Shown here piece by piece: positions 1 through 38,429 of a DNA stretch of 38,429 nt. Under the pieces are notes generated by a model that saw only the letters and a program-made list of their open reading frames with translations, was not told the DNA's origin and searched no databases. This stretch comes from Candidatus Woesearchaeota archaeon. Lineage in GTDB: Archaea > Nanobdellota > Nanobdellia > Woesearchaeales > ARS49. The position numbers and the translations under genes are program-made. The DNA lies in contig JACPID010000023.1 in the NCBI GenBank assembly GCA_016188265.1, positions 1 to 38,429 on the forward strand. The letters run 5' to 3'. Each line of letters starts with the position of its first letter. Positions within the stretch are counted from its first letter, which is position 1.

Positions 1-567
1 TATTATAATGGTGGTTGCTATAATTCTTGTGATCCTTCACAACAGCTTAAAGTTCCAAGACCATCTTCTGGCAGGTGGATAGATTGTGGTTTAAAAGAAT
101 GTTGCGTTTCACTTGAAAAATTAAAAATTCCCAAAACTGAAACAGTGCCAAAATCAGTTACTGAAGAATTTCTTGACTCAAAACCGCTTATTCCTATAGA
201 AGAGGTTGCGGTTCTTGATTGCCCTTCAAAAAATCACCTTGTTTCAAGAGAATTTACTTTTAAAAAAGAAGTTAAAAGAGAGACTGTTACTGCATTTGAG
301 CTTACTCAAGAGAGAGTTGAATTACGTGAAGACTGCAATATTAAAATGTCTGAAGTGAATGAAAAATTATCTAATTTGTGTAAAACTAAAAAATGTAGTA
401 ATACTTCTGAGAAAAAATGTTCAAAAAACCCAAAACCACTTGGATCTTATGTTGTTTTTAATGAAAATAAAAAATCGCCTACATATACTGGAGATTTACC
501 TTCAATTGAATTTACTTGTGATATTGTTATGCTTTGTGAGTGTGCTGAAGAAAAAATAAGTACCTAA
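1..567 (+). CDS. Cysteine-rich surface protein, 5' end missing
   Basis: The reading frame is open from the first base of the window, so the true start lies upstream; the GTG at 145 is only an internal codon. About 188 residues are visible. The upstream part contains GRWIDCGLKECCV, a Cys motif that recurs at the C-terminus of the 96-aa protein at 3145-3435. The rest is polar, with scattered Cys residues (for example TKKCSNTSEKKC and LCECAEEK), as expected for an exported, disulfide-bonded domain. No catalytic motif is recognised. Its position before ten small pilin-like genes suggests the same surface system (inference). The stop codon overlaps the first bases of a 22-bp direct repeat at 566-587. 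Confidence 0.75.
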   Translation, partial: YYNGGCYNSCDPSQQLKVPRPSSGRWIDCGLKECCVSLEKLKIPKTETVPKSVTEEFLDSKPLIPIEEVAVLDCPSKNHLVSREFTFKKEVKRETVTAFELTQERVELREDCNIKMSEVNEKLSNLCKTKKCSNTSEKKCSKNPKPLGSYVVFNENKKSPTYTGDLPSIEFTCDIVMLCECAEEKIST

Positions 568-587
568 TACAATGAAAACTAAAATCA
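566..587. repeat. Left copy of 22-bp direct repeat flanking the VapBC segment
   Basis: The 22 bases starting AATACAATGAAAACT are repeated perfectly at 1542-1563. This copy overlaps the stop codon of the upstream gene. The other copy contains the ATG of the 328-aa gene. The segment between the copies carries vapC, vapB, an inverted-repeat element and a 40-aa ORF. Confidence 0.9.
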
Positions 588-595
588 TCTGATAT

Positions 596-985
596 TTAAT
601 AACTTTCAACAACTAAGTTCTTAATTCTAGAATAATGATTAACATTTCTAGTTAATATACTTTTGCCATGTTTTATGCATATTCCTGCAATCATGCAATC
701 TTCTGCGTCAATTTCTCGGCCTTCACTTTTTAATTTTGCTCTTATTTTTCCGCCGATTTTAGCGCTTTCAGAATCTAAATCAAGTAAGCCTCTTTTTGAA
801 AAGAAATCATTTAATTTTTCTAATTTTTTTTCATCTTTTATGCTGTAAATCCCTTGCCAAATTTCGAAAACTGTAACTGCAGTAGTGAAAAGAGAAATGT
901 TTTTTTGCATTAATTCTTTGGCTTTTTCAACAGCAGCTTTATCATTTCGCAATAAATCTATCAAAAAAGAAGTTTCTAATATCAT
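596..985 (-). CDS. vapC: VapC-like PIN-domain ribonuclease toxin
   Basis: This is a 129-aa PIN-domain protein, the usual VapC size. VapC toxins are Mg-dependent RNases that cut tRNA or rRNA when freed from their antitoxin. Visible family features are the N-terminal LETSFLIDLL strand, a central FEIW glutamate, the acidic IDAEDCMIAG segment and the C-terminal LTRNVNHYSRI. The first catalytic position, normally Asp (LDTS), is Glu4 here; Asp10 follows. The start codon overlaps the end of vapB by 4 bp (ATGA type), so the two are translationally coupled. It runs against the surrounding + strand genes. Assignment to VapBC is firm; the RNA target is unknown. Confidence 0.9.
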   Translation of the reverse strand: MILETSFLIDLLRNDKAAVEKAKELMQKNISLFTTAVTVFEIWQGIYSIKDEKKLEKLNDFFSKRGLLDLDSESAKIGGKIRAKLKSEGREIDAEDCMIAGICIKHGKSILTRNVNHYSRIKNLVVESY

Positions 986-1215
986 TGCAAAGACTTCCTT
1001 ATTCTTTCCATCCTTTTATTTGATTCTTTTCTAGATTCTTTGATTCTTTTTTCAACAAGATCTGCTTCTTCTTTTGTTAATAAACCTGCTAGTTCCAGTA
1101 AATCAGATTCTCCGCTTAATCTTTTAATTACATCACTGAAACTCTCATAATCTTCTTTTTTAGCGCTTAAAAAATCATATGCATCTTCTGTAATAGTTAT
1201 AGTTTTGGTTGCCAT
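982..1215 (-). CDS. vapB: VapB-like antitoxin (DUF217 type)
   Basis: This 77-aa protein begins MATKTITITEDAYDFLSAKK, typical of the archaeal VapB/DUF217 antitoxins. The N-terminal beta strand and helix form a dimeric DNA-binding fold, followed by SFSDVIKRLSG. The charged C-terminal helix (about residues 45-77, rich in Lys, Arg and Glu) would wrap around VapC. It is the first gene of the pair, and its stop overlaps the vapC start. A 9+6+9 bp palindrome lies directly over its start codon, and a TATA-like box lies about 27 nt upstream, consistent with autorepression by the VapBC complex. Confidence 0.88.
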   Translation of the reverse strand: MATKTITITEDAYDFLSAKKEDYESFSDVIKRLSGESDLLELAGLLTKEEADLVEKRIKESRKESNKRMERIRKSLQ

Positions 1216-1238
1216 ACAAGTACGTGTATGTACTTGTA
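1215..1238 (-). promoter_or_regulatory. Palindromic operator at the vapBC start
   Basis: TACAAGTAC at 1215-1223 and GTACTTGTA at 1230-1238 are perfect inverted repeats separated by 6 nt. They cover the first base of vapB and the predicted transcription start. On the minus strand a TATA-like AGCTTAAATAAT (about 1237-1248) precedes it. The likely role is VapBC autoregulation (inference). Confidence 0.7.
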
Positions 1239-1277
1239 TTATTTAAGCTTTTTTGTTCATACTGCACGTTTGCTGTT

Positions 1278-1390
1278 TGTCAAAAACTACTCACTGAACT
1301 AAGTAGCGTGTAGTTTTTGATCATGATCGAGAATCACTCGTCCTTTCTACTGACTAAAGTCAATAGTGTACGTTAGAGCAGTTTTTGACA
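1278..1390. repeat. 113-bp element with inverted-repeat ends
   Basis: TGTCAAAAACT at 1278-1288 is the exact reverse complement of AGTTTTTGACA at 1380-1390. A second internal arm, GTAGTTTTTG at 1310-1319, pairs with CAAAAACTAC at 1281-1290. It lies between the vapB promoter and a small ORF. No protein-coding content is seen. It may be a MITE-like remnant or a structured RNA. Confidence 0.5.
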
Positions 1391-1397
1391 TATAAAC

Positions 1398-1409
1398 CTT
1401 TAAATAATC
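1398..1409 (+). promoter_or_regulatory. TATA-like box for the pilin-like operon
   Basis: CTTTAAATAATC lies about 26 nt (from its centre) before the ATG at 1429. The identical 12-mer occurs at 4967-4978, about 28 nt before the ATG at 5000. This spacing fits archaeal TATA boxes of leaderless transcripts. Confidence 0.6.
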
Positions 1410-1428
1410 ATTAATCTTTGTTGTTTTT

Positions 1429-1551
1429 ATGTTTAAAAGAGGAGATTTATCTTTGAACCAGTTAGTAAGAACTATTCTTGTTATTGCTTTTTTTGCTCTG
1501 GTTTTATATGCATTTTATACATTAACTAAAAAAGTACCCCCAATACAATGA
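1429..1551 (+). CDS. 40-aa pilin-like single-span membrane protein
   Basis: This short ORF has a basic N-terminus MFKRGDLSLNQ, then a hydrophobic stretch (about residues 13-31) and a short tail ending KKVPPIQ. Its stop overlaps the ATG of the next gene (ATGA at 1548-1551), so the pair is translationally coupled. A TATA-like box lies about 26 nt upstream. The KRG followed by a hydrophobic segment resembles class III (prepilin) signal peptides and recurs in the nine genes that follow. The function is unknown. The last codons fall in the right copy of the direct repeat around VapBC, so the end of this ORF may have been shaped by that insertion. Confidence 0.6.
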   Translation: MFKRGDLSLNQLVRTILVIAFFALVLYAFYTLTKKVPPIQ

Positions 1552-1563
1552 AAACTAAAATCA
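1542..1563. repeat. Right copy of 22-bp direct repeat flanking the VapBC segment
   Basis: This is identical over 22 bases to 566-587, with mismatching bases immediately outside both ends. It contains the ATG and first codons of the 328-aa gene, which suggests that this is the original copy. Confidence 0.9.
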
Positions 1564-2534
1564 ATAAAGCTCAACTTCAAATACAATATCTTGCTATTGC
1601 TGTTATTCTTTTAGTTTTTCTTGCATTTATGCTTGCTGTTGTAATGCCTAGATATATTAAATGGTGGAGAACTGGTGAAGAAGAAGCAGAATGCACTCTG
1701 TCCATCTGGATGGGTGCAATGAAGCAGTACTCAAGTTTAGGAATTTTAAGCTTACCTCCTCAGTGCAAGGCAAGAAATGTTGTTGTTGATAAAGCAAAGC
1801 TTTCAGAATATCAAGCTAAAGCAAAAAGTAAAATAGCAAAATATAAAGCAAATGATTATGAAAGAATTCTTGAAAAATTTAACAATCCTAAAGATGAAAA
1901 GCAAGTTAATGAATTAGCGCTAGACTTGCTTGTTAGTGATGAGCTTGTTTCCTGCTGGAAAAAAGTATTGCGGGGAAAGCTTCCAATGTTTGACAAGAAT
2001 TATAATGTTCTTGATCTTACTTTGTTTGGTGCATTTGAAGGAGATTATTCAGAGCGTGAAAAACAATTTGTTCAAAGTTCTAATGTAGGCTTTTTTGAAG
2101 TTTGGGGTCCTCCAAGTGCTTGTATTATTTGTTCACATATTAGGTTAACTGAAGATATTCAAAAATTAGGCCTTCCCGATGTAATAGAATCTGGCAACCT
2201 TGTTCTTGAACATACACCTGGACCTAAAGGATTTCCTAAATCTGCTTATGAATATTTAGAAGAAGGACAATATTTTCCTCCTACGTCTTTTTTTTCTCCT
2301 AATGAAAAACACATTGCAGTAGTTTATTTAAGAAGAAATATGCACTTAATTGATGAAGTGCTTGGAATTTTAAAACCTAAATATTTGTTACCAACATATT
2401 GGTTAAACCTTAAAACATATCCTGAAGGAGAAGTTCAAGATCAAAATCTTGTTGTTTTATTTCCATTTAATAAAGTTCAAAAACCAATAAGTAAAGAGGA
2501 GGGTGGTTTAGGATGTTTAAAAGTAGTTCAATAA
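1548..2534 (+). CDS. 328-aa pilin-like membrane-anchored protein, unknown function
   Basis: The N-terminus has basic residues, an NKAQ motif and a long hydrophobic helix (about residues 15-35), as in class III signal peptides. About 290 residues of presumed extracellular domain follow. Visible features are a helical charged region (about residues 75-130) and a region with paired Cys, PPSACIICSHIR, near residue 190. No enzyme motif is recognised. It is coupled to the 40-aa ORF upstream by ATGA, and its end overlaps the 48-aa ORF that starts at 2513. Clustering with other proteins of this layout suggests a pseudopilin or minor surface subunit (inference). Confidence 0.8.
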   Translation: MKTKINKAQLQIQYLAIAVILLVFLAFMLAVVMPRYIKWWRTGEEEAECTLSIWMGAMKQYSSLGILSLPPQCKARNVVVDKAKLSEYQAKAKSKIAKYKANDYERILEKFNNPKDEKQVNELALDLLVSDELVSCWKKVLRGKLPMFDKNYNVLDLTLFGAFEGDYSEREKQFVQSSNVGFFEVWGPPSACIICSHIRLTEDIQKLGLPDVIESGNLVLEHTPGPKGFPKSAYEYLEEGQYFPPTSFFSPNEKHIAVVYLRRNMHLIDEVLGILKPKYLLPTYWLNLKTYPEGEVQDQNLVVLFPFNKVQKPISKEEGGLGCLKVVQ

Positions 2535-2659
2535 GTAAAAAAGCTCAAGAAGGAGCTCCTGGAATATGGACTTTGGTAGTTATAATTATTACTCTTGTTT
2601 TTATTGCAACAATGATTTTAATAATTTATAAATCAGGAGAAATCCTGCAATTTCCATGA
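2513..2659 (+). CDS. 48-aa pilin-like small membrane protein
   Basis: The ORF starts at an ATG inside the end of the 328-aa gene, preceded by a GAGGAGGG-like ribosome binding site near 2496-2503. The protein has SISKKAQEGAPG, then a hydrophobic helix of about 22 residues and a short tail ending in FP. KKAQ followed by a helix fits a class III signal peptide or small pilin. Its stop overlaps the next ATG (ATGA at 2656-2659). Overlaps at both ends support real translation. Function unknown. Confidence 0.7.
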   Translation: MFKSSSISKKAQEGAPGIWTLVVIIITLVFIATMILIIYKSGEILQFP

Positions 2660-3105
2660 ATAAAAAAGCAATTACAGTTGGAACACTTGTAACAATTATT
2701 TTAGCGCTTGTACTGCTTGTAGTAATGTTAAGTATTCCTTTATATCAGTATGTCAATGAACATTTTTTTTCTGGAAATCTTTTAGGTACTGCAAAACAAA
2801 AATTAGGTCTTGAAAAAGAATCTGTATTTAGGCCAAAACAAGATCCTTTTGACGAAGCCAGATTGTTTTGTAAAAAAGCAATAATTAAATACAAAGATGT
2901 TAAAGAAAATGATAAGTTTGATGTTAATGGAGCTGAAATTTTAGTGAAAAAAATAAATTTTGATAATAAAACTGTATTGCTTGAAAAAAACAAAGAACTT
3001 AGAGAAGGCAGAGAAGGCGGTTATGCTTATTTTTCAGATGGCTTAGGATTCCATGTTGTTGTTATTCGTAGCAAAGATCTAGACACTTCATTATGCGTTG
3101 GTTAA
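2656..3105 (+). CDS. 149-aa pilin-like membrane protein
   Basis: The N-terminus MNKKAITVGTLV runs into a hydrophobic helix (about residues 8-30), a typical prepilin-like arrangement. The remaining ~115 residues are soluble, with two Cys (FCKKA and the C-terminal SLCVG). The start is fixed by the ATGA overlap with the preceding 48-aa ORF. No known domain is recognised. It is part of the run of co-oriented small membrane proteins and is probably a minor subunit of the same surface assembly (inference). Confidence 0.75.
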   Translation: MNKKAITVGTLVTIILALVLLVVMLSIPLYQYVNEHFFSGNLLGTAKQKLGLEKESVFRPKQDPFDEARLFCKKAIIKYKDVKENDKFDVNGAEILVKKINFDNKTVLLEKNKELREGREGGYAYFSDGLGFHVVVIRSKDLDTSLCVG

Positions 3106-3110
3106 ACAAT

Positions 3111-3123
3111 AAATATTTATAAC
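3111..3123 (+). promoter_or_regulatory. TATA-like box before the 96-aa gene
   Basis: AAATATTTATAAC lies about 29 nt upstream of the ATG at 3145, in the 39-bp gap after the previous gene. It gives this gene a promoter of its own, probably leaderless. Confidence 0.5.
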
Positions 3124-3144
3124 TAAAAAAAATTAGAACTTAAT

Positions 3145-3435
3145 ATGATGAACAATAAAGGTTTGGATATTGGTATTGGAATAATTATTTTGCTAACCTT
3201 AGGCTTAATTCTTCTAATAGTATTTATTCCAATTATTACTCAAAAAATTCCAGAATGGACTGAAAAAGCTGAAGAGCTTGGTGAAAAAGCAGTAAAAATT
3301 GAGAATAATTGTGCTGCCCAAGGATATGTTTGCACTGCAAAAGATGTATGCGATGAAAAAGGCGCTGAACGTTCTGTTCCTGAAGGCAGCTGGTTTGACT
3401 GCAAGCCTCCTTCTGTTTGCTGTAAAATAATATAA
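3145..3435 (+). CDS. 96-aa cysteine-rich pilin-like protein
   Basis: The N-terminus MMNNKGLDIGIG and a hydrophobic helix (about residues 8-30) form a class III-like signal. A short exported domain has seven Cys: NNCAAQGYVC, DVC, FDC and CC near the end. GSWFDCKPPSVCC at the C-terminus matches the GRWIDC..CC motif of the partial gene at the left edge, so the two are probably related. Disulfide stabilisation outside the cell is likely. ATG codons at 3145 and 3148 are both possible. Function unknown. Confidence 0.75.
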   Translation: MMNNKGLDIGIGIIILLTLGLILLIVFIPIITQKIPEWTEKAEELGEKAVKIENNCAAQGYVCTAKDVCDEKGAERSVPEGSWFDCKPPSVCCKII

Positions 3436-3487
3436 TTTCATATGTTTCTTGTCCTAATAGGCGACAGGCCAGAATCTTGCTCTTGGT

Positions 3488-4765
3488 TTATTGTAACAGC
3501 CATTTCCACAAAGGGATGAATTCTATTTTTTTGTTTTTTACTTTTTCTTCTCCTTCGTAGTTTTCAGTAAGAACAAGTAATTTGTTGCACTTTAATTCTG
3601 CACTCGCGTTTACTAATGATTTTATTTCTCTTGCTTTAGTTTTTTCTTCTAATAGATCGTAACAAACTTGTATTAATTGTTCTACCTTATCTCTATTTTT
3701 TATTACAAAGTCTACTTCTTTGTTTTGTGTATTGTGCCAGTAATAAACTTCTTTTTTACTTCTTTTTAATTGTATTGCAACTATGTTTTCATATATTCTG
3801 CCCTTGTCTTTGCTGAATTTGAAACTTATGGCATTTCTTAGTCCTGTATCTATCGCATATGTTTTGAATGGATTGCTTATCTGTTTTTTTAACAAGTAGC
3901 TGAAAAATGGGATTTTTATGAGGAGATATGCGTTCTCCAAGTAGGTGAAGTATTTTATTGTTGTTGTAACACTCTTGCTTTTTGTGAGTTCTGTTAATTT
4001 TCTGTACGTGGTTAAATTGCCAGTATTTGTTACAACATATCTGGCTACTTCACTGATCTGATTAATATTCCCTATAGAGTATCTTTTAGCAACATCGTGG
4101 TAGAGGATGTCATTGAAGTATTCTTGTAATATCTCTATCTTTTGGTCTGTTATGTATTCTGGAAACCCTCCAACATCCACAAATCTTGAAAAATGTTTCA
4201 TAATGACAGCTCTTCGTTCTGTCAAATAAAAATCATCTTTTTCAAATAGAAAACCTTGCATTTTCAGGTACTCATCAAAGGCGAAAGGATATATTGATAT
4301 TTGGATATGTCTGCCAGTTAGTAGTGTTGCTAGTTCTTTGCTGAGAAGGTTTGCATTTGAACCAGTAATAAAGAATTTGAACTTATCTTCATATAGTCTT
4401 CTCACCCACTTTTCCCACCCGGATATGTTTTGTACTTCATCTAAGAAAAATGTGTTATGATTGCCGAATAGTTCTATGAATGTCTCGTGAAGTGTTGAAA
4501 AATCTTCTGATTCAAAATTTGATAATCTTTCATCTTCAAAATTAATGAAATAATAATTTTCATTGTAGAATTTGTTTATTATTTCCAAGAGTAGTATTGA
4601 TTTGCCACACCTTCTCACTCCTGTGATTATTACTGCGTGTTTTAACTTGATGAACTGCTCTATTTCTTTTACATAGTTTCTGATAACAAATGATTCTTTC
4701 TTTAGAGCTTCAACTCTATGTCTTTGTTCCAACAATACAATTTTTAATAGCTCTTTTGATATCAT
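3488..4765 (-). CDS. AAA ATPase with DUF4143 C-terminal domain
   Basis: This is a 425-aa P-loop ATPase of the widespread archaeal ATPase/DUF4143 family. Walker A is GVRRCGKS (residues 49-56) and Walker B is FFLDEVQNISGW (about 105-117); FFITGSNA is sensor 1. The C-terminal half has the DUF4143 features LLTGRH and a nuclease-like YYWHNTQNKEVDFVI (VDFV with upstream Glu). The family is mobile and patchily distributed. Its cellular role is not settled. It runs on the minus strand and splits the + strand pilin-like series. The flanking gaps contain no obvious direct repeats. Confidence 0.88.
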   Translation of the reverse strand: MISKELLKIVLLEQRHRVEALKKESFVIRNYVKEIEQFIKLKHAVIITGVRRCGKSILLLEIINKFYNENYYFINFEDERLSNFESEDFSTLHETFIELFGNHNTFFLDEVQNISGWEKWVRRLYEDKFKFFITGSNANLLSKELATLLTGRHIQISIYPFAFDEYLKMQGFLFEKDDFYLTERRAVIMKHFSRFVDVGGFPEYITDQKIEILQEYFNDILYHDVAKRYSIGNINQISEVARYVVTNTGNLTTYRKLTELTKSKSVTTTIKYFTYLENAYLLIKIPFFSYLLKKQISNPFKTYAIDTGLRNAISFKFSKDKGRIYENIVAIQLKRSKKEVYYWHNTQNKEVDFVIKNRDKVEQLIQVCYDLLEEKTKAREIKSLVNASAELKCNKLLVLTENYEGEEKVKNKKIEFIPLWKWLLQ

Positions 4766-4858
4766 TAAATGAAAGTATTCTCACTATTTTTTAAATGTTT
4801 CTATAAATGGACATCTTTTTGAATTATTGTCCAACAGAATGGATGTATTTTGAAGACT

Positions 4859-4933
4859 ATGAGCGCTAAAGCTGACACGCTTTATTTGAGAATCAAAGAA
4901 GGTAAATGCGCCATTAGAAAACTGCGGAAATAG
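4859..4933 (+). pseudogene. Remnant of a DUF2283 protein
   Basis: A 24-codon ORF reads SAKADTLYLRIKEGKCAIRK and then stops. DUF2283 proteins are usually around 60-80 residues and start with a DxEADALYIRLKEGK-like segment, which this matches. The C-terminal half is missing. No promoter or ribosome binding site is evident. The 234-bp gap (4766-4999) around it otherwise holds only the promoter of the next gene. Confidence 0.5.
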
Positions 4934-4966
4934 CAGGGCTAAGATATTTTGAGTTTTTAAAGTAAT

Positions 4967-4978
4967 CTTTAAATAATC
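4967..4978 (+). promoter_or_regulatory. TATA-like box for the 5000-8083 operon
   Basis: CTTTAAATAATC is identical to the box at 1398-1409 and lies about 28 nt upstream of the ATG at 5000. No ribosome binding site follows, so a leaderless message is likely. Confidence 0.6.
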
Positions 4979-4999
4979 TCTTTATCTTTTTATTGTGTA

Positions 5000-5476
5000 A
5001 TGAATAAAAGAGGCCAATTTCCTGGTTTAGAAGACATTGTTTATTATGTTGTTTATGCTATTCCTTTTATTCTTGTTATTGCTTTTTTAATTGTTTTACC
5101 TACTTATTTGTTTCCTGAAAAAGCAACTGCTGAACAAATTGATCAAGATGTGGTTATTGAACAGATTTCACAACTTGAGCCTGATGATTTTTTAACTATT
5201 GCTGTGCAAGGACAGGATTATGCTATGATTTTGTATGATAGCAATCATCCTGATATTCCTCTTGATTGCAATAAGCAGTCTTGTGTTTGTATTAAAAAAG
5301 AAGGAAGAACTTCTTGCAAACCTGTGAGTGTTTCTTCTTGTAATACAAAAACATATCCATGTATTGAAGGAGTGAGTCTTTGGGAAATAGAAAAAGAGGT
5401 TAAACCAATACCACTATGTTCAAAAGAAGGAAAAATATCCCTTGGAACTGGATGCGTAGCAGAAAGTCTCAGTTAA
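5000..5476 (+). CDS. 158-aa pilin-like cysteine-containing protein
   Basis: The N-terminus MNKRGQFPGLEDIVYY is the clearest class III-like signal in the window (KRGQ), followed by a hydrophobic helix to about residue 38. The exported part has eight Cys, including CNKQSCVCIKK, TSC and SSCNTKTYPC, which suggests disulfides. It is the first gene of a five-gene run in which every junction overlaps. No domain of known function is recognised. A structural subunit or adaptor of the surface system is the best guess (inference). Confidence 0.75.
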   Translation: MNKRGQFPGLEDIVYYVVYAIPFILVIAFLIVLPTYLFPEKATAEQIDQDVVIEQISQLEPDDFLTIAVQGQDYAMILYDSNHPDIPLDCNKQSCVCIKKEGRTSCKPVSVSSCNTKTYPCIEGVSLWEIEKEVKPIPLCSKEGKISLGTGCVAESLS

Positions 5477-6465
5477 TTGATTTAATACTTACACCAGCAT
5501 TTGCTACCATGTTTATGCTAGGCATATTCTTAGTTTTTTTACTGTGGTATGTTGGAAGTTTAGCTAGCACTACTGTTTATGAGCGTGAATTTGTTTCTAG
5601 AAACTTTGCTTTAATGATTGATACTCTTCTTACTATTCCTGGAAATATCAATGTTTTATTTCAGCCTTCAAAAAATTTACAAGATTTTAGTTACGAAGTT
5701 CAATCAGACAATGTTATTGTCAGGGATAAAGATGGTTTTGAAACAAAGCATTTTTTTTTACCAAATTATTTAATAAATATTGAACTTTCTGAAGGAAAAT
5801 TAACAGATCTGAGATTTGTGAAGCCAGGAAATAAAATTATTATTGCTGATTCAACAATTAATCAAAATCTTTATGCTCTTAATTGTCCTTCTGAAAAGGT
5901 TGAAGTTAAATCTATTGTTGTTGATCCTGGCCATGCTTATAATCCTGAACGTAAACAATTTGATTCTGGATATGTTTTTGGTGAAAAGTTAGAATCTGAA
6001 GAAACAAAAGCTGTTGCAAGAGCATTGCAAATACCCAGCCAGTTTGTTATAAAATTTACTCGTTCTATTACTCCAGGTATTGATCAGTTAATTAGTGTAG
6101 GCCAAAGAATTAATACAATTAAAGCTGAAAATTCAGATCTTTTGCTTTCACTGCACTTTTCTAATGAACCAGAACTTTTCATCAAAGCTTTTATTCCTTA
6201 CCCTAGTAAAAATTTTGACAAAAGCCAAAGAATTGCTTGTGAAATACTTAACTCTCTTGCTCAAGCGCTTATCAACAATAATTATCCTTTAGAAGGTGTT
6301 GCTGTTATTCCTAGAAATTCTGAACTTACTTCAGATAATAGTGATGATGTATTATTACGTGATCAAGCAAGTGTTCTTTTAGAACTAGGTTCATTGAAGT
6401 ATAATATTGATCCTGCAATTGTTGGCCATTCAATTCTTGAAGGAGTGAAAAATGGCAGAACGTAG
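5452..6465 (+). CDS. Membrane-anchored N-acetylmuramoyl-L-alanine amidase-like protein (Amidase_3)
   Basis: I place the start at 5452 (MRSRKSQLIDLIL), which matches the short basic pilin-like N-termini of its neighbours; an earlier ATG at 5416 would give a 61-bp overlap. The protein is 337 aa: a hydrophobic helix at about 12-33, a linker, then a domain from about 153 to 335 with the Amidase_3 landmarks. These are IVVDPGH (His161), a downstream Glu near 181, FTRS, LLLSLHF (His235) and SVLLELGS (Glu311). Family members bind Zn through His-Glu-His, with a late catalytic Glu, and cut the amide bond between muramic acid and peptide stems. Archaea of this kind have no murein, so the target would be a bacterial wall, or the domain has been repurposed. 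Assignment is from motifs only. Confidence 0.7.
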   Translation: MRSRKSQLIDLILTPAFATMFMLGIFLVFLLWYVGSLASTTVYEREFVSRNFALMIDTLLTIPGNINVLFQPSKNLQDFSYEVQSDNVIVRDKDGFETKHFFLPNYLINIELSEGKLTDLRFVKPGNKIIIADSTINQNLYALNCPSEKVEVKSIVVDPGHAYNPERKQFDSGYVFGEKLESEETKAVARALQIPSQFVIKFTRSITPGIDQLISVGQRINTIKAENSDLLLSLHFSNEPELFIKAFIPYPSKNFDKSQRIACEILNSLAQALINNNYPLEGVAVIPRNSELTSDNSDDVLLRDQASVLLELGSLKYNIDPAIVGHSILEGVKNGRT

Positions 6466-6886
6466 TTTTCAAATTCAAGCTTTATATTATACTATTTATA
6501 TTTCAATGGCATTAATTGTTATTTTTTTAGTGCGCCAAATTCCTGACATAGTGCTGTCTAAAGATATTCAAACACATGAAATTGAAACATTTATTTACAA
6601 TGAGCGTATTTATCAATCAATAACTCCTTTTAATAAAATTCTTAAAATTCCAGATTATGAAAAAATAATTTTAGACCAAAAACATCTTGTGAAATCATTT
6701 CCAATTAAAAAAAGAGCTTTTTACATAAAATATGACGATAATGAAATTTTACTTAATCCTGAAGATGATCCTTATTTTTACGACAATAGAAGGGCTTTAG
6801 CTCCAATAACTTACGGTTTATTGCAAGATGCAAGAATTAAACAAGGAAAACCGGTATTAATTGAACAGGTATACGAATATGAATAA
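6452..6886 (+). CDS. 144-aa single-span membrane protein in the amidase operon
   Basis: The start overlaps the end of the amidase gene by 14 bp, with a good ribosome binding site (GGAGTGA near 6441). The N-terminus MAERSFQIQALYYTIY leads into one hydrophobic helix (about residues 8-30). The rest is a soluble domain with no Cys and no recognised motif. It has the same pilin-like layout as its neighbours, but lacks a clear KG/KA dipeptide. Function unknown. Confidence 0.7.
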   Translation: MAERSFQIQALYYTIYISMALIVIFLVRQIPDIVLSKDIQTHEIETFIYNERIYQSITPFNKILKIPDYEKIILDQKHLVKSFPIKKRAFYIKYDDNEILLNPEDDPYFYDNRRALAPITYGLLQDARIKQGKPVLIEQVYEYE

Positions 6887-7286
6887 CAAAGCAATGCTGC
6901 AAGCACCAACTTTAGTTGTTTCTATGCTTGTTATTATACTTCTTTTTTCTGGATTTTTCTTAACTTTTTCACAGCTTTCAAAAAGTACTTTAGAAATTAA
7001 ATCTCAAGAACAAGACTTACAAGTTGTTAGCAAAGCATTGTCTTTATTTCAACAAAATATTGATGGCATACTTATAACAGAACTAATTATTAAGGGCAAT
7101 GTCAATGTTTTTAGCAAATTAGTAAAAGATGTTTATGGAGCAACAGCACGCTGTAGGCTTATTATTGATGGCAAAAATCTTGATGTTGGCTGCCTAGATA
7201 TTGATGAGCCTCCTGTAAAAGTAAAACTTGAAGTTCCATACATAAATGGTGAAATTTATAACATTCTTTTTGAGGTAGTTTCATGA
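6879..7286 (+). CDS. 135-aa pilin-like membrane protein
   Basis: The ATG at 6879 (MNNKAMLQAPTLVV) is preferred over the TTG at 6861, because it gives an 8-bp overlap and the NKAM signal seen in sister proteins. A hydrophobic helix spans about residues 8-30. It is followed by an amphipathic stretch rich in Gln and Ser, as in pilin alpha-1 helices, and a C-terminal beta-rich domain with CRLIIDG and VGCLDI. It overlaps both neighbours. It is probably a pseudopilin-type subunit (inference). Confidence 0.7.
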   Translation: MNNKAMLQAPTLVVSMLVIILLFSGFFLTFSQLSKSTLEIKSQEQDLQVVSKALSLFQQNIDGILITELIIKGNVNVFSKLVKDVYGATARCRLIIDGKNLDVGCLDIDEPPVKVKLEVPYINGEIYNILFEVVS

Positions 7287-8083
7287 AAATTTTTAAGTAT
7301 AAAAAAGCAATTGATGAAGGAGTGCTTACAGTTATTGTTGTAATTATTGTCCTTGTATATCTTTCAACAGTTCTTTTAGCAAAGATTAATACATTTAAGG
7401 CTGTTATTGGCGAAGAACAAATTTCTATTCTTAATGCAGCTCAAGAAGCTCAAAAAACTCAATTATTTGTTCAGCTTGCAGGAAGATATTCTGTTGCTAA
7501 AGCAATTTTAGATCTTGCAGAAAATAATGGATTTTACAAACCAATTTGCGGAAAATATAATGATATTCCTTACTGGAATAAAGTAGAAGAGCCCAAAAAA
7601 CTGTGCTTTAATAATGTATATGAATCTGTTCAGTTATTTATTTTAGAAAGATTTAATCAGCTTGCTGAAAAAAAAGGCCTTTTGAAAAACCATTATGAAC
7701 TTTTTGTAGAAGATAATCATGTTGTTGGCGTTGCTCTTAAGCCTTATACTTTGACACTTGAAAAACCAAATGGAGCATACTCAGTTCCCCTAGGCTTTGA
7801 TGTTTTAATTAAAACTCGCTTTGATTTATATGCTTCTGTTCAAAAATATTCTGAAAATTTAATTAAGTCTTGCGCTGGAACTAAATCAAGCAATGCAGAG
7901 CGTGATGAATGCATTAAAAATGTTTTTACAGAAAAACTAGAAGAACAAGGAATAAGCTTAATCTATGAACAAGCTGACAGTAATAATTTTTTATTTACTG
8001 CTATTACAAATTTTAAGCCAGCTTATTCTAATAATTTTTTAGAGTGGAAACTTGCATTATTTTTACCTGTCAAGAACCACTAG
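7283..8083 (+). CDS. 266-aa pilin-like membrane-anchored protein
   Basis: The start is fixed by a 4-bp overlap (ATGA) with the previous gene and a GAGGT site upstream. The N-terminus MKIFKYKKAIDEGVLTV places a KKA motif before a hydrophobic helix (about residues 14-34). The large exported domain holds conserved-looking Cys residues (ICGKY, KLCF, KSCAG, DECIK), compatible with two disulfides. It is the last gene of the run. No enzyme motif was found. Function unknown. Confidence 0.75.
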   Translation: MKIFKYKKAIDEGVLTVIVVIIVLVYLSTVLLAKINTFKAVIGEEQISILNAAQEAQKTQLFVQLAGRYSVAKAILDLAENNGFYKPICGKYNDIPYWNKVEEPKKLCFNNVYESVQLFILERFNQLAEKKGLLKNHYELFVEDNHVVGVALKPYTLTLEKPNGAYSVPLGFDVLIKTRFDLYASVQKYSENLIKSCAGTKSSNAERDECIKNVFTEKLEEQGISLIYEQADSNNFLFTAITNFKPAYSNNFLEWKLALFLPVKNH

Positions 8084-8245
8084 TCAATAGACCAGTGGCA
8101 TGAAACTTCGGTTTTAGCATCCAGTGGTTCACAAGAAAATGCAACACATTTTCTGTGCACAGAAAATCTTCGATTTTCTAGTGCTTGAGCACACCAAGAT
8201 TCCACTACTAAACCGCTAATGAAACACTAGTGGAATCTTAGTGTT
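8074..8245. other. Palindrome-rich intergenic region (8084-8316)
   Basis: The 233-bp gap before the RPA gene has several inverted repeats: GAACCACT 8074-8081 with AGTGGTTC 8123-8130; AGAAAATG 8134-8141 with CATTTTCT 8147-8154; AGAAAATC 8161-8168 with GATTTTCT 8172-8179; AAGATTCCACTA 8196-8207 with TAGTGGAATCTT 8228-8239. Together they could fold into a chain of hairpins in RNA. No ORF of note lies here. A terminator region, non-coding RNA or dead mobile repeat are all possible. Confidence 0.55.
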
Positions 8246-8316
8246 TAAAGGTTGTTGAATAATCTAAGTAATATACCACATAAATCCTTAAAAATAATTG
8301 ATTTTTGTAATGTTTT

Positions 8317-9309
8317 ATGCTTAAAATCCCTTTTGAAGAGTTGCTTAATAAAATATCTGAAAAATCAGGCTTGTCTCAAGAGCAAATTCTTGAAAAAGTA
8401 AATCAAAAAATGGCTCAATTATCAGGACTTATTTCTAAAGAAGGCGCTGCTACAATAATTGCAAATGAATTAAATGTAAAACTTGTTGAGCATTCTGGAA
8501 AAATTAAAGACATTTATCCTGGAATGAAAAATGTTGGATTTTTAGGAAAAATAACTCAGGTTTTTGATGTTAAAGAATTTAATAGAAGCGATGGAAGTCC
8601 TGGATCAGTTGCAAGTTTTCTTGTTGGTGATGATACTGGCATTACTAAAGTTGTTTGTTGGGGTTCACAAACAAGCATTGTAAAACAATTAAAGCAAGAT
8701 GATATTGTTCATGTTAAAGGAGCTCTTGCAAAAGAAGGGCTTAGAGGATTTTGCGAAGTTCATATTAATGAAAGGGCACACATTAGTATAAATCCAAGTG
8801 GAGAAACTGTTGAACTAAAACAACCACTACACTTAAATGTTGAGAGAAAAAAACTCGAAGAATTAAATGAAAATGATTCTAGTGTTGAAGTTTTCGGAAC
8901 TGTACGCCAAGTTTTTGATCCTACTTTTTTTGAAGTATGCTCTCAATGCGGAAAACGTATAAAAGAAGAAAATAGTGTGTTTAATTGCCTTGAACATGGC
9001 ATTGTAACTCCAGACTATGCTTATGTCCTTAATTTGTATTTAGATGATGGAACTGCAAGTGTGAGAACAGTGCTTTTTAGAGATCAAGCTAATGATTTGT
9101 TAAAAAAATCAAAAGATGAAATTCTTGCTTTTAAAGATAATCCTCAAGCATTTGAGCAGATAAAAGTAGATCTTCTAGGTGAGCAGTTTAAAGTTGTTGG
9201 CAGAGTAAAAAAAAATACTTTTATGAATAGAATAGAGCTGATTGCCCAAAAACTTTTGCCAGGAGACCCTGCAGAAGAACTTGCGCGTTTAGAAAAGGTA
9301 TTAAAATGA
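8317..9309 (+). CDS. RPA-like single-stranded DNA-binding protein
   Basis: This is a 330-aa replication protein A homologue. It coats single-stranded DNA in replication and repair. An N-terminal helical region (1-60) is followed by an OB fold (about 65-160, GFLGKITQVFDVKEF to HVKGAL), then a second OB fold (about 185-310). The second fold is interrupted by a zinc finger, CSQCGK with FNCLEHG further on (C-x2-C and C-x2-H). This layout matches archaeal RPA. A TATA-like CCTTAAAAATAATTG lies about 25 nt upstream of the ATG. The next small gene overlaps its stop by 4 bp. Confidence 0.88.
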   Translation: MLKIPFEELLNKISEKSGLSQEQILEKVNQKMAQLSGLISKEGAATIIANELNVKLVEHSGKIKDIYPGMKNVGFLGKITQVFDVKEFNRSDGSPGSVASFLVGDDTGITKVVCWGSQTSIVKQLKQDDIVHVKGALAKEGLRGFCEVHINERAHISINPSGETVELKQPLHLNVERKKLEELNENDSSVEVFGTVRQVFDPTFFEVCSQCGKRIKEENSVFNCLEHGIVTPDYAYVLNLYLDDGTASVRTVLFRDQANDLLKKSKDEILAFKDNPQAFEQIKVDLLGEQFKVVGRVKKNTFMNRIELIAQKLLPGDPAEELARLEKVLK

Positions 9310-9641
9310 TAGAAGAAAAATCAAGTAGTTCAAGTTCATCAGAAGTATCTGTATTAAATTTATTTTTAGGTGTGGCTTCTTTGGGAGCAGGTGCTTATCA
9401 TGGTTACTGCGATGCTCAGGGAATTCCATTTGAAAAAGAAAATATGGAATGGGTACTTACATATGGTCCTGCTGTAGTTAGAGGAGCTGCTGGAGCAGAA
9501 ATTTCAGCCGGATTATCTGGAGTTCTTGTAGTTGCAGGAGCTAGTGCAGGAATTTGTGGAACTGTTGGAGCAGTAAAGGGTGGAATTCAAACACTAATTG
9601 GTTACGGAATAGGTTATGTGACTGGTTATGTTACTAAATAA
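9306..9641 (+). CDS. 111-aa glycine-rich hydrophobic protein, unknown
   Basis: It starts inside the RPA stop (ATGA overlap), so it is coupled to RPA translation. A serine run near the N-terminus (residues 6-12) precedes two or three hydrophobic, Gly/Ala-rich segments (about 15-30, 60-85 and 90-108) of the glycine-zipper kind, ending in GYGIGYVTGYVTK. This suggests a small membrane protein. No family is recognised and no link to RPA function is evident beyond position. Confidence 0.6.
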   Translation: MIEEKSSSSSSSEVSVLNLFLGVASLGAGAYHGYCDAQGIPFEKENMEWVLTYGPAVVRGAAGAEISAGLSGVLVVAGASAGICGTVGAVKGGIQTLIGYGIGYVTGYVTK

Positions 9642-9777
9642 AATCTTCGGTTTTCTATAAATTTTCGAGCAACACAATTGCGAGACTATATTTTGCCCGA
9701 GATCAAATGATACGTGTCCATGCATTCACGTGCGTAATGGCGCTATTGTTCTTACGCCTGCTTGATCAAAAATCGAG
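9642..9777. other. Intergenic stretch with a UUCG-type mini-hairpin
   Basis: This is the first part of the 475-bp gap 9642-10116. Right after the stop, AAATCTTCGGTTTTC resembles the mini-hairpins at 8102-8115 and 8161-8179 and may act in 3' end formation. GCGTAA (9732-9737) and TTACGC (9752-9757) are inverted repeats. The DNA looks more GC-rich than its surroundings. No gene is seen. Confidence 0.4.
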
Positions 9778-9930
9778 ATGAGCCCTGACCAAATTCTTGA
9801 CCAACTCAAAAAAATCAAATTGACAATTCTCAAAATGCCAAATACTGAAAAGTTAGTGACCAAGCTCACAAGACTCAATGACACACAAAGAGAACTCGTA
9901 AACTTGTTCAGTCGCCGACGATACACTTAA
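9778..9930 (+). CDS. Possible 50-aa helical protein in a long gap
   Basis: An ATG-started ORF encodes MSPDQILDQLKKIK and continues as a charged, Leu/Lys-rich helix ending in SRRRYT. The composition looks protein-like (regular Leu and Ile spacing, coiled-coil potential) and there is an in-frame stop shortly upstream. No promoter or good ribosome binding site is evident, and the base composition differs from neighbouring genes. It could be a small real gene or the remnant of a transferred one. The 186 bases after it, up to the signal peptidase gene, hold only the promoter described separately. Confidence 0.35.
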   Translation: MSPDQILDQLKKIKLTILKMPNTEKLVTKLTRLNDTQRELVNLFSRRRYT

Positions 9931-10061
9931 GAAAAACACCAGTTGGGTACTACTACTTCTCTATTTCAAAATATATCATTCTCCGACGACAAAATTCAAG
10001 AAATTTTTACGAACTCTTGCTAACTTGTAAACTCAGGTTCTAATTAATCACGTAGTTACTT

Positions 10062-10095
10062 AAAAGTAGTACTTTTACCGTAATATTTATAAAGG
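10062..10095 (+). promoter_or_regulatory. Palindrome and TATA box before the signal peptidase gene
   Basis: AAAAGTA (10062-10068) and TACTTTT (10070-10076) form a near-perfect palindrome just upstream of a TATA-like TAATATTTATAAAGG (10081-10095). The box lies about 29 nt before the ATG at 10117. The palindrome is well placed for a regulator acting at the BRE/TATA element. Confidence 0.5.
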
Positions 10096-10116
10096 CTTAT
10101 TGTTATTTACTACTCT

Positions 10117-10638
10117 ATGGGGGTTATTAAACTAATATCAGGGGTTATGCTATTATTAGCTGTATTCATAACTGGAATTGTAGCTGCACCATACTTTTCA
10201 GAATACTCTAATAAAACAACACCCAAATACCAAACTATTAATTTCGAAGAGCCAAAAATAAACGGCTTAGAACATCCTTCTCCAAAAGACCGTATTAAAG
10301 AAGACCAAATAAAAGTTTATAATGACAGAATAGTAATATATGCAAAAGATCCATTGTGGGCTAAATTCACTGATACTAATAGCATGGATCCTGTTTTTGA
10401 TGCTGGATCAAATGCCTTGCAATTAAAACCATCTTCTGAAACAGATATTGAAATTGGAGATATCATATCATATGAAAATGAGTACAGTGACAGCATTATT
10501 ATTCACAGAATTATTAATATTGGCTATGATGAAACTGGCTGGTATGCAATTGCAAAAGGAGATAATAATTCAGCTGCAGATCCTGGAAAAATAAGATTCA
10601 ACCAAATTAAAAAAGTATTATTCGGCATAATATACTAA
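10117..10638 (+). CDS. Signal peptidase I, archaeal (Ser/His) type
   Basis: This is a 173-aa membrane protease of the S26B family, which removes signal peptides from exported proteins. One N-terminal transmembrane helix spans about residues 4-24. The catalytic Ser is in TNSMDPVF (Ser89). The general base is His130 in IIIHRIINI, where bacterial enzymes have Lys, and Asp149 lies in KGDNNSAADPG. These three motifs fit the archaeal/ER-type enzyme. The histidine kinase gene starts 2 nt after its stop, so the two are probably co-transcribed. The upstream palindrome suggests regulated expression. Confidence 0.88.
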   Translation: MGVIKLISGVMLLLAVFITGIVAAPYFSEYSNKTTPKYQTINFEEPKINGLEHPSPKDRIKEDQIKVYNDRIVIYAKDPLWAKFTDTNSMDPVFDAGSNALQLKPSSETDIEIGDIISYENEYSDSIIIHRIINIGYDETGWYAIAKGDNNSAADPGKIRFNQIKKVLFGIIY

Positions 10639-10640
10639 TA

Positions 10641-11723
10641 ATGAAAAAAACACGTAAAAATAATACTGCATCTAAAGGATTAATTTCAATAGTTGAAAAA
10701 TTAACCAGTGTAAGATCAGAAATTCACAACAAATTATGTGAAGAATTACTTGCTGACTGGAAAAGAAATAATGATTTAACCTCAATATTATTACATGATA
10801 TGCGCTCACAAATCACAGTTATAAATTTAGGCTGTGAAACTTATTTATATGAATTAGAAAACAATGCTGAAACAAATTATTTAAGAAAAATAAGAAACTT
10901 AGGAAACAGTTTTTCAAACTTAATGAATATACTAACAGATGCTATAAGTAAATATCCATTAAATGAAGAATTAAAACAATTTGCAGAAAAAACTGAAAAT
11001 TTCAATTATAACTCAATTGAATCAATTAATAATATTAAAAATAAAAACAAAAAATTTCTATCAAGCATACTAAACTGCACTGTTCATTCAGCAAAAATTT
11101 ATTTAAATGATATCAGATCTTCTTTCAACACCTTTGAAAAATCTATACAAAATTCAAACCATAATAACTCAGAATTAATTTCAATGATTAAAAAAGAAAT
11201 TGATAAAGAATTTTCTATACATAATATATGTGAATTTAAACAAAAAATTACTTCAAACCATTTAAACCTAGCAGGTGAAATTAAAAAAGCATATAAAGAA
11301 TTAGAACTGCTTTCAAATATTAAAAAATCAAACTTGATTTGTATTTTACCTGAAAATATCTTAGTTGATGTTAATGGCTTTATTTTACAAAGAACATTAC
11401 TAAACCTATTTTCTAATGCGCTAAAATATAGTTATGAAAAAACAGACATTGAAGTAACTGGAAAAAAATTAGATAACAATACTTATGAATTATTAATAAA
11501 AAATCAAGGCATTGGAATTCCAGAAAAAGACAGAAATAAATTAATTGAACAGCCTATACAAGCAAGCAACAACCCTTACAAACATGATATTTCCAAATCA
11601 AAAGGCATAGGATTAAACAAGCTTTCACAATTATGGGAACCGTATGGTAAAATCTTTCTCAAAGAATCAGAAGAAAATAAATATGCGATTTTTGGAATAA
11701 CCATCCCATTAAAGAAATATTAA
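10641..11723 (+). CDS. Orphan soluble histidine kinase-like protein
   Basis: The 360-aa protein has no transmembrane segment and no recognisable sensor domain. SILLHDMRSQITVI (His52) looks like the H-box of a HisKA domain. It is followed by a long, Asn/Lys-rich helical region and a C-terminal HATPase_c domain with N-box NLFSNALKYS (about 254-263), G1 NQGIGIP (about 288-294) and G2 KGIGLNKL (about 320-327). No response regulator lies in the window. Histidine kinases are uncommon in small DPANN genomes. It directly follows the signal peptidase gene. Bacterial origin is possible but not shown. Confidence 0.75.
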   Translation: MKKTRKNNTASKGLISIVEKLTSVRSEIHNKLCEELLADWKRNNDLTSILLHDMRSQITVINLGCETYLYELENNAETNYLRKIRNLGNSFSNLMNILTDAISKYPLNEELKQFAEKTENFNYNSIESINNIKNKNKKFLSSILNCTVHSAKIYLNDIRSSFNTFEKSIQNSNHNNSELISMIKKEIDKEFSIHNICEFKQKITSNHLNLAGEIKKAYKELELLSNIKKSNLICILPENILVDVNGFILQRTLLNLFSNALKYSYEKTDIEVTGKKLDNNTYELLIKNQGIGIPEKDRNKLIEQPIQASNNPYKHDISKSKGIGLNKLSQLWEPYGKIFLKESEENKYAIFGITIPLKKY

Positions 11724-11761
11724 AGATAACTTTATTTAGAATAAAACACTAATATATTATT

Positions 11762-12235
11762 ATGCTTGCTAGAACTCATCTTGCATTTGCTTTATTACTA
11801 GGAGTGTTCATATTCCCAGGGCTTAATTTTAATTCATTAATAGAATATACTACATTCTACTTATTGCTTGCTTTTGCTGTTTTCTTGCCTGATATCGACC
11901 ATCCAAATTCTAAAATAAACACAAAACTTCCTTTTTTAAAAATAGCCTCATTATTTTTTTCACACAGAGGATTTTTACACTCTATTTTTGCTCCTATTTT
12001 AATCGGAGGAATAGCATACATTAATGCTGGTTTATTATTTGCCCTCCCGATCTTTTTAGGATATTTTGCACACTTACTTGCAGACGCAATAACCATCAAT
12101 GGAATTGCTCCTTTTTACCCAATAATAAAATTTAAATTCAAAGGACCTGTACGTACCGGACACAATTTAGAATTTTTTTTATTTTATATCACAATTGGCT
12201 TAACTGTATTTAGAATATACTTTTTGATTTTTTAG
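11762..12235 (+). CDS. YdjM/DUF457-family membrane-bound metal-dependent hydrolase
   Basis: This 157-aa protein has four or so hydrophobic segments and the family's His/Asp pattern: ARTHLAFAL at the N-terminus, LPDIDHPNSKI (about 42-53) and SHRGFLHSIFAP (about 67-78), then HLLADAIT. These residues are thought to bind a metal at the membrane surface. The substrate is not known; in Escherichia coli the homologue YdjM belongs to the LexA regulon. It stands alone between the kinase and a convergent gene. A TATA-like CTTTATTTA lies about 30 nt upstream. Confidence 0.8.
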   Translation: MLARTHLAFALLLGVFIFPGLNFNSLIEYTTFYLLLAFAVFLPDIDHPNSKINTKLPFLKIASLFFSHRGFLHSIFAPILIGGIAYINAGLLFALPIFLGYFAHLLADAITINGIAPFYPIIKFKFKGPVRTGHNLEFFLFYITIGLTVFRIYFLIF

Positions 12236-12244
12236 AAAAAAACA

Positions 12245-13516
12245 TTAATAAAGTGATAAAGATAATAATCTTAAACGAATTGCCCTGCTCTCAAGCGATT
12301 CATCATCATTTAATCCATCAAATAATAAAAATACAGGCAACGGAGATTGCTGTGAATGCTTTAGAAAAACCAGTGTTTGCACCTGAAGCCTATGCAATGC
12401 CCTCCAAAGTTTTGAATGCTTAAGCGCAAACTCAATAGAAAGCTCAATTGGCGATGCATTTTCACCAAGCAAGCTACCAAAATCAGTTAATTCAAACAAT
12501 TCATAAGAATAATCTGTGTTAATAACTTTAAATAATTCATACTCAAAAGACAAAGGCATTTCAGGATTTTTCCCATTTATTAATAATCGCAGTTTTTCAA
12601 CATGTTCTTCAAGTGTTATTGCTCCATCATAAAACATCACTCCATTTTGCTTGTTTTTTTGTATATACTCATACTCTTCAGCAGCACTGCGTAAAAAACC
12701 ACCTATAAATCCAAGATTCACTGTATCATAAATTATATCAAAGGTTTTTGCAGAAAGCCAATCAACACAACGATCCTCAAGACATGCAACCAAAATCAAC
12801 TTTTCACCATCACGCTCATTAAACTTTGCACGACGCTCCATAACATCAATAATATAATCTTTTTCAAGATTCTTCAGATCTTTCACAACATTGATTTGAG
12901 GAAGTAAGATTTTTTGCACATCACTTCTATAATTCATAAGAAGCCTATCTTTAGCAACATGATATTCTAGAGATTTATTAATATACAATGATGATGTAAA
13001 AATAGATATAAAAAGTACTGCCAAAACCAACCATACTAAACTTTTTATTAAAGAATGCCACGCACCCTTTTTACAATCATGAACAGCATATTTAAACAAC
13101 ACTCTTTCATAATGCATAATTGAAAGAAAAAAAACAAACAACACAGGAAAAATTGTTAAAAAAAGAACAACCAAACTTAAATGAAACCAAGGCATTAAAG
13201 TAAAAATAACATAAGGCCAAATCCAGGCAAATATTAATGTAATTGTTGAAGAAACAGCCACAATATAAAAAAACTTATAAAACAAGCCCCATGTTTTTTT
13301 ATCAAACATTACTGCTTTTCTTTCATGAAGTGCACAAATAATTGATATCACACCAAAAATAAGAACACCCAACAATACTGTTTTCCAAATACTAAAAAAC
13401 AAAAAACATAAAACAATAAAGCTTAATACAATTCCTAAAATAAGTTTTTTTTCACTTCCTAATCTAACATGCTTAAGCAAGAGCTTACGCTTGCTTTTCA
13501 CCCCTTTTTTTACCAT
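12245..13516 (-). CDS. Polytopic membrane protein with soluble C-terminal domain, unknown
   Basis: The 423-aa protein begins with a Lys/Arg-rich segment, then about five hydrophobic helices within residues 25-185 (two tight pairs, then one near 160-182). A soluble ~240-residue domain of mixed charge follows, with CLEDRCVDW near the middle. No catalytic motif is recognised. It faces the 91-aa/radA group across a 156-bp divergent gap and converges on the YdjM-like gene with 9 bp between stops. Function unknown. Confidence 0.7.
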   Translation of the reverse strand: MVKKGVKSKRKLLLKHVRLGSEKKLILGIVLSFIVLCFLFFSIWKTVLLGVLIFGVISIICALHERKAVMFDKKTWGLFYKFFYIVAVSSTITLIFAWIWPYVIFTLMPWFHLSLVVLFLTIFPVLFVFFLSIMHYERVLFKYAVHDCKKGAWHSLIKSLVWLVLAVLFISIFTSSLYINKSLEYHVAKDRLLMNYRSDVQKILLPQINVVKDLKNLEKDYIIDVMERRAKFNERDGEKLILVACLEDRCVDWLSAKTFDIIYDTVNLGFIGGFLRSAAEEYEYIQKNKQNGVMFYDGAITLEEHVEKLRLLINGKNPEMPLSFEYELFKVINTDYSYELFELTDFGSLLGENASPIELSIEFALKHSKLWRALHRLQVQTLVFLKHSQQSPLPVFLLFDGLNDDESLESRAIRLRLLSLSLY

Positions 13517-13672
13517 ATTACTAACATTAAAATAAAAGGAATTTATAATATTTTTGTTTTACACTGAAACAAACCACTGGACACTGGACACATGTGCGTG
13601 TGAAGTATTTAAACAAACCTCACTTTAAAGATCTTACTCAGGAGAAAAAAACAAAAATGGTGAGAAAAAAAA

Positions 13673-13948
13673 ATGGAACAAGCAAACCTTGAAGAAAAAA
13701 AACCAGAAAAAAAATACCGCACAGGAGCAATATCTGCAACAATATGGAAAAACCAACAATTAAAAGATGGAAAAGCATTCTCTTTCCATTCAATAAGCAT
13801 AGAACGCAGCTTTAAAAACAAAGAAGGAGAATGGCAAAGCACCAACTCTTTCAAAGCAACAGACCTACCTAAAGTCGCACTCCTAGTTGACGAAGCATAC
13901 AAATACGTACTCCTTCAAAACCCAACAACAAACCCCATTCAAGAATGA
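13673..13948 (+). CDS. 91-aa conserved small protein upstream of radA
   Basis: The compact protein has KYRTGAISATIWKNQQ, then FSFHSISIERSFKNKEGEWQ and a C-terminal helix DLPKVALLVDEAYKYVLL. The alternation of short beta strands with a last helix resembles small nucleic-acid-binding proteins. This is a guess from shape, not a family match. The promoter region 13596-13612 has AGTATTTAAAC. A short upstream frame at 13657-13692 with its own AGGAG site overlaps the start. Position 77 bp before radA suggests a role in DNA recombination or repair (inference). Confidence 0.7.
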   Translation: MEQANLEEKKPEKKYRTGAISATIWKNQQLKDGKAFSFHSISIERSFKNKEGEWQSTNSFKATDLPKVALLVDEAYKYVLLQNPTTNPIQE

Positions 13949-13995
13949 ACTTAATCCTTCTTCATAACAATTACAACCTAGAAATAATTATAAAA

Positions 13996-14025
13996 ATGAA
14001 AAACCAAATAGTACAAGAACTATAA
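13996..14025 (+). other. Possible 9-codon leader ORF coupled to radA
   Basis: ATG at 13996 opens a nine-residue frame (MKNQIVQEL) whose TAA shares its last base with the radA ATG (TAATG at 14023-14027). Such a junction can permit re-initiation. It could also be chance in AT-rich DNA. Confidence 0.3.
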
Positions 14026-15065
14026 TGGTTGATCATAAAAAAAAAACTCAAAAAGAGGAAAATGAAATGGAACAAGAACTAGAACAACCAGAAGAAACAA
14101 CAGAAAACAGCACAAATAAAAAAATACAATCAATCTCAGATCTTCCAGGCATAGGAGCAGCAACTATTGAAAAACTTGAAAAATCAGGCTTCACAGACCT
14201 TATGAGCATCGCAGTTGCAACACCAGGAGAATTAGTTGGCGCCACAGAAATGAGCGAAGCAACTGCAAAAAAAGTCATAAGCATTGCTAGATCCAATCTT
14301 GAAATGAATTTTGAAAGTGGCGAAGAAATACTAAGAAAACGAGAAAGCATTAACAAAATAACAACAGGCAGCAAAGAACTTGACAAACTATTAGGCGGCG
14401 GTTTTGAAACAGCAGCAATAACAGAATGCTTTGGACAATACGGAAGCGGCAAATCACAAATAGCACACGTATTATCTGTAAGATGCCAACTACCCACAGA
14501 AAAAGGCGGTGCTGGAGGAATGGTAGTTTTTATTGATACTGAAAACACATTTCGCCCAGAAAGAATTGTTCAAATATCCAAAGGACTAAACCTAGACCAA
14601 GAACAAGTTTTAAAAAACATAAAAGTAGCAAGAGCATTTAACAGCGACCACCAAATGCTTTTAGCAGAAAAAGTTGAAGACCTAATAAAAAAACAAAAAC
14701 TACCAATAAAACTATTAATTGTTGACTCTTTAACAGCTCATTTTAGAGCAGAATTTATTGGAAGAGGCACACTTGCAGAAAGACAACAAAAAATTAACAA
14801 ACACATGCACACATTAATGAAACTAGCAGATAAATACAATTTTGCAGTATACGTAACAAACCAAGTTATGTCAAAACCAGATGTTTTTTTCGGAGACCCA
14901 ACAGAAGCAATAGGAGGACATATTGTAGCACACAACAGCACTTACAGAATATACCTCCGCAGAGGCAAAAAAGGAAGCCGTGTTGCAAAAATGGTTGACA
15001 GCCCAAACATGCCAGAATCAGAAGCAATATTCTTTGTTGAAGAAAAAGGAATAAAAGACGCTTAA
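14025..15065 (+). CDS. radA: DNA repair and recombination protein RadA
   Basis: This is a 346-aa archaeal RecA/Rad51 recombinase, which forms filaments on single-stranded DNA and carries out strand exchange. An N-terminal charged extension (1-32) is followed by a helix-hairpin-helix domain ([15 protein letters not shown], about 36-92). The ATPase core has Walker A GQYGSGKS (137-144; the usual form is GEFGSGKT), Walker B LLIVDSL (about 229-235) and the L2 region [18 protein letters not shown]. The length is slightly above typical because of the acidic N-terminal tail. An alternative ATG at codon 15 is possible. It is likely to work with the RPA encoded at 8317. Confidence 0.95.
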
Positions 15066-15123
15066 CAATCAAATATAAAAGCACATACATTTAAATACAA
15101 GTAATAATTACAACCAATCACGC

Positions 15124-15142
15124 ATGTAGAAATTCTCTACAT
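15124..15142 (+). promoter_or_regulatory. Hairpin in the leader of the TRAM gene
   Basis: ATGTAGA (15124-15130) and TCTACAT (15136-15142) form a 7-bp stem with a 5-nt loop. It lies between a TATA-like ATTTAAATAC (near 15090) and the ribosome binding site at 15163-15170. Possible leader control or RNA stability element. Confidence 0.35.
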
Positions 15143-15179
15143 ACAAAATAAAATATGAATAGCGAGGGTGATTAAATAT

Positions 15180-15545
15180 ATGGAAAGACGTTCTAGATTT
15201 AGATCTGGTCCTAGACCGCAATTCAGGAGTTTTGCCCCTGTTAAAGTTGGTGATGAATTAGATGTCACCATAGAAAGTGTAGGCGAAAAAGGAGACGGCA
15301 TAGCAAAAAAAGATGGCTTTGTTTTAATTATTCCTAAAACAAAACAAAACGACCACGTAAGAGTTCGCGTATCTAAAGTCTTACGAAAAGTAGGATTTGC
15401 TGAAGTTGTAGGAGAAGCTTCAGGAGCACCTTCCGAAGAACAACCTTCTGAAGAAGCAACTGAAGAAGTAGAAGAAGTTACTGAAGAACAAGAAGAAGAA
15501 CCTCAACAAGATTCAGAAGATTTTGGAGAAGATCTTGAAGAATAA
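15180..15545 (+). CDS. TRAM-domain RNA-binding protein with acidic tail
   Basis: The start at ATG 15180 has a GAGGGTGAT ribosome binding site at 15162-15170; the GTG at 15168 lies within that site and is less likely. The 121-aa protein has an Arg-rich N-terminus (MERRSRFRSGPRPQF), a single TRAM fold (about 18-76: KVGDELDVTIESVGEKGDGIAKKDGF to GFAEVVG) and a highly acidic Glu-rich tail. Stand-alone TRAM proteins are abundant archaeal RNA-binding proteins, proposed to act as RNA chaperones. The acidic tail is longer than in most. Confidence 0.9.
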   Translation: MERRSRFRSGPRPQFRSFAPVKVGDELDVTIESVGEKGDGIAKKDGFVLIIPKTKQNDHVRVRVSKVLRKVGFAEVVGEASGAPSEEQPSEEATEEVEEVTEEQEEEPQQDSEDFGEDLEE

Positions 15546-15593
15546 TTAAAGTGCCATAAACACTTTTATACTAATTCTTTTTTTTATTATTTT

Positions 15594-16136
15594 ATGAGAT
15601 GTTTCATTGCATTTGACATACCTGAAAAGTATTATAATTATTTACAAGATATTCAAAACCAACTAAAAAAAAATTGCAAAGGTACAACTCCTTACTCATT
15701 TCATCTAACACTTAAATTTCTCGGCAATATCAATGAGAAAAAACTTGACATAATTCAAAAAGAACTTAATTTAATTGAGCATAAATCATTCAAAGCTCAA
15801 TTTTCAAACTTAGGAGCATTTCCCAGCATTTCTTCTCCACGGGTTATTTGGATTGGTTTAGAACCTTACAAAATAATTCAAGAACTTCAACAAAAAATAG
15901 AACAAACACTTAATTATTATTCTAAATTTTCAGAGCGCTTTCACCCTCATATAACTTTAATGCGAGTAAAAAATGTTGAAAACAAAGCAAAACTAAAAGA
16001 ATTTTTACAAACAAAACAAGAACAATACTCTTTTCAAGTATCTTATTTTACACTTTACCAGAGCAAACCTTCTGATAAAAAACACATATACATTCCTTTA
16101 CAAACTTACAAATTAGAGAATAAAGCAAATATTTAA
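15594..16136 (+). CDS. thpR: RNA 2',3'-cyclic phosphodiesterase (LigT/ThpR)
   Basis: This 180-aa member of the 2H phosphoesterase family opens 2',3'-cyclic phosphates on RNA ends. The two signature motifs are HLTLKFLG (from residue 37) and HPHITLMRV (near 118). MRCFIAFDIP at the N-terminus and FTLYQSKPS near the C-terminus are also typical. Length matches the family. A TATA-like CTTTTATAC lies about 28 nt before the ATG. In archaea this enzyme is linked to tRNA end processing, which fits the presence here of an intron-bearing tRNA gene. Confidence 0.92.
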   Translation: MRCFIAFDIPEKYYNYLQDIQNQLKKNCKGTTPYSFHLTLKFLGNINEKKLDIIQKELNLIEHKSFKAQFSNLGAFPSISSPRVIWIGLEPYKIIQELQQKIEQTLNYYSKFSERFHPHITLMRVKNVENKAKLKEFLQTKQEQYSFQVSYFTLYQSKPSDKKHIYIPLQTYKLENKANI

Positions 16137-16172
16137 AAAGCAGCCTGTATTTCTTGTTTATAATACCAAAAG

Positions 16173-16195
16173 TCTTTACATTACTTGTGTAAAGA
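16173..16195 (+). promoter_or_regulatory. Hairpin in the leader of the S2 gene
   Basis: TCTTTACA (16173-16180) and TGTAAAGA (16188-16195) form a perfect 8-bp stem with a 7-nt loop, 48 nt before the rpsB start. A 17-aa upstream frame (16214-16267) behind a GAGGT site overlaps the S2 start in another frame. Together they could provide translational control of a ribosomal protein gene (inference). Confidence 0.4.
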
Positions 16196-16242
16196 TATTA
16201 AGCTGTTGAGGTTATGAAAAAATACAGCAGAAGAGATTATCT

Positions 16243-16845
16243 ATGCCAAAAGAAGAAGAATTACTAATACCTCAAGATTTGTACTTAAAATCAGGCATTC
16301 ATATAGGCACAAAATTCAGAACAAAATACATGGCCTCATTTATTTACAAAACTAGGCCCGATGGTTTAAGTGTTCTTAACCTGCAAAAAATAAATGAACG
16401 TATTTCTCTTGCTGCAAATTTATTAGGGCAGTACGAACCTGAAGATGTACTTATTGTTTGCCGTAGAGAAAATGGTTGGAAATCAGTAAAAGCTTTTGCC
16501 AGAGCAACTGGTTGTAAAGTTTTTGCAGGAAGATACCCTCCAGGAATACTAACAAACCCCAATCTTGACACTTTTATGGAAGTAAAAGTTATTGTTGTTA
16601 CTGACAGCTGGCCTGATAGAAATGCAATTAATGACGCTCTTGCAATAGGAATTCCAGTAATAGCATTATGCGATACAAATAATCAATCTAACAACATAGA
16701 TCTTGTTGTTCCATGCAACAATAAAGGAAAAAAATCCCTCGGAATCTTCTTTTACCTTCTAGCAAGAGAATACCTACGACAAAAAGGAAAACTAAAAAAA
16801 GGCGAAGACCCAAAATTTAGTCTTGAAGAATTTACAGAAGAATAA
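16243..16845 (+). CDS. rpsB: 30S ribosomal protein S2 (uS2)
   Basis: The 200-aa protein has the archaeal/eukaryotic uS2 features YLKSGIHIGTKFRTKYMASFIY, RPDGLSVLNLQKINERI, GRYPPGILTNP, VTDSWPDRNAINDA and GIPVIALCDTNN. It is a structural protein of the small subunit. A purine-rich AGAAGAGA lies upstream of the ATG. The next gene, RNase HII, starts 3 bp after its stop, so the two are probably co-transcribed. Archaeal S2 usually sits with rpoN/rpoK and other ribosomal genes; that context is absent here. Confidence 0.95.
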   Translation: MPKEEELLIPQDLYLKSGIHIGTKFRTKYMASFIYKTRPDGLSVLNLQKINERISLAANLLGQYEPEDVLIVCRRENGWKSVKAFARATGCKVFAGRYPPGILTNPNLDTFMEVKVIVVTDSWPDRNAINDALAIGIPVIALCDTNNQSNNIDLVVPCNNKGKKSLGIFFYLLAREYLRQKGKLKKGEDPKFSLEEFTEE

Positions 16846-16848
16846 AGC

Positions 16849-17502
16849 ATGACTTTTATTTGCGGTATTGAAGAAGCAGGTCGCGGACCAGTAATTGGAC
16901 CTATGGTAATGGCCGGCCTTGTTATTGAAGAGCCTGATGAAAAAAAATTAGTAGAACTTGGCGTTAAAGACAGCAAACAACTCACTGCAAGACAACGTGA
17001 AGCACGCTATGATAAAATTCTAGCAATTGCAAAAAAATACCAAATAGTTATATTACAGCCTAAAGAGATTGATGAAGCAGTTTTGTCAGATTCAATGAAC
17101 TTAAATCTTCTTGAAGCAAAAACAACTGCAAATATTTTAAATGAATTAAAACCAGATAAAGCAATAATAGACTGCCCAAGCACAAACATACCAAAATACA
17201 CAGAATACCTCCGCAATTTGTTGAAAAATAAAATTGATTTATTATGCGCTCATCATGCAGATGAAAACTTTCCAGTTGTAAGCGCAACATCAATAATCGC
17301 AAAAGTAGTTCGTGATCAAGAAATAATGAATTTAAAAAAAAAATACAATATTGATTTTGGAAGCGGTTATACAAGTGATGAAAAAACTCAATCATTTATT
17401 GAAAAACATTGGAATCATTATCCTGAACTATTTCGTCATTCATGGGCTACTTTTAAAAAACAACAAGAAAAATCAATTCAATCAAACCTATCAAAATTCT
17501 AA
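16849..17502 (+). CDS. rnhB: Ribonuclease HII
   Basis: This 217-aa enzyme removes RNA from RNA-DNA hybrids, including primers and single ribonucleotides. Motifs are GIEEAGRGPVIGPMVMAG at the N-terminus, KDSKQLT, IIDCPS and ADENFPVVSATSIIAKVVRD, then the C-terminal HW..YPELFRHSWATFK. In the DEDD active site the first residue, usually Asp in GIDEAGRG, is Glu8 here. Glu9 and the later Asp residues are kept. It is tightly linked to S2. The length is normal for an archaeal RNase HII. Confidence 0.93.
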   Translation: MTFICGIEEAGRGPVIGPMVMAGLVIEEPDEKKLVELGVKDSKQLTARQREARYDKILAIAKKYQIVILQPKEIDEAVLSDSMNLNLLEAKTTANILNELKPDKAIIDCPSTNIPKYTEYLRNLLKNKIDLLCAHHADENFPVVSATSIIAKVVRDQEIMNLKKKYNIDFGSGYTSDEKTQSFIEKHWNHYPELFRHSWATFKKQQEKSIQSNLSKF

Positions 17503-17526
17503 AAATAGAAAAAGACAAATCAGGAA

Positions 17527-18123
17527 TTATAATTTTTCTTTTATTCTTAATTGAAGAATAAGATCTTCTAGTTTTTCAAGACCATACTTTATTGAATCAA
17601 ATTTTCTGCGAAGAGGAGTATTTCTAAAGTCAAACTGCATGAGTTCTTCGTACAATTCAGAAACTAAATCCTTTATTTCAATTGATGTTTTATAATCTCC
17701 TTTTATTGAACTGTTTATTGCTTTTCTTACCAGTTCTCCAACAAGATCACACAATCCTGCCAAATATGTTTCAGTATCAACACCAATTTCTTTAGAACTG
17801 GGAATTGTTTTTTTTACAAGATAAGAATAATAACAAAAAGCTTCAGCATACTCTTCTAAAGATTCTAAATAAGCTCCTGTTCCAGCCAAATGAATATCTT
17901 TTTTTAATAAAGAATCTATTTCTTTAATAATAATTTTTGCAGCTTCAATATGCTCTTTTGCCTGTTTAGCATCACTTCTATGCAAGCTATAAATTGCACT
18001 TTTTGATTTTTTAAGAACATCGCGCGATCTTTTAATTACTTCTTCCCTTAACATATCAAACTGTTCTAATTCTTTTCTCATCAACTCAAAGGATTTTTTA
18101 TCAATCATAACAACACTGGACAT
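17527..18123 (-). CDS. Translin family protein
   Basis: The 198-aa all-helical protein shows translin landmarks: REEVIKRSRDVLKKSKSAIYSLHR (residues ~26-50), a central LEEYAEAFCYYSYL, LAGLCDLVGELVRKAI, and the C-terminal RRKFDSIKYGLEKLEDLILQLR. Translins form ring-shaped multimers that bind RNA or single-stranded DNA. Archaeal members have been linked to RNase activity through acidic residues. It is a single gene, convergent with RNase HII (24 bp between stops) and divergent from the membrane trio. Confidence 0.8.
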   Translation of the reverse strand: MSSVVMIDKKSFELMRKELEQFDMLREEVIKRSRDVLKKSKSAIYSLHRSDAKQAKEHIEAAKIIIKEIDSLLKKDIHLAGTGAYLESLEEYAEAFCYYSYLVKKTIPSSKEIGVDTETYLAGLCDLVGELVRKAINSSIKGDYKTSIEIKDLVSELYEELMQFDFRNTPLRRKFDSIKYGLEKLEDLILQLRIKEKL

Positions 18124-18186
18124 ATTTCTTGTTTATTAAACTTTTCTTCTATCATCAATATCCCTGCATTTCCTGAACGAACAAAA

Positions 18187-18233
18187 CCTTTATATACAAA
18201 TAAGCACTATTAAACCTTAATACAAAAAGGTGA
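18187..18233 (+). promoter_or_regulatory. TATA box and GGTGA site of the membrane-trio operon
   Basis: CCTTTATATAC (18187-18197) lies about 45 nt before the GTG start at 18238, leaving a short leader that ends in AGGTGA (18228-18233). The AGGTGA site supports the GTG start. The same GGTGA motif precedes the genes at 18836 and 20508 (minus). Confidence 0.6.
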
Positions 18234-18237
18234 TATA

Positions 18238-18822
18238 GTGCCAGAAAAAACATTATTATCAGGAGTCATATCTTTTTTAGACCGCTTAGGTGTTTACGAT
18301 GTAGTGCTTCCTTTCTTGCTTGTTTTCACTATTGTTTTTGCTATTCTAGAAAAAACTAGAATTCTCGGAGTTGAAGTTTATGATAGAAAAGAGTATACAA
18401 AAAAAAACCTAAATGCAATTGTTGCGTTTGTTCTTGGTTTTCTTGTTATTGCATCATCGCATCTTGTTGCAGCAATAACCAAGATCTCAGCAGAAATAGT
18501 TATTGTAATGCTTCTTGCTGTATTTTTTTTATTGCTTGTTGGATCATTTTATGAAGAAGGAAAAGTTGGAAAAGAAGGCTTAGCTGGCTGGCCAAGAACC
18601 TTTTTTCTTATTCTTATTCTTCTTGCAATTCTTTTTATTTTCCTCAAAGCACTGCCTGCTGGCAACGGAAGAACATGGCTTGATATACTCCTGGGATTTT
18701 TTGTTATAATGCCTAGTTCTGTATCTGCATCTATTATTTTAATGATTTTAATAGTAATATTTATAAGATTCATCACACAACAAGGTGGAAGCACTATTAA
18801 AAATAAAGATGAAAATAAGTAA
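18238..18822 (+). CDS. Multi-pass membrane protein, paralogue 1 of 3
   Basis: The GTG start is supported by AGGTGA 4 nt upstream. The 194-aa protein has about five hydrophobic helices. DRLGVYDVVLPFLLVFTIVF followed by AILEK is nearly repeated in the next gene (FWDVIIPFALIFAIVFAILEK). Loop regions are short and basic, and the C-terminus is hydrophilic (NKDENK). The three adjacent genes of this type, followed by coiled-coil and pilus ATPase genes, suggest a membrane platform (inference). No catalytic motif. Confidence 0.75.
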   Translation: MPEKTLLSGVISFLDRLGVYDVVLPFLLVFTIVFAILEKTRILGVEVYDRKEYTKKNLNAIVAFVLGFLVIASSHLVAAITKISAEIVIVMLLAVFFLLLVGSFYEEGKVGKEGLAGWPRTFFLILILLAILFIFLKALPAGNGRTWLDILLGFFVIMPSSVSASIILMILIVIFIRFITQQGGSTIKNKDENK

Positions 18823-18835
18823 AAGGTGATTTTTA

Positions 18836-19399
18836 ATGATTTCAAATATATTATTTCAATATGGCGGCGGTTATTTTGGACAATCAATAGAATACTTGCA
18901 ATACCTTGGTTTTTGGGATGTTATTATTCCTTTTGCACTTATTTTCGCAATAGTATTTGCTATTCTGGAAAAAGTTGATATTTTTGCAGGAAAAAAAAAT
19001 ATTAATGCAACTATTGCAATTGCAATTGCGCTTCTTACAATTATTCCACATGTAACCCAGGTTTACCCTCCTGAATATGATGTTGTAAGTATTATCAATG
19101 CATTTCTTCCTCAAGCAGCGCTTGTTTTTGTTGTACTTGTTGTTGTAATGCTTATGCTTGGAATAACAACTGGCACAGGTCAATTGGCTGAAAAATTAGG
19201 CAAATCAGCTCCTTTTATTGCTGTTGCTCTTGTTTTGTTTCTTTTAGCTCGTGCATGGTATCCTCTTGGAGGACCAATGTTTACTTTTCTTGACGATCCT
19301 CAACTTATATCATTTTTAGTTGCAGTACTAGTATTTGGTCTTGTTGTATTTGGTGTCATTGGTTTTGGAGGGGGAAGTAGAAATCCTTCTCATCCTTAA
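18836..19399 (+). CDS. Multi-pass membrane protein, paralogue 2 of 3
   Basis: It starts 13 bp after paralogue 1 with an AGGTGAT site upstream. The 187-aa protein shares the DVIIPFALIFAIVFAILEK segment and the asparagine-rich loop (KKNINATIAIAI versus KKNLNAIVAFVL), followed by more hydrophobic helices and a Gly-rich C-terminus (GFGGGSRNPSHP). The helix pattern matches paralogue 1, so a duplication origin is likely. Function unknown. Confidence 0.75.
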   Translation: MISNILFQYGGGYFGQSIEYLQYLGFWDVIIPFALIFAIVFAILEKVDIFAGKKNINATIAIAIALLTIIPHVTQVYPPEYDVVSIINAFLPQAALVFVVLVVVMLMLGITTGTGQLAEKLGKSAPFIAVALVLFLLARAWYPLGGPMFTFLDDPQLISFLVAVLVFGLVVFGVIGFGGGSRNPSHP

Positions 19400-19414
19400 A
19401 ATAATAATCAAAAA

Positions 19415-19978
19415 ATGGTAACTCCTCTTGACTTAACAGGGCTGAAATATTTTGAGAATTTATTTACTTTTTTATTTGTTATAGTTCTTACTTTTGTTGT
19501 GCTTACAAGATTTGATTTGTTTAAAGAAAAAAATGGCTTTGCAGCTCTTATTTCTTTATTTCTTGCTGTTATGACTATGTTGTTTCCTATTGCTGTAAGA
19601 ACTTTAACTCTTGCAGCTCCATGGTTTGTTCTGGTATTTTTGCTTTCAGTGCTTGTTTTATTATGCTATTCTGCTTTTGGTGTTGAACAAACAAAAATTA
19701 TGACAATTTTAACAGACAGCGAGTATTCTCAGGCTTTTGCCTGGTGGATAATAGGAATTTCATTAATTATCATAATAGGCAGTGTTTCAAAAGCTATTAG
19801 TGAACAAGAAGGTTTTCTTAAGCTTACGCAAGGTGAAAGGCTTGAAAAACTTCCGCCTGAAGAAGCTGGTTTTTTTGCAACAATACTTCATCCTAAAATG
19901 CTTGGATTAATTCTTTTGCTTCTTGTAGCTTTATTTACAATTAAACAATTAGCAGAAGGCAGCAGCCGTGCGAGTTAG
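19415..19978 (+). CDS. Multi-pass membrane protein, paralogue 3 of 3
   Basis: It lies 15 bp after paralogue 2. The 187-aa protein is more diverged, but keeps the order: an N-terminal amphipathic part, a hydrophobic helix ending in TRFDLFKEKNGFAALISLFLA (compare EKVDIFAGKKNINATIA), and later helices at about 65-90, 105-125 and 160-180. An acidic loop (SEQEGFLKL to LPPEEAG) precedes the last helix. It is probably part of the same membrane complex as its two relatives (inference). Confidence 0.7.
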   Translation: MVTPLDLTGLKYFENLFTFLFVIVLTFVVLTRFDLFKEKNGFAALISLFLAVMTMLFPIAVRTLTLAAPWFVLVFLLSVLVLLCYSAFGVEQTKIMTILTDSEYSQAFAWWIIGISLIIIIGSVSKAISEQEGFLKLTQGERLEKLPPEEAGFFATILHPKMLGLILLLLVALFTIKQLAEGSSRAS

Positions 19979-19992
19979 CTTAAAATCCCTAA

Positions 19993-20508
19993 TCATTTTT
20001 TTTTGCCTTTAGTTATTCTTGATAATTCACTTATGTTTTTTGTAAGTTCTGGCAGCGCTTCTTTAAACACTTTTTGCATTGCTTTAAGTTCTGTTCCTAC
20101 GTCTAAAAGCCCGCGTTCATATTCTTCAACTTTTCCAAGCATTGCTTTTTGAAGCCCTAAAACATTTTTTTTCAAGTCATCAACACTTTGCTCAAGTTTT
20201 TCTAATTTAACATGAGCTCTTTCTTTCCATGATTGTAGTTCGCTAAATTCTCTTGTAACAGCACGAATTTTATCTTCAACAATTGACTCAATAACTTCTT
20301 CCCAATCAGTTTCACCAGCGCTTGGTTGCGGTGGTGTTGGCGCTTGGGGATAGTAAGCTGGTTCTGCACTTACTTGATTTGCTTCTTCTAATGCTTTTTC
20401 TATTTCTTTAGGAGAATAACCTTGACTGCTGAACGCTTGAATAATTTCACTATCACTATACCCATCTTTTCGCATTTGAACAATAGCTTCAACCAATTCA
20501 TTTACCAT
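19993..20508 (-). CDS. Coiled-coil protein with UBA-like N-terminus
   Basis: ATG at 20508 is preferred, because an AAGGTGA site ends 6 nt before it; the GTG at 20517 lies inside that site. The 171-aa protein has an N-terminal three-helix-like region (IVQMRKDGYSDSEIIQAFSSQGYSPKEIEKALEEA, residues ~6-42), a Pro-rich linker and a long coiled coil (about 65-165). It is coupled to the upstream coiled-coil gene. A cytoplasmic scaffold for the neighbouring pilus ATPase, comparable in position to FlaC/D/E-type archaellum proteins, is possible but unproven. Confidence 0.65.
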   Translation of the reverse strand: MVNELVEAIVQMRKDGYSDSEIIQAFSSQGYSPKEIEKALEEANQVSAEPAYYPQAPTPPQPSAGETDWEEVIESIVEDKIRAVTREFSELQSWKERAHVKLEKLEQSVDDLKKNVLGLQKAMLGKVEEYERGLLDVGTELKAMQKVFKEALPELTKNISELSRITKGKKK

Positions 20509-20513
20509 ATATT

Positions 20514-20909
20514 TCACCTTTTTTGTTTAATATTTAAGTTTTCAACAATATTTTGTACAATTTCATCTATTTGATCTACTGTTATAAATTGTGTTGGATT
20601 CCAGTACTCAAGATATCTTTTTAACAAGTCTACATCTTCTTTAGGAGCCCTTAATGTAACTTCATTTCTTACAACTTCAATATCATTTTCTAAACGTTCA
20701 ATAACACTTTCTAATCGACGTAAATCACTTGAAAGATCTTTGATATCTTCTGTTATTTTTTTTTTAGTTTCTTGCAGAGTATTTTTTAAAAAATTCATCA
20801 ACTCTCTTAAATCTTTATGCCTACCCTCGAGTGTTCTTAGCCTTGAATTTAATTCAAGAATTTGTTCTCTAGATTCTATTGAGTTAACTTCCTCTTTTTG
20901 TTTTACCAT
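20514..20909 (-). CDS. 131-aa coiled-coil protein, FlaD/E-like in layout
   Basis: Residues ~10-90 form an almost unbroken coiled coil (heptads with Leu and Ile, for example LRRLESVIERLENDIEVV). They are followed by APKEDVDLLKRYLEYWNPTQFIT and a short C-terminal helix. A basic tail ends in KQKR. Archaellum accessory proteins FlaC/D/E have related coiled-coil plus short-domain layouts, but no direct family match is claimed. It is divergent from the ATPase gene across 81 bp that contains TATA-like boxes for both directions. Confidence 0.65.
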   Translation of the reverse strand: MVKQKEEVNSIESREQILELNSRLRTLEGRHKDLRELMNFLKNTLQETKKKITEDIKDLSSDLRRLESVIERLENDIEVVRNEVTLRAPKEDVDLLKRYLEYWNPTQFITVDQIDEIVQNIVENLNIKQKR

Positions 20910-20990
20910 CAGAGCAACCTTTATATATTCTTAGAATATAAATAAAGTATACAGTATTTTTAATACTTTTGCAAAGAAAAAGGGGTTTTT

Positions 20991-23294
20991 ATGCCAGATA
21001 AACCAGCATGTGGAACTTATGAAGTAGCTCGTGAAGGTGAAGAAATTATTGTACGAGTTAATTGTGAAACCTGCCCTTTTTTTCCTTCCATAGAAGATAA
21101 TGATAGAACTATGGCTCTTGTTATTGATATTCTTGCAGAAGTAAGCAATGCAACAAAAATTGTTTTAGTTCAAAAAAGAGATTATGAATATGATTATACT
21201 CAAACAAGCATGTTGATAGAAATAGCTAAAGCGTATAAAAAAATTAATCGCCAAAAACGTTCACATCTTTCTATAGGTGATGCAGATTGCAACAGGTATT
21301 TAGATCCTAGATTTGCAGAATTGCAAGATCTTCTTTTTCACCACTTGAAAGCTGATCCAATACTTGCATACATGACTATTATTAAAATAAGCGAGCGTGA
21401 AAATAGATTAATCCAAACAAAAGCAATAAGTGAAAAGGGTGTTGCGTGTTTGCAAAAATATTATCGCTTCTTAGAAGAAATCGCAGGACAACTTCAAGAA
21501 ACACAGCTTATTCAACAAGTTATTAAATTTTTAAAAGATTACAGAACTGGAGACCGTTCATTATACAGAAGAGTTTTTGCTCCTTCTATAAAGCCTGATT
21601 TCATGTACACTAAATTAATGGCTAGTTATCCTACTGATGCAGAAGAAATAGACAGTTATACTGTTAATGGGACTGAAATAACTATTTTTCAATTGCCAAA
21701 CACTATTGAGCCACTTTATCATGTTGTTCCTCCTGAGTTTAAAATAGATGAAGATAAATATGAAATTCTTGACCTTGCACGCACAGGCCTTGAAAAATTT
21801 GAACCAAAAAAAGGCGAGTTTACAGACCCTGAGCGTATTCGCCAAGTTTTTTATAATATAAGTGAGGATTCTTTAGACCATCTTGCAAGCGCTAAAGGAA
21901 TAACTTTACGATCTAAAGAGCTCCAAGAACTTACTCAAATTCTTGTACGCTACACAGTTGGTTTTGGCTTAATTGAAGTTCTTTTAGAAGATGAAAAAGT
22001 TCAAGATGTAACAATAAATTCTCCTATGGGCAGAACCCCTATTTTTATTGTTCATAGTGAACATGATGCTTGTTCAACAAATATTATTCCTACTTTTAAG
22101 GAAGCAGAAAGTTGGGCTTCAAAACTTCGTATTTTAAGCGGCAGGCCTTTAGATGAAGCTAATCCTATTCTTGATACAGAACTTATTTTTCCTCATGCAA
22201 GAGCAAGAATCGCAGCTATTTCTTCTCCTTTAAACCCAACTGGATTGGCATTTGCTTTAAGACGCCACAGAGACAAACCATGGACTTTATCGCTTTTTTC
22301 TCAAAGCAAACAAATTGTCGCAGGCCAAAAACATTATGGAGCTCGTTTTATGAACCATCTTAGCGCAGGACTGCTGAGTTTTTTAATTGACGGCAACAGG
22401 ACAATGCTTGTTGCAGGCACTCGCAGTTCAGGAAAAACATCACTTTTAGGAGCAATAATGGTTGAATTAATGAGAAAAGGAAGAATAATTTCGATTGAAG
22501 ATACTCTTGAACTTCCAGTTGACGCTCTTCGCAAACTTAATTATAACATCCAACAATTAAAGGTTGCTAGTGCTTTAACTCGCGGTACAACTGAAGTTAG
22601 CGCTGATGAAGGAATAAGATCAACATTAAGATTAGGAGATTCTAGTTTGATAATAGGAGAAGTAAGAAGCACAGAATCTTTAGCGCTTTATGAAGCTATG
22701 CGTGTCGGCGCTCTTGCTAATCTTGTTGCAGGCACTATCCACGGCGATAGCCCTTATGGAGTTTTTGACAGAGTTGTTAACGACTTAAAAGTTCCAGCAA
22801 CCAGCTTCAAAGCTACTGATATTATTGTTATTGCAAAACCAATTAGAACTGCAGGCGGCTTAAAACGTGAAAAAAGAGTCCTTCAAATTACTGAAGTTAG
22901 AAAACATTGGAAAGAAGATCCTTTAAGAGAAGGCGGTTTTGTTGACTTGATGAAGTATAATACAAAAACAGACCAGCTGGAACCAACTGAAGACCTGCTT
23001 TCAGGTGATAGTGAAATTATTAAATCAATTGCTGGCAATGTTAAAGAATGGGCAGGCGACTGGCAGGCTGTTTGGCAAAATATTGAGCTAAGAGCTGAAA
23101 TTAAAAGATTGCTTGACGAAAAAGCAGAAAAAATTCCAGATATTTTAGAAGCTGATTTTGTTGTTCTTGCTAACGACGAATTTCACAGGATTAGCGAACA
23201 GGCTCGTGAAGAAATTGGCCATTCTGATCCAAAATATATTTTACGTGAATGGACTAAATGGCTTGATAAAATGGTGAAAAAAATATATGGTTAA
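20991..23294 (+). CDS. Type II/IV secretion or pilus assembly ATPase (GspE/TadA family)
   Basis: The 767-aa protein is a cytoplasmic hexameric ATPase that powers pilin assembly in archaeal type IV pilus-like systems. The N-terminal ~250 residues are specific to the group and include the Cys pair CETCPF. The core carries Walker A GTRSSGKTS (about 476-484), Asp box ISIEDTLELP, Walker B LIIGEVRSTES (about 552-562) and His box GTIHGDSPYGVFDR (about 580). About 110 residues follow the core. The T2SSF gene overlaps its stop by 8 bp. It is likely to serve the pilin-like proteins encoded at 1429-8083 (inference). Confidence 0.93.
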   Translation: MPDKPACGTYEVAREGEEIIVRVNCETCPFFPSIEDNDRTMALVIDILAEVSNATKIVLVQKRDYEYDYTQTSMLIEIAKAYKKINRQKRSHLSIGDADCNRYLDPRFAELQDLLFHHLKADPILAYMTIIKISERENRLIQTKAISEKGVACLQKYYRFLEEIAGQLQETQLIQQVIKFLKDYRTGDRSLYRRVFAPSIKPDFMYTKLMASYPTDAEEIDSYTVNGTEITIFQLPNTIEPLYHVVPPEFKIDEDKYEILDLARTGLEKFEPKKGEFTDPERIRQVFYNISEDSLDHLASAKGITLRSKELQELTQILVRYTVGFGLIEVLLEDEKVQDVTINSPMGRTPIFIVHSEHDACSTNIIPTFKEAESWASKLRILSGRPLDEANPILDTELIFPHARARIAAISSPLNPTGLAFALRRHRDKPWTLSLFSQSKQIVAGQKHYGARFMNHLSAGLLSFLIDGNRTMLVAGTRSSGKTSLLGAIMVELMRKGRIISIEDTLELPVDALRKLNYNIQQLKVASALTRGTTEVSADEGIRSTLRLGDSSLIIGEVRSTESLALYEAMRVGALANLVAGTIHGDSPYGVFDRVVNDLKVPATSFKATDIIVIAKPIRTAGGLKREKRVLQITEVRKHWKEDPLREGGFVDLMKYNTKTDQLEPTEDLLSGDSEIIKSIAGNVKEWAGDWQAVWQNIELRAEIKRLLDEKAEKIPDILEADFVVLANDEFHRISEQAREEIGHSDPKYILREWTKWLDKMVKKIYG

Positions 23295-25488
23295 TAATAA
23301 AGATATTAGAGATATTCTTAAAAATCAAGAGCAAAGACTGAAACAAGAGTTAAGTATAGATACTCTTCCAACACATGAAATTGTAACCAGAGAATACAAA
23401 GAATTTCGTGAATCTTTTCTTCCAAAACCTTTAAACTGGTATGAAAAACTATGCAAGATTTCTGAAAAAACAATATCCATAAAATTAAAACCTGAGGATG
23501 AAAAAATCCTTAATGAACATATTCGCATATGCCATCTTAATATCAACCCGCAAGGAGTTATTGCGCTTTCTTTTATTTTACCTATTATTATTATGATTTT
23601 AGGATTTTTATTCAGCTTATTAATTATTGGTTCATTGTTTTTATCTTTTTTTTTCATTTTTGTTGGAATTGCAGGAATTTTTGTATTAAAAAACATTCCA
23701 GCATATTATTCTAATGCTTGGCGTATGAAGGCAAGCAATCAAATGGTTTTGTGTATTTTTTATATTGTAACATATATGCGCCACACAAGCAATTTTGAGC
23801 GCGCTATTAATTTTGGTTCAGAACATTTGCTTCCGCCACTTGCCTTGGATTTGAAAAAAGTATTATGGGATGTTGAGAATGGAGTGTACAAAAACATAAA
23901 AGATTCTCTTGAAGCATATCTTGAGACTTGGAGAAAGTGGAATAAAGAATTTATTGAAGCATTTCACCTTATTGAATCATCACTATACGAACCTTCTGAA
24001 GAACGCAGGCAAGAAGTTCTTGATAAATCTTTAGATAGAATTCTTGAAGAAACTTCAGAGAAAATGACTCATTATGCGCAAAATTTGAAAAGCCCTATAA
24101 CTTTATTACATATGCTCGGGGTTATTTTACCAATACTTGGTTTAGTTATTCTTCCCCTTATTGTAAGTTTTAGTGAAAATGTTCGCTGGTGGCATCTCTC
24201 AATAATATACAATTTTGCACTTCCAATTATTGTTTTTGTTCTTGGAAAAAATATTTTATCTACCAGACCTACAGGCTATGGTGATACTGATGTTACTCAG
24301 TTTAATCCTGAGTATAAAAGATTTACAAATATTATTCTAAAAATAGGCTCAAAAGAATACATGTTTTCTCCAATTGCACCTGCACTTTTAATTGGGATAG
24401 TTTTTTTATTTACTGCACTTTCGCCTGTTATTTTACACACAATTGTTCCTGATTTTGATATCACTATCCCCCTCTGGAAAACAACCCTGAACTTATTTGA
24501 TTATAAAAACAGTTCAACTGTTTTTGAAAGAATCACAATATTTGAAGAAGGAGCACCTATTGAAAAAACAATTCCAGCTATTGTTGGGCCTTTTGGAATT
24601 GGAGCAAGCTTATTAAGCCTTTTTTTCCCACTAGCATTTGCATTAAGCATAAGTTTGTATTATAATGTAAAAACAAAAAAAATTGTTAAAATTCGTGACA
24701 CTACTAAAAAAATTGAAGGTGAATTTTCAGATTCATTATTTCAGCTTGGCAACAGACTTGCAGACGGCCTTCCTCCTGAGATTGCTTTTGAAAAAGTTGC
24801 AGCAGTTGTTGAAGACAGCACTACTGGAGATTTTTTTCGCGCAGTAACTACAAACATCCGTAAATATGGAATGAGTGTTAATCAAGCAATTTTTAATCCT
24901 AAAACAGGAGCAGTTTTACATTATCCTTCAAATATAATAATCTCTTCAATGAAAGTTCTTGTTGAAAGCTCAAAAAAAGGCCCTCGAATTGCTGCTAAAG
25001 CTGTTCAAAGCGTCTCTCAATATGTTAAACAAATACATCATGTAAATGAAAGGCTGAAAGATCTTCTTGCAGATATTTTATCTGACATGAAAACACAAAT
25101 AAGCTTTATAACACCCATAATTGCGGGAATTGTTATAGGCATTACTTCAATGATTACTTTTATTTTAAGCAATCTCACAAAAACAGTGCAACAATTTGGT
25201 TCAGATGCAAGTTCAGGATTTGGCAATGTTCTTAACATGTTTGGAGACGGCCTCCCAACCTATGATTTTCAGATGGTTGTAGGAATTTATGTTGTACAGA
25301 TTGTTTATTTATTAACAATTATATCCAATGGAATAGAACACGGCGCTGATAAGTTAAGCGAACAAAATTTAATTGCAAAAAACATAAAAAAAAGCACACT
25401 TCTTTACTGTATTTTTTCTGCTATTTTAATGATAATCTTTAATTTAATTGCAGTATTTATTCTATGCAGAGGAATGAATAAGTGTTAA
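23287..25488 (+). CDS. Pilus assembly membrane platform protein (TadC/FlaJ-like, T2SSF)
   Basis: The 733-aa polytopic protein partners the ATPase encoded just upstream (8-bp overlap). It appears to have two T2SSF units: the first around residues 155-290 (NQMVLCIFYIVTYMRHTSNFERAI) and the second around 480-640 (LFQLGNRLADGLPPEIAFEKV). They are separated and flanked by hydrophobic helices (about 85-140, 270-320, 360-385, 435-460, 615-640 and 665-725). The length matches archaeal two-domain versions. It is the inner-membrane base on which the filament would be built. Confidence 0.88.
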   Translation: MVNNKDIRDILKNQEQRLKQELSIDTLPTHEIVTREYKEFRESFLPKPLNWYEKLCKISEKTISIKLKPEDEKILNEHIRICHLNINPQGVIALSFILPIIIMILGFLFSLLIIGSLFLSFFFIFVGIAGIFVLKNIPAYYSNAWRMKASNQMVLCIFYIVTYMRHTSNFERAINFGSEHLLPPLALDLKKVLWDVENGVYKNIKDSLEAYLETWRKWNKEFIEAFHLIESSLYEPSEERRQEVLDKSLDRILEETSEKMTHYAQNLKSPITLLHMLGVILPILGLVILPLIVSFSENVRWWHLSIIYNFALPIIVFVLGKNILSTRPTGYGDTDVTQFNPEYKRFTNIILKIGSKEYMFSPIAPALLIGIVFLFTALSPVILHTIVPDFDITIPLWKTTLNLFDYKNSSTVFERITIFEEGAPIEKTIPAIVGPFGIGASLLSLFFPLAFALSISLYYNVKTKKIVKIRDTTKKIEGEFSDSLFQLGNRLADGLPPEIAFEKVAAVVEDSTTGDFFRAVTTNIRKYGMSVNQAIFNPKTGAVLHYPSNIIISSMKVLVESSKKGPRIAAKAVQSVSQYVKQIHHVNERLKDLLADILSDMKTQISFITPIIAGIVIGITSMITFILSNLTKTVQQFGSDASSGFGNVLNMFGDGLPTYDFQMVVGIYVVQIVYLLTIISNGIEHGADKLSEQNLIAKNIKKSTLLYCIFSAILMIIFNLIAVFILCRGMNKC

Positions 25489-25491
25489 AAC

Positions 25492-25522
25492 TTAACTTTG
25501 CCACTTCATCTGGCAAAGTTAA
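25492..25522. terminator. Perfect hairpin between convergent pilus and tRNA units
   Basis: TTAACTTTGCCA (25492-25503) and TGGCAAAGTTAA (25511-25522) form a perfect 12-bp stem with a 7-nt loop. It starts 4 bp after the T2SSF stop codon and ends just past the tRNA 3' end. On the minus strand the tRNA is followed by TTTTT (25525-25521), a plausible archaeal termination signal. The hairpin may separate the two transcripts. Confidence 0.6.
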
Positions 25523-25526
25523 AAAG

Positions 25527-25622
25527 CGGGGCGGGCCGGATTTGAACCAGCGACGCCACGGTCTTCAGCCGTGTGCTCTCCTTAGCCGAAGACAATGTCT
25601 TCTCAGGCTGAGCTACCGCCCC
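25527..25622 (-). tRNA. tRNA-Phe (GAA) with a 22-nt D-loop intron
   Basis: The acceptor arms GGGGCGG (25622-25616) and CCGCCCC (25534-25528) pair fully. The anticodon stem CACGG/CCGTG encloses CTGAAGA, giving anticodon GAA with G37. The T arm is GCTGG-TTCAAAT-CCGGC. Between the D-stem halves lies extra sequence. Removing 25603-25582 leaves the D-loop AGCCTGGGA, a standard form, and a 74-nt tRNA. At the junctions, AGCC pairs with GGCT (4-bp central helix) flanked by 3-nt bulges TGA and AAG. An inner helix GAAGAC/GTCTTC and an outer CTC/GAG complete a canonical bulge-helix-bulge for the archaeal splicing endonuclease. The discriminator base reads G, unusual for tRNA-Phe (normally A). No CCA is encoded. 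Confidence 0.92.
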
Positions 25623-25666
25623 ACAAAGAGATTTTCTCCATGCGAATTTAAAACTCTTTCGGTTAA

Positions 25667-26155
25667 TTAATTGCTAAAAAGCCCGTAAGGATCTTCATCT
25701 TCAAAAATATTGTATTCTACTTTTGCTTTTATGCCGTTTAATCTTAAATAATAAATAAGCAATGAATCATAAAATTGCCTTGGTCTTTTATCTTCTTCAA
25801 GATGATTGTGCAAAACTATCTGAACATATTTAAGATCATCAACAACTCTCCAATATTCTATTTCTGTTTCTAGACTTTCTGCAAGAGGAGATAAATTAAT
25901 TATGTGTTCTTTTGCGCATTTAACTTGTTTGCGTGAAATATTTAATGTTTCTCCAAAAAGAACTTTTTCAGATAATACTTCTAAATCTTCAATTATTTTA
26001 AGAATATTCTTATTTTTATCTGAAAAACTTATTGAATCTTTGTCTAAAAGATAATCCACTATTTTATTTGTACACGTAAATTTTAATGTTCTTGCATCTT
26101 CTAAATAGCCTAAAACAATATGATTTAAAATTATTTTTCTTAATTCATTCATCAT
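25667..26155 (-). CDS. 162-aa helical protein downstream of RfcL, unknown
   Basis: The start overlaps the rfcL stop by 4 bp (ATGATGA), so the two are translationally coupled. The protein looks all-helical and acidic, with ILNHIVLGYLEDARTLKFTC near the start and a C-terminal FEDEDPYGLFSN tail. That tail could be a short peptide for partner binding (such as a clamp-binding motif), but this is speculative. No domain is recognised. Coupling to RfcL suggests a replication-linked role. Confidence 0.65.
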   Translation of the reverse strand: MMNELRKIILNHIVLGYLEDARTLKFTCTNKIVDYLLDKDSISFSDKNKNILKIIEDLEVLSEKVLFGETLNISRKQVKCAKEHIINLSPLAESLETEIEYWRVVDDLKYVQIVLHNHLEEDKRPRQFYDSLLIYYLRLNGIKAKVEYNIFEDEDPYGLFSN

Positions 26156-27351
26156 GAGCTTAACCAGATTATTTCTTTTTCATCTAATTCAAGTTCTTCT
26201 TCTAACTTTGTTAAAAATTTTTTGTTATTTTTTGCAATATTTTTAATCATTGGAATTTCACGAATTATTTTCTTTTTAGAACAGTGCATGAAATTGCTTA
26301 ATTTTTCTGCTAAACTTTTTTTACATGCATTTTTCATGTTTGCTTTCCAAATTTTCAAAATCCTCGTTGTTGGAGCATACCTTACAAATCCTTTTGATTT
26401 TTCTCTTTTTACAACAGCCACACCTGCAGTTATTAATGTATTAAAGTATGTTAAAAACCTCCAATGCTGTCTTTTTTTAATTCTTCCAAGATAAACATTT
26501 GCTTTACTTAACATATCATAAGCATCTATTAATTCTTTTCCCTTATACTCTTTAGGAAGGTTTTCATCTATCCATAATAGCAATGTTTCTGGAGTTTCAT
26601 CTACATAATCAAAAGCACTTACTGCAACAGATGGGTCTGTAGTTTTAAATATTTTAGCCAATGATTGAAGAATGCTTTCATTTTTGTTTCTTTGGTCTAT
26701 TATCTCAATAAATTCTTTTTTTAAAACACATTGTGAGGCAATGCTTTGAACATCATTTAATGCAGCGCGCAAATCTCCTCCAGCTCTTCTTGCAATAATT
26801 TTAAGATCTTCTTCTTCATAATTTATTGATTCTTTAGCACAAATCTCCTTCAGAATATTTGTTATTGTTCTATAATCCAAACCTGCAAAATTAATAAGAG
26901 TGCACTTGTTTCTAAGTGTTGAGAACTTTTTATCCCAAGGATCATTTGCAGTCATAATAATAGGATACTTTGAATTTTCAAGCAGCATTGCAAGTGTTGA
27001 AACCCCTCCCCTATCTTCGCTTCCAGAAACTCCATCTACTTCATCCACAAGAATGATTTTTCCAGAATTAAACAAAGAAATTTGCTGAAGTGCATTTCCT
27101 AATTTTTCTTTTAATGATGCAGTATTTCTAACATCACTTGCATTTACTTCAATAAGCTCCAATTTTAATTCTTTTGCAATTGCATGAACTGCACTGGTTT
27201 TTCCAGTTCCTGAAGGGCCATATAAAATAATTCCTTTCTTTTTTTGGTTATTAAAACTATGCAGAAACTGTTTTAATTGCGCAACTGCAGTTGGTTGAGG
27301 TATTTTTGAGCTTTCTTCTGGACGATATTTTTCAGAGAATGGCAAGCTCAT
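26152..27351 (-). CDS. rfcL: Replication factor C large subunit
   Basis: This is a 399-aa AAA+ clamp-loader subunit, which opens and loads the PCNA clamp with the small RFC subunits. It starts LPFSEKYRPE and has Walker A GPSGTGKT (45-52), Walker B IILVDEVDG (about 98-106), sensor 1 PIIMTANDPWD and sensor 2 RRAGGDLRAALND. The C-terminal ~170 residues are helical and shorter than in many archaeal RfcL, which often exceed 450 aa. The small subunit gene is not in the window. It is divergent from valS. Confidence 0.92.
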   Translation of the reverse strand: MSLPFSEKYRPEESSKIPQPTAVAQLKQFLHSFNNQKKKGIILYGPSGTGKTSAVHAIAKELKLELIEVNASDVRNTASLKEKLGNALQQISLFNSGKIILVDEVDGVSGSEDRGGVSTLAMLLENSKYPIIMTANDPWDKKFSTLRNKCTLINFAGLDYRTITNILKEICAKESINYEEEDLKIIARRAGGDLRAALNDVQSIASQCVLKKEFIEIIDQRNKNESILQSLAKIFKTTDPSVAVSAFDYVDETPETLLLWIDENLPKEYKGKELIDAYDMLSKANVYLGRIKKRQHWRFLTYFNTLITAGVAVVKREKSKGFVRYAPTTRILKIWKANMKNACKKSLAEKLSNFMHCSKKKIIREIPMIKNIAKNNKKFLTKLEEELELDEKEIIWLSS

Positions 27352-27371
27352 ATAAGTATATAAAAAATACT

Positions 27372-27385
27372 AAGCTTTAAAAAAG
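27372..27385. promoter_or_regulatory. Shared AT-rich promoter box between rfcL and valS
   Basis: AAGCTTTAAAAAAG lies in the 48-bp divergent gap. Its centre is about 27 nt from the rfcL ATG (27351) and 21-27 nt from the two candidate valS starts (27400 and 27406). A TATA-like box used in both directions is plausible, with leaderless transcripts. Confidence 0.4.
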
Positions 27386-27399
27386 TATGCAGTTTTACT

Positions 27400-29793
27400 A
27401 TGAGCATGATTGAGCCAAAACTAAAAGAAAAAAGTTGGATCAAAGATATAGAGCCTTTATTATATGAAGAATGGAAAAATTCTGAAATCTTTAGTTTTAA
27501 ACAATCTAAAAAAAAAATATTCAGCATTGACACCCCTCCTCCATATGTTAATACTCCTGTACATATAGGGCAAGTTACAACTTATGTTCTTATGGATATG
27601 TTTGCACGCTATAAACGCATGCAAGGCTTTAATGTTCTTTTTCCATTAGGCCTTGATAGAAATGGGCTTCCAATTGAGATGGCTGCTGAAAAAAAATTTG
27701 GCATTAAACTAACAGAACTGCCTAGAGAAAAAGCAGTTGAAGCATGCAAGAAAATTCTTGAAGAAGCAAGCATTGAAAGTGTTAAATCCTTTTTAAGATG
27801 CGGCATTAGTTTTAATTCGTGGAATATCGGCACAGGAATTGGAGAGGTTTATGAAACTGACAGTACTGATTATCGTGCTTTAACTCAAGAAACTTTTATT
27901 GATTTGTGGTCTAAAGGCCTTATTTTTGAAGATGATAGAATTAACAACTGGTGTCCAGGATGCCAAACCACTCTTGCTGATGCAGAAGTTGATTATGAAG
28001 AAAAACGATCTATATTTAATGATATAATATTCAAAGTTAAAGAAACAAGTGAAGAAATAATTATTGGAACTACACGCCCAGAACTTATCTCTACATGCGC
28101 AATGATTATTTTTCATCATGATGATGATAGGTATAAGCATCTTGATGGAAAAACAGCAGTAACACCTATTTTTAACAAATCAGTGCCAATAAAAGCGCAT
28201 CCTCAAGCAGATCCTGCAAAAGGAACTGGCATTGCAATGATGTGTTCTGCCGGCGATCTTGCTGACATACGTTTTTTTCGTGAAATGAATCTTGAACCAG
28301 TTATTGCTATTAATAAAAATGGAACAATGAACGAACATGCTGGATTTTTAAAAGGGCTTCAAGTTAAAGATGCTCGCCAAAAAATAATCAACGAATTAAA
28401 ATTAAAAAAACTTCTTGCCAAACAAACGCCTCTGCTTCACAGAACTCCAGTTTGTGAACGCAGTAAAGATGAAATAGAATTTATTGCAATGAATGAGTTC
28501 TATCTTAAACAAGTTGAGTTTAAAAAAGAAATGAAAAATCTTGCTGATAAAATAAACTTTTTTGATCGCACCAGCAAGCAGATTCTTTTAAGATGGATTG
28601 ATGATATTTCAATTGATTGGCCTATTTCTAGAAGAAGATATTATGCAACAGAAGTTCCTCTCTGGTATTGCAAAAAATGCAACACACCAGTTATTCCTCC
28701 TAAAGGCAAATACTATCAGCCATGGAAAGAAAAATGTCCTGTTAAAAAATGTGTAAAATGCAATACTTCTGATTTTAAAGGCGAAACCCGCGTATTTGAC
28801 ACTTGGTTTGATAGTTCTATTTCTCCACTATACATTCTTAAATGGAACAGAAATAATGAATTTTTCAAAAAATCAGCGCCATGCAGTTTAAGACCCCAAG
28901 GCAAAGAAATAATAAGAACATGGCTGTACTACACTCTACTTAAATGCTACTTATTAACTGAAGAATGCATTTTCAAAGATGCCTGGATTAATTACCACAT
29001 TGTTGATGAACATGGCCATAAAATGTCAAAATCAAAAGGCAATGGCATTGATCCAAAGGAGGTTCTTGATAAATTTGGCGCAGAACCATTTCGCCTCTGG
29101 GCAGCCATTGAAGGCAATCTTGAAAAAACTGATTTCAGATGCAGTTTTGAACGCATTGACGGTGCTGGCAAAACATTAACAAAATTATGGAATGTTTCTC
29201 GCTTTATTAGCATGTTTGATCAAGCAACTGCTCCTAAAAAATTACAACATCTTGATGAATGGATTCTTCATGAATTAAACCATATTGTTCAATTAGCTCT
29301 TGAAAGGTATAATGCATATGATTTTCATAATCCTTCTATAGCACTCAAACACTTTTTATGGGAAACTTTTGCTTCACACTATCTTGAATTAGTAAAAAAT
29401 CGTGCATATAATGATTCAGCTAAATTTAGCAACGAAGAAAAGCAAAGTGCATTATACACATTGCATACTTGCTTGAAAAGAATTCTTCGCTTGTGGGCTC
29501 CTGTTCTGCCATTTTTAACATACAAAATATTCAAAGATGTTTATAATGAGGATATTAATAAACTGCCTTTTCCAGATTTAAGTGAAGAATATAAAATCGG
29601 TTTTAAAACAGAAGAACTTATTGAACTAAACTCAGCTATTTGGAAGGCAAAAAAAGATAAAGGACTAAGCCTAAAATCAGAAGTAAAGTCTTTAGCACTT
29701 CCTGAAAAATTTAAACATATTAAAGCTGATTTAGCTGCTACTCACAATATTAAAAATATTTCTTACAATGAAAAACTAGAAATTTATTTTTAA
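27400..29793 (+). CDS. valS: Valyl-tRNA synthetase
   Basis: This 797-aa class Ia synthetase charges tRNA-Val. The HIGH motif appears as HIGQ (residues 55-58) after IDTPPPYVNTP, and KMSKS is at about 541-545 in KMSKSKGNGID. The editing domain is present (GTTRPELISTCAMI, KGTGIAMMCSAGD), and a zinc-like Cys set (CKKCNTPV, CVKC) precedes KMSKS. The length is at the short end for archaeal ValRS. ATG codons at 27400 and 27406 are both possible. The stop overlaps the stop of the convergent PUA gene (shared TTAA). Confidence 0.95.
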   Translation: MSMIEPKLKEKSWIKDIEPLLYEEWKNSEIFSFKQSKKKIFSIDTPPPYVNTPVHIGQVTTYVLMDMFARYKRMQGFNVLFPLGLDRNGLPIEMAAEKKFGIKLTELPREKAVEACKKILEEASIESVKSFLRCGISFNSWNIGTGIGEVYETDSTDYRALTQETFIDLWSKGLIFEDDRINNWCPGCQTTLADAEVDYEEKRSIFNDIIFKVKETSEEIIIGTTRPELISTCAMIIFHHDDDRYKHLDGKTAVTPIFNKSVPIKAHPQADPAKGTGIAMMCSAGDLADIRFFREMNLEPVIAINKNGTMNEHAGFLKGLQVKDARQKIINELKLKKLLAKQTPLLHRTPVCERSKDEIEFIAMNEFYLKQVEFKKEMKNLADKINFFDRTSKQILLRWIDDISIDWPISRRRYYATEVPLWYCKKCNTPVIPPKGKYYQPWKEKCPVKKCVKCNTSDFKGETRVFDTWFDSSISPLYILKWNRNNEFFKKSAPCSLRPQGKEIIRTWLYYTLLKCYLLTEECIFKDAWINYHIVDEHGHKMSKSKGNGIDPKEVLDKFGAEPFRLWAAIEGNLEKTDFRCSFERIDGAGKTLTKLWNVSRFISMFDQATAPKKLQHLDEWILHELNHIVQLALERYNAYDFHNPSIALKHFLWETFASHYLELVKNRAYNDSAKFSNEEKQSALYTLHTCLKRILRLWAPVLPFLTYKIFKDVYNEDINKLPFPDLSEEYKIGFKTEELIELNSAIWKAKKDKGLSLKSEVKSLALPEKFKHIKADLAATHNIKNISYNEKLEIYF

Positions 29794-30230
29794 TGACGTT
29801 CTCTTCTTAGAAAATCCCCTAAATCAAAAACATTTTTAATAACTATTTTTTTATCTGAATAATACCCGTAACCCAAACATTCATCATGCTGATTTAAAAC
29901 TAGCACTAACTGGTTTTCAACTAATTTATCGCTTATTTTTACAACACTTTTTTTCATAACATCCCTTCCGCAAATAAACAACCATTCGCCTTTTTCATTC
30001 AGCCAAATTTTATTTTCACTAAATTTTGCAATTTCCTGAAGAAGCCAACTGCTAGGAATAAACTCTTTTTTTATCACACCCAAAAATTTTCCTGCATGCA
30101 CGAACTGCCTGTTGATTTTTTTTCTAATATTTTCCAAATCTTGAGGAATTTCAAAATATTCTGTTTTTAATGTTACAAAATCTTTTACAATTTCTACTTC
30201 TGTGAATTTTTTAATAAATTCTTTTAACAT
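29790..30230 (-). CDS. NIP7-like PUA-domain protein
   Basis: The 146-aa protein has an N-terminal NIP7-like region (FVHAGKFLGVIKKEFIPSSWLLQEIAKF) and a C-terminal PUA fold (about 70-145) with EWLFICGRDVMKKSV, LNQHDECLGYG and a terminal VFDLGDFLRRE. PUA domains bind RNA; NIP7 relatives function in ribosome biogenesis. It is the last gene of the minus-strand RNA-modification cluster and overlaps the methyltransferase gene by 7 bp. Whether it acts with that methyltransferase as a trans-acting PUA partner is an inference. Confidence 0.8.
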   Translation of the reverse strand: MLKEFIKKFTEVEIVKDFVTLKTEYFEIPQDLENIRKKINRQFVHAGKFLGVIKKEFIPSSWLLQEIAKFSENKIWLNEKGEWLFICGRDVMKKSVVKISDKLVENQLVLVLNQHDECLGYGYYSDKKIVIKNVFDLGDFLRRERH

Positions 30231-31108
30231 TTTCTTAATTTTGCAATAAAAAAACCCTCAGTGTTTGTTTTCCATGGCCAAAAACGCCTGCATTTTTTAA
30301 GTTCACTGCTAAGTTTTTTACCAAAAACATTTGCAAGACCATCATCTCCTATTGTTATATTAATATTTTCGAGTTTTACAGGCAAATTGTCCAGCGCCCA
30401 TTGAATGTTTAATTCATTTTCTTCAGGCTCAAGAGTACAGGTTGAGTAAACTAAAATGCCATCTTTTTTCAAAACATTTACACATGATTCAATTAATTTA
30501 CGCTGCATACCTGCACTTTTTTGCACGCCTTCAAAACTTCTTTTTTTAAACCAATTCATATCAGTTACATAATTTCCAGAACAAGGAGCGTCAAGCAGTA
30601 TTTTATCAAAAAGTAAGCTGTATTTTTTAATATTTCTTGCATCATCTTTGTATACAATCACATTTTCAGTTTGCATTCTTTCAACACTGCTTTTCAGTGC
30701 AATCAATCTATGTTGTTTAAGCTCAATTGCTACAATTGTGCCTTTATTTTTCATTAATTGGCTTATTTGAGTTGTTTTCCCTCCTGGAGCAGCACAAGCA
30801 TCAAGAATCAATTCATTGGACTTTGGATCCAGCACTTCAACTGGGATTTGAGCTGCAGACTCTTGAATGTAATAATATCCCAATAAATATTCTATAATTG
30901 CTCCTAATGAAAATTGAGACTTTTTAATCCAGTAGCCGTTTTTAGTAAAAGGAATTTTTTCAAGAACAACACCTTGTTTTTGAAGCCTTTTAAGAAGTTC
31001 TTCATGAGAAATTTTTTCATTATTTATTCTAATAGAAGGAAAAATATTGATAATTGGAATTTTACTTAATTTTTCACCTAATTGTTGATATCTCTGCAGG
31101 AAATTCAT
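30224..31108 (-). CDS. NOL1/NOP2/Sun-family RNA m5C methyltransferase
   Basis: The 294-aa SAM-dependent enzyme makes 5-methylcytosine in tRNA or rRNA. Motifs are DACAAPGGKTTQIS (SAM binding), LLDAPCSGNYVTDMNWFKKRS with the release Cys, and VYSTCTLEPEENE with the nucleophilic Cys. The C-terminal RRFWPWKTNTEGFFIAKL is typical. It has no PUA domain of its own, while a separate PUA protein is encoded directly after it. It starts one base after the fibrillarin stop. Confidence 0.92.
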   Translation of the reverse strand: MNFLQRYQQLGEKLSKIPIINIFPSIRINNEKISHEELLKRLQKQGVVLEKIPFTKNGYWIKKSQFSLGAIIEYLLGYYYIQESAAQIPVEVLDPKSNELILDACAAPGGKTTQISQLMKNKGTIVAIELKQHRLIALKSSVERMQTENVIVYKDDARNIKKYSLLFDKILLDAPCSGNYVTDMNWFKKRSFEGVQKSAGMQRKLIESCVNVLKKDGILVYSTCTLEPEENELNIQWALDNLPVKLENINITIGDDGLANVFGKKLSSELKKCRRFWPWKTNTEGFFIAKLRKC

Positions 31109-31109
31109 T

Positions 31110-31790
31110 TCAATAACGCATTACAAACACCATATGATCTTTTTGAAAAGGTTCAAGTGTTGTTTTTGCTATAATTTTTAAATGTTTTTCTAACTCATGT
31201 TCTACTTCTTCAAAAACCTTTTTTGGCTCTTTTTTAACATCAATATTTCTAGCTTTAACTGTTAAAACACAATACGCTCCTTTTCTAGCAAACATTACAG
31301 TATTTCTTAAGAATATATCAACCTGGTTGCGTTGTGCAACATCTTGATAAAGCCATTCTACTTTAATAATACGCTCTTTATATAATTCAGGCTGGCTTGC
31401 ATCTGCTAGTATTGGAACTAGATTTTCTCTTTCTTCACACAAAAACAAAAACTCCCGCATTACCCTAGGAGCGCTTTCAACACAAAATACACACCCATTT
31501 TTTCCAACAATATCTGAAATATGCGATGCAGTAGTTCCTGTTGATGAACCAAGATATAAGCAAGTCATCTCTGGACGAACAAATAAATCTTTTATTCCTT
31601 TTTTTAATGCAGCTGCTAATTTACTATCTAAAGCATTCCACACCCTGTATTCTTTATTATTGATTGTTACTAGTTTTTCTCCATACACTTTTTTACCAGG
31701 AACCAGATTCAGTGTAATAAAATATTTATCTAACCTCCATACTCCTGAAAATAATTCTTTTACTTGATTTTTTGTTCTATTTTTTTCCGT
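31110..31790 (-). CDS. flpA: Fibrillarin, apparently initiated at an ACG codon
   Basis: This is the 2'-O-methyltransferase of box C/D RNPs. The SAM site is CLYLGSSTGTTASHISDIV, followed by FCVESAPRVMRE and LYQDVAQRNQ. Canonical start codons begin only at GTG 31688, but the frame upstream encodes conserved fibrillarin N-terminal sequence (ELFSGVWRLDKY, then LNLVPGKKVYGEK). The frame is open back to a TGA and holds no ATG, GTG or TTG before 31688. ACG at 31790-31788 follows GAGGTGAG (31803-31796) by 5 nt and gives 226 aa, close to the ~230 aa of methanogen homologues. A sequencing error of ATG to ACG is the main alternative. The start overlaps the end of nop5. Confidence 0.8.
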   Translation of the reverse strand, partial: TEKNRTKNQVKELFSGVWRLDKYFITLNLVPGKKVYGEKLVTINNKEYRVWNALDSKLAAALKKGIKDLFVRPEMTCLYLGSSTGTTASHISDIVGKNGCVFCVESAPRVMREFLFLCEERENLVPILADASQPELYKERIIKVEWLYQDVAQRNQVDIFLRNTVMFARKGAYCVLTVKARNIDVKKEPKKVFEEVEHELEKHLKIIAKTTLEPFQKDHMVFVMRY

Positions 31791-32455
31791 AAATCCTCAC
31801 CTCTGAACTCTCCTTTAAAATAATCTAGACGAGCACAAATAGCAAGTTTATCTGCAACTAATTTTGCTGCTTTTCCTTTGTTTTTAGCTTTTTGAACCAA
31901 CGGGTGATTAAAAAGAAGCCCGTATTTTGGGCTTTTTGCTTTTTTTGCAAGATGCCTAAACAATGCTTTTTCTGCGCCAAGCAATTGAATTGTTGAAGCT
32001 GGCAGTTCTGCTAAATGCTTTAAAGAGCCTGCTTGCTTTATTATTTTCAAACCAAGAACATAACCTGCAAGTGCAGTAATATTTGGACAAATTTTTTTCA
32101 TTGATTCTTGAATATAGCCATCTATTTGTTTTTTTGCTTCACTAAATTCTTTCAAAAATCTAGCATTTTTCAACAAAATTTGTTTATGCTCTCCTTTAAT
32201 AACCCCCCCTAAACTTTCAATGGGCCTTTTATCTTTAATTACATCTTCAATAAAATTCCCCGGCTTTCTTTCTAATTCAGGATAATAATACCCATACCAT
32301 TCTTTAAATTTTGAAAAAATAACCTCTTGAACAGAATCAAGTGTTTCAAACATTGAAACTGCTTGAATCATAAGAATATCAGGAGTTACACTATTTCTCA
32401 ATGCATTTTCACTTAATTCAATATTCTTTTTCCTTAGATTTTTATCACAAACCAT
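31760..32455 (-). CDS. Short Nop5/Nop56-like box C/D RNP core protein
   Basis: The 231-aa protein keeps the coiled-coil start (PDILMIQAVSMFETLDSVQEV), FKEWYGYYYPEL, and the Nop RNA-binding domain with PNITALAGYVLGLKII, LPASTIQLLGAEKALFRHL and PKYGLLFNHPLVQ. Archaeal Nop5 normally has an additional N-terminal domain of ~120 residues that binds fibrillarin; here only about 25 residues precede the coiled coil. The divergent gene starts 57 bp upstream, so no hidden exon or frame holds the missing part. It is the first gene of the RNA-modification operon. A basic tail (KKIEQKIK) ends it. Confidence 0.88.
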   Translation of the reverse strand: MVCDKNLRKKNIELSENALRNSVTPDILMIQAVSMFETLDSVQEVIFSKFKEWYGYYYPELERKPGNFIEDVIKDKRPIESLGGVIKGEHKQILLKNARFLKEFSEAKKQIDGYIQESMKKICPNITALAGYVLGLKIIKQAGSLKHLAELPASTIQLLGAEKALFRHLAKKAKSPKYGLLFNHPLVQKAKNKGKAAKLVADKLAICARLDYFKGEFRGEDLRKKIEQKIK

Positions 32456-32481
32456 TATAGAATACAGACTAATATAGCAAA

Positions 32482-32494
32482 TCTTAAATATCTT
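32482..32494. promoter_or_regulatory. Promoter box between nop5 and mbf1
   Basis: ATCTTAAATATC in the 57-bp divergent gap lies about 26 nt before the mbf1 ATG (32513) on the + strand. It reads GATATTTAAGAT about 33 nt before the nop5 ATG on the minus strand. One AT-rich box may serve both directions. Confidence 0.45.
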
Positions 32495-32512
32495 TTTCTA
32501 TTTTTACTAAAT

Positions 32513-32956
32513 ATGCCAAGTTGCGACTTGTGCGGAAAACAAGAAAATCTGTTTATTGCTAATGTTGAAAGTGTTGAGATGACTGTTTGTTCTTCTTGCA
32601 GCTCTTTTGGAATAATCATCAAACCAATTAAAAAAATAATTACACCTAAAAAAACTGAAAAAAAGAAAAATGAAGCAGTTGAATACATTGTTGAAGATTC
32701 AAGCCAAAAAATAAGAATTATTAGGGAAAAATCCGGCCTTAATCAAGAAGATTTTGCTAAAAAACTTTCAATAAGAACCTCTTTACTGCAAAAAATTGAA
32801 ACAAACAATACAAGTTTAGACATACCTCTCGCTAGAAAACTTGAAAAACTACTTCACATAAATCTTATCGAGCAAAAATTAGAAGAATCTTCTGTTGAAA
32901 TTAAAAATAATAAATCTTCAGATACTATGACGGTAGGAGATGTTGTTAAGTTATGA
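32513..32956 (+). CDS. Multiprotein bridging factor 1-like regulator (aMBF1)
   Basis: The 147-aa protein has an N-terminal zinc ribbon (CDLCGKQ and CSSC), a Lys-rich linker and a helix-turn-helix of the Cro/XRE type (about 60-120: IRIIREKSGLNQEDFAKKLSIRTSLLQKIE). This order is diagnostic of archaeal MBF1, a basal-transcription or translation-associated factor. Length is typical. It is a single gene, with a TATA-like box about 26 nt upstream. Confidence 0.9.
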   Translation: MPSCDLCGKQENLFIANVESVEMTVCSSCSSFGIIIKPIKKIITPKKTEKKKNEAVEYIVEDSSQKIRIIREKSGLNQEDFAKKLSIRTSLLQKIETNNTSLDIPLARKLEKLLHINLIEQKLEESSVEIKNNKSSDTMTVGDVVKL

Positions 32957-32989
32957 AAGCACTAAAAAAAAGTAAATTATACTGAAGAG

Positions 32990-33790
32990 CTATTTTTGCA
33001 TTAACACAGCTCTATTTTCTTCCTGTTTTGATTTTTTTATCCTCAATAATCTTTCTAATTTAGCTTTAAGTCTTTGATCTTTAAAATTTTCACCAACTAA
33101 TGCCCCTGCTAGTTTCTTATACTCAACAACTGCCTCTGTTTTAGGAGCATGCAATGCTGCTGGCTTTGTCATGCTTAAAGATTCCATAAAATTAATTTCA
33201 TGAGGCAGCAAAGCCAAAACTGGCGTTTCTGCAGCTTCCTCAACATCAGCAATTGTCAACTCAAACTTTTTATTATAAACTCTATTAAGAATTAATCCTG
33301 TTATCGGTGTTCTTCTTCTTTTAGCAATTTTTACAGCATGCATTGTACAGCTCAAAGTAGGATAATCTGGCGTTGTTACAACTAATAATTCATCTGAAGC
33401 AATCATAACTGCCAGCATTTCATGATTCAGATTAGGACTAGAATCAATTAAGACTACGTCATAATTATTTTTTATTTTATCAACATACTGTTTTAATTGA
33501 AAATGTTTTATCTTACCACTGCCCCTCAGATCAGCTGGAAGAAAATCAAAACCATAACCAGTTGAAAGAACTGCTTTTTCTATTTTACAATTTTCCAACA
33601 GTACATCATGCAAGGTTTTTTTTGCATTAGTAATTCCTAAATGCAATCCTAAATTAGGAGCTGAAAAATTCGCATCAACTAATAAAACCTTTTTTTTAAA
33701 ATCATTAGCTAACACAGCTCCTAAATTAGCTACGGCTGTGGTTTTTCCTACACCGCCTTTTATTGCTATAACACCATAAACTTTACTCAT
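32990..33790 (-). CDS. MinD/ParA-family ATPase
   Basis: The 266-aa protein has the deviant Walker A KGGVGKTT (residues 11-18), a switch I region DANFSAPNLGLHLG and Walker B-like VVLIDSSPN (about 115-123). Members are membrane- or nucleoid-associated dimeric switches that position cell structures. The C-terminal helix is basic (KLERLLRIKKSKQ) and may contact membrane. It follows the 362-aa surface protein by about 10 bp in the same direction. A role in positioning a surface structure is conceivable (inference); chromosome or division roles are equally possible. Confidence 0.88.
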   Translation of the reverse strand: MSKVYGVIAIKGGVGKTTAVANLGAVLANDFKKKVLLVDANFSAPNLGLHLGITNAKKTLHDVLLENCKIEKAVLSTGYGFDFLPADLRGSGKIKHFQLKQYVDKIKNNYDVVLIDSSPNLNHEMLAVMIASDELLVVTTPDYPTLSCTMHAVKIAKRRRTPITGLILNRVYNKKFELTIADVEEAAETPVLALLPHEINFMESLSMTKPAALHAPKTEAVVEYKKLAGALVGENFKDQRLKAKLERLLRIKKSKQEENRAVLMQK

Positions 33791-33800
33791 AAATACCTCT

Positions 33801-34889
33801 TTACAATTTATATATATCCTTGAGATTTTTAATAATTTCCTTTTTCTTTTTAATTAATTGCACCTCTTCTTTATATCTGGGCAATAATTTATATCCTTCT
33901 TTTTTAGTACTTTCATAGGTTCTTCTGGTTGCTTTTACTATTTTTTTCCTTGTTTTAACTATTATTAATGATAAAGTTATTGAGAAGAATAAAATGCTTA
34001 TACTCAATGCATTTTTCTTAATTTTATCAGTTGCTAAACTTAATTTATTTTTAAATTCAAAACTTATGCTGTCTAATTCTACAAATGATTGTCCTGTTAA
34101 TAAGTTTCCTTTAGGATTAATTTCAATATAACTAAACACTTTTTCTTTAGCACTGCTTAATTTATTTTTAATTAATTTAAAACGGCTCGATAAATAATTC
34201 TTAACTTTGCTTAAAAGATTTTTTTTTTCAATTTTAGGAGAGCCTCCTTCCACTGCAATGCCAGGTTCTTCTAATTCCTCTTCAATTTCATACTCTTCTA
34301 TTTCTTCTTTTGTAAAACTAATTGTTTTTGGTTTTCGAGTTGCACGTTCATTTTCATCAAGCGCTTCTATTAAAAATACACCGCCTTTTTCACTATCTAA
34401 AACTTTTTCCAAAGTTACACTTAAATCATAAAAAAAGTTTTCATTAAGATCAAACTTTTGAGTTTTATTAACTTCAAACTTTACTGTTATTGGCTTGCTT
34501 GATATAGTTGCAATAGCTGTCTGAGTTTTCGCATCAGCACTTTCTACAATTATTGAATGTTTTGACTGATCCTTTAACATAAAAGGAAGTATTGCTTTAT
34601 CAAAAACCTTCCTTGATATTAGCACAGTTCTTAAAGTTGTACCTGCCTGCACTTTCAGTGTTGCATCACCTACTCTTGTTGGAGTCATTGCTCCTTTACC
34701 TGCTTCAACTCCTCCTGCGAAAGGTGCTTTTTTTTCTTCTGCTGTAGCTACAGGTTCTTCTTCTCCCTGGCCATAAAGCCCCATGCCATATCTTCCTGTT
34801 CCATAATTGCGTGCTTGAACTGTAACAATAAGCAATAAAAAAAGAAGTGAAAAAGTAAAGAATTTCTTTTTGCTAGTTCTAAATTGCAT
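33801..34889 (-). CDS. 362-aa exported, C-terminally membrane-anchored protein
   Basis: ATG 34889 is chosen: it follows an AGAGG site and begins a signal peptide (MQFRTSKKKFFTFSLLFLLL, cleavage likely after VQA). A TTG start at 34925 would lie in a repeat. Mature features are a Gly/Tyr motif (NYGTGRYGMGLYGQG), a beta-rich domain (about 60-190), an acidic linker (EEIEEYEIEEELEEP), a helical section, one transmembrane helix (about 295-315) and a basic cytoplasmic tail of ~45 residues. It may be co-transcribed with the adhesin upstream and MinD downstream. Function unknown. Confidence 0.75.
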   Translation of the reverse strand: MQFRTSKKKFFTFSLLFLLLIVTVQARNYGTGRYGMGLYGQGEEEPVATAEEKKAPFAGGVEAGKGAMTPTRVGDATLKVQAGTTLRTVLISRKVFDKAILPFMLKDQSKHSIIVESADAKTQTAIATISSKPITVKFEVNKTQKFDLNENFFYDLSVTLEKVLDSEKGGVFLIEALDENERATRKPKTISFTKEEIEEYEIEEELEEPGIAVEGGSPKIEKKNLLSKVKNYLSSRFKLIKNKLSSAKEKVFSYIEINPKGNLLTGQSFVELDSISFEFKNKLSLATDKIKKNALSISILFFSITLSLIIVKTRKKIVKATRRTYESTKKEGYKLLPRYKEEVQLIKKKKEIIKNLKDIYKL

Positions 34890-34905
34890 TTTTCCTCTTT
34901 TATAC

Positions 34906-34926
34906 TTTAAACTATACGTGCACAAA
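34906..34926. repeat. Left copy of 21-bp direct repeat flanking HEPN-MNT
   Basis: 21 bases containing ACTATACGTGCACAAA are perfectly repeated at 36096-36116, with mismatches immediately outside. This copy lies between the MNT stop and the ribosome binding site of the 362-aa gene and would encode the last residues of the adhesin if read on the minus strand. Confidence 0.9.
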
Positions 34927-34939
34927 CCATGCAGATTGA

Positions 34940-35539
34940 TTATTTCATCTTTTCTAAAAAATAATTTGTTCCTTTTATAATCAGCCTTTGTGATGTTTTT
35001 TTTAGAGTCATAATAGATGCTTCTTTTTTTTTTATCAAATCTTTAAATTCTCTTTCTGATAAAATTAATGGATTTACTTCTTTTCCAGTGACTGTGGATA
35101 ATTGAGATATCTTGTTTTTAATTTCAAAATTCTTCTTTTTTACTACTAGCAGTATATCAATATCACTTTCTTCGGTAAAAGAAATTCTTGCATAACTTCC
35201 AAATAAAATACAGGTTAAGATATAACCATCAAAAAATAAGTTTGTTAGATGTTTTATTATGCTGTTAACTGTTTTGCTTTTTGTTTGTAACTTATAATCT
35301 TCTATAATTGCTGTCAACAAAGGATATTTATTTTGTGTTTTGTCAAAAGATATTAGAATTGTTTTTCCGGCTTTTTTTTCTTTCAAAAAAATTTTTAATT
35401 TTAGTAATGTTTTTTGTGCACTATATGGGTGAATTTTTAATTCTTTAGCTATATCTAACAAATGGTTTTCTTCCTTGTCATAAATTGTTTTTAAGATTTC
35501 TATTTTATTCTTTGTTAAAGGAATTAATTTTTCTATCAT
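34940..35539 (-). CDS. MNT-type nucleotidyltransferase antitoxin with HTH domain
   Basis: The 199-aa protein has an N-terminal winged-helix-like HTH (residues ~5-60: NKIEILKTIYDKEENHLLDIAKELKI) and a minimal nucleotidyltransferase domain with LFGSYARISFTEESDIDILLVV, which contains the GS and DxD metal-binding motif. In HEPN-MNT systems the MNT protein neutralises the HEPN RNase, in known cases by adding AMP to it. The start overlaps the HEPN stop by 4 bp. Both genes lie between 21-bp direct repeats. The HTH could bind the palindrome upstream of HEPN. Confidence 0.85.
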   Translation of the reverse strand: MIEKLIPLTKNKIEILKTIYDKEENHLLDIAKELKIHPYSAQKTLLKLKIFLKEKKAGKTILISFDKTQNKYPLLTAIIEDYKLQTKSKTVNSIIKHLTNLFFDGYILTCILFGSYARISFTEESDIDILLVVKKKNFEIKNKISQLSTVTGKEVNPLILSEREFKDLIKKKEASIMTLKKTSQRLIIKGTNYFLEKMK

Positions 35540-36033
35540 TCTATCTCTCCTAATAATTGTAATAATTGCCTTATTTCTTCAATTATTTTTTCTGATGGAA
35601 TTTTAACTTTTCTAAGTGTTTTTGGCAGGTAAAGATAATTATTCCGCGTAATTCTTATATTGGAAAGTTCTTCATAAAAAGAGTTTTTTGGCAATAGTTC
35701 AGCAAATAACTTATCTTTCTTCTTAAGCATTTGGTGAATTTGAGTTAATGTTTTTTCAGGAATTAATTTGTTTGAAAGCAGAGCAATTATAACACAATTA
35801 TGATCTTTTGAGTAAAATCCAAGCTTTTTTACTAAAATAGAATTACACATCAGAAATAAAGCCTGGTATGCTTTTGTTACCGCCCATCTGGGATTTTCTT
35901 CTTTTTTAGCAGAATCCACATCCTCGTACGCTAATTCCTGGTATTCTCTAAACAGGGAATTGTCTATTTTGACAAATTTTTTCTCACATTTTTTGTAAAC
36001 TTTTTCTAAAACTTCTTTTGTTTTTGGCAACAT
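35536..36033 (-). CDS. HEPN-domain RNase toxin
   Basis: The 165-aa helical protein fits the HEPN domain, with YQELAYEDVDSAKKEENPRWAVTKAYQALFLMCNSIL in the first half and NIRITRNNYLYLP near residue 132. The classic RNase motif is R-x4-6-H; here the sequence offers R-N-N-Y with Tyr where His is usual, so catalytic activity is uncertain. It is the first gene of the pair. A 20-bp near-palindrome overlaps its promoter, and the MNT gene starts within its stop. Confidence 0.8.
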   Translation of the reverse strand: MLPKTKEVLEKVYKKCEKKFVKIDNSLFREYQELAYEDVDSAKKEENPRWAVTKAYQALFLMCNSILVKKLGFYSKDHNCVIIALLSNKLIPEKTLTQIHQMLKKKDKLFAELLPKNSFYEELSNIRITRNNYLYLPKTLRKVKIPSEKIIEEIRQLLQLLGEIE

Positions 36034-36048
36034 TATATTTTTTTATCG

Positions 36049-36068
36049 AGTTGTATATATGTACAACT
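36049..36068 (-). promoter_or_regulatory. Palindromic operator of the HEPN-MNT pair
   Basis: AGTTGTATATATGTACAACT is a 20-bp palindrome with one imperfect pair, centred about 25 nt before the HEPN start and overlapping a TATA-like ACATATATAC. A further half-site AAGTTGTA follows at 36069-36077. The placement fits autorepression. Confidence 0.6.
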
Positions 36069-36095
36069 TAAGTTGTATTTAAGTTTTGTTATTAA

Positions 36096-36116
36096 TTTAA
36101 ACTATACGTGCACAAA
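36096..36116. repeat. Right copy of 21-bp direct repeat flanking HEPN-MNT
   Basis: This is identical to 34906-34926. It forms the last codons and stop of the adhesin gene (minus strand, residues CARIV and TAA), so this copy, or its precursor, is in its native place. Confidence 0.9.
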
Positions 36117-38429
36117 TTGCCCATACAGTATGATTAATTTCTAAAGATGATGCACAATTCCACGAATTATCTGTATTCGGGTATGAAGCACTATTGTACG
36201 CTTCGCATCCTCCGCCTAAAACTTTTTTACCTGCTGTACAATTAATACTGCACTGGACTGCAGAAACACATGTATTAGAAACCCGTTCCAATCCAACATT
36301 TATGCTTCCTGCAACTTCTAGATTGTTATTAATACTTACATTTAAACTTGTACTGGTATTTGTTGTAGTATTTGTCCAACCACCAGTTCCATCATTATTA
36401 TCTGGCAGATTTGTCAGCTGGCTTGCATCTCCTGCAAATGCTGTTGCTGTTACTGTTCCTGCAACGTGCAATGCGCTTGTTGGGTTTGTATTATTTATTC
36501 CAACATTTGTTCCATCATTATACAAGTTATTAACAGAAGCCCAGCCTGCTCCATTATTTCTTAAAGTTTGACCATTGCTTCCTGTAGGAAGATTTGAATT
36601 GCTTATATTATTAAGCCTTGATTCATGATCACCAAGCACATCTAATAAATAAACTGACAATTGATCATAATTTATTCCTTCAATTCTTCCACTATAATTG
36701 AAAACAAGCGCAGGAATTAATTCATAAACCTCTTCAGCAATTAAACCTATACCGTACTCACCAGTATTGTTAAAATTAAATGATATTGGCTGCAAGCTAA
36801 AAAGTTTTGTTTTATCAACTGTAAAATTTGTTATATTTGTTTTATACCTTCTACTTGAACTACAGGTTGAAAGATCATTATTAGCATCCCTACACACTGA
36901 TGTAGCTGCAGCAGCAGCTAAAACACCAACTCTAATACCTCCATTAACATCAAATGTGTTTCCAGGAGTAGTAGTATTTATGCCGACACTGCCATTGCCA
37001 TTAATAGTCATTCTTTGTACAATATTAGAACCGCCGGTAGCTCTTGTCCAAAACTGCAAATTGGTTTCTATATTATTCGTTCCAGTGAAGGTCGTAACGT
37101 CAGAACGTATTTGGGTGCCTGGCAAAAATAACGTCCCGTCATGACCTTGAAAACTGATTGCCCCTATAACTTCACCTGTCGCCACTGTGGTTGGAGCATC
37201 TACTGTACCGCCAGATTTTCGTAATCGTAATACACTAGCTTGGCCGTCTGTATCACTTCCGGTAGTTATATGAAGTTCACTATTAGCCGCATCTTTAGCA
37301 ACAGTGAGCTTCTCTGTTGGGATCGTCGTCCCAATGCCGACGTTGCCGTTCTCCAAAATTCTCATTCGTTCTGTCGGTGTATCAGAACCATTAGTTGTTG
37401 TGTAAAAAACCAAACTTCCTGGCGTATTATTTACTGCAGGAGTTCCATTAACAAATGATGCTATTCTTGCGGTGCTTTGAGTAAAATCAACTCCGTCATA
37501 AGCTGCAAATTCTATTTGCCCTATTACATCTCCGTTCCCGACGATTGTAGGGCTTGCATAAGTATTATTTGCCCTGGCAAATAAAAGAGGAGAAGCAAAA
37601 TTGGAAGTTGAAGCTCTGTATAAAACAGCCCCTTGTCCTGCTCCTGTACTGCTTAGAACTTGAGCAGTTGGATTGAAAGATTGGATTCCAACCTCTGTAA
37701 GCTTAGTTATACTCGCTCCAAGTAAAGAATCTCCTACTACTACAAATTCTTCTGTTGGGCTCGCCGTCCCAATGCCGACATTACCAGTAGTATTCTGAAT
37801 AAAGAATTGTGTTCCTCCAGTTGCTAACTCACTAATATTCAACCCACCACTAATCGTATCAGCCCTTAAAACCCAAGACCTATTACTACCAACCAACGCA
37901 TTAGTCCTTAACGCAGCTATTCTTAATTCAGAACTATTTGTTGACGAGTTAATTAACAGAACTGTATTTGTACTGTTAACTTCAAGATTAGCATTAGGAG
38001 CTACTGATCCGATGCCGACGTTGCCGTCGATATCAATTCTCATTTTCTCCGTTAGACTGCTGGTCCCTGTCTTAAAAATGTGGTCTCCTGAATCGGCTCC
38101 AGACGCTCCGCCAGACTGCGTATTGTATTCAATCTGACCAAAATTGCCGCCAGCATTAAACCCGGAATAAAGAATAATGTGTGACCCGCTGTTCGGGCTG
38201 GCTCCTATCGTATTCAGATTGGATTGTATCGTAAGCGTTGTTGGGGTTGGATCTTGCGCCACTGTCCTTCGGATCACCGCATTTCGATTGCCAGCCAATC
38301 CTATATCTTCATTGATATCCAGTCCTTCAATTGGGCTCGTCGTACCAACACCCACATTACCAGTATTATTTTGTATAAATAATTGTGTTCCACCACTAGC
38401 AAGCTCACTAATATTCAACCCACCACTAA
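36097..38429 (-). CDS. Large repetitive adhesin or fibre protein with S74 chaperone domain, 5' end beyond window
   Basis: The frame is open to the right edge, so at least 776 residues are visible and the N-terminus is missing. The body consists of repeats built around GNVGIGTxxPTE and SGGLNISELAxGGTQxFIQN, as in tail-fibre-like beta-structured stalks. An S74 peptidase/intramolecular chaperone domain follows (SSRRYKTNI with Ser and Lys, FSLQPISFNF, YGIGLIAEEVYELIPALV, DQLSVYLLDVLGDHE). In phage fibres this domain trimerises the shaft and is then cut off. Here about 250 residues run from the cleavage motif to the stop, ending in a Cys-rich domain (CVSAVQCSINC, GGGCEAYN, WNCASS, WAICARIV). The base composition of the repeat region is patchily richer in GC. 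Confidence 0.85.
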   Translation of the reverse strand, partial: SGGLNISELASGGTQLFIQNNTGNVGVGTTSPIEGLDINEDIGLAGNRNAVIRRTVAQDPTPTTLTIQSNLNTIGASPNSGSHIILYSGFNAGGNFGQIEYNTQSGGASGADSGDHIFKTGTSSLTEKMRIDIDGNVGIGSVAPNANLEVNSTNTVLLINSSTNSSELRIAALRTNALVGSNRSWVLRADTISGGLNISELATGGTQFFIQNTTGNVGIGTASPTEEFVVVGDSLLGASITKLTEVGIQSFNPTAQVLSSTGAGQGAVLYRASTSNFASPLLFARANNTYASPTIVGNGDVIGQIEFAAYDGVDFTQSTARIASFVNGTPAVNNTPGSLVFYTTTNGSDTPTERMRILENGNVGIGTTIPTEKLTVAKDAANSELHITTGSDTDGQASVLRLRKSGGTVDAPTTVATGEVIGAISFQGHDGTLFLPGTQIRSDVTTFTGTNNIETNLQFWTRATGGSNIVQRMTINGNGSVGINTTTPGNTFDVNGGIRVGVLAAAAATSVCRDANNDLSTCSSSRRYKTNITNFTVDKTKLFSLQPISFNFNNTGEYGIGLIAEEVYELIPALVFNYSGRIEGINYDQLSVYLLDVLGDHESRLNNISNSNLPTGSNGQTLRNNGAGWASVNNLYNDGTNVGINNTNPTSALHVAGTVTATAFAGDASQLTNLPDNNDGTGGWTNTTTNTSTSLNVSINNNLEVAGSINVGLERVSNTCVSAVQCSINCTAGKKVLGGGCEAYNSASYPNTDNSWNCASSLEINHTVWAICARIV

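Follow-up and report, generated by a model that had tools for sequence, protein, structure and literature searches.

To our knowledge, it has long been an open question by what route solitary toxin-antitoxin modules pass from one chromosome to another when no recombinase is involved. The locus described here, in the genome of a Candidatus Woesearchaeota archaeon, poses that question on a small scale: a vapBC pair lies within an operon, and the same 22 nucleotides stand on both sides of it. How did the module come to be there, and which of the two copies is the original? We addressed this in the window, meaning the whole stretch of 38,429 nucleotides that was analysed (GC 0.318), and by comparison with other parts of the same genome and with relatives. 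The features that bear on the question are collected in Table 1.

Table 1. Positions of the features at the two repeat-bounded sites, counted from the first letter of the window.
Feature	Positions	Strand	Basis
P0002, upstream operon gene, Cys-rich, 3' part only (cut by the contig start)	1..567	+	Cys-rich genes with class-III-type signal segments at the equivalent place in relatives
Duplicate copy (stub) of the 40-aa/328-aa junction	554..587	+	Perfect core 566-587
vapC, PIN-domain toxin, 129 aa	596..985	-	Pfam PF01850 E=4.5e-14, above cut-off
vapB antitoxin, 77 aa, overlapping vapC	982..1215	-	Pfam PF02697 E=2.8e-17
Perfect 10-bp inverted repeat ATACAAGTAC-N6-GTACTTGTAT at vapB start	1214..1239		Sequence
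Inverted-repeat element, about 114 bp, TGTCAAAAACTACTC...GAGCAGTTTTTGACA	1278..1391		Family dispersed in the genome, with 20 further full or partial matches
40-aa small membrane protein gene, conserved native operon gene	1429..1551	+	Conservation in relatives
Native junction of the 40-aa and 328-aa genes (stop and start overlap as ATGA), from which the duplicate was copied	1528..1563	+	Perfect core 1542-1563
328-aa membrane protein gene, conserved downstream operon gene	1548..2534	+	Matches in 37/353 genomes of the order
Duplicate 21-bp copy of the 776-aa gene 3' end, before the 374-aa gene	34906..34926	-	Decayed similarity about 34903-34945
MNT-type nucleotidyltransferase, N-terminal HTH-like part, 199 aa	34940..35539	-	PF01909 E=8.9e-8, PF18765 E=5e-8
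HEPN-like protein, 165 aa, weak match	35536..36033	-	PF05168 E=0.0096, below cut-off; mainly pairing with MNT
Native copy at the 776-aa gene 3' end, final six codons plus stop (ICARIV*)	36096..36116	-	Repeat comparison

The direct repeat and its native copy

The direct repeat AATACAATGAAAACTAAAATCA is identical at 22/22 nucleotides in its two copies (566–587 and 1542–1563), which are spaced 976 bp apart. A preliminary description of this DNA had reported the match at these positions, as we found it, and had judged it unlikely by chance. Our searches agreed with that judgement. When up to 3 mismatches were allowed, the sequence was found at only these two sites in the 923,817-bp assembly; the same search of the window returned 2 sites against an expectation of 0 in shuffles; and the longest exact repeat within 2 kb stayed below 22 nt in every one of 300 simulated windows (order-4 Markov), with 21 nt seen once. 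The bases immediately outside the copies had been described as different, and the adjoining bases do differ, but similarity resumes leftward across a 2-nt gap, where the end of P0002 (AAAAAATAAGTACC--TAATACAATG) resembles the end of the 40-aa gene (AAAAAAGTACCCCCAATACAATG). Blastn aligned 554–587 to 1528–1563 at 89% with this gap included. The copied piece is about 35 bp, not just the 22-nt core, and the last codons of P0002 (..KIST*) and its stop fall inside it. A further repeat of 21 nt in the window (1473/5068) is T-rich, links two membrane-protein coding stretches and bounds nothing, and was set aside.

Between the copies we found, in the places given by the preliminary description, vapBC (minus strand), the 40-aa ORF and the inverted-repeat element, and Pfam matches supported vapBC. 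Its statement that the segment carries no recombinase also held: neither a transposase nor a recombinase was detected between the copies. Terminal inverted repeats were not found at 588 and 1541, and the 1278–1391 element has its own ends inside the segment. Judged by its sequence, the pair is a VapBC type II toxin-antitoxin system, with a PIN-domain VapC, an adjacent and overlapping upstream antitoxin of the PF02697 type, and a palindrome at the start of vapB that is likely to be an operator. The closest VapC found (58% identity) belongs to a Woesearchaeota MAG, where it occupies an unrelated site beside a glycyl-tRNA synthetase-like gene. The module itself is ordinary; the interest lies in its mode of insertion. 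The right edge of the vapBC insert falls somewhere in 1216–1428, the region that holds the inverted-repeat element. Members of this dispersed family are about 90–140 bp long, with ends TGTCAARAACTAC / GTAGTTTTTGACA and an optional inner insert of about 27 bp; the element at 1278–1391 had no match in Rfam, and it may be MITE-like or a structured RNA.

The direction of the copying was read from the host operon. In 13 of the relatives examined, an ORF of 34–52 aa with one membrane segment precedes the 328-aa homologue, its stop overlapping the start of that gene, usually as ATGA or GTGA and in a few cases as TGATG. Genes further upstream in these relatives are often Cys-rich with class-III-type signal segments, and so resemble P0002. 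The junction reads MMKKGEISVRTIVSLVLTLVFFALITYLFIQKFPAP in the nearest relative (L010) and MFKRGDLSLNQLVRTILVIAFFALVLYAFYTLTKKVPPIQ here, where a TATA-like TTTAAATA stands ahead of the 40-aa gene at 1399–1406. Because the 40-aa ORF is conserved before 328-aa homologues, the right-hand copy is the native one and the left-hand copy the duplicate, which is fused to the 3' end of P0002. The source genome was the sole genome of its genus examined, and the nearest 328-aa homologues are only 36–38% identical. In distant relatives the operon is present without vapBC, in sequences too diverged for the 22-mer to be traced; a scan of genome contigs with the 328-aa protein gave no match. One distant relative (L019 of G340) has a PIN and AbrB-like pair about 610–1200 bp upstream of its 328-aa homologue.

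Scars at other toxin-antitoxin modules

A second site of this kind lies within the window, where a perfect 21-bp repeat bounds an MNT/HEPN-like pair and gapped similarity extends to about 45 bp. Without the pair and one copy, about 16 nt would separate the end of the 776-aa gene, stop included, from the ATG that follows. Among close family relatives of the 374-aa protein, none was found that could give an empty site. The 776-aa gene also holds an internal 26-bp repeat (37828–37853/38404–38429), which was rejected as a candidate. The contig ends exactly within the copy at 38404–38429, likely an assembly break at the repeat.

We scanned 400 kb of other stretches of the same genome for exact repeats of at least 20 nt at a spacing of 250–4000 bp. 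Such repeats were few, and two of them bound toxin-antitoxin modules (50 bp and 188 bp). In the first, 50 bp with one mismatch enclose an AbrB-type antitoxin and a ParE toxin (PF05016 E=1.3e-12), and the module sits between aspS and asnS (L062:3691-4736, contig C15). The source of the stub is asnS codons about 77–93, and the end and stop of aspS have been replaced after ..DAHIK; in relatives the native aspS tails continue, for example as ..LHLKTDATHHGEKK* or ..LHIKLNVVRP*. The second encloses an AbrB-PIN pair together with a thymidine-kinase-like gene (L067:14493-16830, contig C4). Its 188-bp repeat is hairpin-rich, matches at 98%, and comprises the whole intergenic region plus the first nine bases of the next gene.

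Comparable scars of 23–148 bp were found at five of 80 PIN loci in family relatives. In genome G033 (L123), an AbrB-PIN module is bounded by a copy of the beginning of the following gene (109 bp, 95%), and removal restores an ATGA stop/start overlap. Genome G030 (L120) carries the same AbrB-PIN module as G033 at the orthologous junction, where the stub has decayed and measures 40 bp. The remaining three are VapBC modules. The copy at L165/G014 spans 23 bp and comes from a convergent AsnC-like gene, at its 3' end; that at L161/G032 was taken from the 3' end of mutY (71 bp, 75%); and that at L116/G022 derives from the interior of a convergent gene (148 bp, 78%). Between G030 and G033 the module proteins are 75% and 59% identical at the amino acid level and the neighbours 27% and 36%, and each stub copies its own host gene. 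The modules may have entered this site independently, or the copies may have exchanged sequence by gene conversion. The match of each stub to the gene of its own host suggests that recipient sequence was duplicated.

Repeat lengths differed among the insertions (21–22, 23, 40, 50, 71, 109, 148 and 188 bp), and no shared motif was seen when the duplicated sequences were compared by eye. Judged by sequence, removal of the insert and one copy restores the junction for the MNT/HEPN-like pair, the 188-bp site and G033. In three offset cases (vapBC here, ParE/AbrB, and VapBC in G022), the stub adjoins the module, as would be expected if the duplication ended there.

A bounding-repeat score of at least 19 was reached by 6 of 80 PIN loci and by 2 of 160 random segments from the same family (Fisher p = 0.018). 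After inspection, which was non-blind and concerned hits already seen, the counts were 5/80 and 0/160 (p = 0.004). Non-blind inspection of the source genome itself left 3 hits among 18 PIN or MNT loci and none among 159 random segments (p = 0.0009). A scan of near flanks gave a weaker contrast than the bounding-repeat score, because offset copies lay outside its windows and L123 was missed by the module finder. About 75 of the 80 toxin-antitoxin modules of the family carry no scar; therefore, either scars decay or other routes dominate.

Several matches were discarded as toxin-antitoxin scars: three pieces of 18–35 bp in L061, all at one offset, 2775 bp apart; 20 bp within a PLD-like gene (L073); and 19 bp of paralogous coding sequence (L080). 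Matches in L159, L142, L162 and L177 resembled coding coincidence or low complexity and were left out of the counts. Neither random-control hit was an insertion, one being due to paralogous permeases (L236) and the other to a promoter motif (L241). The source genome gave three non-module matches of at least 19, which fell in the two AAA domains of one Cdc48-like gene (L063) and in A-rich stretches of ribosomal protein genes (L072); these were not insertions either. The repeat in L061 is about 90 bp long (L061:290-378 and 3065-3153, contig C15; 2775 bp apart) and surrounds three uncharacterised genes, and it could be another insertion with flank duplication. In L063 (17319-19571, contig C15), the Cdc48-like AAA ATPase ORF starts with a segment running from ..GYFDGDGTVS.. 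to ..NFVAGNLLLLHNS, which resembles an intein that includes a LAGLIDADG-type endonuclease portion.

How the module may have entered the operon

We think it probable that a vapBC insertion left the scar seen here, and that it began with capture of the module at a break, continued with tandem duplication of the flank and ended with trimming of one copy to a stub. The target would have been the conserved operon of Cys-rich, 40-aa and 328-aa genes, and the point of entry would lie between the first two. There, vapBC would have been captured at a break or stalled fork, and the downstream flank, reaching at least codon 5 of the 328-aa gene, would have been duplicated in tandem around it, presumably over a greater length than is now visible. 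The redundant far-side copy would then have been trimmed to the stub of about 35 bp that abuts vapC, and the final codons of the upstream gene, stop included, would have given way to this stub. In the near-side copy the 40-aa and 328-aa genes would have stayed intact. Since similarity continues beyond the core across a 2-nt indel, the stub looks like a longer copy in decay. The model requires a full first copy of the 40-aa gene, and no such copy remains at the locus. We favour long duplication followed by trimming because it covers the clean, the decayed and the offset cases, as well as the stub that adjoins the module. Flank duplication should leave both neighbours usable in a dense operon, and surviving insertions should be enriched for it.

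A template switch that copied the junction, the alternative named in the preliminary description, is possible but rather unlikely. While a break was being repaired or a fork restarted, the nascent strand would have left the upstream gene, copied about 22–35 nt of the 40-aa/328-aa junction, some 150 bp onward in the ancestral operon, then moved to a vapBC donor, and would have returned before the 40-aa gene; no long duplication would ever have existed. Such an event would explain the offset copies at vapBC and at ParE/AbrB in one step, and it agrees with the short distance of the source from the upstream stop in relatives (only about 140–190 bp) and with short common bases at the entry points (CC.AA; TAAAG). 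However, acting alone it leaves unexplained the clean flank duplications, in which no offset is needed (188 bp, 109 bp, and the mutY 3' end), and the indel in the similarity past the perfect core resembles decay of a longer copy.

It is improbable that the junction was copied by slippage or gene conversion in an event unrelated to vapBC, with the module arriving earlier or later. Local duplications do occur, and the 40-aa gene sits between vapBC and the source copy. Nevertheless, 8 nt separate the stub from the stop of vapC, copies that abut or flank the module were seen at eight further toxin-antitoxin sites, and the inspected random segments gave none, except for one that itself holds such a module.

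We consider it very improbable that the repeat is an exact 22-bp target duplication in which the insert is the whole 588–1541 segment, including the 40-aa ORF. The perfect repeat, and the plausible 4-nt junction left after deletion, speak for this reading, and the preliminary description had counted the 40-aa ORF as inserted and had taken the deletion of one copy and the 954 bp between them to give the ancestral junction. Neither point survived the comparison with relatives: the 40-aa gene is a conserved native neighbour that overlaps the 328-aa gene in 13 of them, so that removing the insert plus one copy would take a conserved gene with it and would not restore the ancestral junction. The similarity also exceeds 22 bp. 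What stands of its proposal, an insertion with a long target duplication, is that vapBC was inserted in a conserved operon, that the repeat most likely arose from this insertion, and that similar scars are found elsewhere; the duplication is not a simple exact one, and the 954 bp are not all insert. Chance, or the sequence constraints of gene starts in AT-rich DNA, can hardly account for the repeat, AT-rich as this genome is, when no further match with up to 3 mismatches occurs in 924 kb and 22 nt was not reached in any of 300 simulations.

Known systems and wider meaning

The closest precedent concerns restriction-modification genes, which share their addiction property with toxin-antitoxin modules and whose complexes, in bacteria, are reported to insert with long and variable target duplications, as two later papers describe it (PMC3031569, PMC1643837, citing Nobusato et al. 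2000, Gene 259:99; Furuta et al. 2010, NAR 38:2428). As in those cases, the locus presents a selfish, addiction-type complex, without a recombinase, between long direct repeats of target sequence that vary in length. They differ in three ways: the cargo here is toxin-antitoxin (VapBC, AbrB-PIN, ParE, MNT/HEPN-like), the host belongs to a DPANN-type archaeal family, and a number of copies have been trimmed or lie at an offset, so that native genes stand between the module and its source sequence.

Homology-facilitated illegitimate recombination (PMC3240628; PMC5361080 for effector-immunity modules in Vibrio) is a related route. It resembles our cases in that a small module is taken up without a recombinase beside a conserved gene, and neighbours are partly copied. 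In contrast, it requires a donor with a homologous flank as an anchor, and no donor sequence was found; the stubs in G033 and G030 match their own host genes. Target-site duplication by transposons likewise leaves an insert flanked by a direct repeat, but here there is no transposase, there are no terminal inverted repeats at the module ends, and the length ranges from about 21 to 188 bp. The variable length, together with the lack of a common sequence, of a recombinase and of terminal inverted repeats, therefore argues against fixed-length duplication by a transposase.

A literature search, which covered few subscription journals, returned no report of such a signature for archaeal toxin-antitoxin modules. 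We suggest, tentatively and as a possibility, that the toxin-antitoxin modules of this DPANN-type family (VapBC, ParE/AbrB, AbrB-PIN and MNT/HEPN-like) spread by a common, recombinase-free route. Modules would insert at gene junctions, 20–190 bp or more of host flank would be duplicated so that the neighbours stay usable, and the same junction could be hit independently in different genera. Scars of differing age, from fresh (95–100%) to decayed (75%), at unrelated modules within one archaeal family provide a sequence signature that can be counted. This signature makes it testable whether addiction modules enter via break repair with flank duplication, as was proposed for restriction-modification genes. 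Such insertions also rewrite the C-termini of their neighbours, as at the aspartyl-tRNA synthetase and the Cys-rich operon gene.
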